Below, in pieces: positions 1 to 64,000 of a DNA stretch of 64,000 bases. Where the stretch lies: the NCBI GenBank assembly GCA_947474065.1, contig CANJHD010000002.1:1-64000 (forward strand), in the 5' to 3' direction. Source of the stretch: Planctomycetaceae bacterium. GTDB lineage: Bacteria > Planctomycetota > Phycisphaerae > Phycisphaerales > SM1A02. A program made the translations under genes and the position numbers. Each line of letters starts with the position of its first letter. The first letter of the stretch is position 1. The notes below the pieces were generated by a model that made no database searches, was not told where the DNA came from, and worked only from the letters and a program-made list of their open reading frames with translations.

Positions 1-830
1 GTGTACCAAGGAAGGTAACCGCCGCCCACGCCATCGGAGATGAAGTCTGGGAAGTTGCCGGTCTGGATATTGAACTGGCTCGCCACTGCAAATCCCGCTA
101 CGGTGCCCCACGCAATGGTGCCGTCAGCGCTGATCTTGCGAACGCGCAGGATCTTGTTACTGAAGTTGGTGGTGTAGCGCACAGTCGAGAGCAATACGGC
201 GCCGTCCGTGGATGGCTGCATGCCGGCAGTCATCTGCTTTGCACCGACCTCGCTGACGTAGATGGTGGAGACCACCGCACCGGTCGTTGGATTCACTCGG
301 GTGACCGAGCTATCGAAGCCCACTCCGTGAGCGGCCCACACGAAACCATCAGAAGCCACCACGCATCGACCGTTGCCGAGGTTGGCATAGTTGGTGTCGG
401 CGGCGGTGTAGAGCGGAGTCGCCCAGCGGATTGCACCGCTTGAGTTGACTGAGGTCATCCGAAACTGCGCGAATCCCGTCACGGGATCAAGCGAGTTGTA
501 GCAAACGTAGACATTGCCGGACGAATCGCTCGACATGCCGTAGTCAGTGGTGGAGGTGAGGGCAGCTGGGCGATCCTCAGCCTGGGTTGTCCAGACGATT
601 TGACCGGTCGGATTAACGCGCATCACGTAAACGTCGTAGCCAACGCCTGAGAAGTACGAGATGTACTGGTCACCGTTCGGTGCCTGTGCCATCTTGGTCT
701 GCACGTCATCATTCGGCGTGGTGACGAGCGCATCTGGAGTCGCTGGATCGGATGAGTATTGGGCAGACGCAAATGGCGCGATGGCCAAGAGGGCCGTGGC
801 GACAACGATAGAAGTGGTGCTAGATCGCAT
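1..830 (-). CDS. Secreted beta-propeller-like protein, partial (C-terminus beyond left edge)
   Basis: Minus-strand reading from ATG at 830: MRSSTTSIVVATALLAIAPFASAQYSSDPATPDALVTTPNDDVQTKMAQAPNGDQYISYFSGVGYDVYVMRVNPTGQIVW..., signal peptide and repeated 'xxVNPTGxIVW'-like blades; open to the window edge, so absent from the ORF track. Confidence 0.75.
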   Translation of the reverse strand, partial: MRSSTTSIVVATALLAIAPFASAQYSSDPATPDALVTTPNDDVQTKMAQAPNGDQYISYFSGVGYDVYVMRVNPTGQIVWTTQAEDRPAALTSTTDYGMSSDSSGNVYVCYNSLDPVTGFAQFRMTSVNSSGAIRWATPLYTAADTNYANLGNGRCVVASDGFVWAAHGVGFDSSVTRVNPTTGAVVSTIYVSEVGAKQMTAGMQPSTDGAVLLSTVRYTTNFSNKILRVRKISADGTIAWGTVAGFAVASQFNIQTGNFPDFISDGVGGGYLPWY

Positions 831-963
831 GGTCTGACAAGCATGCCTCCGTCTGCAGGCATACGCAAGCACTGAAGTCGCATTGTTGTAAATATTTTCA
901 CTTGTATGCCGGCCAATCTGATGGCAGACTGCAGCAGGTCATCCTGGGAGCTAACCTCATAAC

Positions 964-2211
964 GTGTTGAAATCAACGGCAAATAATCCCCGAAATGGCA
1001 CCCTTCCGACGGTCGCAGGGAACCCTGGCACGCCCGAGGGAGTGATCGCTCGGGCACTTGCGACGTCACTTCGACGCGTGTTCGCCGAGATACCGGACGC
1101 GCCACAGCGACCATCTGCTCTTGCCGCGCACCTTGGTGTCAGTCGAGTATTGATCAGTCGAACCTTGGGCGCGATTGTGCTCACGAACCCGCTCGACACC
1201 CTGCAGCGCGTTCCGGGACCGGAGACCCTGCGCGGAATCGTTGAGGCCGCCGTGGCGCAGGGTGCGCCGCAGCCAACGGCAGACGCTGCGATTGATGCCA
1301 TCGAACAGTTCAGCCGGATCATTCGCGATTCATTCGGCACGCGCGCTGCGCTCAACGCTGCCATCTCTGCAAATCAACCAGACATGCAGCGGCGGCTTGA
1401 ACTCGACAGCCGGTACCGCGTCTTCAAAGGGATGCGCGAACTGCGTGGTGTTGAGGCCGCGACATGGCTCTCCACCACCTTTGTGACGCCCAATAAAGGG
1501 AATCCAGAGATTCTGTCCGCCACCATGCTGCAAGGATTCATTGCACTGCGGCGGCTACGAAGCGATGTTCCGGTGACATTTGCGTTCGACGCAATCGGCG
1601 AGGTGGCGAATGCGCGCACTGATGCTGTAAATATCCCATCAAGCACGCTCTCACTTGAGGATCTCTATACGAACAAGCCGGCGGCACTTGATCTCGACAC
1701 CATGGGCGGGAAGATGATGTATCGCCTGAGGCAATCGGGACTCGGCAAGCACGCTTTGACCGACATGCTGGCGATCGTGCGATTACCGGAATGGCGATCG
1801 CGCTATGCGCGGCCCGAGCGACCGCTCGTCGGACCGTTTGCGCAGCCGAATGCGCCGGTCAAGTTGTTGGTCTTTGACATGCTCGCCCCAGTCGGCACTT
1901 TCACCGATGAATTCCCGCTACTGAGTGTCTACGCGCCGAGCATGCGAGGCGCAGCGAACCCAAACGATGCGTGGCGCGACATCGACCGAGCCGCGGTTCC
2001 CGAGACCGTAGAGATTTATCAGGCGCGCAACCACTCGTTCGAGCTGCCGGAAGTGCCCAACTATCGCCAAATGTTGGCGCGCGTCGCCGGGGAGTTAGGG
2101 CAAGACTTGAATGCACTGCAACTGTATCGGGTGCGGATGGCGTACCCCGTCTTCGGGTTTCAATTCGTCATGTCGCTCCATCTTCCGCCAGCCCCCGCGA
2201 AGATAGAGTGA
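964..2211 (+). CDS. Conserved protein with N-terminal helix-turn-helix-like segment, function unknown
   Basis: 415-aa ORF; 'PSALAAHLGVSRVLISRTLGAI' resembles an HTH; long uninterrupted frame. Confidence 0.6.
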   Translation: MLKSTANNPRNGTLPTVAGNPGTPEGVIARALATSLRRVFAEIPDAPQRPSALAAHLGVSRVLISRTLGAIVLTNPLDTLQRVPGPETLRGIVEAAVAQGAPQPTADAAIDAIEQFSRIIRDSFGTRAALNAAISANQPDMQRRLELDSRYRVFKGMRELRGVEAATWLSTTFVTPNKGNPEILSATMLQGFIALRRLRSDVPVTFAFDAIGEVANARTDAVNIPSSTLSLEDLYTNKPAALDLDTMGGKMMYRLRQSGLGKHALTDMLAIVRLPEWRSRYARPERPLVGPFAQPNAPVKLLVFDMLAPVGTFTDEFPLLSVYAPSMRGAANPNDAWRDIDRAAVPETVEIYQARNHSFELPEVPNYRQMLARVAGELGQDLNALQLYRVRMAYPVFGFQFVMSLHLPPAPAKIE

Positions 2212-2236
2212 GCGTTGCGAACCCGCTGACACAGAG

Positions 2237-3883
2237 ATGCTACGACTGAACGAACTGACACTTCCGCTTGAGCACCCTGCCGACGCATTGCGTCCGGCGA
2301 TTCTTGCGCGTCTTGGCATCCCAGCAGCGGACCTGATCCGCTTTGAAATTTACAAACGTGGCATTGACGCCCGCAAGCCGTACGCGATTCTGTACGTCTA
2401 CACGGTGGACGTAGAAGTGCGCGATCAAGACGGCGTACTCGCGCGCGCGAAGCGCAACGCGAAGATGGGCATCACGCCCGATACCGAATACAAGTTCGTT
2501 GCACGCGCAACAGCAAGTGCCACGCAAGCGCCTCGGCCAATCGTGATAGGCATGGGACCGGCAGGACTGTTCGCAGGATTGATATTGGCGCAGTCCGGTT
2601 TCCGTCCGCTGATCTTGGAACGCGGCAAGGCAGTACGCGAACGCACCAAGGACACATTCAAGATGTGGCGCCAGGGCATCTTGGACACCGAGTCAAACAC
2701 GCAGTTCGGCGAAGGCGGCGCTGGCACATTCTCCGATGGCAAGCTGTACAGCCAAGTCAAAGACCCAAAGCACTATGGGCGCAAGGTGCTTCGAGAATTC
2801 GTTGCATCAGGCGCGCCAGAAGAGATTCTCTTTGTAAGCAGGCCGCATATTGGCACGTTTCGGCTCGTTGCAATGGTGGAGCGAATGCGCGCCAAGATCA
2901 TTGAGCTTGGCGGTGAAATTCGGTTCGAAAGCCGCGTAGATGACATTGAATTCGAGCAGATTGCGGCTGCAAGTGGTGGCGCTCGATCACAGCGCGTGCG
3001 TGCCGTGGTGCTGGCAAGTGGCGAGCGCATCGCAACCGATCATCTGGTGTTGGCCGCTGGACACAGTGCGCGCGACACGTTCGCGATGCTGCATCGTCAC
3101 CATGTGCATATTGAGGCCAAGCCATTCTCAATTGGGTTCCGCATTGAACACCCGCAGTCGCTCATCAATAAGTGCAGGTATGGAAGTAATGCTGACAACC
3201 CGCTCTTGGGTGCAGCTGATTACAAGATGGTGCATCATGCGCGCAATGGTCGGTCTGTCTACACATTCTGCATGTGCCCGGGCGGAACCGTGGTTGCGGC
3301 AACATCTGAGGAAGGTCGCGTTGTAACGAACGGCATGAGCCAGTATTCGCGCAGCGAGCGCAATGCAAACGCCGGCATTGTGGTGGGCATCACGCCGGAA
3401 GAGGACTATCCAGGCGATCCGCTTGCGGGCATTGCGTTCCAGAGATTCTGGGAATCACGCGCGTATGAACTCGGCGGTCGCAACTATGAAGCGCCGGGCC
3501 AGTTGGTTGGAGACTTCTTGGCAAAGCGAGCATCGACTGAGCTTGGCGCGGTGACTCCTTCGTACACGCCTGGGGTACACCTCTGCGACCTTTCCTCTGC
3601 GCTTCCTGACTACGCGATCGCAGCAATTCGCGAGGCGATTCCTGCATTTGCCAAGCAAATCAAGGGCTTTGACCTTCCTGATGCTGTGCTCACAGCGGTG
3701 GAGTCGCGCACCTCTTCGCCGATTCGTATCACGCGCGAAGACCAAGACCTTCAGAGCCTGAACACGCTGGGGTTGTTTCCAACCGGCGAGGGCGCCGGCT
3801 ACGCGGGTGGCATTCTGTCGGCAGGTATTGACGGAATCAAGGTGGCCGAGGCGGTGGCTCTCAGCATGACTACCTCTGCGTGA
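2237..3883 (+). CDS. FAD-dependent dehydrogenase (COG2509-like NAD(P)/FAD oxidoreductase)
   Basis: 'PIVIGMGPAGLFAGLILAQSGFRPLILERG' dinucleotide fold and 'NTLGLFPTGEGAGYAGGILSAGIDGIKVAEAV' C-terminal motif. Confidence 0.88.
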   Translation: MLRLNELTLPLEHPADALRPAILARLGIPAADLIRFEIYKRGIDARKPYAILYVYTVDVEVRDQDGVLARAKRNAKMGITPDTEYKFVARATASATQAPRPIVIGMGPAGLFAGLILAQSGFRPLILERGKAVRERTKDTFKMWRQGILDTESNTQFGEGGAGTFSDGKLYSQVKDPKHYGRKVLREFVASGAPEEILFVSRPHIGTFRLVAMVERMRAKIIELGGEIRFESRVDDIEFEQIAAASGGARSQRVRAVVLASGERIATDHLVLAAGHSARDTFAMLHRHHVHIEAKPFSIGFRIEHPQSLINKCRYGSNADNPLLGAADYKMVHHARNGRSVYTFCMCPGGTVVAATSEEGRVVTNGMSQYSRSERNANAGIVVGITPEEDYPGDPLAGIAFQRFWESRAYELGGRNYEAPGQLVGDFLAKRASTELGAVTPSYTPGVHLCDLSSALPDYAIAAIREAIPAFAKQIKGFDLPDAVLTAVESRTSSPIRITREDQDLQSLNTLGLFPTGEGAGYAGGILSAGIDGIKVAEAVALSMTTSA

Positions 3884-3922
3884 CTGCGGAGTACTGCGTC
3901 GAGCGGATACAGTTCGCGCGCC

Positions 3923-5080
3923 ATGACACTTCCGACCAACACTCTCGCCGCGTTCGCACTCCTACCGCTCCTCATGCTTGCAAGCTGCAAGACTCCGGAG
4001 TGGGTTGTGCCGACGGAAACGGAACGAACCACGCTTGAGACTTCCATCAAGGCTGAGTCTGCCGAACTGGCAAATATCACCTTGAACGAAGAGTCGATTT
4101 ATCCAGTGCTTGACAAGATTCTTGCCAATCATCCCGAGGCATACGGCAGCACCTTTGCGCTCGACCCTGCATATGCTGGCAAGCAATTGGCGCCGTACGC
4201 GTACCGTCGCAACGGGAAGATCGCGCACCGTTCACTTGCAGTTGATGGTTACGACTATCCGATACTCCCGTGGTTCGCCCTGCCGCGAAAGTCTGGCAAG
4301 CCGATGTGGTCCGAGCCGTACTTTGATGCTGGAGGTGGCGACACCGAGATGATTACTTTCTCAGCACCCGTACAGAAGGACGGGCGCTTCATGGGAATCA
4401 TCACCGCCGACTTTGAACTAAAGGAAAAAACAGTTGCGCCAGTACTCAATGCTGAGCCGATCGGTGCACCGATTGCCGCTGCGGATGCCGCGGGCGTCTG
4501 GACGCTTGTCGACGATGAGAATGTGACTTTTGATGTGGTACTTGCGGCCGATGGCGGCGCGGTGAGTAACTGGTCGAAGGGACCGCACGGGGCACTCGGC
4601 GAATCAGGCCACTGGGTGATTGCTGGGGGCCGCATCGTTATCGATTACATCGACGGATGGCGCGACGTGATCCTGCACAAACCAACCGGTGAACTTGCGA
4701 AACGCTCGTGGGGGCCTGGCGTTGCGCGCGATGGCCCACCTACGAACTTTGGCCAGGCAATCCGCACTGCAGCGAGTTACGCAGCGTGGATCGGCGTGTA
4801 CGAACTGCCAATGGCGCAGTCAACCACCGGTCAGAAGTTTGCGGTGGCAATCCAATCGAGCCACGTGGCATGGAAGACCATCGACGATGTGAAGGTGGGA
4901 TGCTGGTGGATCGCCGACAATTGCCTCCGAATTCGTTGGGCGAACGGATGGTGCGATGAACTGCATACCGTTGGCGCTGAAATCGAAGTGCGGTCTTGGA
5001 AGCCAGGCACCGCCGCCGATTCCAATGGGCGCCCCGACGGCGCGCCAAGCAATACCGGCCGAGCAACTCGAGTCAAGTGA
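3923..5080 (+). CDS. Lipoprotein with Cache-like sensor segment and duplicated C-terminal domain
   Basis: Lipobox LMLASC; 'WSEPYFDAGGGDTEMITFSAPVQKDGRFMGIITADF' Cache-like; two similar ~90-aa C-terminal repeats. Confidence 0.65.
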   Translation: MTLPTNTLAAFALLPLLMLASCKTPEWVVPTETERTTLETSIKAESAELANITLNEESIYPVLDKILANHPEAYGSTFALDPAYAGKQLAPYAYRRNGKIAHRSLAVDGYDYPILPWFALPRKSGKPMWSEPYFDAGGGDTEMITFSAPVQKDGRFMGIITADFELKEKTVAPVLNAEPIGAPIAAADAAGVWTLVDDENVTFDVVLAADGGAVSNWSKGPHGALGESGHWVIAGGRIVIDYIDGWRDVILHKPTGELAKRSWGPGVARDGPPTNFGQAIRTAASYAAWIGVYELPMAQSTTGQKFAVAIQSSHVAWKTIDDVKVGCWWIADNCLRIRWANGWCDELHTVGAEIEVRSWKPGTAADSNGRPDGAPSNTGRATRVK

Positions 5081-5209
5081 ACCCACTGGCGCAGTGATGT
5101 ACTCTTGATGCGCGCGCCATGCTGATCTCCCATCGATATCGATTCATATTCCTACGCACCGAGAGGTCTAGAAGTCCGTCAGTGCCATAGGTGACAAAGA
5201 GGAAATTAC

Positions 5210-5446
5210 ATGCCCGACGAAACCGACGAATGGACCGTGATTGTGAAAGACAGCAACGGAACGCTTCTCAATGAGGGCGATGCCGTTGTGCTTATCAAAG
5301 ATCTGAAAGTGAAGGGCGCCAATACCACCATCAAGCGTGGCGCCACCTATAAGAACATCCGCCTGACATCCAACGCCGAAGAAGTTGAAGTACGCGATGG
5401 CAAAGGAACATTCGTTCTTAAGACCTGCTTCCTCAAGAAGGCGTGA
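5210..5446 (+). CDS. PhnA/YjdM-like C-terminal domain protein
   Basis: 78 aa; 'VKDSNGTLLNEGDAVVLIKDLKVKGANTTIKRGATYKNIRL...FVLKTCFLKKA' matches the PhnA C-terminal domain; Zn-ribbon part absent. Confidence 0.82.
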   Translation: MPDETDEWTVIVKDSNGTLLNEGDAVVLIKDLKVKGANTTIKRGATYKNIRLTSNAEEVEVRDGKGTFVLKTCFLKKA

Positions 5447-7056
5447 TGGAGTCGCAGTCAAGTACTCGCGGCGGCGGAGCAGTCACCACGCCGGTTCCGC
5501 ATATGGGTGTGCGCAGTGTGACTGTGGAATATCCAGGTGTGCGCGCGCTTGATGCCGTCACCGTGGACTTCCACGCCGGTCAGATCCACGCCATTGTTGG
5601 AGAGAACGGCGCGGGAAAGAGCACGCTGATGAAGGTGCTGTCTGGCGCAGTTGCGCCGAATGCAGGGGAACTGCTGCTGAATGGCCAACCGACGGTGCTA
5701 CGCGGCCCGCGCGCGGCGATTCGCGCCGGCATTTCCATGGTGCACCAGGAACTGAATCTCGTTCCAACACTCAGCGTTGCTGAGAATGTGCTGCTCGGGC
5801 GCGAGCCGACATTGCTCGCAGGGATTGCCGTCGATCGCAGACGACAGCAAGACCGCGCACGCGAAGTACTTTCCATGCTTGGCGCCGAACTTGACCTCTC
5901 CTGTGCAGTGAGCGAACTTTCGATTGCTGATTCACAATATGTTGAAATTGCAAAGTGCCTTGCGAGCGAGGCGCAAGTCTTAATTCTTGACGAGCCCACC
6001 GCCGCACTCGGCGAGTATGAGGCCCGCAAACTGTTGAACTTGCTGCGCCGCCTGCGCGACGAGGGTCGCGCCGTGATCTTCATATCTCATCATCTTGACG
6101 AAGTTGTCGATATTGCTGATCAGATCAGCGTCCTTCGCGATGGGCGATTAGTCGCTCAATTCACGCGAAATTCCGCGGGGGTCTTGCAATCAGCCGATGG
6201 CACCATTGCCAATGAAGACACATTGGCACACGCGATGGTCGGTCGCGAACTTGGTTCGATATATCCAGTCAAAGGAACCGCGAGACCCGGATCCGATGCC
6301 GCCATCGAACTCATAGAGTTTGGTGCAGTGGGCCGCTCGAGCGGTATTTCGATGACGGTGCGACCCGGCGAAATTGTTGGCGTGGCTGGGCTTGTTGGCA
6401 GCGGGCGAACCGAAACAGCGGAAGCGATTGTCGGACTACGCCGCGCTGCGGGCGAGATCCGCGTTGCTGGTCGCACCCACGCATTTGCGCACCCGCGCGC
6501 AGCGATGCGCGCCGGGGTTGCGTATGTGAGCGAAGACCGCAAAGGACGCGGGTTACATGTCTCGCTCTCCTGCATTGTCAACATGACGCTTCCATCACTG
6601 GATGCATTTTCGCAACTCGCTGGTGCGCGCCTTGATGATGTTAAAGAGCGTTCAGTTACGGCACGCTGGATAAATGAGCTTGCCATCCGTTGCGCACGAC
6701 CAGGACTAGCGATTTCTTCGCTTTCCGGCGGGAACCAGCAGAAATTTGTGTTAGCACGCTGGTTAGAAACTCGGCCAAATGTCCTCATCATTGATGAGCC
6801 AACGCGCGGCGTAGATGTTGGCGCCAAAGCTGAGATTTACCGAATCATTGCTGCCCTTGCACAGGAAGGCTTGGCGTGCATTGTGATCAGCTCTGAACTA
6901 CCTGAACTCATTGGCATCGCCCATCGAGTGTTAGTGATGCGCAAAGGATCCGTGGCAGGCGAGGTAACGCGTGAGCATCTGTCTCAGGTTGGCTGCGATG
7001 AGCGCATCGTTCGTATCGCTTCCGGGCTGAGTGCCGATAGGCAAGGAACTTCATGA
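5443..7056 (+). CDS. Sugar/nucleoside ABC transporter, duplicated ATP-binding subunit (RbsA/MglA type)
   Basis: Walker A GENGAGKSTL, Walker B VLILDEPTAAL, second module LSGGNQQKFVLARWL / VLIIDEPTRGVDVGAK. Confidence 0.93.
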   Translation: MMESQSSTRGGGAVTTPVPHMGVRSVTVEYPGVRALDAVTVDFHAGQIHAIVGENGAGKSTLMKVLSGAVAPNAGELLLNGQPTVLRGPRAAIRAGISMVHQELNLVPTLSVAENVLLGREPTLLAGIAVDRRRQQDRAREVLSMLGAELDLSCAVSELSIADSQYVEIAKCLASEAQVLILDEPTAALGEYEARKLLNLLRRLRDEGRAVIFISHHLDEVVDIADQISVLRDGRLVAQFTRNSAGVLQSADGTIANEDTLAHAMVGRELGSIYPVKGTARPGSDAAIELIEFGAVGRSSGISMTVRPGEIVGVAGLVGSGRTETAEAIVGLRRAAGEIRVAGRTHAFAHPRAAMRAGVAYVSEDRKGRGLHVSLSCIVNMTLPSLDAFSQLAGARLDDVKERSVTARWINELAIRCARPGLAISSLSGGNQQKFVLARWLETRPNVLIIDEPTRGVDVGAKAEIYRIIAALAQEGLACIVISSELPELIGIAHRVLVMRKGSVAGEVTREHLSQVGCDERIVRIASGLSADRQGTS

Positions 7057-8075
7057 GCAATTCACACACCGGACTCGCTGTTCGCATGCAACGCTTTCTT
7101 GAACACTGGGGCGTGGTGGTTGCGTTTGTACTGCTCTTTGCAGTGAGCGCTCTCAAGCAGGGCGGCGACTTTCTCAGCATGGAGAACTTTCGCAATCTGC
7201 TCAATCAGAATGCGGCGGTCGGCATCCTTGCGGTTGGCATGACACTGGTCATTGTTTCGGCGGGTATTGATCTCTCCGTAGGCAGCATGGTGGTGCTTGC
7301 GGCTGCTGTTGGAACCACTGCCATGAACGGGCTCATCGGCGCGGGATGGAGTGAGCCAAGTGCAGTGATTTCCGGCGTAGTACTCACCATTCTTGCGGGC
7401 ACTGCTGCTGGTTCGCTGAACGGCGCACTCATCGTGTTTGGGCGAATCGCGCCATTCATTGCAACGCTCGGCGGACTCGCTGCGTTTCGCTCCATTGCGC
7501 TTGCTATCGCTGAGGCTGGCGAAATCCGATCGCAGAGCCCAACCATGTTCAGTGCACTTGGGCGCGGTGGCATTCCGCTTCCATTTGCTGAGAACAGTGC
7601 GGGAAAGGCACTGACCATTTCATGGAGCACCGTGATCTTCTTTGCAGTGGCGATTGCAGCACAATGGTTCCTCTCGCGCGCACGCTTCGGGCGACAACTG
7701 GTGGCGATCGGCGCAAACGAAACTGCCGCGCGCTACGCCGGTGTGCCGGTGGCGTGGATCCGGTTTCGCGTCTATGCCCTGATGGGAGCATTTGCAGGCA
7801 TTGCGGGATTGGTGCAGAGTTCTCGCATGAATTCCGTATCAACATCGCAACTTGGACTCGGTAGCGAACTTGACGCCATTGCTGCAGTGGTGATCGGCGG
7901 AACCAGCCTGCGGGGTGGCTTCGGGCGAGTCTGGGGCACCGTCGTGGGCGTGCTGATCCTTGGAATGATCACCAACATTCTGACGATTTCCGGCGTGAGT
8001 CCGTATTGGCAAGGCGCGGTGAAGGGCACGGTGATTGTGCTGGCGGTTCTGGTGCAGCGCGGGTCGCGAGCATGA
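7053..8075 (+). CDS. ABC transporter permease (RbsC type)
   Basis: Multi-TM; 'VGMTLVIVSAGIDLSVGSMV' and 'AVVIGGTSLRGGFGRVWGTVVGVLILG' RbsC motifs; 4-nt overlap with ATPase gene. Confidence 0.93.
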   Translation: MSNSHTGLAVRMQRFLEHWGVVVAFVLLFAVSALKQGGDFLSMENFRNLLNQNAAVGILAVGMTLVIVSAGIDLSVGSMVVLAAAVGTTAMNGLIGAGWSEPSAVISGVVLTILAGTAAGSLNGALIVFGRIAPFIATLGGLAAFRSIALAIAEAGEIRSQSPTMFSALGRGGIPLPFAENSAGKALTISWSTVIFFAVAIAAQWFLSRARFGRQLVAIGANETAARYAGVPVAWIRFRVYALMGAFAGIAGLVQSSRMNSVSTSQLGLGSELDAIAAVVIGGTSLRGGFGRVWGTVVGVLILGMITNILTISGVSPYWQGAVKGTVIVLAVLVQRGSRA

Positions 8076-8099
8076 ATCAATCGCAGTACTCTTCGCCGC

Positions 8100-9125
8100 A
8101 TGCTTACACATCGCTTCGTGGCTCTTTCATCGGCCGCCGTACTTACCGTTTCCGCCCTGCTCACCGTTGCTGCTACGGCACCTGATGCACCACGCGCATC
8201 TTCGCCGGTTCAGCCAACCCCCGCGCCCGTTGTTGCAACAAAGAAGATCGGCGTCTCCATTCCTGCTGCAGACCATGGCTGGACCGCAGGCGTGGTGTGG
8301 TGGGCGAAGGAGTGCTCGAAGTTGCACCCTGAAATCGAGTGGACGATCGCCACTGCCGAAACTCCAGAGAAGCAAGTCTCTGACATTGAGACGCTCATGG
8401 CCAAGAAGGTCGATGCTCTGGTCATTCTTGCAACAGAGTCTGCACCGATTACCCCGGTCGCCGAAGAGGCGCACAACCGCGGCATCCTGGTGATCAATGT
8501 TGATCGCGGCTTTCTTAAGCCCGTGGCCGACATCTTCATTGAAGGCGACAACAAAGCCTTTGGTCGCAAGAGTGCGGAATTCATGGTGAGCAAGCTCGGT
8601 GGCAAGGGCAAGGCCACCGGCAACATCATTGTGCTTGAAGGCATCCCGTGCACCGTCAACACCGACCGCGTCACCGCGGCACTTGAAGTGTTCAAGGCTG
8701 AGCCCGGCATCAAGATCGTCGGACAGCAGGCTGCCAACTGGAATCGCCAGAAGGCACTCGAAGTGACCGAAACCCTGCTACAGAAGGCGGGGAAATTGAA
8801 CGCCATCTGGGCCTCCGATGATGACATGGCACTCGGCGCAGAACAAGCGCTCCGCGAGAAGGGTGTCGAAGGAGTCTGGATTCTGGGCGGCGCTGGCATG
8901 AAGGACATCATCAAGCGCGTCATGGATAAGGACCCGATGTTCCCGGGAGACGTCACCTATCCGCCTTCAATGATCGCCACGGGTATGGAGTTGGCCGCTG
9001 GTGTACTGAACGGCGACAAGCGCGCTGAGAAGATGCGGTACATGCCCCAGCACCTGATGATTGATGTGGACTTGGTAACCCCCGCGAACGCGGCGAAGTA
9101 CTACTTCCCTGCCAGCGTCTATTGA
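8100..9125 (+). CDS. Sugar-binding periplasmic protein (RbsB type)
   Basis: Signal peptide, 'KKIGVSIPAADHGWTAGVVWWAKE...DIETLMAKKVDALVILATES' peripla_BP_4 pattern. Confidence 0.9.
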   Translation: MLTHRFVALSSAAVLTVSALLTVAATAPDAPRASSPVQPTPAPVVATKKIGVSIPAADHGWTAGVVWWAKECSKLHPEIEWTIATAETPEKQVSDIETLMAKKVDALVILATESAPITPVAEEAHNRGILVINVDRGFLKPVADIFIEGDNKAFGRKSAEFMVSKLGGKGKATGNIIVLEGIPCTVNTDRVTAALEVFKAEPGIKIVGQQAANWNRQKALEVTETLLQKAGKLNAIWASDDDMALGAEQALREKGVEGVWILGGAGMKDIIKRVMDKDPMFPGDVTYPPSMIATGMELAAGVLNGDKRAEKMRYMPQHLMIDVDLVTPANAAKYYFPASVY

Positions 9126-9182
9126 GTATTCGTCCGGCGGACGGGGTGGCGGATGGTCATGTAAAGGTAATCTGAACAATCC

Positions 9183-9216
9183 AGAGACGCGGTCGGATAT
9201 CTCCGGCCGCGTCTCT
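9183..9216 (+). terminator. Strong hairpin AGAGACGCGG-N14-CCGCGTCTCT between rbsB-like gene and preT
   Basis: Perfect 10-bp inverted repeat; no good U-tract, ends 9 nt before the preT ATG. Confidence 0.5.
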
Positions 9217-9225
9217 CATACACAC

Positions 9226-10581
9226 ATGAATTCCCACCTCCCCGCCAATCGCGCCGAAACCGCCTTCGAGGATTTCAAGCTTCCGCTACTCCGCGACGCC
9301 GCGATGGTAGAAGCCAATCGCTGCCTGTTCTGCAGCGACGCGCCGTGCATTACCGCGTGCCCCACGCACATCGACATCCCGCAGTTCATCCGCAAGATCT
9401 CTACGGACAATGTGCATGGCTCCGCGAAGACGATCTTTGAATCGAACATTCTTGGCATGAGTTGCGCGCGCGTCTGCCCAGTGGAAGTGCTGTGCGTTGG
9501 CGCTTGCGTCTACAACGAGATGGAGCAGCCGCCGATCGCCATCGGCAAGCTGCAGCGCTACGCCACCGACGTTGCATTCGCCGAAGGATGGAAATTCTTC
9601 GAAGCCGGCAAGGACACCGGAAAGCGCGTGGCGCTGATCGGCGCAGGCCCGGCAAGTTTGGCTGCAGCGCACGAACTGCGCCGCCTTGGTCACGCCTGCA
9701 CCATCTTTGAGCGCAAGGACACTATTGGCGGTCTCAATGCGAGCGGCGTTGCTCCGTACAAGATGAAAGCTGAACGCGCGCTTGCGGAAGCAGAGTGGGT
9801 GCTCTCCATCGGCGGCATTGATGTGCGCACTGGCGTCAACGTGGGCGAACAGGTTTCGCTTGCATCGCTCGAGAAAGATTTCGACGCAGTGTTTGTTGGC
9901 GCTGGTCTCGGCGCTGACAGTTCACTGGGCATTCCTGGCGAAGATCTTGTTGGCGTGCAGGGCGCCGTTGCATGGATTGAGCGCATGAAACTAGGCAAAA
10001 TCGACCTTTCCAAGGTTCGGCACGCGGTGGTGATTGGTGGCGGAAATACCGCCGTCGACGCATCACGCGAACTGCGCGGCTTGGGCGTTCCATCGGTCAT
10101 CATGCTCTATCGCGGTGCTCAGGATGGAATGAGCGGATACGCACATGAGTGGTCGGCTGCATTCAGCAAGGGCGCTACCGCAGAGTGGAAGGCAGTGGCG
10201 ACGGCGCTGACTGGAACTGGCCACGTGCAAGGCGTCCAGTGCGTGCGCGTTGATGACAACAAGAAGCCGATACCGGGAACGGAGTTTGCGCTCGAAGCAG
10301 ACTTGGTGCTCATGGCGATCGGGCAATCAAAGTTAGGCCACATGCTCGATTCGCTGACTGGTATTCGCGTTGAGCGCGGACGGATCATGGTGGACGAGCA
10401 CGGCTATACCGGGCGACCGCGCTGGTACGCCGGCGGCGACTGCACCAACGCCGGCAAGGAAGTGGTGAATGCGGTGGCTGAAGGAAAGATTGCGGCGCAC
10501 GCGATCGATGCTGCCATCATGGGAATCACGGGGATCATGGGAAGCAAGCCCGCGAGCACTGGAGGTAAGTCACATGCCTGA
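9226..10581 (+). CDS. preT: NAD-dependent dihydropyrimidine dehydrogenase subunit PreT-like
   Basis: N-terminal 'CLFCSDAPCITACPTHIDIPQFIRKI' Fe-S domain, 'GAGPASLAAAHELRRLGHACTIFE', downstream of nothing else in GltD context and directly followed by preA. Confidence 0.88.
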   Translation: MNSHLPANRAETAFEDFKLPLLRDAAMVEANRCLFCSDAPCITACPTHIDIPQFIRKISTDNVHGSAKTIFESNILGMSCARVCPVEVLCVGACVYNEMEQPPIAIGKLQRYATDVAFAEGWKFFEAGKDTGKRVALIGAGPASLAAAHELRRLGHACTIFERKDTIGGLNASGVAPYKMKAERALAEAEWVLSIGGIDVRTGVNVGEQVSLASLEKDFDAVFVGAGLGADSSLGIPGEDLVGVQGAVAWIERMKLGKIDLSKVRHAVVIGGGNTAVDASRELRGLGVPSVIMLYRGAQDGMSGYAHEWSAAFSKGATAEWKAVATALTGTGHVQGVQCVRVDDNKKPIPGTEFALEADLVLMAIGQSKLGHMLDSLTGIRVERGRIMVDEHGYTGRPRWYAGGDCTNAGKEVVNAVAEGKIAAHAIDAAIMGITGIMGSKPASTGGKSHA

Positions 10582-11842
10582 CCTAAGCACAAATACTGGT
10601 GGTATCCAATCGCCAAATCCATTCTGGCTCGCAAGCGCCCCGCCGGCGAACAGCGGTCGGCAGATTCAACGCGCGTTCGAGGCCGGTTGGGGCGGCGCGG
10701 TGTGGAAGACACTGGGCGTTCCGATTCAGAATGTCTCAAGTCGTTTCGCCGGGCACACCATCCGCGGCGTGCAAGCGGCGGGCTTTACGAACATCGAACT
10801 GATCACCGATCGCCCGCTTGAAACCAATCTGCGAGAAATCGCCGAGACCAAGCGGCTGTTCCCGAAGAACCCGATCATTGTCTCCCTCATGGTGGAAACC
10901 GAGGCGGAATGGCGGGAAATCATCAAAAAATCAATTGATGCTGGTGCCGATGGCCTTGAGTTGAATTTCGGCTGCCCGCACGGAATGTGCGAGCGCGGCA
11001 TGGGCAGCGCCGTCGGCCAAGAGCCTGCTGTGAACGAACGGATCACCGGCTGGGCCGTCAAGTACAGCACGGTGCCCGTCTTGGTGAAGCTGACTCCGAA
11101 CGTCGGCAACATTGTGCCGCACGGACTCGCTGCTCGACGCGGCGGCGCGCACGGCGTATCGCTGATCAACACTATTAAGAGCATCATCGGCGTAGACATT
11201 GATCGATTCATCCCGTTGCCACGGGTTGGCAATCTGAGCACCAACGGCGGCTACTGCGGCTCGGCGGTCAAGCCAATTGCGCTGCACATGGTGGCGGCAC
11301 TTGCGCGCGAAAAGGAGTTTGGACTACCGATCAGTGGCATCGGCGGCATCAGCAACTGGCGCGACGCAGTGGAGTTCATCTTGCTCGGCTCGAGCACCGT
11401 GCAGGTTGCCACAGAAGTCATGTTGCGCGGCTACAACATTGTGGAGGACATGAAGGACGGCCTGCACGAATACATGCGCACGCATGGTTTCGATCGCATC
11501 GACCAGATGGTCGGCAAGGCCATCCCCGCCTACTCAGATTGGGGCCACCTTGACATGAACTACGAGACCGTGGCCAAGATCGATGCCGACAAGTGCATCG
11601 GCTGCCAGCTCTGCGTGGCTGCGTGTCACGACGGCGCGCATCAGTGCATCCATCCGCAACAAGACACACGCGTGCCGCATGTTGACGAGGCGGAATGTGT
11701 TGGCTGCAACCTCTGCCAAATCGTCTGCCCGGTACCAAACTGCATCACCATGACTCCGGTGGACAATGGGCATTCCCCAGCCAGCTGGAACGAATTCCTG
11801 CACGAAGGCAAGACTCTTCGCCCTAAAAAGGGCGCTCACTGA
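10574..11842 (+). CDS. preA: NAD-dependent dihydropyrimidine dehydrogenase subunit PreA-like
   Basis: DHOD-like barrel 'NPFWLASAPPANSGRQIQRAFEAGWGG', 'LELNFGCPHGMCERGMGSAVGQ', C-terminal 4Fe-4S CIGCQLCVAAC / CVGCNLCQIVCP. ORF-track start 10469 corrected to ATG 10574. Confidence 0.92.
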   Translation: MPDLSTNTGGIQSPNPFWLASAPPANSGRQIQRAFEAGWGGAVWKTLGVPIQNVSSRFAGHTIRGVQAAGFTNIELITDRPLETNLREIAETKRLFPKNPIIVSLMVETEAEWREIIKKSIDAGADGLELNFGCPHGMCERGMGSAVGQEPAVNERITGWAVKYSTVPVLVKLTPNVGNIVPHGLAARRGGAHGVSLINTIKSIIGVDIDRFIPLPRVGNLSTNGGYCGSAVKPIALHMVAALAREKEFGLPISGIGGISNWRDAVEFILLGSSTVQVATEVMLRGYNIVEDMKDGLHEYMRTHGFDRIDQMVGKAIPAYSDWGHLDMNYETVAKIDADKCIGCQLCVAACHDGAHQCIHPQQDTRVPHVDEAECVGCNLCQIVCPVPNCITMTPVDNGHSPASWNEFLHEGKTLRPKKGAH

Positions 11843-11866
11843 GCACCTGAGACACGAGGACACCAC

Positions 11867-14198
<2,332 letters not shown>

Positions 14199-14208
14199 GA
14201 AACAAACC

Positions 14209-15732
14209 ATGACAGCAGCACCAATCGCACCGGCAATGAAACCGTTCTCCGCTAGCAGTGACGACTTCGTCACCTACACCACCGCACGCAACTGGATCGG
14301 CGGCCATTGGCGCGACCCGATCTCGAGCACCGTGGTGCAAGATGTGATCAACCCGCGCTTTGGAAAGATCATTGCGCAGGTAAAGATGGGCGGGAAGGAT
14401 GATGTGGATGCTGCCGTGAAGGCCGGCGCTGCTGCCGCGCGCGACTGGGGACAGTGGCCCATCCGCGACCGCGCGCATGTGCTCTACCGCTTGCGCGAAC
14501 TGATGCTCAAGAATCTGGACGAACTTGCCTGGCTCCTCTCGCACGAGAACGGCAAGGTCTTTAGTGAAGCGAAAGCCGAAGTAGAAAAAGGCATCGAATG
14601 CGTGGAATATGGCTGCTCGCTTCCGAATCTTGCGGCTGGCAATCAACTTGAAGTGAGCCGCGGCGTTGCCTGCGAGTTGGCATATGTGCCGCTCGGCGTG
14701 GTCGCTGGCGTCACGCCCTTCAATTTCCCAATGATGGTTCCGCTCTGGATGCTGCCGCAAGCCTTGGTCGGCGGTAATTCCTTCGTTCTTAAGCCGAGCG
14801 AGCGCGTTCCGCTCTCGACGCTGCGGCTCGCAGAACTCTTGGCACAGGCGGGGCTACCCGCGGGCGTCTTCAACATGGTGCAAGGCGGACGCGAAGTGGT
14901 TGAAGCACTCTGCGATCACCCTGATATCAAGGCGCTTGGATTTGTAGGAAGCACGAAGGTGGCGAAGGCCGTCTACGGACGCGCGAGCACAAACGGAATG
15001 CGCGCGCTCTGCCTCGGTGGCGCAAAGAATCACCTGATTGTTGTGCCTGACGCTGACTTGCAAGTCACAGCAGAGAACATCGTTGCGTCATTCACTGGAT
15101 GCGCGGGACAGCGCTGCATGGCCGCCAGTGTGCTGCTTGCTGTTGGTGATGTCGATCACATTCTCAAGGCTGTACGCGAGCGCGCTGCGAAGATCACGCT
15201 CGGCAAGGATCTAGGACCGGTCAGCACCGACGCGGCGCGCGCTCGAATCACTCGCTACATCGACGAGGCAGAAAAAGCTGGTGCGAAGATCACCCTCGAC
15301 GGGCGCAAGATGAGCGCGGGCAGTGCCGCAGAAGGCGGCTACTGGGTCGGCCCCACCATCATTGAGGGCGTCACACCTGACATGGCGGCGGCGCGCGACG
15401 AAATCTTCGGACCAGTACTCAGCGTGATCCGCGTGCCGAATCTGGACAAGGCACTCGAAATCGAGAACGCCAATCCCTACGGAAATGCCAGCAGTATTTA
15501 CACCTCAAGTGGTGACCTCGCCCGCCGCGTCATGGATCGCGTGGAGGCCGGCATGTGCGGCGTGAACATCGGTGTGCCGGTGCCGCGCGAGCCGTTTGGA
15601 TTCGGCGGCTGGAACGATTCCTGCTTCGGTCACGGCAACATCACTGGTTGGGACGGCTACCGCTTCTGGACGCGGCAGCGCAAGATCACCAGCAAGTGGG
15701 CACTTCAACGCGACCAGAATTGGATGAGCTGA
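14209..15732 (+). CDS. mmsA: CoA-acylating methylmalonate/malonate-semialdehyde dehydrogenase
   Basis: 'GVVAGVTPFNFPMMVPLWM', 'ALCLGGAKNHLIVVPDAD', 'FTGCAGQRCMAASV', start corrected to ATG 14209. Confidence 0.9.
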   Translation: MTAAPIAPAMKPFSASSDDFVTYTTARNWIGGHWRDPISSTVVQDVINPRFGKIIAQVKMGGKDDVDAAVKAGAAAARDWGQWPIRDRAHVLYRLRELMLKNLDELAWLLSHENGKVFSEAKAEVEKGIECVEYGCSLPNLAAGNQLEVSRGVACELAYVPLGVVAGVTPFNFPMMVPLWMLPQALVGGNSFVLKPSERVPLSTLRLAELLAQAGLPAGVFNMVQGGREVVEALCDHPDIKALGFVGSTKVAKAVYGRASTNGMRALCLGGAKNHLIVVPDADLQVTAENIVASFTGCAGQRCMAASVLLAVGDVDHILKAVRERAAKITLGKDLGPVSTDAARARITRYIDEAEKAGAKITLDGRKMSAGSAAEGGYWVGPTIIEGVTPDMAAARDEIFGPVLSVIRVPNLDKALEIENANPYGNASSIYTSSGDLARRVMDRVEAGMCGVNIGVPVPREPFGFGGWNDSCFGHGNITGWDGYRFWTRQRKITSKWALQRDQNWMS

Positions 15733-15748
15733 GAAAGCCACAAACACC

Positions 15749-17125
15749 ATGAACACCACGAATCACTCCGATGCAGCCTCCGGCCATCCCGCAACTCCCG
15801 GCCACATGAGTTCGCGCGAAATAATCGACGCGTGCAAGAAGCACAGTCTGTTCTCATGGAGCGCAACTGGCAAGGTGGATCCGCTTCCAATCGCGCGTGC
15901 TGAGGGCATCTATCTCTATGGCCCCGAAGGCCAACGCTGGATCGATTTCAACAGTCAGTTGATGAGCGTGAACATCGGGCACGGTCATCCAAAGGTGATC
16001 AAGGCGATCCAAGATCAAGCCGCCACGCTTGCCTATGCGTACCCCGGCATGGCAACCGAAATCCGCGCGAAACTCTCGCTGCGTTTGGCGGAACTGGTGC
16101 CCGGCGACCTGAACACATTTTTCTACACGCTCGGTGGTGCTGAAGCGAACGAGAACGCCATCAAGGCGGCACGCTTCTTCACTGGTCGCAACAAAATTCT
16201 GGTGCGTTACCGCAGTTACCACGGCGCCACCAACGGAGCGATCAGCCTCACTGGCGACCCGCGTCGCTGGCCGACTGAGCCCGGCATGCCAGGCGTTGTG
16301 CGCGTGATGGACCCGCGACCGTACGAATTCAGCTTCGGCACCACCGATGAAGAAATCGTCACCAACAACCTGAAATACTTGGAAGAAGTGATCCAGTACG
16401 AGGGCCCAAAGAACATCGCCGCGATGTTCATTGAGACGGTCACTGGCACGAACGGCATTCTTCCGCCGCCGAAGGGTTACCTCAAGGGACTCAAGGCGCT
16501 GCTCGAGAAATACGGCATCCTGCTCGTCTGCGACGAAGTCATGTGCGGCTGGGGTCGCACCGGAAAACTGTTCGCCTTTGAGCACGGCGGCATCGTGCCG
16601 GACATCTGCACGATGGCGAAGGGCCTGACGAGCAGCTACTTGCCACTCGGCGTGATGGCTGTCAGCGACCGCATCGCTGCGCATTTCCAAGACAACGTGT
16701 TCTGGGGCGGACTGACCTACAACGCACACCCGCTGTGCATGGCGTGCGCACTGGCCGCTGTGAATGTGATTGTTGAAGAAGGCATGGTTGAACATTCCGC
16801 GCACATGGGCACTGTGATGCGCGGCCATATGGAACGCCTTGCCAAGAAGCACCGCTCAATCAAAGAGCATCGCAACATTGGCCTCTTTGGAACGATTGAA
16901 CTGCAGAAGAATTCAGCCGGCGAGCGACTGGTTCCGTACGCCGGCAGCCATCCGGTCATGGGCAAACTCGGCACGTTCTACCGAGACAACGGCCTCTTCA
17001 CGGTGCTGCAGTGGAACTTGGTCATGTGCAATCCGCCGCTCTGCATCACCGAGCAACAGATGGCCGAATCGTTTGACATCATCGACCGCGGACTAGATCT
17101 TGTGGACGCGGTGTTCGAAGGATGA
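15749..17125 (+). CDS. Class III PLP aminotransferase (beta-alanine/omega-amino acid or taurine type)
   Basis: 'FFYTLGGAEANENAIKAARFFTGR', 'LLVCDEVMCGWGRTGKLFAFEHGGIVPDICTMAKGLTSSYLPLG'. Confidence 0.88.
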   Translation: MNTTNHSDAASGHPATPGHMSSREIIDACKKHSLFSWSATGKVDPLPIARAEGIYLYGPEGQRWIDFNSQLMSVNIGHGHPKVIKAIQDQAATLAYAYPGMATEIRAKLSLRLAELVPGDLNTFFYTLGGAEANENAIKAARFFTGRNKILVRYRSYHGATNGAISLTGDPRRWPTEPGMPGVVRVMDPRPYEFSFGTTDEEIVTNNLKYLEEVIQYEGPKNIAAMFIETVTGTNGILPPPKGYLKGLKALLEKYGILLVCDEVMCGWGRTGKLFAFEHGGIVPDICTMAKGLTSSYLPLGVMAVSDRIAAHFQDNVFWGGLTYNAHPLCMACALAAVNVIVEEGMVEHSAHMGTVMRGHMERLAKKHRSIKEHRNIGLFGTIELQKNSAGERLVPYAGSHPVMGKLGTFYRDNGLFTVLQWNLVMCNPPLCITEQQMAESFDIIDRGLDLVDAVFEG

Positions 17126-17904
17126 TCGACGGATCGTTTGTCATTGCGGGTGCGGTCACTGGATGCGTCGTCGGACTCACTGGCGTTGGCGGCGGCGCGC
17201 TCATGACGCCCATCTTGATCCTCTTCTTCGGCATCGCGCCGGCGACAGCTGTGGCGACGGACCTGTGGTTCGCGCCGCTCACGAAGCTGGCGGCAGTGGC
17301 AATCCACCAACGCGGCGGCAATGTCGATTGGCAAGTGGTGCGCCGACTGTGGATGGGCAGCATTCCAGTAGCGATCGCTGTGGTAGTGCTCATGGCGGTC
17401 GGCATGAGGCTTGAGCGCATTGAGTGGCTTACGAAAGCGATCGGTGCAGTGGTAGCAGTGACTGCGGTCGGTCTTGTACTGGCGCCGTGGCTGCAAGCAG
17501 TCGCTCGCAATCGACGCATTGCGGCACCTGCGCGCTTCAAAGAGCGGCAAGGTGGGCTCACCGTATTCGCAGGCAGCCTGCTCGGATTGCTCGTGGCGCT
17601 CACCTCGGTGGGCGCGGGGGCGCTGGGAACCGTGATGCTGGTGGCCATCTATCCGCTGCGCATGACGCCGCACCGATTGATTGCCACAGACATCGCACAC
17701 GCCATTCCACTGGCAATGGTTGCCGGTACTGGCTACCTCTTTGCGGGCTTAGTTGATGGATCCATGCTCCTCAGCCTGCTGCTTGGCTCTGTGCCCGCAG
17801 TGATCGCGGGCAGCATCGGCGCAAGTTGGTGCTCGCCGAAGTGGCTGCGCGTGGCACTCGCGATTGTCTTACTCGCGGTGGCAGCCAAGACGCTCACGGT
17901 TTAA
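17122..17904 (+). CDS. TauE/SafE-family sulfite/anion exporter
   Basis: 'VTGCVVGLTGVGGGALMTPILILFFGIAPATAVATDLWFAPLTKLAA' and second repeat 'GLLVALTSVGAGALGTVMLVAIYPL'; 4-nt overlap with aminotransferase. Confidence 0.88.
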   Translation: MIDGSFVIAGAVTGCVVGLTGVGGGALMTPILILFFGIAPATAVATDLWFAPLTKLAAVAIHQRGGNVDWQVVRRLWMGSIPVAIAVVVLMAVGMRLERIEWLTKAIGAVVAVTAVGLVLAPWLQAVARNRRIAAPARFKERQGGLTVFAGSLLGLLVALTSVGAGALGTVMLVAIYPLRMTPHRLIATDIAHAIPLAMVAGTGYLFAGLVDGSMLLSLLLGSVPAVIAGSIGASWCSPKWLRVALAIVLLAVAAKTLTV

Positions 17905-17922
17905 GACCCCACACGTTCCACG

Positions 17923-19494
17923 TCACCGCGCCGGCACGCCAAATCCAGGGCGAATGCGCATTCCGATCAGATACGTCGTCCCTGCGATCGCTACGCCCGT
18001 GAACCACGCATACGGATATATCGCAGTGAAGATGTCCGGTTCGCCGCCAAGCACATGCACTGAATGCAGGAATCCCGGAACATTCGGCGCGATGCCCGCA
18101 AGCAGCGCACCAATTGCCACCCAGTTGGTTCCTGCATAGCGGCCGGTTGTGCGATAAAGATCCGGCACATCAAGTTCCTTGCGCCGAAGAATCCAATAGT
18201 CAGCAATCATGATGCCAGCGATCGGGCCAAGCAGCGCTGAGTATCCGACGAGCCAGTCGAAGATATACGTATCTGCGCTCGCGAGCAGCTTCCACGGCAT
18301 GATGAGAATGCCGAGCACGCCAGTGATCACACCGCCCATCTTGAATGAAATGTGCCGTGGCGCAAGATTGGCAATGTCATTGGCGGGACTGATGACATTC
18401 GCAGCAATGTTGGTACTGATAGTTGCCACTGCCACGCCCAGCAGGCTGACCACCGCCACCACAATGCGCGTTCCTTCACTTGCTAGCAACGGCGCGTCAA
18501 GGCCAGCGGGCGCCTTGGAACTTGTGATCTGCGAAAGCACCACTACCGGATCCCACAGCGTCTTTGGGTCACTTCCCTTGAGAATGGTTTCTGCAGCGCT
18601 AGTAATGATCACCGCCATCATGCTGAACGCGATCATGGTGGTGGGAAGCCCAAGCACCTGCCCGAGCATTTGCTCGCGCTGCCCACGGCCAAAGCGCGTG
18701 AAGTCTGGGATATTCAGGCTGAGCGTTGCCCAGAAGCCGATCATTCCGGTGAGCGAAGGCACAAAGACTTTCCAGAAATCAGCGTTGGTTGCGAACGACG
18801 ACGGACGGTCGAACATCGGCCCGAGCCCGCCGGCGCGGTTCACCATCCAGAAGAGAAGCCACACGCCCATGATCAGGATGAGCGGCGCCGACCAATTCTC
18901 AAAGATTCGCACCGCGTTCATGCCCACAAGAACGATCAAGATGTTGATCGACCAAAAGATCATGAAGGTGATCGCTGATGGAATTCCTAAACCCATGATC
19001 ATTGCGCCGCCGCCGACTTGATCGAACGCAGGCCACGCGGCCACCAAGAAGGTGCGCACTGCCTCGCCGCCGATGTAGGTCTGGATGCCGAACCAACCGC
19101 ATGCCACCACCGCGCGCAGAAGTGCAGGAACATTGGCGCCGACCGTGCCGAAGCTGCTCCGAGCGAGCACAGGGAACGGGATGCCGTACTTGGTGCCAGG
19201 ATGTGCGTTGAGAAGAATCGGAACCAGAACGATCAGGTTGCCAAGCCCGATAGTGAGGAGCGCTTGCCACCAGTTCATACCGACGGCAATCAGACCACCA
19301 GCGAGCAGGTAGGTGGGAATGCAGTGCGCCATGGCGATCCACAGTGCCGCGAAGTTGTAAGTGGTCCAAGTGCGGCGACCTTTGGGCGTCGGCGCCAGAT
19401 CCCCGTTGAACAACGGGCTGTGTGCAATGTCAGCGGGGAGTTCGGCCAGTGCTTCGCGGGTCAGATGTGGATCGTGAATGGGGTAAGCCTCCAC
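17923..19494 (-). CDS. NCS1-family nucleobase:cation symporter
   Basis: 'LLAGGLIAVGMNWWQALLTIGLGNLIVLVPILLNAHPGTKYGIPFPVLARSSFGTVGANVPALLRAVVACGWFGIQTYIGG' is the classic NCS1 signature. Confidence 0.94.
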   Translation of the reverse strand: MEAYPIHDPHLTREALAELPADIAHSPLFNGDLAPTPKGRRTWTTYNFAALWIAMAHCIPTYLLAGGLIAVGMNWWQALLTIGLGNLIVLVPILLNAHPGTKYGIPFPVLARSSFGTVGANVPALLRAVVACGWFGIQTYIGGEAVRTFLVAAWPAFDQVGGGAMIMGLGIPSAITFMIFWSINILIVLVGMNAVRIFENWSAPLILIMGVWLLFWMVNRAGGLGPMFDRPSSFATNADFWKVFVPSLTGMIGFWATLSLNIPDFTRFGRGQREQMLGQVLGLPTTMIAFSMMAVIITSAAETILKGSDPKTLWDPVVVLSQITSSKAPAGLDAPLLASEGTRIVVAVVSLLGVAVATISTNIAANVISPANDIANLAPRHISFKMGGVITGVLGILIMPWKLLASADTYIFDWLVGYSALLGPIAGIMIADYWILRRKELDVPDLYRTTGRYAGTNWVAIGALLAGIAPNVPGFLHSVHVLGGEPDIFTAIYPYAWFTGVAIAGTTYLIGMRIRPGFGVPAR

Positions 19495-19582
19495 CTGTCA
19501 CTCGGCGAATCAGCGGGAAAGGCATGAAATCTCGGGCAGCACAGCCACTTCCACGCCGAAAGAGACCAAGGAAAATGAACAA

Positions 19583-19603
19583 CAGGAGGCACATGGCCTC
19601 CTG
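19583..19603 (-). terminator. Rho-independent terminator of the PEP-CTERM-like gene
   Basis: CAGGAGGC-N5-GCCTCCTG followed on minus strand by TTGTTCATTTTCC. Confidence 0.6.
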
Positions 19604-19643
19604 CTGTCTATGGGTATCAGATGAAATGAGCGGCTTGTGCGCT

Positions 19644-20279
19644 TTAGCGGCGTCGGCGACCGCCAACAAGACCTGCCAAGCTGAGCAGTCCGAGGGCGCC
19701 TGGCGACGGAACACCGAAGTACAGGTTGTCCACGGCGGCATAGTTCACGCCAGCTGGGGATGAGTAGACCTGCACCGACATGCTTGAAATTGCCAAGCCC
19801 TGGGAAGTAAAGCCTGAGAAGCCAGTTGAAGACGTCACATACTGGATCGACGACGAGCCGTCCTCGAAGAAGATGCCGATGAGTGCCGGCCGTAACTCGA
19901 ATGCCGCATTGCGTGAGAAGAAGTTGCCGCCAACCGCGTACACGCCAGGCGCAAAGGTCAAGTTCAGTGCATTGTCCGGACCGGCAGTCGACAGCCATCC
20001 ATTGCTTGCGAAGAGGCTCGGCGTTGCGCCATTGAAGTCAACCGCATTCGCAGTCCACGCGATTGGACCCGTGCTCCCAACGAGCGGATTGGCATAGGCC
20101 CCGCTGTAGGAGTTGAAGTTCTCGGTGATGATGGTCTCCGGCACGCCACCCGGGAGAAGAATGCCGTTGTTCACGCAAAATGCCCATGTTTCATACTGCT
20201 GATACACCGACAAACCGGCGGTCGCTGCGGATGAAACAAGAGCCGAAGCCGTGAAGGCAACAAGAGAAATAGACTTCAT
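19644..20279 (-). CDS. Secreted protein with PEP-CTERM-like C-terminal sorting signal
   Basis: Signal peptide MKSISLVAFTASALVSSAATA; C-terminus VPSPGALGLLSLAGLVGGRRRR (PxP motif, TM, Arg cluster). Start taken as ATG 20279. Confidence 0.8.
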   Translation of the reverse strand: MKSISLVAFTASALVSSAATAGLSVYQQYETWAFCVNNGILLPGGVPETIITENFNSYSGAYANPLVGSTGPIAWTANAVDFNGATPSLFASNGWLSTAGPDNALNLTFAPGVYAVGGNFFSRNAAFELRPALIGIFFEDGSSSIQYVTSSTGFSGFTSQGLAISSMSVQVYSSPAGVNYAAVDNLYFGVPSPGALGLLSLAGLVGGRRRR

Positions 20280-20535
20280 GTGGGGAACTCGTAAGGGGAG
20301 TGAAGGGAAACTAACTACCAAGCAACTGCCGCAATCGGGAAACTGCGGCAACCTTGACTCGGGATTAATAACCCCACTTCAGCGCAACGCAAGTATCACA
20401 GTTGCTAATGATTGGAATAAATCACGCTTGACGCGGGTTGATCGCTCCAGATTCTCTGCTGTGGCGCGCCCGTCGCGAAATTCGGCGTAAATCTGAGTAG
20501 TAGGCCGTTGAACGGATTCCTCGGCGGTCATTGAA

Positions 20536-21336
20536 TTAGTTATTGGTCAAAGCAGGCACGGCACTCCCCAACATGCACTCCTCAAACCGCTGCAGACCCT
20601 CGCCATAACCCATCCGCAAGCGTGGCATGCGAAATTGCAGTGGTTCGCCGACTGACACATCCGCGTCGGCACGCACCGCGCATTCATAGCCTGCCGCCCG
20701 CGCCGCCTGCATCACGGCGCGGTCGTGCAAACCAAACGGATACGCCAGCGCTTGCACGGGATGGTGCATCTCGGCCTCGATCTTGCGACGGCTCTCCTGC
20801 ATTTCAACCTGCAACTGTGCGGGCAAGACATCCGTTAACCGAGCGTGCGAAACCGTGTGTGACTGCACCTCGTTGCCAGCCGCCTCCAGTTCGCGCAGTT
20901 CTTGCCAGGAGACATACCCCGACCCGTTCGGCGCCGGACCGACGGCGCCCGTGTAGACGAAAAGTGTTGCGCGCATTCCACGCGGCATCAATTCATCGCG
21001 GACGACTCCGCACTGTGCAGCCCAACCGTCATCAAAGGAAACGATGACGGGCTTGCCTGCTGGCGCCACACCACGCGATGCACACTCGATCAATTCGCGA
21101 AAGCTGATGGTTCGGTACCCGTGCTGTACTAGCCAGTCCATCTGCGCGCGAAAGTCTTCCGGCAACACCACCCACGGAGCCCAGTCTGCGCGCGACGGCC
21201 CCCAGTTGCCAACATGGTGGTACATCAGAATGGGAACCACGATCGAAGCAGCCCTGCGGTCCGCGGCGACAGGCGCGCACCACAGAGCGAGTACGGCAGC
21301 AGAGACACAAGCAATGACGGAAATAATGCGCTTCAC
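20536..21336 (-). CDS. Polysaccharide deacetylase family protein
   Basis: 'PILMYHHVG', 'PVIVSFDDGWAAQ', 'VQSHTVSHARLTDV' NodB motifs. Confidence 0.92.
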   Translation of the reverse strand: MKRIISVIACVSAAVLALWCAPVAADRRAASIVVPILMYHHVGNWGPSRADWAPWVVLPEDFRAQMDWLVQHGYRTISFRELIECASRGVAPAGKPVIVSFDDGWAAQCGVVRDELMPRGMRATLFVYTGAVGPAPNGSGYVSWQELRELEAAGNEVQSHTVSHARLTDVLPAQLQVEMQESRRKIEAEMHHPVQALAYPFGLHDRAVMQAARAAGYECAVRADADVSVGEPLQFRMPRLRMGYGEGLQRFEECMLGSAVPALTNN

Positions 21337-21474
21337 GGTTTACAGAAGCCGCGCAGGGCGGCAGCAATGAGCATGATTCTTTGGCTTTCGGGACACGCGG
21401 TGAGTTTACAACCGCCCTGCGCGCATTGCTAAAGTCAACGAAGTCTGGTCATTCAACCTAGTCTCCCAAGACGC

Positions 21475-22740
21475 ATGTTCTTCAGCGCGCCTGAATCCAT
21501 CAACCTGCAGAGCGAGTTGGCCGCCATGCGCGCGGATCTTGCATCGATTCGCTCTACACAGCAAGAGACGTGGGGCAATCAAGAGCGCGCCACGCAGATT
21601 CGCGCCGTGGTGCAGGATGTTCTTGCCGACAGCGCAACACGGGATTCCTTCCTCACCGATAGCGCCAATTGCGGATACGACCACGGGGCATTCATCCGCA
21701 GTAGCGATGGTTGCTGGACATTCAAGTTGAACGTCATGAGCCAAACTCGGTTCGTGTTCAACTCCGCAAGCAACCAGGTGAGCGATGACAACAAGTGGGG
21801 CATGGAAACGCACCGCGTGAACATCACGTTCTCCGGAACAGTGGTCGACCCGTCCGTGAGCTGGATGCTGCTTGGCGATTACAACTCGCAACCCGACCGA
21901 TTTGTTACCGTGGCAGGTGAACTGCGGCCACTCTATGCATGGGTGAAAAAGGACTTTGGAAATGGCTTCACGAGCACGGTCGGGCTACAGAATGTTCCGT
22001 GGGATATTGAGAGTGAGTTTTTTGGAAGTAGCCGCATCACTGCTGGCGAGTACTCCATCTTTAACTACCGATTCGGTGCAGGTAAGGAAACTGGCATCAC
22101 TGCCAAATATCAGTGCGACTGGTGGCGGGCCACAGTAGGGACCTTTAGCCAACTCAACATCCGATCACCAGCGTGGAACTCCGAAGTCAATCTTTCGTAC
22201 GCGGTTGCCATGCGTGCAGAAGCAAAATTCGGCGCAGATTGGGCGCAGTTGGAATGGCAATCAAGCCTTCCAGATTCCAGTCCCGGCGTTGTGTTTGGAT
22301 TGGGAACCGTGTGGTCAAGCGGTCGCGCGCAGAATCCAACATCGCCGCCCACCCCTACAGCACAGGGATTCACCACGGACGTCCGCGCAACGCTTTCTGG
22401 CACCACGCTTGTCGCCCAGTTTGCATTGATGCGCGACCCTGCCGGTGTGCAAGAACTGCAATGGGCCTCCGGAATCAACGTAGAAGGAAGCACATTCCTT
22501 TCTCCTAACTTTCAGGTGTTCGGTGAAGGTTGCTGGATGGACGGTGCTGATGTTCCGTGGATGGCACAGTGCGGCACCAATTTCTACTTCAGCGATCGCC
22601 AAGTGAAACTCACCACGCGTGTCATCGTTCCATTTGGTTCAGGTGATGTCAATGGAACGCGAAAGCTCGCTGGCGGTCTTGGGCTCTCGGCTTCGGGAAA
22701 CAATGCAAGTTTGGTAGTTCAACTGCAACTGATGTTCTGA
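21475..22740 (+). CDS. Porin-like outer-membrane beta-barrel protein, no visible signal peptide
   Basis: 'QSELAAMRADLASIR' coiled coil, 'VVQDVLADSATRDSF', 'THRVNITFSGTVVDPSVSWMLLGDYN', aromatic C-terminal F. Confidence 0.75.
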   Translation: MFFSAPESINLQSELAAMRADLASIRSTQQETWGNQERATQIRAVVQDVLADSATRDSFLTDSANCGYDHGAFIRSSDGCWTFKLNVMSQTRFVFNSASNQVSDDNKWGMETHRVNITFSGTVVDPSVSWMLLGDYNSQPDRFVTVAGELRPLYAWVKKDFGNGFTSTVGLQNVPWDIESEFFGSSRITAGEYSIFNYRFGAGKETGITAKYQCDWWRATVGTFSQLNIRSPAWNSEVNLSYAVAMRAEAKFGADWAQLEWQSSLPDSSPGVVFGLGTVWSSGRAQNPTSPPTPTAQGFTTDVRATLSGTTLVAQFALMRDPAGVQELQWASGINVEGSTFLSPNFQVFGEGCWMDGADVPWMAQCGTNFYFSDRQVKLTTRVIVPFGSGDVNGTRKLAGGLGLSASGNNASLVVQLQLMF

Positions 22741-22818
22741 TGCATGTCACATCAACGCGGCGCGCCATCATGGAAGGCGCGCCATTGATCCGCGCTACGC
22801 TGCACCGAGCACATATCC

Positions 22819-24576
22819 ATGAACAATGAACGCGTCATTACCAAGGCACTGGAGGATTCGCGAAACGGACGCATCGAGCAAGCGATCGCCTCGCTGCGGC
22901 TCTCCCTCCGCATCAATCGCGGACAGCAAGATGTGATTGGCCTGCTTGGCATGTTGCTCGTGCAGAATGGTCAATCCGAGCAGGCGGTTCATCACCTAGC
23001 GCAAGCCGCTGTGAGTGATCCACATTCGGCAACGGCGCACAACAACCTCGCCAATGCCCTGCATTCGTTGCGACGAAATGCCGAGGCAGCGAAGCACTAT
23101 GAACGAGCACTGGCGATCGATCCGAACCATCGTCAAGCCATGCTCGGACTGACCAGTGTTCGCATTGATCTGAATGATGTCGAAGGCGCCATTGCCATCG
23201 CTGATCGTGGACTTCTGCTCAACCCACAGTGGACACAGATGCAACTTAATCGATCAACGGCGCTTGCAAGCGGCGACCGCATCGACGAAGCCATTGCCAG
23301 CATGATGCGCGTGCTTGAGGAGCGCCCCAATGACCGGGCACTACGCGGGACGATGCTTTACGCACTGAATTCAACTTCGCGCACGACCGCAGATATCTTC
23401 GTCGAGCACCGCAAGTACGCGCTGGGCGCCGCGCCGCCTGCGGCAGCGGTGATCACTGACGCGGATCCAGATCGACCACTCCGTATCGGCGTCCTCTCTG
23501 GCGACTTGAGAACTCATTCAGTGGGCTATTTCGCCGAAGCATTCATGCGAAACATGCCGGCGGGGTGGACATTGGTGGCATTCTCCACCACCGCCGACCG
23601 CGGAAACGATGCCATGACAACGCGATTCCGCGCGATGTGCAATGCATGGGTCGACGCAAGTCCGCTGAATGACGCAGCACTTGACGCTGCCATTCGCGAA
23701 CACCGAATTGACGTGCTGGTGGAACTCAGTGGACATACATCCGGCGGACGGCTGACAGCCCTCGACCGCAAGCCAGCACCTGTGATCGTCTCTGCAATCG
23801 GATACCCAAATACCACCGGGCATCCGTGCGTCGACTGGCGAATCGTCGACTCCGCAACGGATCCCGCAGGAGCCGAAGCACTTTGCACCGAGCGGCTCGC
23901 GCGGATTGATCCGTGCTTCCTCTGCTACACGCCGCCCGCCAACGCGCCGATGCCGGAAATGCCGCCCGCCGATCAGCCCGTGACATTTGGGTCATTCAAC
24001 CTGACCTCCAAGATCCGCGACGAAACGATCGCCGTGTGGGCGCGAGTGCTCGCTGCGGTGCCGGGTTCACGCCTCCTCCTTAAGTCGAAATCGATTGCAG
24101 ACCCAACAACGCTTGGACGCCTGCTGGCACGTATGCAGGCCGGCGGCATCGACCCGTCGCGCATTGATCCCATCGCCTACACGAAGACCGTCGAAGAACA
24201 CCTCCGGCTTTATGCGCGCGTCCATATCGCGCTCGACACGATGCCCTACAACGGAACCACCACCACCTGCGAAGCAATGTGGATGGGCGTTCCGGTGGTT
24301 TGCATAGAGGGCGACCGCCACGCGGCGCGCGTCGGCACCAGCCTGCTGCGCGCGACCGGATGCGAACAACTGCTCGGACGCACAACAGATGAGTTCGTGG
24401 AAATCGCCGTGAAACTTGCGAATGATCGCGCGCAACTCACTGCATTGCGCTCCGAATTACGCGCCCGCCTGAGCGCCTCGCCACTCATGGATTCCCGCGG
24501 GTATGCAGAGCGATTCCACGGCGCGCTCCGCGAGTGCTACCGCGCCCAGCATGCGCTCGCGTTCCCCAGCAGGTAG
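22819..24576 (+). CDS. TPR protein with O-GlcNAc transferase (SPINDLY-like) catalytic domain
   Basis: TPR repeats; 'RIGVLSGDLRTHSVGYFAEAFM', 'IDVLVELSGHTSGGRL', 'DTMPYNGTTTTCEAMWMGVPVVCIEGDRHAARVGTSLL'. Confidence 0.92.
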   Translation: MNNERVITKALEDSRNGRIEQAIASLRLSLRINRGQQDVIGLLGMLLVQNGQSEQAVHHLAQAAVSDPHSATAHNNLANALHSLRRNAEAAKHYERALAIDPNHRQAMLGLTSVRIDLNDVEGAIAIADRGLLLNPQWTQMQLNRSTALASGDRIDEAIASMMRVLEERPNDRALRGTMLYALNSTSRTTADIFVEHRKYALGAAPPAAAVITDADPDRPLRIGVLSGDLRTHSVGYFAEAFMRNMPAGWTLVAFSTTADRGNDAMTTRFRAMCNAWVDASPLNDAALDAAIREHRIDVLVELSGHTSGGRLTALDRKPAPVIVSAIGYPNTTGHPCVDWRIVDSATDPAGAEALCTERLARIDPCFLCYTPPANAPMPEMPPADQPVTFGSFNLTSKIRDETIAVWARVLAAVPGSRLLLKSKSIADPTTLGRLLARMQAGGIDPSRIDPIAYTKTVEEHLRLYARVHIALDTMPYNGTTTTCEAMWMGVPVVCIEGDRHAARVGTSLLRATGCEQLLGRTTDEFVEIAVKLANDRAQLTALRSELRARLSASPLMDSRGYAERFHGALRECYRAQHALAFPSR

Positions 24577-26211
24577 CCGCTCCATCAATCCAAGCTTCGC
24601 GTATGTATCCACGCGAGACGCCGCATCGATGCCCGCATAGATAGTTGCGGCATTGATGATCGGACGACCCATGATGTCCTCGAGCTGCTTCTGCGTGTAG
24701 GTTGGCCTGACCGCCGCAGTGCTCTTCGCTCCATACTGATTGAGGTTAGAAGCAAAGATGCCAGCGGCGCTGACCGGAAGGAAATCTTCGTAGCGCAATC
24801 CTTCGTACTGGACATAACCGTGCCGGATCAGTTCCATCATGTCCGTCGACGTCACTGCGCCGATCTGCGCGGCGGCGATACCCGCAGCGGTGGGCGCAAA
24901 GCGCGCAAAGACAAGGTCGCGCGTGATGAGTTCCGGAAGCGTCTTCGGGAACGGCGCAAATGGCGCTGCATAGAGTGCTTCATATGCAGCGAAGTCTCGC
25001 TGCGGCAACTTTGGATCCTTGTCACGCGCTGCGTCCGCCTGCGCGAGGCACTGGTCGTACATCTCGCGACCCTTGGGTGTGCATGCGTAGAAGCGCTCTT
25101 CTATCTCGCCAAAGCGCGCCGTGTGCGTTGCAGCCACGGTGCTGCCATCGTCTTGTGTAAAGATCACTGGCTCGGTGAGCGCCCTGTACGCATCCTGCCG
25201 AAGCAAGATCGGGATGTCTTGGGGCGGGCCTTCGGTAAAGTCATTGAATCCAGCGTGATTCAGCTTCTGCAGTTGGAAAGTCTCGCCACGGAAGGTGGTC
25301 ACTAGTCCATTAACAAGCGCGGTAATGTCTGCGGCGGTGACTATCCCTCGCTGATAGGAATCAATCTCCGAATGACTCAAATGCTTAAAGTGGAGACGCA
25401 TCCAATCGTGATCAGCAACTGCCGCAAGCCGGGTAAGTGCAAGCGTGGCGCGGAGACGGAACGCGGCCTCGTCCAACTCGCCGAGGCAATGCTTCATAGA
25501 TGTTGTGTACAGGTCCATCAGAAGCGTATTTGGCGTCAGATGGTTTAGGTGGTGGTTCTCGACACACGCAATATCTGCGGCAATCTTGAAACCAGCGTCG
25601 CATAGGTCCTTGTAGAGCCCAATGTCGCGCGCCGCACCGGTCCACTTGAAGATCCGCTCCACACCCTCGCGAACGAGGGCTTCTCCGTCCTCAGTGGAAA
25701 GACCGCCCTGTCGCTCGCAACGCTCTATCAGTTCCTTGGCGCGATCAGAGAAGACCGTGCGTTTCGCTAACAATGCATCAATGCGCGCGCGTGTGGCGGG
25801 ATCGTAGTAGTCCGTCATCAGTAACGATGTGAACACGCGATGCTCCGGACGCAGCACGGAGCGAAACGCCGTGGCGATGATCGGCTGACTCTTTGGACCA
25901 ATGGCCGTCATGTCATAGAAGTTGTGCGGCTCCATGCCAAACGCACCGAAGAAGCGCGCTACCCATCGGAATTCATCGGGGCGACCAATGCGGATTGCAC
26001 CGTGCCGCTCGCCGCTCGTTCGTTCCAGCTGGTCCGCAGTGATATGAAAGCCGCGATGCAGCTTCGAAATCGCCTCGCAGACCGCCTCGTTGGTAGCACG
26101 ATTCACCAAGAGCGCACGGTCATAGAGCGGCACCTCGATCCCGAACGTTCGTGACAACTCGGCAAACAGGCGATTCTGCAGGACGATTCGATCAGCGAAC
26201 GTGTGTGTCAT
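24457..26211 (-). CDS. 2-oxoadipate dioxygenase/decarboxylase (YdcJ/HglS, DUF1338 family)
   Basis: 'HLNHLTPNTL', 'EGPPQDIPILLRQDAYRAL', 'THTARFGEIEERFYACTPKGREMYDQCL', 'YEDFLPVSAAGIFASNL'. Confidence 0.85.
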   Translation of the reverse strand: MTHTFADRIVLQNRLFAELSRTFGIEVPLYDRALLVNRATNEAVCEAISKLHRGFHITADQLERTSGERHGAIRIGRPDEFRWVARFFGAFGMEPHNFYDMTAIGPKSQPIIATAFRSVLRPEHRVFTSLLMTDYYDPATRARIDALLAKRTVFSDRAKELIERCERQGGLSTEDGEALVREGVERIFKWTGAARDIGLYKDLCDAGFKIAADIACVENHHLNHLTPNTLLMDLYTTSMKHCLGELDEAAFRLRATLALTRLAAVADHDWMRLHFKHLSHSEIDSYQRGIVTAADITALVNGLVTTFRGETFQLQKLNHAGFNDFTEGPPQDIPILLRQDAYRALTEPVIFTQDDGSTVAATHTARFGEIEERFYACTPKGREMYDQCLAQADAARDKDPKLPQRDFAAYEALYAAPFAPFPKTLPELITRDLVFARFAPTAAGIAAAQIGAVTSTDMMELIRHGYVQYEGLRYEDFLPVSAAGIFASNLNQYGAKSTAAVRPTYTQKQLEDIMGRPIINAATIYAGIDAASRVDTYAKLGLMERLPAGERERMLGAVALAERAVESLCIPAGIHEWRGAQAGA

Positions 26212-26243
26212 GGCTCGATCACTTTATCCCCGCAAGTCGCCGC

Positions 26244-27530
26244 CTATCTTTCGAGATAGTCAAGATCGCGATGAAATGTTTCATCCAGCGCGAGCGCAGC
26301 AACTATTCCTACTGCCACACAGCAAATTCCGAGCGTAAGAGTGGCCTGCACGACGCCCATGCCGGGTTTCATTGCCAACCAGATGGATGTGATTGGGACG
26401 GCCATCGCTCGCACAAAGTTCGGTGCACTTGTAGCCGCCGTCGCGCGAAGGTTGGTTCCAAACTGTTCGCTGGCCGTGGTAACAAACACCGCCCAGTAGC
26501 CGGTCGACGCGCCGACAAGACACATCATCCAATAGAAGGCGCGATCACTCTGTGGCGCAATCGCGAAGAACAGCGCGATGGACGCGGCTAAGAATGCAAG
26601 GAACAACAGAATGGTGCGAGTGCGACTCTTCAGCCATTGCGAGATGGCACCGCTCGAAACATCGCCGACAACCACCCCAACGTACGCCCAGAAGATGACC
26701 TTCGCCGGCATGATGGGTTCTGCAATTCCCATCGCCTTGCCGATCTCTGGCCCGAAGATGAACATGACGCCGCCGACAAACCAGATGGGCATTGCGGAGA
26801 GGACCACCGCCGCGAAGCGCACAAAGCGCCGCGGCGGCCAGAGCAATTGCAATGGATTGCCGCGCGAGACATTCTGTGATTCCGTGCTGCGGAACAGTCC
26901 ACTCTCGACAACGCCAACACGAAGCCCGAGCAACGCGAGCCCCATGATTCCCCCCACCAAGTAGCACCATTTCCACTCGATGTATGTGCCAACCATCCCC
27001 GCAACAACTGCGCCCGACAGCCCAACCGCGGCAACGATCGTGGTGCCGATGCCGCGCTTGGAGGTTGGCAGCAATTCCGCAACGAGCGTGATCCCCGCAC
27101 CGAGTTCTCCTGCAAGTCCAAAGCCCGCAACAAACCGAAGCACTTCGTACTGCCAGACATCGGTCACGAACGCATTCAATATGTTCGCCACGGAATAGAG
27201 CAGGATGGAACCAAACAAAACCTTAATGCGCCCAAGTCGGTCGCCGAGCATTCCGAATGCAATGCCGCCAAGAAGCATTCCAATTAACTGAATGTCTAAC
27301 AAGCGCTTCCCTACGAGCGTCAACTGTTCCGGGTCGGTGATGCCAAGAGCCTTCAGGCTGGGGATCCGGACAATCGAGAACAGCACCAAGTCAAAGAGGT
27401 CAACGAAGTAACCCAATGCGGCGACAAGCACCGCAAGGATGGTTGCGCGCGGCAGGCGTGTGCGGGCTGTCAGAATTTTCGGAAAGCCTGACCAATCAGG
27501 TGGTTGCAAGGGAGCTTCAGGCGCGGGCAT
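26244..27530 (-). CDS. MFS transporter
   Basis: 12-TM-like; 'IQLIGMLLGGIAFGMLGDRLGRIKVLFGSILLYSVANIL' MFS motif. Confidence 0.9.
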   Translation of the reverse strand: MPAPEAPLQPPDWSGFPKILTARTRLPRATILAVLVAALGYFVDLFDLVLFSIVRIPSLKALGITDPEQLTLVGKRLLDIQLIGMLLGGIAFGMLGDRLGRIKVLFGSILLYSVANILNAFVTDVWQYEVLRFVAGFGLAGELGAGITLVAELLPTSKRGIGTTIVAAVGLSGAVVAGMVGTYIEWKWCYLVGGIMGLALLGLRVGVVESGLFRSTESQNVSRGNPLQLLWPPRRFVRFAAVVLSAMPIWFVGGVMFIFGPEIGKAMGIAEPIMPAKVIFWAYVGVVVGDVSSGAISQWLKSRTRTILLFLAFLAASIALFFAIAPQSDRAFYWMMCLVGASTGYWAVFVTTASEQFGTNLRATAATSAPNFVRAMAVPITSIWLAMKPGMGVVQATLTLGICCVAVGIVAALALDETFHRDLDYLER

Positions 27531-27669
27531 GTCGCGAAGTGTATTTGCCGGCTACTCAAGCGCGACGCCCAACGTGGATTTCATCGACTTATTCCGGGTA
27601 CCCTTCCCGACCATCGGGATCACGATCCTTTCCATGCATCATCCACTGAATTTCACTACGAATCACCAG

Positions 27670-29823
27670 ATGAAACACCCCACCATTCTCGCCGCGATCG
27701 CCCTCACCTTCGCAACCGCTCTTCCGAACAACGTTGTCGCGCAGGTGTCTTCCACGGCATCCCCGGCGCAAACGGCGCAAGCCGCGACAAGCACGGCGGA
27801 TGACAGCACGGTCACTGCCAAGGACAAAGAGATGTTTGGACTTTCCTGGTTTGGCTCGGATCCAGAGAATCCCCGCCCACTCCTTCAGGACCCTGCCGTA
27901 GTGAGCAGCGAGAATGGTGTCTGCAAGGCAACGGTTCATATTCGCAAGCAAGAAGTGCAAGCAGGCGACCAGAAGCTCAATACATCTTGCTTCAACGGCC
28001 GCTACACCGGACCGACGCTGCGCTTCCGTGCAGGCGACACGCTCGAACTCAATGTGATCAACGACGGTGAATACAACACCAACATCCACTTTCACGGGAT
28101 GCAGGTCTCACCCGATGACTACGGCGACAGCGTGTTCACAATCATCCCGATTGGACACGAGTACACGTACCGCATCAAGATCCCGGAGTACCAGCAGCCC
28201 GGCATCTACTGGTACCACGCACATTCCCACCAGACTAGCCAGCGCCAGGTGATGCAGGGCGTCACCGGAACAATCATTGTGGAAGGTGCACTTGACGCCT
28301 ACCCCGCGCTGAAGGATGTCAAGGAGCACATCGTTGTGCTGCACGACTATCAGAAGGGTCTGAGTGGCGAAGTGGTGCTTGGCATCCAGACATCATGGCC
28401 TACTTACCGACTGGTGAATGACCAAAAATTCCCTGATATCGAGATCAAACCAGGCGAAGTGCAGTTCCTGCGCATTGCCAATCAGTCAACCAACATTTAC
28501 TACAACCTGGATTTTGGCGGTGAGAAATTCTGGATCATGGGCGTAGATGGCAACCCCACCGTCAAGATGTTCGAGGCCACGCGTTGGCCGCTACCAGCCG
28601 GCGCGCGAATCGAGATCATGGTTCGTTTCGACAAGCCCGGTCGCTACAAATTGCACACCTCAGAAATCCGTACCGGACCCAACGGCGACGGATACGCCGC
28701 AGAGAATCTACTCAGCATGGTGTGCGTTGGCGACCCAGTTGCAAACCCAATCGCGCTGCCACAGACACGAAACGGTCCCTCGCCGCTCGACGACCTGAGC
28801 AAGGTGAAGCCCGATGTCGAGCGCACCATCGTCTTTAGCGAAACGCCGAATGACTTCCGTATTGACAACCGCTATTTCGATGGCACGCGCATAGACCAAC
28901 TCGTGCGTTATGGAGATACAGAGAAGTGGACCGTCCGCAACTCCTCGGATGAGTTGCATGTCTTCCATATCCATCAACTTGATTTCCAGATTCTGAAGAT
29001 CAACGGCGTTCCGCAGCCGTTCAATATTCATAACGACACCTTCTCCATGCCGGTCCGCGGCGAAGTGGAGATCATGATCCCGTTCACACGCCCGTGCGTT
29101 GTGGGCGACTTCGTATTCCACTGCCACATCCTCTGTCATGAGGATGGCGGCATGATGCAGAAGATCCGCGTCTACGACCCAAGCAAGCCAATGCCACCCG
29201 TGCGACCAGGCGATGGCTACGGACCAGAGCCTGCCGATGCGCATTTGCCCCTAAAAGCAGCCGATGCCAACGCTGTTGGTGGCCCATTCGCGCTGCGCGA
29301 CGCGCAGGGCGCGGAGTTCACTGACGACCAACTCTCTGACGGACTTGCGCTCCTGTGCTTTGGCTACACGGAATGCACCGGCGCGTGCCCCCGCAACATG
29401 GCCACCTATTCGGATGTCGCTGACATTCTCAAAGCCGAGCCAAATCCGCCAGAGTTGCGCTACGTCTTCGTGAGCGTTGATCCGTCACGCGATGAAGGAG
29501 CGAAGCTGAGGGACTACGTGTCCAAGGCGCCGGTTCCTTTGATTGCGCTCACGGGTGATCCAGAAACCATCGTGCGAACTTCGCGCACGTTCGGTGCTGC
29601 GTACGAGCCTCAACCAAAGCGAGCCGATGGTTCGTACACCGTTCGACACTCCACGGACACCTGCCTCGTTGGTCCGGGCGGTCGCATCTTCAAGCGCTTT
29701 GAGCTTGGAGCAGATCCGAAGGTGATCGCTACAGCCGTCAATGAGTTTGCGATGCGTGTGCCACGCAAGGCCGTTGCAAGTGCAACTGCTAACACCTCTA
29801 TCACTGAAGGAGGTTCCAAGTGA
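27670..29823 (+). CDS. Multicopper oxidase fused to a C-terminal SCO1/SenC domain
   Basis: Four MCO copper motifs (NIHFHGM, WYHAHSHQ, HVFHIHQLDF, FHCHILCHEDGGMM) plus SCO CxxxC (TECTGACP), 'FVSVDPSRDE' and conserved His (VRHSTDT); start corrected to ATG 27670. Confidence 0.92.
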   Translation: MKHPTILAAIALTFATALPNNVVAQVSSTASPAQTAQAATSTADDSTVTAKDKEMFGLSWFGSDPENPRPLLQDPAVVSSENGVCKATVHIRKQEVQAGDQKLNTSCFNGRYTGPTLRFRAGDTLELNVINDGEYNTNIHFHGMQVSPDDYGDSVFTIIPIGHEYTYRIKIPEYQQPGIYWYHAHSHQTSQRQVMQGVTGTIIVEGALDAYPALKDVKEHIVVLHDYQKGLSGEVVLGIQTSWPTYRLVNDQKFPDIEIKPGEVQFLRIANQSTNIYYNLDFGGEKFWIMGVDGNPTVKMFEATRWPLPAGARIEIMVRFDKPGRYKLHTSEIRTGPNGDGYAAENLLSMVCVGDPVANPIALPQTRNGPSPLDDLSKVKPDVERTIVFSETPNDFRIDNRYFDGTRIDQLVRYGDTEKWTVRNSSDELHVFHIHQLDFQILKINGVPQPFNIHNDTFSMPVRGEVEIMIPFTRPCVVGDFVFHCHILCHEDGGMMQKIRVYDPSKPMPPVRPGDGYGPEPADAHLPLKAADANAVGGPFALRDAQGAEFTDDQLSDGLALLCFGYTECTGACPRNMATYSDVADILKAEPNPPELRYVFVSVDPSRDEGAKLRDYVSKAPVPLIALTGDPETIVRTSRTFGAAYEPQPKRADGSYTVRHSTDTCLVGPGGRIFKRFELGADPKVIATAVNEFAMRVPRKAVASATANTSITEGGSK

Positions 29824-31022
29824 CTTTCCGAATCTCTCCATACATCCGAACGTTGTGCGCAGCAGTCATTGCACTCTCTGCATTCGCAGTACCAAACACT
29901 TGCTTCGCGCAAGGTGGTGGTGGCACGCCGGATCCGCGACCATTCGCATTGTTCCGCGACATGTTCGACACCTTCGGCGAGTGGCACGGGCCGATCGTCA
30001 ACATGGCCTACCAGCCACAGGTGCAGTACACCTACTCCGACACCCCTGGAAACAAGAACAATTTCAACGGTTCCATCGCTTGGGGTAGTTACATCTGGGT
30101 AACCCCAGAAATCAACGTCAACATCAACCTCAGCCTTGATCAGATTGATGCGCCTAAGAACGAAGACCAATGGTTCTTCAACGGCGAAGGCATCAACGCG
30201 GGTGATATCTGGGTGCAATGGAGCGACCAGCGAACTGGCATCTTGGCGGGACGATTCACCGCGCCATTCGGTATCGCGCCGTTGATCCTGCCCGGTCTGT
30301 TCGATCTGAACTTTGTTGGCGCGTACAACTTCGGCGGACTCATGGGAACCATGGGCACTCTGTCGACGGGTGACGAAGGTGGCGGTATTCACTCACTCAG
30401 CGTTGCTGGCTTCGGCATTGATACGACCTTCATGTCACAGAGCTACATCGTCTCTACTCCGAGCCCAACCGGCCCTGGAACAGGCGGCGGAGTCGACAGT
30501 TACTGCATCTCATACAACGGCGTGAATATCCCACTCCTCTTTCCAACCTTGCAGGTTGCCGTGTCGTACATCGACTTCGGAACCGGTATCGGGGCGGACG
30601 CCAATCAGAAGGGTTTCACTGCTGGCTTCAACTGGCAATACGTTGTGAATGGCGATGCCACTCAGACGCTTGATGCTGGCTACATGAGTATCGGGCCAAT
30701 GTTCGAGTATGTGAAGTTCTGGAATGTCGATGGCGTCCAGGATGCCTCCAGTGACTACTACACGCTCGGCATCATTGGCAACGCAGGCAACTGGCAGTCC
30801 GATGTTGCCCTGACTTGGAACAACACTTCGGCCACATCAAGCGCCCCCGGGTATGACAACTTCCTTGCATCAGCAAGCATCGGCTACAACTTCTTCGGGC
30901 CGCAGTCGCTCGTTGAATTTGGCTATGCATATCAAGTGCAAGACGGGAAAGTGGACAACCAAGTGGGCATCCAAGTGAACTTCCCGATCAATGCGCTCGA
31001 GTACTTCCCGCTTTGGAATTGA
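29820..31022 (+). CDS. Outer-membrane beta-barrel protein, unknown function
   Basis: GTG start overlapping previous stop (GTGA), SD GAAGGAGG, signal peptide MTFRISPYIRTLCAAVIALSAFAVPNTCFAQ, alternating aromatic strands. Confidence 0.72.
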   Translation: MTFRISPYIRTLCAAVIALSAFAVPNTCFAQGGGGTPDPRPFALFRDMFDTFGEWHGPIVNMAYQPQVQYTYSDTPGNKNNFNGSIAWGSYIWVTPEINVNINLSLDQIDAPKNEDQWFFNGEGINAGDIWVQWSDQRTGILAGRFTAPFGIAPLILPGLFDLNFVGAYNFGGLMGTMGTLSTGDEGGGIHSLSVAGFGIDTTFMSQSYIVSTPSPTGPGTGGGVDSYCISYNGVNIPLLFPTLQVAVSYIDFGTGIGADANQKGFTAGFNWQYVVNGDATQTLDAGYMSIGPMFEYVKFWNVDGVQDASSDYYTLGIIGNAGNWQSDVALTWNNTSATSSAPGYDNFLASASIGYNFFGPQSLVEFGYAYQVQDGKVDNQVGIQVNFPINALEYFPLWN

Positions 31023-31188
31023 TGGAATAGACCGGGATTACCAGTACGAATCAGTGCGGCAAGCGGCTTCCCAGAGCCGTAATTGCTGCATTGTTTCTCA
31101 TGGTTGTCCCTGATGAACGGTCGAAAGCAAGTATCGTTGCGAACCGCGCGATACATCGATCACACATCCTGAAAGGAATTTCGCTCTC

Positions 31189-31830
31189 ATGGCTTCATTC
31201 ATTCGCATAGCTCCAAGCCTTCTTGCCTGCGTATTCGTAAGCACGTCGGTCGCATTTGCAACTCAAGCTGGCACTGGTCAGGTCCCCCCGAAGAATCCCG
31301 GTGGCGCTGGCGAGCCAGGTGGCCCAGCAGGTCCCGGCGGCGTCGGTCCGGCTGGTCCCGGTGGTGCTGGTAGGCCAGGTGGACCCGTTGGTCCAGGCGG
31401 CGTTGGTCCCGCTGGTCCGGGCGGTCCCGCCCGTCCGGGTAAGCCAGGCAGGCCCGTTGGTCCAGCTGGTCCCGGTGGTGCTGGAAAGCCAGGCGGTCCG
31501 GTTGGTCCCGGCGGCGTAGGTCCTGCTGGTCCCGGTGGTCCCGGCGACCCTGGTAAGCCAGGTGGTCCGGCTGGTCCAGGTGGCGTTGGTCCTGCTGGTC
31601 CCGGTGGCGCTGGTACGCCAGGCGGTCCGGCTGGTCCAGGCGGTGTTGGCCCCGCTGGTCCCGGTGGTGCAGGACGACCGGGCGGTCCGGCTGGTCCCGG
31701 CGGCGCTGGTAAGCCAGGTGGTCCGGCTGGTGCCGGCGGTGCTGGTCCCGCTGGTCCCGGCGGTGCTGGACGACCAGGTGGTGCCGGACGTCCGGGTGGC
31801 GCTGACAGACCTGGCGGTCCAGGTCGGTAA
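31189..31830 (+). CDS. Secreted Gly/Pro-rich repeat protein
   Basis: Signal peptide then tandem ~20-residue units [20 protein letters not shown]. Confidence 0.75.
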
Positions 31831-31881
31831 AACTCCCACGCGGCCTGATGGCGCGCACGGATTCTCAAATCTCAAATTACA

Positions 31882-31922
31882 AATTGCCGCACTCAACTAC
31901 GAGTGCGGCAATTATATTTTTG
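31882..31922 (+). terminator. Rho-independent terminator
   Basis: AATTGCCGCACTC-N6-GAGTGCGGCAATT then ATATTTTTGT. Confidence 0.85.
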
Positions 31923-31979
31923 TAATCCACTCATTGCCGTGCAATTCCGGCGCGCCCACGGATCTGGCATCGGCATCCG

Positions 31980-32984
31980 TCAGCGAATCGTCCCGGCTGG
32001 CGCATCAAGCAGCCAACCAGTGCACAGGTCATTGCCGAAATTCTTCTGATCGTCAAGCACCCACACAACCTGCTTGGCGCGCGTGACCTCAAACATCTGT
32101 GGATTCGATTCCCCAGCATGAGTATTGCCGACCACAAGGTTTCCGTTCGGAAGAACCTGCAGACTCGTGACCCAGCAGAGGTGGATCGGACGACCATCCG
32201 CTCGCTTCAATTCATCACGCTCGATGGACCACACCACCTTGCCGCTCGCTGTGACTTCCATCACTCGATTATTGTTTCCGCCGCCAATGAGCGTGTTGCC
32301 GTTCGGAAGACGAAGAGCATTGAACACGCATGTTCCGTGGCCGTCATGCCCGCCGGTTGCTGGCTGTCCGTTCAAATCAAGCGCAAATTCCCACACCACC
32401 GCGCCAGTGCGGTCATATTCGCGCACACATCCGAGCCCCTCGTGACATACAAGGTATGTACCTGATGAAGTCTTGCGAACGCGCCGCGTATCGCGATGCG
32501 CATCGGGATGCTCAACATGAATTGGTACGGATGCGCGAACGATGCCCTTTGCATCCACCTCAATGATTCGCAGATTGCCAGTCTCCGCAATCATGGTGTT
32601 GCCATCAGGCAGCCGCTCGAATGCGTGAATCTCCACAGCGCCCGCGTACGGCGCAACCGGGACGCTGGTCCATTGCCACACCACTTCCTTCGCTGGCGTC
32701 ATCTCAACGATTCGATTCGGCGCAGGATGGATCAGCACATTCCCGTTCGCAAGCACCACGATGTCGTGCGAGTTATGCGGGCACGGAACCTGCCATTCCA
32801 ATGTCCCGTCCGCGGCAATGATTGATACGGCGCCACGATCCTGCCCAATGATCCGGTGGGAGATGGGTGCGGCGGCTGCATGCCCGCCCTGCCCCGATGC
32901 CTCCGGCGAAGCGGCGCAGGATGCAAGAATTGCCGTAGAAATAGCGGCGAGAATGGCGGCGGTGAGTTGCTTGCGTGAGGGCAT
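31980..32984 (-). CDS. Lipoprotein with beta-propeller (PQQ/arylsulfotransferase-like) repeats
   Basis: MPSRKQLTAAILAAISTAILASCAAS lipobox; repeated 'LPNGNTLIGGGNNNRVMEVTxxGKVVW'; ORF-track start 33413 rejected. Confidence 0.82.
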   Translation of the reverse strand: MPSRKQLTAAILAAISTAILASCAASPEASGQGGHAAAAPISHRIIGQDRGAVSIIAADGTLEWQVPCPHNSHDIVVLANGNVLIHPAPNRIVEMTPAKEVVWQWTSVPVAPYAGAVEIHAFERLPDGNTMIAETGNLRIIEVDAKGIVRASVPIHVEHPDAHRDTRRVRKTSSGTYLVCHEGLGCVREYDRTGAVVWEFALDLNGQPATGGHDGHGTCVFNALRLPNGNTLIGGGNNNRVMEVTASGKVVWSIERDELKRADGRPIHLCWVTSLQVLPNGNLVVGNTHAGESNPQMFEVTRAKQVVWVLDDQKNFGNDLCTGWLLDAPAGTIR

Positions 32985-33186
32985 GTCCGGCAGCCTAGCG
33001 GTGCTCGGACTGAGCGCCGTTACAACGATTTCACGAATTGCGACGATTCCATGAAATGGCGTCCCAACTCGCTGCGTTCCTCCCCGGAGCATGGCTTCAC
33101 CATGACGCATGAAACACCTCGCCGACAATCCTTTGTCCCCTCCGACAAACTTCCGGCAAACCCGATACTGAAAGGAACACACTGAC

Positions 33187-33621
33187 ATGAACAAGAACGC
33201 ATTCACATTCATCGCTCCCGCCTTCCTCGCACTTTCACTCGCAGGCACGGTTGTTGCCATCGCGCCACCGGCTGACCAAGCCCCGCCGGCGAAGGATCCG
33301 GGTGGCCAGGGTGGACCAGGCGGTCCAGGACAGGGACCAGGCGGTCCTGGTGGCGAAGGTCGCAAGCGCCCAGACTTTAAGACGCTCGACAAGAACGGCG
33401 ACGGCTTCATCACTCAAGACGAAGTTCCAGCCGACGCATGGGAACGCATGAAGAAGCTCGACAAGAATGGCGACGGCAAGGTGTCTGAAGAGGAACTGAA
33501 ACAAGGCATGAAGGGTCGCGGTCGTGGTCCGGGCGGCGAAGGCGGCAAGGGTGACAAGGGCGGTAAGGGTGGCGATGTTCCACCAGCACCACCAGCACCA
33601 CCAGCCCCACCAAAGGCCTAA
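33187..33621 (+). CDS. Small secreted EF-hand protein with Gly/Pro-rich flanks
   Basis: Two canonical loops DKNGDGFITQDE and DKNGDGKVSEEE; signal peptide; PAPPAPPAPP tail. Confidence 0.85.
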   Translation: MNKNAFTFIAPAFLALSLAGTVVAIAPPADQAPPAKDPGGQGGPGGPGQGPGGPGGEGRKRPDFKTLDKNGDGFITQDEVPADAWERMKKLDKNGDGKVSEEELKQGMKGRGRGPGGEGGKGDKGGKGGDVPPAPPAPPAPPKA

Positions 33622-33658
33622 TCGAGTCACTGCGCGCATCGCAGCACTCTCAACAATC

Positions 33659-33696
33659 AACGCCGCCGCGAGCAATTCGCGGCGGCGTTTGTGTTT
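33659..33696 (+). terminator. Rho-independent terminator
   Basis: AACGCCGCCGCG-N7-CGCGGCGGCGTT then TGTGTTT. Confidence 0.75.
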
Positions 33697-33767
33697 ACCG
33701 CCGCGCGCCGCATTGCACTATCGTCACCGTGTCAACGCCACACAGACCGCATATATAGGAAACAAAG

Positions 33768-34361
33768 ATGAAACTCACCACCATCATTCCCGCCGCGCTC
33801 GCATCACTTCTCGCCACCGGCGCACTTACTGGTTGCAGCAAGACCGTTGCATACACCGGATACATCCCACGAACCGTTGCTCTCAAAGGCGATGGCGATG
33901 AGCGCAAGGACTTCCGAATGAAGGACCTCGATATCTCACGTTTCGGCAAAGTAGTGATCGACCCCGTCGTGACGCCCGATGGCAATGCATACGGCGACCT
34001 CACTGCTGATCAACTGCAACAACTGCGCACACTCCTACAGGAAGCGCTCGCGAAGTCATTCGGTACGGGCATCGGTACTGGTGATCACACCCTTGTTATC
34101 CGAGCAGCAATCACCGGCGTCAAGCCCAATCAACCGCTGCGCAACATCGCTCCGCAATCGCAGATTCTCAAGGGTGGCTACGGATACGCGGGAGCAGAGC
34201 TCTACGCCATGGACGGCGCAAACGGCCCAGTGGTAGCGGCACTCATGCAGACGCATGACACCGAACGTTTCGGCACCGGGAAACTCTCTGCCCTCGGCAC
34301 TGCTGAAAATGCGTGTGCGCTATGGGCTGACTCGTTCCGCGAACTCATTGACAAGAAGTGA
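33768..34361 (+). CDS. DUF3313-like lipoprotein
   Basis: Lipobox LTGC; 'YTGYIPRTVALKGDGDERKDFRMKDLDISRFGKVVIDPV' pattern. Confidence 0.6.
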   Translation: MKLTTIIPAALASLLATGALTGCSKTVAYTGYIPRTVALKGDGDERKDFRMKDLDISRFGKVVIDPVVTPDGNAYGDLTADQLQQLRTLLQEALAKSFGTGIGTGDHTLVIRAAITGVKPNQPLRNIAPQSQILKGGYGYAGAELYAMDGANGPVVAALMQTHDTERFGTGKLSALGTAENACALWADSFRELIDKK

Positions 34362-34909
34362 CCGGCGCGAACGACTTTCATGCAAGCATGATCCGAGACA
34401 CTCCATCGACTTCATCGCTCCCCGAGCAGGTTGCGCGCCATCTTGATGGCGCCGACCTGCCCGGGCGAGCGGGACAAGCATTTCGACTTTCAACAGTTGA
34501 TGAGTCTGGCTGGCCCCACGGCGCACAGTTGTCGATCGGTGAAGTGCTCGCTCCCGATGCGCACCGGCTCCATATCTGCATCTGGGCGCATTCATCCACC
34601 TGTCGCAACATGAAGCGTCACGGACGAGCCACTCTCTCGTTGGTCCTTGATGGTGCTGTCTTTGAGATCCGGCTGCATGCCACGGCCGTTGTTGCGCCGC
34701 AACACAGCCTGCCAGCAACCGTCACCCATACGACTGAGGCGGCCAACGAGCCGCAATTGGCGTTTTTTCGAGCCACTGTGGAATCAACCGAAGAACATCG
34801 TGCGAAATATGCCGATGTGACCACCGGTTTGTCCTATCGTTTGCGCTCGCCCGACGAGGTGCTCGCGCGGTGGGCCGCGCAGATCTCATTGCTCCGGCAA
34901 CTCACCTGA
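34358..34909 (+). CDS. Pyridoxamine 5'-phosphate oxidase-like FMN-binding protein
   Basis: 'FRLSTVDESGWPHGAQLSIGEVL...CRNMKRHGRATLSLVLDGAVFEIRLHATAV'. Confidence 0.65.
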   Translation: MTGANDFHASMIRDTPSTSSLPEQVARHLDGADLPGRAGQAFRLSTVDESGWPHGAQLSIGEVLAPDAHRLHICIWAHSSTCRNMKRHGRATLSLVLDGAVFEIRLHATAVVAPQHSLPATVTHTTEAANEPQLAFFRATVESTEEHRAKYADVTTGLSYRLRSPDEVLARWAAQISLLRQLT

Positions 34910-34921
34910 ACAGCGCACAGT

Positions 34922-35497
34922 ATGAAGCGAATCATCATCGGAATCACCGGCGCCTCTGGCGCGATCTACGGCATCCGTGCCCTCGAACTCCTTCGCGCTG
35001 CGGGGGTGGAGACGCACCTCGTCCTATCACCGTCGGCGGGACGGACCATCGCTGAGGAAACTGATCTCTCCATTGAGCATGTCAAGGACCTCGCTTCTGT
35101 AGTGCACGGCTTTAAAGATATTGGAGCGTCCATCGCTAGCGGCTCGTTCCAAGTCGACGGCATGCTGGTGGCGCCGTGCTCCGTGAAAACCCTCGCCGGA
35201 ATCGCCCACTGCTTCGATGATGAACTCATTGTGCGCGCGGCCGATGTGCAGCTGAAGGAACGCCGCCGCGTGGTGCTCATGTTCCGCGAGACACCATTGC
35301 ATGCGGGGCACATCGCAATCATGGAGCGCGCCACACTCAACGGTGCCATCGTCATGCCGCCCGTTCCCGCGTTCTATCACCGACCCAAGTCGATCGATGA
35401 CATTGTCAATCAATCAGTGGGACGAGCCCTTGATCTCTTTGGCATTGATGCAAACGTAGTGCGCCGCTGGAATGGGCAAGGAACCAGCGCGGACTAA
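34922..35497 (+). CDS. ubiX: UbiX-family flavin prenyltransferase
   Basis: 'IIIGITGASGAIYGIRALELLR', 'MLVAPCSVKTLAGIAHCFDDELIVRAADVQLKERRRVVLMFRETPLHAGHI', 'VMPPVPAFYHRPKSIDDIVNQSVGRALDLFGI'. Confidence 0.94.
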   Translation: MKRIIIGITGASGAIYGIRALELLRAAGVETHLVLSPSAGRTIAEETDLSIEHVKDLASVVHGFKDIGASIASGSFQVDGMLVAPCSVKTLAGIAHCFDDELIVRAADVQLKERRRVVLMFRETPLHAGHIAIMERATLNGAIVMPPVPAFYHRPKSIDDIVNQSVGRALDLFGIDANVVRRWNGQGTSAD

Positions 35498-35528
35498 GCC
35501 CCGCATGGGCGCAAGTCCACTCCCGCAC

Positions 35529-37094
35529 TCACCAGTGCCGACGCGCTGGCATCAATGAGCAATCGAGCACCAAATCCGTCGGCTCGGTGATTCCCGGCGG
35601 TTGTTGAAGCGAGAAGAATATTGGCCGCTCAGGATCGATCCGCGCGAGCCACGGCTCTGTTAGGTCAATCAGAATCATCTGCGCGGGCGGAAGAACATAC
35701 TGCCCATAGGTACGGTCGAGGATGCAACTCGCCGGAAAGAAGACGATGCCTGCGTATGCGCGGGCTTCATGATGTGGGGGCACCGTGTGCTGAAATGCAA
35801 GAATCGCTTCGTTGGTAATCCGCGTGCATTTCCAAGTGATCTCTGACTGATACGCCCGCCCAGCGAGACCGATGGCGCCGATCCCCGCGAGCGCGGTTGT
35901 GGCGATCACCGCGACTGAGCGACACAACAGGCGTTCATCGGTCGCAACGGGATTCCAGAGCGCGATGAGCGCGGCGGCAAACAGAATTCCTGTGCCGACA
36001 TTGGCGCCCATGCAATACAGCTCCGAAACACTCCCCATAGGAATGGTGGATGCGGTGCTCGCGAAGGCGACTCCTGAAAGGATGACGGCAGATAGCAATG
36101 AAGCCTGCCCTGCCACCCGACGGTGAAAGAATGCAAACCCCATCGCGGTCACCAAGACTCCAGCCATGAGGGCGATAGCCAACAATGGCAGCACACGTAA
36201 GACTGGCGACGCATCGTTGTCGGTCATCAAATGGAATGGTCCGTTGCCGAGGCATCCCGCAATCGTCATTGCAGAATTCACCACTACATTCAAACCGAAC
36301 TCAGCCTGATAGCGCGCGCCCGGGTCACTCGCTGCAGCACTGCCAAGCGCGCCAGTCACCACACGAGCCGCCATATGCGCCACAGGAAGTGCAATAGTTG
36401 GCAACAGGATCAACGACGCCCGAAGTGTGGCACTTCGATCTCGTAGTGCGCACCACACAACGCCAATGATTGTGGCGGTTCCGATGGCGGCACTCCAACC
36501 GTACATGGTCTCCTTCACATTCACGCCGATAGCGAACACGATGGCAAGCCATAGAAGCGTTGACCAAGCGGTGCGCCCCGCGCGTGCGGCATCGAATGCA
36601 CGCCATGCCAAGAGCATGGCACATGCTCCGAGCGCAGCCGACCATGACTGTGACGACGCATCCATCTGCCAAGCAGCAGTCGTTGTGGGTGGGGAGAGCC
36701 CAATCCAAAGAAGCGCCAGCGGCGGGAGCGCTTGATTACCGGGGGCAATTCGTTGTGCCAATCCAACAACTGCCCAGGCCAGCGTCAGCAGCGCGAGCGC
36801 CTGCACCAGCATCAACCAACCACAGGAAAGGGACATCGGATCGCATGAAGCGCTAACCAAGATCTCGAGCGGACGAAAGCTTGCTGAATGCAACCATGCG
36901 TCGCAAATGCGTGTCCATGTCGGCTGCACGCACGCCGGCTCACGAAGGAACTTAATGTCGTCGTTCGTTGCAACGATTCCTGCCCACTCGGGCCACAGAA
37001 TGATGAATGCCCCAACGAGCACCGCCGCAACCCATAGGAAGATGACAGCGCGCGAATTTCGCATTTGCAACTGATCAGTTCCTACTGCCATCAA
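35529..37094 (-). CDS. Polytopic membrane protein, unknown
   Basis: 521 aa, many hydrophobic segments; 4-nt overlap with serC. Confidence 0.65.
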   Translation of the reverse strand: MMAVGTDQLQMRNSRAVIFLWVAAVLVGAFIILWPEWAGIVATNDDIKFLREPACVQPTWTRICDAWLHSASFRPLEILVSASCDPMSLSCGWLMLVQALALLTLAWAVVGLAQRIAPGNQALPPLALLWIGLSPPTTTAAWQMDASSQSWSAALGACAMLLAWRAFDAARAGRTAWSTLLWLAIVFAIGVNVKETMYGWSAAIGTATIIGVVWCALRDRSATLRASLILLPTIALPVAHMAARVVTGALGSAAASDPGARYQAEFGLNVVVNSAMTIAGCLGNGPFHLMTDNDASPVLRVLPLLAIALMAGVLVTAMGFAFFHRRVAGQASLLSAVILSGVAFASTASTIPMGSVSELYCMGANVGTGILFAAALIALWNPVATDERLLCRSVAVIATTALAGIGAIGLAGRAYQSEITWKCTRITNEAILAFQHTVPPHHEARAYAGIVFFPASCILDRTYGQYVLPPAQMILIDLTEPWLARIDPERPIFFSLQQPPGITEPTDLVLDCSLMPARRHW

Positions 37095-38254
37095 CCGTTC
37101 CGCTTAGCGAACGCGGCCATGAACTCTGCCAACAACTCGCAGCCCTTCGCGGGGAACGCGTTGTAAACGCAGGCGCGGATGCCGCCCCAGTCACGATGGC
37201 CGCGCAGTCCGCACAGTCCTTCGCTCTCAGCCTCGGCAACAAAGCGGTCAACAAGCGCGTCGCTCGGAAGTTGGTAACTGATGGACATGTCACTGCGGCA
37301 ATCGGCGCGCATTGATGGTCTGTAGAAGCCACCGCTGCCATCAATCGCCGCGTAAATGTGTGCGGCTTTCGCCTTGTTGCGTGGACCAAAGGCGGCGGGA
37401 CCGCCAAACTCATGCGTCCACTGCGCCATCAGACCGATCACCCGTACGCCGAAAGTTGGCGGAGTATTGGGGCGCGACTCAGTCTTGGCAAAGTGGGAGT
37501 AACTCAGCATCGGCGGCAGTGACGCATCGGCACGCTCCAAGAAAGACTTCTTGACAAGCACCATGGTGATCCCACTCGCGCCCAAATTCTTCTGGCCACT
37601 GGCAAAGAGCAGCTCGTGCGCATTGAGGTCATACGGCCGCGAGAAGATGTCACTGGTTGCATCGCAGACCAATGGCGCCGAAACACGCGGAGGCCGCGCG
37701 AACTGCGTGCCCTCAACCGTGTTGTTCGAGCAGTAGGCGAAATACGCAGCGCCCGTGCAATCCGAAATCTCTGCATCGGAAGGAACGTGGTCAAATCGGC
37801 ACGTCGCGCCGTCAAACACCTTCTTCGTTGGTCGGACGCAGGCCGTCTCCTTCTCGCCCTTGTGTGACCAGAGACCCGTGTCTGCAAAGGCAACCCAACT
37901 TGGCTCAGCTCCGACCTTCGCCTTGGGCACAAAGTTCATGGCGATCAATGAGAAGTGCTGCATCGAGCCACCAGGAAGGAACAGGACCTCCCAGTCGGCA
38001 CCAACTCCAGCACAGGCACGGACGCTTGCAAAGGCATCAGCCAACATCCGGTCATAGGCAGGTCCGCGATGGCTCTGCTCAAGCAGACCAATACCGCTGC
38101 CGTCAAAATCCATGATCTCCTCGCGGAGTTGCGCTAGGACGCTCTCTGGCATGCACGCTGGACCGGCGGAAAAGTTGTAGACGCGACCGGGACCGGGAGT
38201 CGTCGGGGGTTCTGGAGTACGCATGGCGGTGGCTGCGGTGGTTGCGGTGGTCAT
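37091..38254 (-). CDS. serC: Phosphoserine aminotransferase
   Basis: 'YNFSAGPACMPESVLAQLREEIMDFDGSGIGLLEQSHRGPAYDRML', 'LFASGQKNLGASGITMVLVKKSFL'. Confidence 0.93.
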   Translation of the reverse strand: MTTATTAATAMRTPEPPTTPGPGRVYNFSAGPACMPESVLAQLREEIMDFDGSGIGLLEQSHRGPAYDRMLADAFASVRACAGVGADWEVLFLPGGSMQHFSLIAMNFVPKAKVGAEPSWVAFADTGLWSHKGEKETACVRPTKKVFDGATCRFDHVPSDAEISDCTGAAYFAYCSNNTVEGTQFARPPRVSAPLVCDATSDIFSRPYDLNAHELLFASGQKNLGASGITMVLVKKSFLERADASLPPMLSYSHFAKTESRPNTPPTFGVRVIGLMAQWTHEFGGPAAFGPRNKAKAAHIYAAIDGSGGFYRPSMRADCRSDMSISYQLPSDALVDRFVAEAESEGLCGLRGHRDWGGIRACVYNAFPAKGCELLAEFMAAFAKRNG

Positions 38255-38314
38255 GGGATGAGCTCGAGATCGTACGGCGCGCGGGGTCTCGGGTTAGTGG
38301 ACGGAATGAGGGGC

Positions 38315-38355
38315 AAAAAGAGAAAAGCCCCAGAGCACTCGGACGTGCTGGGGCT
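38315..38355 (-). terminator. Terminator hairpin in the serC leader (possible attenuator)
   Basis: Minus strand AGCCCC-AGCAC-loop-GTGCT-(CT)-GGGGCT followed by TTTTCTCTTTTT, 61 nt before the serC ATG, no minus-strand gene immediately upstream. Confidence 0.6.
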
Positions 38356-38448
38356 ATCGGGGCAAGGGGAACTACTGTCTGAACGGCAGTAGCACCCTCT
38401 GCTTATAGAAACGCAAACCAGGGCGTCCGCCCATCATGGGATCGCCAC

Positions 38449-38472
38449 AAATGGTGACAATTGCACCAATTT
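38449..38472. promoter_or_regulatory. Near-palindrome AAATGGTGACAATTGCACCAATTT (operator-like)
   Basis: TGGTG/CACCA arms around CAATTG; half-site TTGCACCAATT repeated at 38512-38522. Confidence 0.4.
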
Positions 38473-38615
38473 GGCTCTCGGACCCGTCCTTTGGGTAAGA
38501 ACTTGCGCTGTTTGCACCAATTGCTCACCTTTCATGATGGTTGGCACACCCAATTCCCGTGTTAAGAGATGTAGTGCATCCTCATTCTCTTCCAATCCCC
38601 CGTACCGCCAACTCC

Positions 38616-39074
38616 ATGCGAGTGATGTTCCTCGCCGCCGAGGCTTCAGTCATGGTGGGTGGCGAGTCGTTAGTCCGGCGCGAGTTATTGCGGATTAGTG
38701 AAGGGGACCGCCGCTTTGAGCTGCGGCCCCAAGGAACGCCTGGAAGCGTGTGCCTCGACCTTGCACCGGGACTGATCCACGCAACGCTGTCAGGTCACGA
38801 CCGTGCCACCCTTGAGGTGGAATGGATCGTTACAGAAGGCGGAGCCATCGCTCTTGATGCCTGGGCAATGTGCGGCCGGCAGTCGTCGCAAGTTTCGATT
38901 CTCGACGCATTCGGTCAGTCTGTGGTTCCGGACATGACCGCACGCGACCCAGCTATGCACCCAATGGTCTTCACATCCGGGCGCTACTTGCTTCGAGCTG
39001 AGACGTCCAACGGCCCTCTGGTGCTGCGCTTGGGGCAGTCAACGAGTTGCATGCCAATGCGTGCCGCAGTCTGA
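38616..39074 (+). CDS. Hypothetical protein
   Basis: 152 aa, clean frame, no recognised domain. Confidence 0.5.
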   Translation: MRVMFLAAEASVMVGGESLVRRELLRISEGDRRFELRPQGTPGSVCLDLAPGLIHATLSGHDRATLEVEWIVTEGGAIALDAWAMCGRQSSQVSILDAFGQSVVPDMTARDPAMHPMVFTSGRYLLRAETSNGPLVLRLGQSTSCMPMRAAV

Positions 39075-39127
39075 CGCGCGCGGCTTATCGCCACGCACGA
39101 GGAATCACATAGTTACATACATGTGCA

Positions 39128-40189
39128 TCAATCCATCTGAGCGAGCGCTACCTGTAACTGCGCCGCAAAGAGCTGCACGGTCTGGGGACGCTGCGTCGGA
39201 TCGGCATTGAGTGCTTCATTAATCACTGCTTCAAGCGGACCGCCGAGCTCCGGCACCACTTCGGAAAGAAGCATGCGACGCTCAAAGAGAACCGCCTTCA
39301 GAAGCGCCATCGCTCCGCGGTCTTCAACCTCGTATGGAAGCCGTCCAGTCAGAAGTTGGAACAGAACGAGCGCTGTTTGGTAAACGTCTGTGGCTGGCCC
39401 AATGCGACTGGACTTGCCGTCAGCCTGCTCTGGGCTCATGTAGGCAAAGGTGCCAACAATATTGCCTGTTTCTGTATGGAACCCAGTGCGATTGCCGTCT
39501 TCACGAGTCAATCGCGCCACGCCGAAGTCCACCAAATGGACTTGACCCTCGGTATTGACAAGAATGTTGTGTGGCTTGATGTCGCGGTGGATGACGCCGG
39601 CAGCGTGAGCATGAACGAGCGCATCAAGAACTTGCAAGATCACCGAGACTCGCTCCTGGGGAGAGAGCGCATGATTCGTGCACCACTCGTCGATGCGGTG
39701 TCCTTCAACAAAGTCCATCGCCAAATACACCTGACCATCCTGAGTCTGCCCAGTTTCATGCAGACGGACGATGCCCGGATGCGAGAGGCGCGACAAGACG
39801 CGGCTCTCTTGACGGAAGCGAAGCAGTGACTGGCCATTGGAGCCAGAGTTCATCACCTTCAGCGCCACCTGAGCCCCGTTCTCAAGGCATATTGCCTCAA
39901 AAACACGACTCGAGCCGCCGGATCCGATGCGCTTCACGATCTTAAAGCCGAGGATTTCCGGGAAATTCTCTACCGCATCCGCACTGCGCTGCTGGTCCGG
40001 ATCGCGGTCCACCGGCATCTCAAACGGGACGTCATCGGCACCGAGAAGTGCGAGCACTTCCTGGCGAGTATCGGAGTCGTCCGGGCACTCGCGACAGAGG
40101 TACGTGTTGCGTTCGCCGATAGGGAGATCGACCGCCGACTCAAAGAGTCGTCGAACAGTACTCCAACGGTTGGGAGCTACTAGGCTCAC
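39128..40189 (-). CDS. Ser/Thr protein kinase
   Basis: 'IGSGGSSRVFEA', 'VALKVMN', 'VIHRDIKPHNILV', 'LVDFGVARL', 'GTFAYMSPEQADGK'. Confidence 0.95.
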   Translation of the reverse strand: MSLVAPNRWSTVRRLFESAVDLPIGERNTYLCRECPDDSDTRQEVLALLGADDVPFEMPVDRDPDQQRSADAVENFPEILGFKIVKRIGSGGSSRVFEAICLENGAQVALKVMNSGSNGQSLLRFRQESRVLSRLSHPGIVRLHETGQTQDGQVYLAMDFVEGHRIDEWCTNHALSPQERVSVILQVLDALVHAHAAGVIHRDIKPHNILVNTEGQVHLVDFGVARLTREDGNRTGFHTETGNIVGTFAYMSPEQADGKSSRIGPATDVYQTALVLFQLLTGRLPYEVEDRGAMALLKAVLFERRMLLSEVVPELGGPLEAVINEALNADPTQRPQTVQLFAAQLQVALAQMD

Positions 40190-40800
40190 TACGACTTCTC
40201 CTTGGTGTCCGTCGCATGAGCGGGCGATACCTCGCGTGCAACACCGCCAACTTCAGGAGTCCTGCCGTATTGCTTCTCGAGGAACGCGCGAGCGAAGCGC
40301 CAATCGCGCTCGGCGGTTGGCACGCTGGTACTCAACAGCCGAGCCACATGATCCATCGACATGCCACCAAAGATCCGCAACTCAGCGACGCGAGCTGCGC
40401 GCGCATCGACAGTCGCTAGCGTCTGCATTGCGTCTTCAAGTTCAATCAGCCCGGTGGTACTTGCTGCTCCGTCTTCTGGGTCGAAGAGGTCAACTGAGTT
40501 GCCACGCTTGCCGGCACCACGCTTTTTGCTCTTGCGACGACGGGCATGGTCAACCAGGACGCTTCGAAGCACAGTCGCAGCCGTGGCAAAGAAGTGTTCC
40601 TCGCTCTCAAACTCGGCTGACTCGCGCTCTGCTAGTTTGAGGAATGCCTCGTGCACGATGGCGGTGGACTGGAGGGTGTGCCCGGCCGGCTGGCTGCGCA
40701 TGAACATCGACGACAGCTCTTTGAGTCTGACGTAAATGGTCTCGAACAACTCTGAGAGATTTGGACCATCCGAAGCGGACGGAAGCGGCAGGGAAGACAT
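40189..40800 (-). CDS. ECF-type sigma factor (PF07638-like)
   Basis: 'LQSTAIVHEAFLKLAERESAEFESEEHFFATAATVLRSVLVDHARRRKSKKRG...LEDAMQTLATVDARAARVAELRIFGGMSMDHVARLLSTSVPTAERDWRFARAFL'; alternative GTG start at 40857. Confidence 0.9.
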   Translation of the reverse strand: MSSLPLPSASDGPNLSELFETIYVRLKELSSMFMRSQPAGHTLQSTAIVHEAFLKLAERESAEFESEEHFFATAATVLRSVLVDHARRRKSKKRGAGKRGNSVDLFDPEDGAASTTGLIELEDAMQTLATVDARAARVAELRIFGGMSMDHVARLLSTSVPTAERDWRFARAFLEKQYGRTPEVGGVAREVSPAHATDTKEKS

Positions 40801-41050
40801 GGCAGGCACTCCAGGAAACGACAACGATTTCGTCCGGTACACGCGTTCGGACGACACCGCTCAATCCCCTGTTCCTACTCTCCTTGTCAATCAGTGCCGC
40901 GCAACCAGCACTGTCCGGATATTGCCGCGGGGTTGAGCCAAGTCAAGAAAGAGAGCAACTCTTTCAATGAAATTTCCCTGCCTCACGGGTACGTAGGCCC
41001 GATTGGCGAACGCGATACCCCCGATTACTTGCCATAAATTGTGTTGAATG

Positions 41051-41092
41051 AAAAAAATTCCCGGCCCCGTGCTGATGTGCGCGGGGCCGGGA
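41051..41092 (-). terminator. Strong minus-strand Rho-independent terminator
   Basis: TCCCGGCCCCG-N12-CGGGGCCGGGA followed on minus strand by ATTTTTTT. Confidence 0.8.
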
Positions 41093-41394
41093 CCGATCGA
41101 ACTTGCTCGACTCCTGAGAGTCGGTCTCCTCGATCGGAGAAAAGGGATGCCATTGAAAAGCGTTATCGGTAAATTTCCCCCTACCACCCCTATAGGCGTC
41201 AATTCGTGTCAAAGTGTGTCATCGTGAGAGTGTCAAAATGTCCAATTTCGTCACATTTCAAGATTCCTTGATGGCTGCCGAGCACAGGTTGCGTTCATAG
41301 AGATAGAGCGGGGGTCCGCAGCTGAGTGATGCGCCCCCTACTGCTCGCAAGCCACTCCCTTCGCGCGCCCGGCAGGGTCGCGGAGAAACAAACG

Positions 41395-41434
41395 CCCCCT
41401 GGAGTTACACGCCTCCGGGGGGTTGTTCTTTTTT
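41395..41434 (+). terminator. Terminator/attenuator hairpin upstream of the GG-leader peptide gene
   Basis: CCCCC-T-GGAG-loop-CTCC-GGGGG then TTGTTCTTTTTT; on the minus strand it is followed by CGTTTGTTTC, so possibly bidirectional. Confidence 0.7.
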
Positions 41435-41551
41435 GGGGCAATAAATCGCGGGAATAAGTTGATCTTCGACCCTAGGAATCCGATGATCGGGGGTCAGGAT
41501 GCCGTCGGGCAGTTACCCGAGGCGACACAGCACGTCACGAAAGAAGCCACC

Positions 41552-41701
41552 ATGACCAACAACAAGAAGCTCAAAGCCAAGGACCTCGCCTCTATTAAGG
41601 GCGGCGCCGCCAAGGCAGGTGCACAGCCATCCGGGCTCGCCAAGGCGAGCACTGGGCGAGTTGCTCCCAAGGCAGTTAATTTGAGCGCAAAGAAGAGTTA
41701 A
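41552..41701 (+). CDS. Candidate double-glycine-leader bacteriocin/secreted peptide precursor (49 aa)
   Basis: MTNNKKLKAKDLASIKGG|AAKAGAQPSGLAKASTGRVAPKAVNLSAKKS; leader residues L-12, D-8, L-7, I-4, G-2, G-1 match the GG consensus; AAGAAG SD before ATG; opposite NHLM export operon. Confidence 0.78.
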   Translation: MTNNKKLKAKDLASIKGGAAKAGAQPSGLAKASTGRVAPKAVNLSAKKS

Positions 41702-43544
41702 CTGGCCCCGCCACGGGACCAGTTGAACTCGGTCTTGAAGAACTCGTGCTGACGGTGCGAGTTGGTTGAACGACGGAACTTCGTTCGGCTTCAAGAAGTG
41801 GCGGGATCTTCAGGAACGCATCGGGATCTGTGCCCGGATCGCCCGTCTCAGGTGCGGGCAGGGATATATCGCTGTCGATCGATAGCCCCGCACGCCCAGG
41901 CACCATGCCTGTGGCGTCAGCGAGGTCGAGCAGCGCAAGTTGGTAGCTGACAACTGCTGACGCCTCTGATCGCTGTGAATCCGACAACTGCGTCAACGAC
42001 TGGGTGAGATCTGTGATCGTGGACGCGCGCTTCTCATACAACATTCGAACGCCGTCGTAGGCACGAGACGCAAGATCCACTGCCTGCCGGGTAGCCACCA
42101 CCAATTGCCATCCGGTCTTGGTGCGCGAGACGGTGTCGTACACCTCGCGCGAAATGGAAAGGCGGCGATCTTGGCCGGTCGCAAGTTCCTTGAGCCGCTG
42201 GTAGAGCGCGGCACGAAGATCCGCCTTGGCGGCCTCGTTACCAAGTGGAACCTGCAGGCGGACGCCAGCGTTAAATGCGAGTGTCATCGAACCGTCTGCG
42301 CCGCTGCCGCTGACAGCAGAACCAAGGTCCGTGCCAAATCCAACTGGCGCGGTGGTTCCGAAGGCATCAAGCTTGGGGAGCAATCCATTCTGCGCCACTT
42401 GGATCCCAAGTGTTGCTTCGGCGATGGCAACCTCGGCCTCAAGCATCTCCGTGCGACGACGCAAGGCAATGTCGAGCACGGTTTGTGGCACAAATCGATA
42501 CTGAATGAGTTCCGGCCCCGAAGTGAATTTAATGACCACTGAGTCGTCGAGCGGCAGATCACTGCGATTCATCGTCTGCTTCAACTGCCGCGAGCGCGCG
42601 CGTAATTGTTCGCTCGCGGCGATTACTTCACCGATCTGACTAACGGCCAGATACTTCGCCTTCGTAACTTCTGTACCGGCAGCCATGCGCGCCGCTGCCA
42701 ACCGCTCCGCAACTGCCACTTGGTCAACTGCGCGGCGGTAACTCTCCAGCGAAATGTCGAACGCGCGCGACGCGCCGTACGCGCGCCAGTAACTGCGTTC
42801 AGCGTCTACTAGAAATTGCTGCACCATCATCCGTGTGCGAATCTCCACGCGCCGCTGACCAAATTCGGCAATCAGAATGCTCGCTTCGTTTACTAAGCGA
42901 CCACCCCCACGCAAGAGTGGCTGGGTGAGCGAGACGCGCGGGACACTTTGGTATCCGGTGCCATCTTGATTGTCGAGTGAATTCATCTGATCGTTGAAAT
43001 ACAACAGCTTCCAATCAACGTCGAGCTGGCCGCCGTCCGCGAGCGGCACATTCAGGTTGGGGCGGACATTGGCATTCCAGAGTTCCGCCTGCAACGGCGG
43101 CTCAAAGTTCACATCACGACCGCCGTCAGCAATAATGCCGAAGGTCCATTCGAACTTCGCGCGCTCCCGCATTGCACGCTCGTTCGCAATCGCTGGATCG
43201 ATACGTGCCACCTTGATTCCGAGATTGTTCTCAAGAACAGCCGCTCGCACTTCAGACAGGTCTATGTTCTGGCGGCGTTGCCCTGGCTCAAGACCGGCGA
43301 GTTCCTCTGGAGTTGGTGGTGCCACCGAAACAGAAGGAAGCGGGCCCGCTTCACCGAGCGTTGCTAAATCTGCGCCGTCGATGTGCGCGAGTTGATCGGC
43401 GACGTCCTTGGAGAGAATGCCACGATCGCGGTACGGCGACTCGCAGGCAACAATCGCCGGGGCAATGATGGACAACAGTGCGAGTCGCAGCGCTGGATAG
43501 CCGGGGCGTAATTCAGCAGCAATTGCAGTGCCGTGCACGGTCAT
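41676..43544 (-). CDS. TolC-like outer-membrane efflux protein
   Basis: 'VSLTQPLLRGGGRLVNEASILIAEFGQRR', 'AEVAIAEATLGIQVAQNGLLPKLDAFG', OEP-like repeats; 4-nt overlap with ABC gene. Confidence 0.9.
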   Translation of the reverse strand: MTVHGTAIAAELRPGYPALRLALLSIIAPAIVACESPYRDRGILSKDVADQLAHIDGADLATLGEAGPLPSVSVAPPTPEELAGLEPGQRRQNIDLSEVRAAVLENNLGIKVARIDPAIANERAMRERAKFEWTFGIIADGGRDVNFEPPLQAELWNANVRPNLNVPLADGGQLDVDWKLLYFNDQMNSLDNQDGTGYQSVPRVSLTQPLLRGGGRLVNEASILIAEFGQRRVEIRTRMMVQQFLVDAERSYWRAYGASRAFDISLESYRRAVDQVAVAERLAAARMAAGTEVTKAKYLAVSQIGEVIAASEQLRARSRQLKQTMNRSDLPLDDSVVIKFTSGPELIQYRFVPQTVLDIALRRRTEMLEAEVAIAEATLGIQVAQNGLLPKLDAFGTTAPVGFGTDLGSAVSGSGADGSMTLAFNAGVRLQVPLGNEAAKADLRAALYQRLKELATGQDRRLSISREVYDTVSRTKTGWQLVVATRQAVDLASRAYDGVRMLYEKRASTITDLTQSLTQLSDSQRSEASAVVSYQLALLDLADATGMVPGRAGLSIDSDISLPAPETGDPGTDPDAFLKIPPLLEAERSSVVQPTRTVSTSSSRPSSTGPVAGPVNSSLRSN

Positions 43545-46210
43545 GTACGACCACCAGAATGACCAGCGGGGACATCAAGCAACTGCCTCCGCACGAGTTC
43601 ACGGAACGGACCTTCCTTGGCAGAAAGTTCGTCAAATCCTCCGGCCTGAACTACCTCTCCTGCGGACAGGACATAGATGCAGTCGGCTGCGCGGACGGTG
43701 CTGAGGCGATGCGCAATCACAACTCGCGTGACCTTGCGTTCCTCCAAGCTCCGTGAAACGAGTGCCTGCGACATTTCGTCAAGCGCACTGGTTGCCTCAT
43801 CAAGCAAGAGGATGCGCGGTCGGGTCACGAGCGCGCGTGCAATTAATAGCTTCTGCAACTGTCCGCCCGAGAGCGTGTGGTCATTGACGAAGGTATTCAT
43901 CTGCATGGGCATTTCGCGGATGTCGCCAGCAAATCCGGCCGCTTCCGCTGCAGCCCATGCTTCTTCCTTGGAAAGAAGCGTTGCACCCACGATGTTTTCC
44001 ATCATGGTTCCCGGAATGACGCGAGCATGTTGGCCAACTACGCCGATTTGTCGACGCACCGAGACGAGATCCAACTTTGCAAGATCCTTGCCATCAAAGA
44101 GGATCTTGCCCGATGTTGGACGGCGCAAACCGAGCAACAGTTGCGCAAGCGTGGACTTTCCGCTCCCCGAAGCGCCGACGATCGCAATAAAGTCGCCGGC
44201 CGCGATTTCAATGGAAATGCCGCGCAGCACTTCGTCAGCGGATCCCGAGTATGCAAATCGAACACCTTGAATGGAGAGACTTCCAGAGAGTTGACCGGCG
44301 CCTTCGGCTCCCGGCTCAGACTCTGGGCGTTCTTCCAAAATTGGCAAGAGTCGGCCCATCAAGGGCGCAATCTCCGAAATGTCACCAATGGCATAACCAA
44401 ACGAGGTGATCGCTGCGAGCGCCGCGAGGAATGCGGCGTTGAACGCCATGAAAGCGGGAACCTGCACTTCTTTGCCACCAGCGATCGCACCGAAGCGCCA
44501 CCACAGGAATCCCGCGGCAGCAAACGGGACGGCGATCGCAAGGACTCGCAACTGCGCGCCAACGATGGCTGCTCCGTACATGGCGCGGCGCTCCGGGCGA
44601 TAGCGCTGCATCCACTGCAGCAACGCATGTTCCTCTGTGCCGGTGGTGCGAATGCGATCGATGCCGTCGAGGAGCTGCAATGAGAATCCACTGAGTTTGC
44701 CGCTGCGATCAGCCGCATCCGCGGCAAATCGCGCCTGACGCCGAGCGACGAATGCGGTCACCCCGAAGACCAAGAGAAACAGAAGCGCTGAGACGCCCGC
44801 CGCGAACGGGTCAATAGCCAACATAAGTAGTAGGTAGGTCAGCGAGAACACGCCACTCACTACCGAAACCACCATCGTTCCAGTCACGCGACGTTGAACT
44901 TCTTCGATCACACCAAGCCGCTGGGCGAGATCGCCAACTGAATACTTCTGAAAGAAGGACAGCGGCAACTGCAATGCCCGGAGGACAATCGAAGACGAGC
45001 CTCGCGTTGTGGCGCGCGTCTCCGTTCGTAGCAGGAGGAAGCGCGTGACAAGCTCACATGCCGCGACTGCTAAGAGCGCCGACGCAAGCACAAGTCCAAG
45101 ATGTACAAGTGATGTCGAATCGCCTCCCGGAATCACTCTGCTGACGAGCAGCCCAGTGGCAAACGGAATGGCTAAGTTGAGCACGCTCGCAGCCAGGGAA
45201 ATGAATGCTGCTAACCACAAGTCATGTGCGGAACCACGCAACAAGAATGCAAACAGGGCGCGGAGCGTGACAGTGCCTACGGGCAACGGGGGCGCAAATA
45301 CCACAGCGGATCGTTGCAGCAAATTGGCCTGAAGCGCGTCAACCTTACTAATGCGCGGCGGTTGACCGGGTAGATACTTAAATGCGCGATAGCCGCCCCA
45401 TCGACCGGATACCAAAGCCACTGGGGTTCCATCAAATGCGGTCGCTAAGAGCGGCCCAAAGTCGCCCTTCCACCATTCGTCTGCGAGCCGAACATGGCGA
45501 CAGCCAATGTTCGCTGCGTGCGCGAACGATTCTGCGGAGGGACGCAAAGAGTCGTCGGGAATGCGGCGCGGGATGACTGCGAGCGGGACACCAGATTCCA
45601 CAGCCACATGACGACATGCACGCAGAAGCGGATGGACATTGGGATCAATACTCAGGACTTCATTCTGATCAGAGAAGAACGAACTGAGCATCCGCGCATA
45701 ACGCTCGCGTAACGCGGATGACTGGCGGGATCTCCCCTCCGCAGCAGTAGTCATTGCCACCGAATCTGCCGAGGCGATTTCCATCACACGCAAGAGCAAT
45801 GCGGACAGCGGGTCACTTTCGCGTTCAGTTGCAATGCGCGCATCAATCGGCAACATCACGCGAGCAAATGCATCGGTGCCGTCTGCAATTGCTTCCGCAA
45901 CACCTCGCCCGTGAGAAGGGGCCGCCGCTACTGACGCGCGCCCGTCAGGGACGGCAACTATCGTTGCGTGCGCTCCCTGCAACTGTGACACTAGCGATGG
46001 AAGAACACCCCCAGGCGCAACGGTTCCAAGATAAACACGACGGCCGGGCGTGCCGTCTGAACGGCGGCGGGCCACAAAGATGCTGACCATGCCCGCTGCA
46101 ACGGCAATTGCGTGCGGCTCAGAACCCAAATCCATATGGTCACGACCATCAACTCGCCGCTCGGCGCTACCTGCGTCAACAAAGATTGCGGCTGCACCGT
46201 AGAGCATCAA
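43541..46210 (-). CDS. NHLM-type bacteriocin export ABC transporter, ATP-binding/permease protein
   Basis: ABC membrane domain plus Walker A GASGSGKSTL, LSGGQLQKLLIARAL, ILLLDEATSALD; long N-terminal non-peptidase region typical of second NHLM ABC protein. Confidence 0.9.
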   Translation of the reverse strand: MMLYGAAAIFVDAGSAERRVDGRDHMDLGSEPHAIAVAAGMVSIFVARRRSDGTPGRRVYLGTVAPGGVLPSLVSQLQGAHATIVAVPDGRASVAAAPSHGRGVAEAIADGTDAFARVMLPIDARIATERESDPLSALLLRVMEIASADSVAMTTAAEGRSRQSSALRERYARMLSSFFSDQNEVLSIDPNVHPLLRACRHVAVESGVPLAVIPRRIPDDSLRPSAESFAHAANIGCRHVRLADEWWKGDFGPLLATAFDGTPVALVSGRWGGYRAFKYLPGQPPRISKVDALQANLLQRSAVVFAPPLPVGTVTLRALFAFLLRGSAHDLWLAAFISLAASVLNLAIPFATGLLVSRVIPGGDSTSLVHLGLVLASALLAVAACELVTRFLLLRTETRATTRGSSSIVLRALQLPLSFFQKYSVGDLAQRLGVIEEVQRRVTGTMVVSVVSGVFSLTYLLLMLAIDPFAAGVSALLFLLVFGVTAFVARRQARFAADAADRSGKLSGFSLQLLDGIDRIRTTGTEEHALLQWMQRYRPERRAMYGAAIVGAQLRVLAIAVPFAAAGFLWWRFGAIAGGKEVQVPAFMAFNAAFLAALAAITSFGYAIGDISEIAPLMGRLLPILEERPESEPGAEGAGQLSGSLSIQGVRFAYSGSADEVLRGISIEIAAGDFIAIVGASGSGKSTLAQLLLGLRRPTSGKILFDGKDLAKLDLVSVRRQIGVVGQHARVIPGTMMENIVGATLLSKEEAWAAAEAAGFAGDIREMPMQMNTFVNDHTLSGGQLQKLLIARALVTRPRILLLDEATSALDEMSQALVSRSLEERKVTRVVIAHRLSTVRAADCIYVLSAGEVVQAGGFDELSAKEGPFRELVRRQLLDVPAGHSGGRT

Positions 46211-48489
46211 CCCTGTCCTCCACCGCGAACGAATGACACATACGCGCCGTTAAGCGCCATGAGCTCTTCATGTGAACCACGCTCCACGATTACTCCATGA
46301 TCGAGAACCACAATCTCGTCTGCGTCGCGAATAGTGCTGAGGCGATGCGCGATCACCAAGCACGCACAGCCGCGGCGACGAATGGCGCGGTCGATCTGCG
46401 ATTCGGTGGTTGCGTCGAGGGATGAGGTTGCTTCATCAAGGATCAGAATGGACGGGCGCCGCGAAAGTGCACGTGCAATTTCTACGCGCTGCGCTTCGCC
46501 ACCCGAGAGATTCACCCCGCCCTCAGCGATCATCATGCCGAGGCCACCACGTGCGTCAATCAACCCGGCCAAGCCAGCATCATCGGCCGCTTCATGCATC
46601 CATTCATCCGGAATCAGTGGATCCCACATGGATAAATTGTCGCGCAGACTTGCGGCAAAGAGGACTGGCGATTGCCCAACAACGGCGATCACGGTGGCGC
46701 GTTCATGACGCGGGATTGAAGCGAGCGATCGCCCACCGATGAACACTTCGCCCGACCAAGGCATGTAGAGCCCAGCGGCAAGTTTCGCGGCGGTGCTCTT
46801 GCCTGAACCCGTAACACCAACGATTGCAACGCGGCGACCAGGCGCAATGCGCAATGTGAAATCACGGATCAGTGGATCTGCTGCTTCGCTGTAGCCAAAC
46901 ACAACATCGCGGAATTCAAGCGTGTCCGCAGACAACAAAGCGTGGCTCTGTATCTCAGCCGACCCCGACGGCCCTGTTGATTGCGCCACTGCGACTGGCT
47001 CCGATGGCAGCGCCAATGGATCGCGGGGATGGCGAAGGACATCATCAATGCGCGCCATGGTGGCGTGCAGGGACTGAATCTCTTGACCAAGCGATGCCAG
47101 CTCTAGCACGGGTCCCATGGAAATCACCAGGATCGCTTGAAATGCCAACAATGAACCGATGGTGATGTGCCCCTGCATAACCTGCCAACCGCCAAATGCC
47201 AGGACAATGGCTGAAACAAGCACAGAAACTAAGAATTCCGGGGCTGCGGTGAGTGTCGTTGTCAATCCTTCGAGCGACTGACCTGATGTTGCCGTACGCG
47301 CGTTGGCATCGGCGATGCGCGCAAAGAGATCGTTCTCGCGCCCGGAAGCCTTGACAGTTTCAATGGCGGACAGACCAGACGAAAGCGTGCCTGCACCAAG
47401 TCCGATGTCCTTCTCAAGGGTGCGCGTGCGATCCACGAGCGCTCGTCCAGATCGCACCACAATCAGAAGCACTATCGCAATAACACCGACTGCGATGAGC
47501 GCAAGGTGCTTGTCGATGGCGAACAGCGCTGCGATAAACAGGGTCGATGTCAGTAGGCCAACTAACGCCGGTGCGATCTTTGAAGCGAACACCCCTGCCA
47601 AAGTCTCAACAGAATCAAGGCGCTGCACAATGTCGCCGGTGTAGCGATGCGAATAGAAGTCGACTGGTAGTCGAAGCAAGTGATCAAAGAATCGCGCAGC
47701 GCCGGTAATGGCGAGGCGCTGCTCAAGCTTTGCGAGCATTTTCTGTTGAGCATATGCAAGTACTACGCTCACCAACATTGCGGCAATGGCGAGCAGGACC
47801 ATGGGTAGCAACCAGCCATGAGCGCCCTCAAGGAGGACGCGGTCCACATACACAGCGCCAAGCGCGGGGAGTGCAAATGCAGGAACTGCAAGCAGCACCC
47901 CACATGCGGCAGTAGCAGCGATCACGCGCCATGAACCGCGCATCCGTTCAAATACTGCTTCGCGAATTCCACGAGTGCGCCCACCAGGGACGAAATTCTC
48001 GGTGCGCTTCAGTTCGAGCACTACACCGGTAAATTTCTCATCGAAGTCCGCGGCGCTGACCCAACTGTGCCCAACGGAGGGATCCATGATCCGCCACTGT
48101 CCGCGACTCCAGCCTTCGAGCACCACGAAGTGATCAAATCCCCAGTAAAGAATGCCAGGAAGCTGCAAATCATGAAGTTCAACACTCTCGACGGCGTACC
48201 CCTCGCAACTGAGTCCATAGGTCGCGGCGGCGGCAGTGAGCTGCAAGGCACTGCTGCCATCGCGGCTTACTCCGCACACTCGGCGAGCTTCCTCGATAGC
48301 AATATGTAGCCCGTGGAATCCAAGAACTGAGACAAGACAAGCAGCGCCGCACTCAACCGCATCCATCTGAATGATGGTGGGCGCAACCACAAGCCGACGA
48401 CCTGATGGCCGGAATACCGGACCCTTGAGTTCGTCAGCCACCGAAGGCCTGCTTGATCCAAGGAATGAGAAGGGAGATTGGCGCAACAT
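46207..48489 (-). CDS. NHLM-type bacteriocin export ABC transporter with N-terminal C39 peptidase
   Basis: C39 motif 'IIQMDAVECGAACLVSVLGFHG' with 'GFDHFVVLEG' and 'WRIMDPSVG'; Walker A GVTGSGKSTA; LSGGEAQRVEIARAL. Start could be GTG 48441. Confidence 0.93.
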   Translation of the reverse strand: MLRQSPFSFLGSSRPSVADELKGPVFRPSGRRLVVAPTIIQMDAVECGAACLVSVLGFHGLHIAIEEARRVCGVSRDGSSALQLTAAAATYGLSCEGYAVESVELHDLQLPGILYWGFDHFVVLEGWSRGQWRIMDPSVGHSWVSAADFDEKFTGVVLELKRTENFVPGGRTRGIREAVFERMRGSWRVIAATAACGVLLAVPAFALPALGAVYVDRVLLEGAHGWLLPMVLLAIAAMLVSVVLAYAQQKMLAKLEQRLAITGAARFFDHLLRLPVDFYSHRYTGDIVQRLDSVETLAGVFASKIAPALVGLLTSTLFIAALFAIDKHLALIAVGVIAIVLLIVVRSGRALVDRTRTLEKDIGLGAGTLSSGLSAIETVKASGRENDLFARIADANARTATSGQSLEGLTTTLTAAPEFLVSVLVSAIVLAFGGWQVMQGHITIGSLLAFQAILVISMGPVLELASLGQEIQSLHATMARIDDVLRHPRDPLALPSEPVAVAQSTGPSGSAEIQSHALLSADTLEFRDVVFGYSEAADPLIRDFTLRIAPGRRVAIVGVTGSGKSTAAKLAAGLYMPWSGEVFIGGRSLASIPRHERATVIAVVGQSPVLFAASLRDNLSMWDPLIPDEWMHEAADDAGLAGLIDARGGLGMMIAEGGVNLSGGEAQRVEIARALSRRPSILILDEATSSLDATTESQIDRAIRRRGCACLVIAHRLSTIRDADEIVVLDHGVIVERGSHEELMALNGAYVSFVRGGGQG

Positions 48490-49696
48490 CTTCGGTCACC
48501 ACATCAACGTCGCAAAGCGTTCCTGGGGTGAGTGGTCGCGGGTAACCAACGCCGCCAGTCCAGCGCAGGCCGGTCGGCGAATCGGGATTCAATTCAAGAT
48601 CAATAACGGCCGACACGGTTCCGCCGTAGCGACGCTCGATGTCCTGGGCAACTTCAGGGCTATTGATAATGCGAAGGAAAGATTCCCGCGTTCCGACTAC
48701 GGGCTCGATGTCGCTCACCGCGGCGCTGATGACACCAAAGCGCTCGCGATCGGCAATCGATGGTTCAACATGCGTATGCATGTCCTTGCGCACGCGCTTG
48801 CCTTCGGTGAGCGGGAAGAATGCATAGCAACGCAGCCTGCCGTCACCAGCGTCGGAAACAATTGCCACGGTGCCGCCGCGATGCACCACATCACCAAGGC
48901 TGCGAGTCAATTGAACCACCTTGCCAGAACGCGGCGCAATCACATTTCGCTCAGAATTCATGCGTGCGGAAAGTTGCCTAATCAGCGCATCGGCGTCAGC
49001 AATCAGGTTGTTACGACGCTGCCGATCTTGCTGATGATGGATAGCGATGTCAGAACGATCGGCACCGATGCGGAGTAATTCACTGCGCGCGTCAGAAAGA
49101 GTCCGCTCGATCTCAAATGTTGAGTTAGCGATTGCAAGTAGTTCTGATTCAGCCAGAAGACCCTGACGAACCAGATCACGCTTGACATCTACGGCGTTGT
49201 TGAAATCAAGCGCAATGACTGCGGCGCGATCAATGCGCCGACGACATTCGGTTTCGCGCACATTGATGGAAGCGGTGATCGCGGCGATGGCGATGTCCTC
49301 TGCCGCGGACATGCTGGCATCTTGTTCGCGCAAGCGCGCGGCTGAGTCCTCCGCATCTAATTTCTGCGCTTCAAGCAGGGGATTCGCTACCACTGCGAGC
49401 ACTTGCCCTTGCACAACCCGATCTCCAGGCTTGACCTGCAAGTCTCCGATGCGGCCATCGGCAGGAGCTTCTGCAGCAACCACCATAGAGCCTTCAATAA
49501 GGATTCCTGTTCCACGAACGATCAGCGGGATCGTTCCAAAGATGCTCCACGCGGTGAATGTTGCGATCACGGTGCACGCGCCCGCCACCAATACCCAGAG
49601 GCGTGGAGATGCAATTGGAGCTACACGGTTGATGCTCTCCGGACTCGAAGCGGAGTCAACGGCGCGTTCGCGGAAAATGTGGTCTTCACCGTCCAT
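48434..49696 (-). CDS. HlyD-family secretion protein (NHLM secretion protein-like)
   Basis: Single TM near N-terminus, biotinyl-lipoyl-like 'VVAAEAPADGRIGDLQVKPGDRVVQGQVLAVVANP', 'VIAPRSGKVVQLTRSLGDVVHRGGTVAIVSD'. Confidence 0.88.
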   Translation of the reverse strand: MDGEDHIFRERAVDSASSPESINRVAPIASPRLWVLVAGACTVIATFTAWSIFGTIPLIVRGTGILIEGSMVVAAEAPADGRIGDLQVKPGDRVVQGQVLAVVANPLLEAQKLDAEDSAARLREQDASMSAAEDIAIAAITASINVRETECRRRIDRAAVIALDFNNAVDVKRDLVRQGLLAESELLAIANSTFEIERTLSDARSELLRIGADRSDIAIHHQQDRQRRNNLIADADALIRQLSARMNSERNVIAPRSGKVVQLTRSLGDVVHRGGTVAIVSDAGDGRLRCYAFFPLTEGKRVRKDMHTHVEPSIADRERFGVISAAVSDIEPVVGTRESFLRIINSPEVAQDIERRYGGTVSAVIDLELNPDSPTGLRWTGGVGYPRPLTPGTLCDVDVVTEDVAPISLLIPWIKQAFGG

Positions 49697-49737
49697 GGAG
49701 TCGACCGCTGCATACTAGCGAATTACTGCGGATCGAC

Positions 49738-50823
49738 TCATGTTTGCGCCTGCCAACCGTACTGCTCGTAACGGTGAGTGAATGTGCCGTCCGGGCGGAG
49801 GTCTAACACCCCATAGCCCTCGGGAATTCCCTCAACCGAGCCCTTCCACCACGAACCGCACACCGCACCGTCGCAGATGTAGGAGATGCCATCAATCATG
49901 CAGTGGTCAAGCAGGTGAACATGCCCGCTCAGGCAAACTTTGACATTTCCAGCTTGTTTGAAGAGATCGTGCAGCAGCGTGGCGTCGGTGTGCATCTCGC
50001 CGTTAGAGATGATGGTGTCGCTGCCGACATGTTCGCGGGAGCGCGGCGCGCCGTAGGTCAATGCCGTCAACGACAGAATGGGAATATGCGAGACCACAGC
50101 CACAGGCATGGATTTAGGCGTTGCAGCGAGCGTTTGCGTGAGCCACTCCAGCTGAGCATCGTCAAGATAGGCGGTGTAGCGATCGCCCTTGGGCTGCACG
50201 CTGTCGAGACAGATGAATCGCCACGGGCCGTGATCGAATGTGTAGTAGTTCCGTGATATTCCAAAGAGATCGCAGGCGAAGCGCTTGCCCCAGTCTGCCT
50301 CGGTGCCAGTTGATTCGCTCTTTTTACGATTCCACCCAAAGATGTCATGATTGCCGGTGACGTGGTGAACGGGCACGCTGCACTCGCGCTTGAGTGTTCC
50401 CTGGAATATTCCACGCAGTTGCTCTGCGCGGCCGCGCTTGGCCTCGAAGACATCCATGACCGCATCGCCCCCGGTGATGATGAGATCGGGCTTGTTGGTC
50501 TGCGCATGATTGAAGGCGCTCGCCATTCCGGCCTCGGCGCGGAGTTCGGGTTGGACATGGATATCCGTCAAATGCGCGAGGCGGATGGTGCCAGGCACAA
50601 TGACCGTTGGCGGCGCCGTGGGAGCAGGCACTGCGGACTGTTCAATTGGCACCGCACGCCCGGCGAACGCGGCGCGCATCGCGGACAGCGTGCCCGCGCC
50701 AATAATTGCGTTGCGGAGAAAGTTGCGGCGGCCAGCGGTGGCGGACACGGGGGCACCACTTGCAGACGTCCCGCATGTGGTCGCTGCGGCGGGTGAAACT
50801 CTGGTCGTTGAAGGCTGTTCCAT
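49738..50823 (-). CDS. Metallophosphoesterase with Tat signal
   Basis: RRNFLRNAIIGAG Tat motif; 'LAHLTDIHVQP', 'DLIITGGDAV', 'HHVTGNHDIFG', 'VCLSGHVHLLD'. Confidence 0.92.
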   Translation of the reverse strand: MEQPSTTRVSPAAATTCGTSASGAPVSATAGRRNFLRNAIIGAGTLSAMRAAFAGRAVPIEQSAVPAPTAPPTVIVPGTIRLAHLTDIHVQPELRAEAGMASAFNHAQTNKPDLIITGGDAVMDVFEAKRGRAEQLRGIFQGTLKRECSVPVHHVTGNHDIFGWNRKKSESTGTEADWGKRFACDLFGISRNYYTFDHGPWRFICLDSVQPKGDRYTAYLDDAQLEWLTQTLAATPKSMPVAVVSHIPILSLTALTYGAPRSREHVGSDTIISNGEMHTDATLLHDLFKQAGNVKVCLSGHVHLLDHCMIDGISYICDGAVCGSWWKGSVEGIPEGYGVLDLRPDGTFTHRYEQYGWQAQT

Positions 50824-50895
50824 GTCCTTCGTATACAGCGTTCCGGGTCCACGGTTGAGGGTTCGCACACAATTCCTCCTTCGTACACTTGGGGC

Positions 50896-51930
50896 GTGGA
50901 ACACCTGCGCACAACAACCGTTGATGAAATCCGCACGCTGACGACCCCACGGGACGGCGAAGTACGGATTGGGCAGCGGATCGGAATTGTTGGACCGGAT
51001 GGACAGATTCCGGTCGGAACGAAAGTTGTGCTGCTCGGCATCCCCGAAGACATCGGCATTCGGGCCAATCTAGGCCGGGGAGGCGCGCGGCGCATGTGGC
51101 GGGCATTCCTGCCGCGCTTCTTGAATATGCAGTCGAACGCGTTTTTGGATGGAGCCACTATTGCAGTCGCGGGTTGCGTTGAATTGCGTGACCTGAATAA
51201 GGCCGCCAAGGGCATCGACGCGACTATTGGCGGGCCGCGTTCACGTGCGGAATCCTTGCTCTTGCTACGCGAGATGGTGCGTGAGATTGATAATCGCGTG
51301 ACGTCCGTCGTTGAGAAATTTCATCGCGCCGGAGTCATTCCGATTGTGATTGGTGGCGGTCACAACAACGCCTACGGCATTCTTGCGGGATGCGCGCGCG
51401 CTGTAGGCGGTCCGGTCGGCTGCGTGAATGTTGATCTGCACGCTGATCTTCGGCCGTGCGAAGGCCGGCATTCAGGAAATGCATTTTCTTACGCGCGCGC
51501 TGCTGGGCACCTCAGCCAGTACGCAGTGCTCGGCATGAGTGAAGCATGGGCAACACAGTCGACTATCGCAGCGATTGAGCGCGATGAATGCGTGGCCGCA
51601 TTCACGTTTGAATCGATGTTGCGCGGCGGAGTGACTGCCGCACGCATGGCCGAGCTTGCCATGGCGCATGTCAGTGCAGGTCCGGCAACATTAGAACTCG
51701 ATCTTGATGCAGTGGCGCAAGCTCCAGCAAGCGCTGCGGCGGCGAGCGGGTTTAGCGGCGCAGAGTTCCGAACAATGGCTACACAACTCGCACGCGGCAT
51801 AAACTTACAGGCCACACACATTGCTGAAGGCGCGCCAGGTAACGGGGCGTGGCCAACAGAAATGCTTGGAAAATTCGTTGCAGAAGTGGTTCGCGATGTT
51901 GCTACGGCGATCACGTCACCGCGGGCGTAA
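50896..51930 (+). CDS. Arginase/agmatinase/formimidoylglutamase family hydrolase
   Basis: 'IPIVIGGGHNNAYGIL', 'VNVDLHADLRPCEGRHSGNAFSYA', 'LELDLDAVAQAPAS'; GTG start. Confidence 0.85.
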   Translation: MEHLRTTTVDEIRTLTTPRDGEVRIGQRIGIVGPDGQIPVGTKVVLLGIPEDIGIRANLGRGGARRMWRAFLPRFLNMQSNAFLDGATIAVAGCVELRDLNKAAKGIDATIGGPRSRAESLLLLREMVREIDNRVTSVVEKFHRAGVIPIVIGGGHNNAYGILAGCARAVGGPVGCVNVDLHADLRPCEGRHSGNAFSYARAAGHLSQYAVLGMSEAWATQSTIAAIERDECVAAFTFESMLRGGVTAARMAELAMAHVSAGPATLELDLDAVAQAPASAAAASGFSGAEFRTMATQLARGINLQATHIAEGAPGNGAWPTEMLGKFVAEVVRDVATAITSPRA

Positions 51931-53572
51931 AGACAAACTGTGCGCCGTTAAACAGACCGCGGTCACTTAGTTTGAGCGCCGGAATCACTAAGAGTGCCAT
52001 GAATCCAGCTGTCATGTACGGCGCGCGCAGTGACGAGCCAAGCGACTTCGCTGTTGCCGACAGTTGTGCATAAGCGGCACCAACTTCCTCTGCCGGGCGA
52101 TCACTCATCAGACCAGCGATCGGTAACGGAAGCGTCTGCGTGCCCGCGGCCGTTCCATCCGAAACAGCAAGCCCGCCACGCGCTGCGAATACTGCGTTCA
52201 CTGCATGAGCTACTGCTTCACGTGATGCACCAACCGCAACCACATTGTGGCAGTCATGCGCAACACTTGAAGCGATGGCGCCATGCGTGAGTGCAAATCC
52301 GCGGATGAATGCCATGGCTGGCGGTGCCGCTGAATAGCGATTGACCACCGCAAGCAAGAGTAGGTCTTTCGATGGATCCGGCTCAACTACGCCGTCCGTT
52401 GTGTGCATCGGTGCGTCAACACTTCCAGTCACTAACTGTCCATCCTCGGCTATGACCGCGTGCGCAGTAACGGCCACGCCGCTCGCTGTGCCACCATTGG
52501 GAGCCGGCACACGGAAATCGCTCGCGGCGAACACCCCGGTGCGGAACGCGTTCGGCGTGCGAGAGGCGCGCGGTGCAATACGCGACTGGCCGCGCTCGGC
52601 GACCACTTCGCCAGCAATCCACGTCTGAATTGGCTTGAAAGACTGCAAGTCTTCAACAAGCACCATATCAGCGCGATCGCCCTCGCGGAGCAGCCCGCAC
52701 GGTAATCCATAGTGGCGGACCGGATTCAGGGTAGCCGCCCGTAAGGCAACAAATGGGTCGATTCCCTTCGCCACTGCGCGCGCTAGCAGGCGGTCAATGT
52801 GCCCAACAAGCAAATCGTCTGGGTGAGCATCGTCAGTGCAGAACATGCACAGTTCGGGGTGCTCAGCGAGCATTGGCCACAGCGCCTCGAAATTCCGCGC
52901 CGCACTGCCATCACGAATGAGGATCTTTACGCCGAGTGCCGCCTTGTCGCGCGCCTCATCAATGGTGAAACATTCATGGTCCGTCTCAATGCCGCGTGCA
53001 AAGTACGCGCGCGCTTGCTCGCCGCGCAGACCAGGCGCGTGCCCATCGACGCGCTTACCACGAGCCTGCGCAGCTGCGATCTTTGACATGACCTGCGCAT
53101 CACCACCAATCGCTCCGGGCCAATTCATCATCTCGCTTAAATAATGAATATTCGGATCATCCAGTAGCCGAGCGCAGGCATCGTCATCAATGGTGGCGCC
53201 GGCTGTTTCAAAGGAAGTCGCTGGAACGCACGAAGGACAGCCGAACCAGCAAGTGAATGGTGATCCCGCAATGTCTTCAATCATGAAACGAATTCCCGGC
53301 TCGCCTAAGACATTGGCAATCTCATGTGGGTCACTGACCGATGCAACCGTTCCGTGCCGCATTGCCACCCGCGCAAACTCCCACGGCGGCAACATGCTGC
53401 TCTCTACATGAACATGTGCATCAACAAACCCAGGCACAAGGACACCAGGCTGCATAGGGGCAGTACTCGGAACGATCGAAGCAATTCGTCCAGAGCGAAT
53501 GGTGACTACGCACGGGCGGATCGTTCCGGATGAAACGTCCGCAACATGGTGATTCAGCGTGATATCTGGCAT
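51911..53572 (-). CDS. ade: Adenine deaminase
   Basis: 'VLVPGFVDAHVHVESSMLPPWEFARVAMRHGTVASVSDPHEIANVLG', 'VDGHAPGLRG', 'SVAHDCHNVVAVG'. Start corrected to ATG 53572. Confidence 0.94.
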   Translation of the reverse strand: MPDITLNHHVADVSSGTIRPCVVTIRSGRIASIVPSTAPMQPGVLVPGFVDAHVHVESSMLPPWEFARVAMRHGTVASVSDPHEIANVLGEPGIRFMIEDIAGSPFTCWFGCPSCVPATSFETAGATIDDDACARLLDDPNIHYLSEMMNWPGAIGGDAQVMSKIAAAQARGKRVDGHAPGLRGEQARAYFARGIETDHECFTIDEARDKAALGVKILIRDGSAARNFEALWPMLAEHPELCMFCTDDAHPDDLLVGHIDRLLARAVAKGIDPFVALRAATLNPVRHYGLPCGLLREGDRADMVLVEDLQSFKPIQTWIAGEVVAERGQSRIAPRASRTPNAFRTGVFAASDFRVPAPNGGTASGVAVTAHAVIAEDGQLVTGSVDAPMHTTDGVVEPDPSKDLLLLAVVNRYSAAPPAMAFIRGFALTHGAIASSVAHDCHNVVAVGASREAVAHAVNAVFAARGGLAVSDGTAAGTQTLPLPIAGLMSDRPAEEVGAAYAQLSATAKSLGSSLRAPYMTAGFMALLVIPALKLSDRGLFNGAQFVFTPAVT

Positions 53573-53642
53573 GCGATGCAGCGTAGCGCGGACGCAAACT
53601 TGCCGAAACTTCCGAGCAGGGAAGTGTTGACTGCGGCACACT

Positions 53643-54392
53643 ATGCAGATGAGCGCCCCCACCCTCCGGCTCGACGCCATGCAGTTCTTTGGCCGCCTCG
53701 CGAGCGACTACCACGCCATGTTTGGCATCACGCTGGCGGCGTTGCGTGGTCAGCGAATCCTCGATTGCCCGTCGGGGCCCTGCTCCTTCGTCGCCGAGGC
53801 GGTTGCTGCTGGGATTGACGCCGTTGGCGTCGATCCGCTCTACATCCACACGCAGGCGGAATTGCGTGATCGCTGCGAGTCCGACATTGCGGGAACGATC
53901 AAAGCAATGTCGGAGCACGGCGATCACTATTCATCACTCGACCTGATTACCTACGCCGACAGCAAGCGCACCGCGCTCTACGGATTTCTTGCGGACTACG
54001 AAGAAGGAAAATGCGCTGGACGTTATGTTGCAGCAAGCCTGCCGCTACTGCCATTTGCAGACAGATCATTCGATCAAACATTCAGCGCACACCTGCTAGT
54101 GACATATAGCACTCCGGAATCAGGAGGAATCTTGACAAATTCTCCTTTCACCGAAGTCTGGCACATGGCCGCGATCACAGAGATGCTGCGCGTCACGAAG
54201 CATGCATTGCACGTGTATCCGACTACCACGCGCACCTCTCCAGCGCTGCGGCATCCATATCTCGAACACATTGTTGCACGCCTGCAAGCGAGCGGCGAAT
54301 GGACGTGTCGATACCAGCCATCCACCTATCACCGCGGTGATGCAGCACAGAATTTGTTAAACGCTTCGTTAGTGATTGAGCGCGTTGCCTGA
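53643..54392 (+). CDS. SAM-dependent methyltransferase-like protein
   Basis: 'RILDCPSGPCSFVAEAVAAGIDAVGVDPLY', 'LLPFADRSFDQTFSAHLLVTY'. Confidence 0.7.
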   Translation: MQMSAPTLRLDAMQFFGRLASDYHAMFGITLAALRGQRILDCPSGPCSFVAEAVAAGIDAVGVDPLYIHTQAELRDRCESDIAGTIKAMSEHGDHYSSLDLITYADSKRTALYGFLADYEEGKCAGRYVAASLPLLPFADRSFDQTFSAHLLVTYSTPESGGILTNSPFTEVWHMAAITEMLRVTKHALHVYPTTTRTSPALRHPYLEHIVARLQASGEWTCRYQPSTYHRGDAAQNLLNASLVIERVA

Positions 54393-54425
54393 CGAGTTAC
54401 GACGGGAATTTCACTGCCAACAACA

Positions 54426-54890
54426 CTACAGTGACTCACTCCGCGCTGTCGATGGTCGACGTGCAATCCCAATCGCATAACCGATCGCAACTGCGGCGAT
54501 ACCTATCAGCGCGTCTGCCGTGAACATCACGGCCGCGCGCTCGAATGACCCGCTCTGCAGCGCAGAGGCCATGTCCCATGCGAATCCACTCACGGTGGTG
54601 AATCCGCCTAGAAATCCAGCGCCCCACAGATGCTCCCGCATACGGTTGCGATGCGGAACGCCGATCGGAACGCCACGCTCATCGTGATCGCAGAGACGCG
54701 CAAACAGTATGCCGATAGCACAGGCTCCAATGACATTCACCGCGATGCGCGATGTCCATCCAGGAAGCCCGATCGACGCGCATCCCCACTCGCATCCACC
54801 GCGCGCGGCGCTTCCAAAAGCACCTCCGACAAATGCGGCGAAGACAAATTTCCAAACAGATGGCGGTAGTTGCTGAGTGGCACGAGTCAT
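54426..54890 (-). CDS. crcB: CrcB/Fluc fluoride channel subunit
   Basis: 'FGSAARG', 'IAVNVIGACAIGILFA', 'GAGFLGGFTTVSGFAWDM'; start ATG 54890 overlapping the upstream crcB stop. Confidence 0.85.
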   Translation of the reverse strand: MTRATQQLPPSVWKFVFAAFVGGAFGSAARGGCEWGCASIGLPGWTSRIAVNVIGACAIGILFARLCDHDERGVPIGVPHRNRMREHLWGAGFLGGFTTVSGFAWDMASALQSGSFERAAVMFTADALIGIAAVAIGYAIGIARRPSTARSESL

Positions 54891-55276
54891 GTTGCCGCTC
54901 CGATCAATGCAGCCATCGCGGCACATCCGGCGAGCGCTAAGAATGGAGCGCCGCAGAGAGTTGCAAGCCAAAGCACACACGCGCTGCGACGCTCGCCGCG
55001 CAGCCAGAGCTGTACAACATCCATGGCGAATGCCGAGTAGGTGGTCCACCCAGCGAGCACGCCAGTAGCAGCGATCACCAACGTCGATCCGGCTCGTTCT
55101 TCAATTGACTGCGCACCGCCAGCAACCGCACCCATGACCAGCGCGCCGCAAAGATTGATCACTAGCACCGCCCACCACGGACTCGTTCCGCTCCGCATCA
55201 GGGCATCGCGAGCAATGATGCGTAGTCCGCATCCCAGGGCGCCGCAAGCGGAAACAATGAGTAGGTGCATCAACAT
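54887..55276 (-). CDS. crcB: CrcB/Fluc fluoride channel subunit
   Basis: 'ALGCGLRIIARD', 'VLVINLCGALVMGAV', 'ATGVLAGWTTYSAFAMDV'. Confidence 0.85.
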   Translation of the reverse strand: MLMHLLIVSACGALGCGLRIIARDALMRSGTSPWWAVLVINLCGALVMGAVAGGAQSIEERAGSTLVIAATGVLAGWTTYSAFAMDVVQLWLRGERRSACVLWLATLCGAPFLALAGCAAMAALIGAAT

Positions 55277-55280
55277 GTGT

Positions 55281-56777
55281 TCAACGCCTGTGATCAGAGC
55301 CGCGCGGAGTGGCGCCAGTCGCCGGGCGCGCTTCGGGAAATCCGTTCAGTTCTCGCAGTGATTTGGCACATTCGCATGTCTCGATCGTACGGCGCATGTC
55401 CGCAATGAACTGGTCGCGGAATGATGGAGTCGCCTCACTTGGCCACGCCAAGCGCACCCACTCCTCCCACTCAGCGCCGTGGCCGGTAGTCAGCAGTTCG
55501 AGCACACCCGCAGTGAGCGATCCGATCATTCCTGGGCATGGCAAGAAATCGCCCATCCCCGCACGACCATTACGCAAAGCCTCGAGCGCCGCCGCGGCTG
55601 GATCACGCACTGCCGCCGAGCCAATACCGGCGAGGTCATCAGTCGCCGCACCACGCGTCATGGCGGCGGCTTCCGCGAGACACTCGCGATACTGTTCGAG
55701 CGCTGCTGCTGCGTGCCTTGCGAGGGACTGTCGATTGGGCTCGCACCTCATGCGCTCGACGTTCGGCGTCCATGCGCGCCGCCCTGGATTCCATGTGCAC
55801 GCAATGAGTGGATCCCGCCCATATGCGCCGGGCGTGAGTCCATAACGAAATCCATGGCATACGCTCATGAAGATCCATCCGCCGTTGGCATCATCACGCT
55901 GAAACAGGCCCATGCCGATCTCGGTAATTGCGGGACCGCCGTGCTCGTCCGCGGCCTCTTGTGGAACAGTCACCATCATCCATGTGGTGCCGCCGCCGCT
56001 ACCAACGTTCACTTCGCCAACAATCACATCACCAACGCCATCACCAGTGATGTCGCCGCCAAATCCTGGCGATCCGATTGGAGGCATGCGCCGCTCTGCT
56101 GTTGGCGAAAATCCCTCCACTCCAAAGACGAACGGGCCGAGATATGCGGTGCATGTCGGGCGGCTTGCGTCGGTCCATACACGCAATCGGCGTTGGTCAG
56201 GCCATACATAGGAAGTGCGGTTATTCCAACCATTATTGGAGTCAGCATCGGACACTGGGGCGAGGTCTTCGAAGTTGCCGCGCCATGCACCAACGGCAGT
56301 ATTGGGCTGCAGATGAAACCATTCTTGTAATGGATCGACCTCGTACACCAGCGTCAATCCATTTGCAAATTCAGCGCGCCCTTCCGTCACCCAGCGCGGC
56401 ATGAGCGTGCGAGCCACGAACACATGCACGCTGTGCCACGCCATGAGCGGCAGCGCCAGTAGCAATGCGCTTGCAATACTGGTGCCGATCACCCACCTTC
56501 GTCTTCCACGCCGCAGTGCCTCGCGCTCTGTGAGGGTGACAGACCCACACTCCGAACATCGCGCGCCGACTGCACCGGTTGCGCCCGCAAACTGAGTTTC
56601 GGGAGCAAATACATGCCGACACTGCACGCACCGAAGCACTCCGTCCGGCTTCCATCGACGCCCGAACAGCACCCAAAGCACCACAGCAAACGGCGCCGCG
56701 ATCGCTGCGTACATCGCCCAACGCCACGGTCCGATGAGCAGGGGTTCCAATGGAGCCAATCGGGTGTAGATATTCAA
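55281..56777 (-). CDS. Membrane protein with zinc-ribbon-like cysteines and FG-GAP-like segment
   Basis: CVQC...CSEC pair, TM helices, 'DITGDGVGDVIVGEVNVG'. Confidence 0.6.
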   Translation of the reverse strand: MNIYTRLAPLEPLLIGPWRWAMYAAIAAPFAVVLWVLFGRRWKPDGVLRCVQCRHVFAPETQFAGATGAVGARCSECGSVTLTEREALRRGRRRWVIGTSIASALLLALPLMAWHSVHVFVARTLMPRWVTEGRAEFANGLTLVYEVDPLQEWFHLQPNTAVGAWRGNFEDLAPVSDADSNNGWNNRTSYVWPDQRRLRVWTDASRPTCTAYLGPFVFGVEGFSPTAERRMPPIGSPGFGGDITGDGVGDVIVGEVNVGSGGGTTWMMVTVPQEAADEHGGPAITEIGMGLFQRDDANGGWIFMSVCHGFRYGLTPGAYGRDPLIACTWNPGRRAWTPNVERMRCEPNRQSLARHAAAALEQYRECLAEAAAMTRGAATDDLAGIGSAAVRDPAAAALEALRNGRAGMGDFLPCPGMIGSLTAGVLELLTTGHGAEWEEWVRLAWPSEATPSFRDQFIADMRRTIETCECAKSLRELNGFPEARPATGATPRGSDHRR

Positions 56778-59257
56778 CGCATTGCTGTCCTACGTAGGCG
56801 GAGACTGTTGGTGACCACGGCGACGCTTGAAACACTCATGGCGACTGCCGCAACCATCGGTCCTGGATTCCAGTGCGTCAGCGGCCAAAGCACGCCTGCT
56901 GCCAGCGGAATACCGATGATGTTGTAGCCAAACGCCCACCATAGATTCTGCCGAACGGTGCGCATCGTGGCGCGCGCAATGGTGATCGATTCCGCTACGC
57001 GCAAGACGCCCGGACGCATGAGCACTACATCTGCGGCGTGCGCTGCGATGTCTGCACCGCCGCCGACCGCCATGCCAACATCCGCGCTCGCAAGTGCAGG
57101 CGCGTCATTCACGCCATCGCCCACCATAGCAACGCACTGCCCGCGCGCGCGCATGTCTGTGATGATCTTCGCCTTGCCGCCAGGGAGTATGCCCGCATGC
57201 ACGCGATCAATGCCAACCTCCTGCGCAATGCGTTCGGCAACACGCTGGTCGTCGCCGGACGCCATGGAGATCTCGATACCCATCGCGCGGATCGCCGCCA
57301 CCGCTTCGCGCGCATCGGGCAACACAGCATCTGCCATCGCGATCACGCCGATTGCTTCGCCATTAATTGAAACCACAACGGCGATGCGCGCAGCGGCGCG
57401 TTCCCGTGCAAGTATTTCGTCAACCTCTGCTGACACTGCGCGTTCGCACGCGAAGGCTGGCGTTCCAATACGCACGCGTTTACCGTCGACTGTTGCTGAA
57501 ACGCCGCCGCCAACTGTCGCTTGAAACTCAAATCCGGATGCAATGGCAATCTCGCGCTCCGCCGCCGCGCGCACGATCGCCTCTCCGAGCGGATGCTCAC
57601 TCGAACGCTCCGCCGCCGCGGCTACAGCTAACAGCGTGTTCTCGCTGGTACTGCCAAGCGCGTGGATCATGGTGACCACCGGCTTACCTGCCGTCACAGT
57701 TCCCGTCTTGTCGAGCACAACGGCGTTGACGCCCGCGAGCGCTTCGATCGCTGCTCCGCCCTTCATCAGAATTCCACGGCGCGCCGCAACTCCGGTGGCA
57801 ACCATGATGGCTGTTGGCGTTGCAAGCCCAAGCGCACACGGGCAGGCAATGATGAGTACAGCGATGGCGCTCGTAAATGCCATTTCCACAGCCGCCGCGA
57901 TCGGATCTTTTTCCGCCACGAACGCTCCGCGCCCGAGCACTATCCATGCAACAAACGTCAACACTGCCGCACCGAGCACAGCAAATGTGAACCACGCGCT
58001 CACGCGGTCCGCAAGTCGCGCCACTGGCGCGCGATCGGATTGCGCATCCTGCACCATCTTTACGATCTGCTGAAGAACTGTTTCGCCGCCAACTTTCGTC
58101 GCGCGCAAAACGATCGCTCCCACTGCATTGAGTGTGCCTGCAAACACCTCATCGCCTGCGCGCTTGGTCACGGGCACGCTTTCGCCAGTAAGCATCGATT
58201 GATCGAGTTCCGAAGCTCCTTCTTCGACTGTCCCATCCACTGGAACGCGGTCGCCCGGGCGCACCACTACGAGGTCACCAATGACTACTTCCGCCACCGG
58301 AACGTCAATTTCTGCCGCATTGCGCCGCACGCGCGCCATCGAAGGCTGCAACGCGGCTAGGCCACGCACAGCATCACGCGTGCGGATGGTGGCGCGCATC
58401 TCCAGCCAACGACCAAGGAGAACCAGCGTGACGATGACGCCGGCAGCCTCAAAGTACACCGGCGGCAGAGCGGACGCGCGCCCCATACGAGGGAGGAATT
58501 CCGACCCGAATACGAAGGCAGACCACCCATACGCAGCACCCACACCGAGTGCAACCAAAGAATCCATATTGGCGGTGCGCTGCAACATGCCCTTCCACGC
58601 GACGCGGAAGATGGCCGATCCACACCACACCACGATCGGCGTGGCCAACGCCAGTTGTATGACCAACGAAAGAAACTGCGAATTCGTGCTCTGATGCTGA
58701 TGTGCAAGCTTTGGCGCCACAGCAGCGCTTGGGTTGACCTGGGCATCCGCGCTCGTCGCATGCATCGCCTCTTGGGAAGCCCCTGCACCCCACAGGTGAT
58801 GCGAGCTCATGGCGATCCATATGAGTGGGATGCAAAGGATCGCTGCAACAATCAACTTCAACCGCACCGATCGCATTTCCTTGCGAGTCCATGCGTCCAA
58901 TTCTTCCACGCGACTCGGCGCATCTGGATTATGAATATGGGCGCCTGATCCGGCATGGTGCGCGCCGTGCGAATCATGAACCGTTCTTCCACTCGGATTC
59001 ACCCGCGCCTGATACCCAGCCGCTTCGACCGCTCTCGCCAACTTGCGTGGATCCGCCTTTGCGGAATCGATCTTGACTTGCGCGCGCCCCATCATGAAAT
59101 CAACCTGCGCATCAAGAACCCCGGGCTGCGCACGCAATACGCGCGTCACACTCGCCACGCAGCTCGCGCAGGTCATGCCATCAACTTTCAGTTCACACAC
59201 TTCGGTTCCAACAATAGGGGAACCTTCTGTGGAATCTGCCGGGCGCTCTTCAGTCAC
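56774..59257 (-). CDS. copA: Copper-translocating P1B-type ATPase
   Basis: HMA 'GMTCASCVASV', CPCALGLATP, DKTGT, 'MVGDGVNDAPAL'. Confidence 0.94.
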   Translation of the reverse strand: MTEERPADSTEGSPIVGTEVCELKVDGMTCASCVASVTRVLRAQPGVLDAQVDFMMGRAQVKIDSAKADPRKLARAVEAAGYQARVNPSGRTVHDSHGAHHAGSGAHIHNPDAPSRVEELDAWTRKEMRSVRLKLIVAAILCIPLIWIAMSSHHLWGAGASQEAMHATSADAQVNPSAAVAPKLAHQHQSTNSQFLSLVIQLALATPIVVWCGSAIFRVAWKGMLQRTANMDSLVALGVGAAYGWSAFVFGSEFLPRMGRASALPPVYFEAAGVIVTLVLLGRWLEMRATIRTRDAVRGLAALQPSMARVRRNAAEIDVPVAEVVIGDLVVVRPGDRVPVDGTVEEGASELDQSMLTGESVPVTKRAGDEVFAGTLNAVGAIVLRATKVGGETVLQQIVKMVQDAQSDRAPVARLADRVSAWFTFAVLGAAVLTFVAWIVLGRGAFVAEKDPIAAAVEMAFTSAIAVLIIACPCALGLATPTAIMVATGVAARRGILMKGGAAIEALAGVNAVVLDKTGTVTAGKPVVTMIHALGSTSENTLLAVAAAAERSSEHPLGEAIVRAAAEREIAIASGFEFQATVGGGVSATVDGKRVRIGTPAFACERAVSAEVDEILARERAAARIAVVVSINGEAIGVIAMADAVLPDAREAVAAIRAMGIEISMASGDDQRVAERIAQEVGIDRVHAGILPGGKAKIITDMRARGQCVAMVGDGVNDAPALASADVGMAVGGGADIAAHAADVVLMRPGVLRVAESITIARATMRTVRQNLWWAFGYNIIGIPLAAGVLWPLTHWNPGPMVAAVAMSVSSVAVVTNSLRLRRTAMR

Positions 59258-59365
59258 TTTTTTGATCCTTGTTCACTGGAGATCCGTTGTTGATCACGCG
59301 CTCGACGCCATGGCGCACTAGCACCCGCCGAATTGTACGGCTGCCAACATTGCTACCCTGCTCAC

Positions 59366-60037
59366 ATGGGCGTCCCCACATACTTTCGATCGCGACCGCA
59401 CCCGTGGCATGGGTTGCCCGTCGGGCCAGACGCACCCCACGTCGTCAACGCGTTCATTGAGATCACGCCGTTCGACGTGGTGAAGTACGAAATTGAGAAG
59501 TCATCGGGCTACCTACGCGTTGACCGACCGCAACGCTTCTCGAGCACACCGCCCACGCTCTATGGATTCGTACCACGCACGCTCTGCGGAGCCGAAGTAG
59601 CCAATCTCTTTGGTGCGCACGATCCACGCGCCGCGGGTCGCGTTCGTGCGATTAGCGCAACGGGACATCAATTTGAGGCTGACGGCGATGCACTCGATAT
59701 CTGCGTCTTCAGCGAACGCCCAGTGGACCGCAGTGAAATTATTGCCGAAGCAGTTGTCGTTGGCGGCCTCACCATGCTTGACGGCGGCACTGCTGATGAC
59801 AAGATCGTGGCCGTCCTGAAGGATGACGCAGTGTGGGGCAGCGCGCGTGCCATTGAAGATCTGCCTGCGGCGCTGGTCGAGCGACTAGTGCACTACTTCT
59901 CCACCTACAAGATGCGCCCTGGCCATCCATCGGCAGCCGAGGTGCTTGGAACATACGGCGTTGCCCATGCACACGCGGTCATTGCTGCATCCATCCGAGA
60001 CTATGACCGAGCCATTGCCGACGTCACCGTGCGGTAG
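59366..60037 (+). CDS. Inorganic pyrophosphatase family protein
   Basis: '[25 protein letters not shown]', '[11 protein letters not shown]', '[12 protein letters not shown]'. Confidence 0.87.
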
Positions 60038-60054
60038 TCACGCACACGCAGCAA

Positions 60055-60882
60055 TCACAAGTTAATGATTCCCTTGCGATCCGGGGTGCGCTCGCGCAGA
60101 TCGGTGCCGTGCTCTAACACGCTCTTGAGATTGGTGAGGTAGAAGGCCCAGCCCTCGCGACATCCGATATACGCCTGCTCCAATTGGCGAAAGTCATTGC
60201 TCGGAAGCATGCGCTGCTCAAGTTCAATAGTCACGCGGCCATCGGCCAAATGCGGTTGCACGCGGAATTCAACCCATCCTTTACCTTCGTACCAACCAAG
60301 CCGGATGCGCTGCGGAGCGTCGGTGCGAAGAACTTCGTTGTCTTCACTTTGCTCGTCAGACGCAAACACACCGCGCTCGTCACAGGTACCGACACATAGC
60401 CAAGACATACGTAGTTTCGCGCCCTGTTCCAAGGAAATTTCGCGCGGCCACTGCCGACCATCATGCGTCCACGCGTCTGCGCGACCAAGAAACCAGCGCT
60501 CCAAGCCGTCACATGTCGCCAGCATGCGCCACGCGCTGACTGCGTCAGTGCGAATATGGATGACCTGCGTGAATCCGAGCCAATCTCGGGTTGACCCAGT
60601 TCCAAACATACTCATGCGCCACGCCTTCACTTCGCAGGTGAACACGCGTGCTGCCACAGCCGGATCGTCGCGCATTCGCTCTTCAGCCTCCGTGGCGCTG
60701 CAATGCGGAAACACCACGACCCCCAGAAGCCCATCTTCCGAAGGTCCCGCAAGAACGACATCGCCAGCAGACACCTGTGCCTGAAGAAAGGTCAAATGCT
60801 TTCCAAGTGCTTCTAACTCATCAAGAGATGGATCGCGATGGAAATTCGGTCGGACTGGTCGGAGAAACGCGATCGCTGCCAT
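60055..60882 (-). CDS. YCII-like domain fused to SRPBCC/AHSA1-like domain
   Basis: N-terminal 'FLRPVRPNFHRDPSLDELEALGKHLTFLQAQVSAGDVVLAGP' (YCII) and C-terminal 'TDAVSAWRMLATCDGLERWFLGRADAW...LRMSW...RIRLGWYEGKGWVEFRV' (SRPBCC). Confidence 0.75.
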   Translation of the reverse strand: MAAIAFLRPVRPNFHRDPSLDELEALGKHLTFLQAQVSAGDVVLAGPSEDGLLGVVVFPHCSATEAEERMRDDPAVAARVFTCEVKAWRMSMFGTGSTRDWLGFTQVIHIRTDAVSAWRMLATCDGLERWFLGRADAWTHDGRQWPREISLEQGAKLRMSWLCVGTCDERGVFASDEQSEDNEVLRTDAPQRIRLGWYEGKGWVEFRVQPHLADGRVTIELEQRMLPSNDFRQLEQAYIGCREGWAFYLTNLKSVLEHGTDLRERTPDRKGIINL

Positions 60883-61096
60883 GTGCGCAAGGTAGCACCT
60901 GCGGGCTAGCAGGCGACCGAATTGCATCCTGCTCTACATATTCGCACGGGACGAGCGGCGCGTCTTCCATCAGCATTCGCTTCGGCGGTGTGTCAAGATC
61001 CTCAAATTGATCGGTTCGCGCTGCCCAAATAAACGCCATCAATGCGGCACCAGCTACTAAGAGCGCCACGGGGATAGCGATAGTCAGGAGCGTCAT
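60821..61096 (-). CDS. ccoS: cbb3 oxidase assembly protein CcoS-like
   Basis: 'VALLVAGAALMAFIWAARTDQFEDLDTPPKRMLMED'. Confidence 0.88.
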   Translation of the reverse strand: MTLLTIAIPVALLVAGAALMAFIWAARTDQFEDLDTPPKRMLMEDAPLVPCEYVEQDAIRSPASPQVLPCAHGSDRVSPTSPTEFPSRSIS

Positions 61097-63696
61097 CAGA
61101 ATGCCCTCCCTGAACTCTGTTGTCTTGATGCCGCGCCCGATTTCTCAACTGGCTGCGGTGCGGTGGTAAATCGCGGCATGCGCAAGGCAATGGCCGTTAC
61201 CGTGAGCCCACTCAGTGGCATCAATATTGCAGCAATGAGCGGATTAATCATTCCGGTGGCCGCAAGAGTTGCACCAATAATGTTGTATGTCAGGCTCACT
61301 GCAAAGTTCACATGAATCGTCAGCATGGTGCGCCGCGCGCCCTCAACAAGTGCAGCCACTTGTTCCAATCCGCCGCCAGTGAGAGCAACATCAGCACGAG
61401 CAACAGTGGCGTATGCGCCCTGCCTGACTGCGATACCAACGTCCGCTGCAGCCATCGCTGGCAGGTCATTAATGCCATCACCAACCATGACTACGGGTCG
61501 CCTTTCAAGAGTGGCAACGATCTCCATCTTGCGCTCTGGTGTGCTGCCGCCATCGCAATGTGCGCGATCAATGCCGATCACACTGGCGATGCGCTGCGCA
61601 AGTATGGGAAGGTCGCCCGATGCCATGCGCACATCCCAGCCGCTCTCCACAAAGTGCGTTACCAGAGCACGCGCGTCGGGTCGCACTGGGTCGCCGATTC
61701 CAAAAACCGCCCGCATTGAACCACCGATCGCCACGAAGGCGGGCGAGAGACCCTCCTGAACCATTGCTGCGGCTTCCGCCACCAGCGCCGGATCAGGGAC
61801 GACAACGGATTCTGCAAGAAATGCTGCGGTTCCAACGAGCACTACCTCGCCCGCAACAACACCTTGAATGCCACGACCCGCGACTTCGCGGACCGCACAC
61901 TCGGCTCGATCGCGGCGCTCGACTATCCCGCGGTGCTCACCTCCCGCGACGCCATCAAGGTGCGCCACCGCATCCGTCCCAAACGCCGCAATTGCTTTCG
62001 CCACCGGATGCGCGCTCGATCGTTCCAGGGCCGCAGCGAGCGCCATAGCGCTGCGATCACCACGGGTGCGCACAACTGTCATGGACCCCATGGTCACCGT
62101 TCCTGTCTTGTCAAGCACCAGTGTTCCTGCTGTTGCTAACCGCTCCAATACATCGCCGCCACGCACGAGAATTCCTGCGCGCGCCGCCTTTCCAAGTGAT
62201 GCGACCATCGTCAACGGCGTCGCTAATCCCAACGCACATGGGCACGTCACAACCAACATTGCGATCAGAATTCCAGGAACACGCGCCGGATCGATTTGCC
62301 ACCACGCAATACAAACGACTGTTGTTAAGGCGAGCACGACAATCAAGAACCATCCCGCAATGCGGTTGGCAAACTCAACGACCGCGGGGCGTTTTCCGGC
62401 GGCCTCCTCCACCATGCGAGAAATCGCGGCTGCGCGCGTTGCATCACCAGACGCAGTCACGCACAATTCGATCGGTGCGGCGAGTGCCCGCGTTCCGGCG
62501 AATACTGCGCCACCGCACGGAACGTGCATCGGCCGCGCCTCGCCAGTCAGAAGTTGCAAATCTAAATGCGCATCACTGCTGCGCAACGAGCCATCCGCCG
62601 GAATCTGCTCTCCTGCTGCCACACGAACGATGTCCCCAACCCGCAGGGCTTCCGCCGGAATTTCAGAAACTGACCCATCAGAGTCCATGCGAAATGCCGT
62701 CTGCGGAACAAGAGCACAAAGCAATTCGATTTCATGGCGCGCATGGCGCTGCTGCCGAAACTGCACAAAGCGACCGACCAACAGCAAAAATACCAGCATG
62801 GAGACGCTTTCCAGATACACCCCCGGTCTATTCGCCGCCGTCATCGCCGCACCACCAAACAGACCTGCGAGCAGTGCTATTGCAATCGGCAGATCCATGT
62901 GCGGGGTACGAGTGCGGAGCGCGTTCCACGCGTTGCGAAGGTAGATGCGCCCAGGCACAAACACTGCGAGCGCTGCCAGACCAACGCTCGTCCACTGCAA
63001 GAACTGGCGAGTGGAATCATCCATCCACGCCAGTTGTGCGCCGTACAGCGCGAATGCGATCGCCATGACATTGGCGGAAATTGCGGCAGAAACTCCAATG
63101 TCAACAAGCCAGCGCCGATCCTGTCGACGCCACTCCTCCCGTGAAGCAAGTGTGCCAAGCGGCCGCACTTGGTAGCCAAGAGATGCAATCCGCTCAGCGA
63201 TGCGTGACAGTGAAATTACTTCCGGAATCCACTCAAGCACTATCACAGATCGACCCAGATCAACACGAGAGGCGAGCAAACCGTTATCGATTCGCGGAAG
63301 CGCTTCAAGCAACCAGAGACAGGCGCCGCACTTCATTCCGTCAATACGCAATTCACATCGAGCGCGGTCAGTTCCAACCATCGCGACATGGCGTTCTTGA
63401 AAGTCCGGATGATCAAGGTACGCCGCTGATCCATGGCGACTCGGACGATTCCCGTGCGCATGTTCTGCACGCTGCAACTGGTAATACTGCTGCAAACCAC
63501 AGGAGTGAAGCGCGTTCCACACCGCTTCGCACCCGCCACAGCAGAATGACGGATGGTCGCCCACTACCGTCGATTCTGGAACTGGCAAGCCGCAATGAGT
63601 GCAGGCAGAGGTCGCGTGCGTTCCAACTTGCGATTCGCCAGTATCAACGTGATTCGTGCCGCCAACAGTTGCCGGCGGTGGGATGGCAATACTCAT
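61096..63696 (-). CDS. ccoI: FixI/CcoI-type copper P-type ATPase
   Basis: N-terminal 'CTHCGLPVP...FCCGGCEAVWNALHSCGLQQYYQ', HMA 'GMKCGACLWLLE', CPCALGLATP, DKTGTVT; followed by ccoS. Confidence 0.92.
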   Translation of the reverse strand: MSIAIPPPATVGGTNHVDTGESQVGTHATSACTHCGLPVPESTVVGDHPSFCCGGCEAVWNALHSCGLQQYYQLQRAEHAHGNRPSRHGSAAYLDHPDFQERHVAMVGTDRARCELRIDGMKCGACLWLLEALPRIDNGLLASRVDLGRSVIVLEWIPEVISLSRIAERIASLGYQVRPLGTLASREEWRRQDRRWLVDIGVSAAISANVMAIAFALYGAQLAWMDDSTRQFLQWTSVGLAALAVFVPGRIYLRNAWNALRTRTPHMDLPIAIALLAGLFGGAAMTAANRPGVYLESVSMLVFLLLVGRFVQFRQQRHARHEIELLCALVPQTAFRMDSDGSVSEIPAEALRVGDIVRVAAGEQIPADGSLRSSDAHLDLQLLTGEARPMHVPCGGAVFAGTRALAAPIELCVTASGDATRAAAISRMVEEAAGKRPAVVEFANRIAGWFLIVVLALTTVVCIAWWQIDPARVPGILIAMLVVTCPCALGLATPLTMVASLGKAARAGILVRGGDVLERLATAGTLVLDKTGTVTMGSMTVVRTRGDRSAMALAAALERSSAHPVAKAIAAFGTDAVAHLDGVAGGEHRGIVERRDRAECAVREVAGRGIQGVVAGEVVLVGTAAFLAESVVVPDPALVAEAAAMVQEGLSPAFVAIGGSMRAVFGIGDPVRPDARALVTHFVESGWDVRMASGDLPILAQRIASVIGIDRAHCDGGSTPERKMEIVATLERRPVVMVGDGINDLPAMAAADVGIAVRQGAYATVARADVALTGGGLEQVAALVEGARRTMLTIHVNFAVSLTYNIIGATLAATGMINPLIAAILMPLSGLTVTAIALRMPRFTTAPQPVEKSGAASRQQSSGRAF

Positions 63697-64000
63697 GGCG
63701 CATGGCCCTCCTCACAGCAGACCGGACGAACTGACGTGCTCTTGAGCGTTGCGCGCGTTGTTGCATCTTTCGCGCGATCATCGTCTTCTGCGCCGGGCTC
63801 GTAACCACTGCTACCTTCGCGCCCTGTTGCGCGACTCTGCTCCTCCAAACGTTGCGCGATTGGAAATGCAAGTGACGCGCGCATACCTGCCGTGTGCACG
63901 CCGACCGCCACCATTGCAACTCCAGCAATTGCTGCCAACGCCTTGCGCTGCTGCTGTCCAAGCGCGGCGATTCCTGCACCAAGTAGCGCAAGAATTGGCA
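63693..64000 (-). CDS. Partial protein, C-terminus only, hydrophobic (N-terminus beyond right edge)
   Basis: Open frame to the edge: PILALLGAGIAALGQQQRKALAAIAGVAMVAVGVHTAGMRA...; stop overlaps ccoI start (ATGA). Confidence 0.6.
   Translation of the reverse strand, partial: PILALLGAGIAALGQQQRKALAAIAGVAMVAVGVHTAGMRASLAFPIAQRLEEQSRATGREGSSGYEPGAEDDDRAKDATTRATLKSTSVRPVCCEEGHAP

Follow-up and report, generated by a model that had tools for sequence, protein, structure and literature searches.

A laccase-like multicopper oxidase (MCO) and a SCO1/SenC copper chaperone domain are joined in one polypeptide encoded at positions 27670-29823 of a 64,000-nucleotide stretch of planctomycete DNA, hereafter the window. 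This fused architecture is known from a small group of freshwater planctomycetes. Our preferred reading, to which we give a probability of about 0.45, is that the protein would be the Sec-exported, laccase-like oxidase of a two-gene module resembling PcoA/PcoB, and that the fused SCO domain would supply the attached oxidase with Cu(I) in cis, either to load its copper sites or as a substrate.

Domain architecture and copper ligands

The gene is a single open reading frame on the forward strand that runs from an ATG at 27670 to a TGA at 29821-29823 and encodes 717 amino acids. A longer frame opens at 27439, but the alignments of two relatives (L003 and L004) begin at the methionine at 27670. 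Pfam places Cu-oxidase_3 at residues 94-206, Cu-oxidase at 251-336, Cu-oxidase_2 at 393-503 and SCO1-SenC (PF02630) at 537-672 (E = 1.9e-29, positions 1-133 of the 134 in the model), and all four scores far exceed the curated cut-offs. The single frame together with this architecture bears out the original prediction of a fusion in one polypeptide, and its claims of four MCO histidine motifs and a complete SCO copper site can likewise be read, with positions, in the sequence. In the three-cupredoxin MCO part (residues ~70-505; 27877-29184, forward strand), delimited by Pfam, a PDB sequence search, Foldseek and the ligand positions, the four His-rich motifs are H140-F-H142, H183-A-H185, H430-V-F-H433-I-H435 and H484-C485-H486-I-L-C-H490-E-D-G-G-M495-M, so that with the T1 Cys and Met all ligands of the T1, T2 and T3 sites are present. 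The nearest solved relative of this part is the Thermus thermophilus laccase (best E 4e-54 in the PDB sequence search), in agreement with the Foldseek matches 2xu9 and 6wcn.

The SCO1/SenC domain itself (residues ~535-700; 29272-29769, forward strand) is identified by Pfam and by PDB matches to Bradyrhizobium Blr1131 (6.7e-22) and human SCO1 (4e-21), and it carries C569-T-G-A-C573 and the distal H660. The centre of its motif is CxGAC and differs from the usual CPDVC. A linker (residues ~506-534; 29185-29271, forward strand) connects the two parts. Confidence is low for this stretch of the AlphaFold model (13 sequences, mean pLDDT 62), in which pLDDT falls below 50 at residues 509-526 and no domain interface is reliable. 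Against the NCBIfam models, the protein scores 127.9 bits for CueO (cut-off 525) and 90 bits for copper_res_A, that is PcoA (cut-off 479). We conclude that it is a three-domain laccase-like MCO with a SCO1/SenC domain, neither a CueO nor a PcoA by the NCBIfam cut-offs, and that it has predicted oxidase and Cu(I)-binding functions.

Residues 1-24 (MKHPTILAAIALTFATALPNNVVA; 27670-27741, forward strand), read from the sequence, form a predicted Sec-type signal peptide that is presumably cleaved before the Gln that follows. A twin-arginine (RR) motif after the start methionine was absent in nine of nine sequences inspected, where RR occurs only before that methionine, and a signal peptide of the same Sec-like type is found in the aligned relatives examined. 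Sec substrates are exported unfolded, and the protein would therefore receive its copper outside the cytoplasm.

Conservation and distribution of the fusion

The original prediction had allowed that a sequencing error near 29240-29300 might have merged two adjacent genes. The junction is nevertheless real, since independent assemblies spanning it read through. Many independent assemblies, representing different genera, share the junction at identities down to about 47%, and no point in support of an assembly or sequencing artefact was found, which leaves that explanation with a vanishingly small chance. Genes coding for both parts, or pieces of such genes cut off by contig ends, are present in 13 of the 14 genomes of the genus. 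Fused homologues, some of them likewise truncated, occur also in four genomes belonging to three other genera of the same family, and identities range from 99% to about 47%. The genome is a planctomycete metagenome-assembled genome, and its nearest named records are also metagenome-assembled genomes, of Phycisphaerales/Planctomycetota, one of which, LacPavin, is 99% identical. One genome (G672) holds two different fused genes, on C228 (L010/L030) and C255 (L011/L037), which match overlapping parts of the query but have different sequences, indicating either a paralogue or a mixed bin.

Both sets of copper ligands are invariant in those fused relatives that cover them, including the Cys and His residues of the SCO site; the motif C-x-G-A-C-P-R, with the distal His in (R/K)HST, was found in all 15 of the inspected loci of relatives that cover the SCO domain. 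Both halves are under purifying selection of similar strength, with NG86 dN/dS values of 0.03-0.27, dS being saturated in the more diverged pairs. In phylogenetic trees, the SCO domains of the fusions group in a single clade (99/96), separate from the stand-alone SCOs in the sample, and the MCO parts of the fused proteins form one group (91/99). Together, these groupings are consistent with a single fusion event.

The distribution of the protein family is patchy. Outside the family, matches in a phylum sample of 392 genomes cover the MCO part only. A consensus of the fused SCO domains, written by hand from the alignment, was used as the query in 294 genomes and recovered SCO proteins, none of which, judged by open-frame length and reading, was a second MCO-SCO fusion. 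In a search of 72,556 plasmids, no match spanned 80% of the query, and viral contigs gave no match. Neither the phylum samples (392 and 294 genomes) nor the plasmids gave any sign of a widespread fusion, and our literature searches returned no description of one, so within the searched collections the fusion is neither common nor described, contrary to one of the refuting outcomes that the original prediction had named. Chromosomes of other phyla were covered by one pattern-based contig scan whose reach is close relatives, and we do not claim that the architecture is unique. SCO domains in other contexts were also encountered in planctomycetes: in one long frame (L106, G395:C45) an N-terminal SCO domain precedes what read as FG-GAP/VCBS-type repeats, and in another (L101, G475:C109) a SCO domain lies near the start of a frame of >700 amino acids.

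A separate SCO for cytochrome oxidase

A second, conventional SCO of 293 amino acids, with CPMLC and a distal His, is encoded in the same genome; its operon also contains genes for cytochrome c oxidase subunits and others whose sequences read as alternative complex III. One fused SCO plus one or more separate ones is the usual complement in the genus. With a separate SCO in the oxidase operon, there is no evident need for the fused SCO to act on cytochrome oxidase, and a role as the chaperone of that enzyme is unlikely; the fused SCO is probably dedicated. In this operon (L074, G000:C1:72000-91900), the CuA subunit carries a C-terminal cytochrome c-like CxxCH.

The barrel partner and unfused relatives

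Directly 3' of the fused gene lies a gene for a predicted outer-membrane beta-barrel of 400 amino acids (29820-31022, forward strand), whose GTG start falls within the stop codon of the fused gene in a 4-base overlap (AAGTGA). The barrel assignment draws on a low-confidence model with ~16 beta strands (pLDDT 42), porin matches, weak homology, adjacency in relatives and a homologue in Polymorphobacter. No Pfam match was obtained at E<=1, the CopB model included, and no Met/His-rich N-terminus is present. In fused relatives with DNA that extends this far, the gene is at the same position, distant genera included, and it is a probable operon partner of the MCO-SCO gene. The original prediction makes no mention of this barrel gene.

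A barrel search of all plasmids returned a single matching record, the 842-kb plasmid of the alphaproteobacterium Polymorphobacter sp. PAMC 29334. It encodes an MCO that is ~38% identical and lacks a SCO domain, followed by an overlapping homologue of the barrel (24% identity; E 3e-12 for a single comparison). This pair is present in two copies (L041 and L081; NZ_CP080242.1, 126291-129210 and about 154349-156966), the second MCO matching in two frames and probably being frameshifted. Since Polymorphobacter has the same pair without the SCO domain, the MCO-barrel pair is the shared unit, to which the SCO domain was probably added in planctomycetes. That close unfused relatives manage without a SCO domain, and that the fused family is patchy, would also fit a fused SCO that is merely structural or that delivers copper to another envelope protein and not to its own MCO. 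We regard this as very unlikely; the fully conserved copper ligands and low dN/dS argue against a merely structural role.

The Polymorphobacter MCO ends in a short Met/His tail (GPMKDMPGMDAKPHAG) at the very point at which the fused protein continues into its SCO domain. This tail lends weak support to an alternative in which the SCO domain is a substrate-capture arm that binds periplasmic Cu(I) and presents it to the T1 site of a cuprous oxidase, replacing the Met-rich insert of CueO. Reading of the MCO part revealed no such insert (15 Met in 717 amino acids), which is again weak support, and a barrel partner is found in Pco/Cop copper resistance as well. However, a Streptomyces relative has no such tail, no copper-resistance genes were seen beside the MCO-SCO gene, and SCO proteins bind Cu(I) very tightly (SenC Kd ~3e-15 M; review PMC7558416), which is poor for turnover. 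Overall, we consider substrate capture rather unlikely.

Copper handover in cis

In the preferred reading, handover of Cu(I) in cis, the protein would be exported unfolded via Sec, probably to reside in the periplasm or at the outer membrane, and copper would be inserted there. The SCO domain would bind Cu(I) through Cys569, Cys573 and His660 and pass it to the attached oxidase, most likely loading the T1 and trinuclear sites, while the barrel would pass copper or anchor the enzyme. The net role would be oxidation of copper, or of another metal or a phenol, in the cell envelope. We count in favour of this the complete ligand sets, the purifying selection, the SCO clade, the separate oxidase SCO, the overlapping barrel gene and the absence of RR. 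Counted against it are the lack of a SCO domain in the nearest unfused relatives, CxGAC in place of CPDVC, the unreliable interface in the model, the assignment of the barrel from a low-confidence model and weak homology, and the known role of SCO domains at CuA sites with the reductase activity proposed for some, together with the fact that free copper is often sufficient to load MCOs in vitro. The original prediction had proposed a self-metallating or a copper-sensing oxidase. The former, with the attached SCO chaperone serving a laccase-type MCO, we retain as a plausible but tentative reading, whereas no support was found for copper sensing.

The literature offers some precedent for a SCO-like partner of MCOs. 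In Geobacter and iron oxidisers, genes of the SCO family are found in clusters with genes for outer-membrane MCOs (PMC5566968), and in Rhodobacter the activity of the MCO CutO was reported to depend on an essential CxxxC protein (PMC8456105), although later work attributed the effect of CutF to translational control (PMC9973294). SCO domains are known as chaperones of CuA sites, and some SCO proteins have been proposed to be thiol reductases (PMC7558416). The latter activity, together with the thioredoxin fold of SCO, raises the possibility that the fused domain acts as a thiol-disulfide reductase, holding the T1 cysteine C485 and its neighbours C476 and C489 in the reduced state for copper insertion. 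The fused proteins retain C476, which the unfused relatives examined lack. In contrast, two of the fused relatives (L018 and L032) have Glu in place of C489, which weakens C476/C489 as a fusion-specific pair; the distal His, needed for copper and not for a plain reductase, is invariant; and no reductant partner such as TlpA was seen beside the gene. A reductase role appears quite improbable.

Relation to known copper systems

Over residues 70-500 the protein shares fold and copper motifs with the laccase of Thermus thermophilus HB27 (2xu9, 9cpm) and laccase-like three-domain MCOs, but the solved structures lack a SCO domain, and we know of no barrel partner for any of these enzymes. PcoA-PcoB and CopA-CopB resemble the locus described here in combining an exported MCO and an outer-membrane barrel in one operon, and in that system a disordered region of PcoB stabilises PcoA (PMC12509749). 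They differ in that the MCO studied here reaches only 90 of 479 bits for copper_res_A, its barrel has neither a Pfam match nor a Met/His-rich N-terminus, and a SCO domain is fused. By analogy, the protein would most likely operate in the manner of PcoA-PcoB, with the chaperone built in. Stand-alone ScoI/SenC/SCO1 chaperones have the same domain, CxxxC motif and distal His, with Blr1131 and human SCO1 as the best solved matches, whereas the fused SCO is covalently joined to its probable client, has no membrane anchor of its own that we could see and carries CxGAC instead of CPxxC. The clusters of OmpB/MofA-type outer-membrane MCOs in Geobacter and Sideroxydans also combine an MCO and a SCO-family gene in one locus (PMC5566968), but as separate genes and with cytochrome c, while here both are in one polypeptide with no cytochrome beside it. 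The Rhodobacter capsulatus CutO operon likewise encodes copper-binding Cys-motif proteins (PMC8456105); however, CutF and CutG are separate small proteins, CutG is CopG-like and not a SCO, and CutO itself carries a Tat signal and a stretch rich in Met.

The copper supply of bacterial laccase-like MCOs is not settled, and a 2020 review listed only CopG/CutG and CutF as candidates for their loading (PMC7558416). The natural MCO-SCO fusion is evidence at the genetic level that MCOs may be among the clients of SCO, and it ties both to a previously unnamed outer-membrane barrel. Self-metallation, if true, would widen the clients of SCO beyond CuA sites and offer a one-protein system in which to follow MCO copper loading in cis. 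The fusion also brings a possible donor and acceptor together in a single protein whose sites can be mutated individually.

Other genes near the fused gene

The neighbouring genes for an MFS transporter, HglS and a porin accompany the fused gene within the genus only and are absent in the distant genera that carry it; being restricted to the genus, they fall outside the core and were set aside as functional partners. The HglS-type 2-oxoadipate dioxygenase/decarboxylase (24457-26211, reverse strand; 584 amino acids) matches its family in two separate stretches and scores below the NCBIfam cut-off, which suggests that it contains a large insertion not shared by the known family. Just downstream, 31189-31830 of the window encodes a collagen-like GPGGxG-repeat protein with a signal peptide, whose N-terminus is kept in close relatives.
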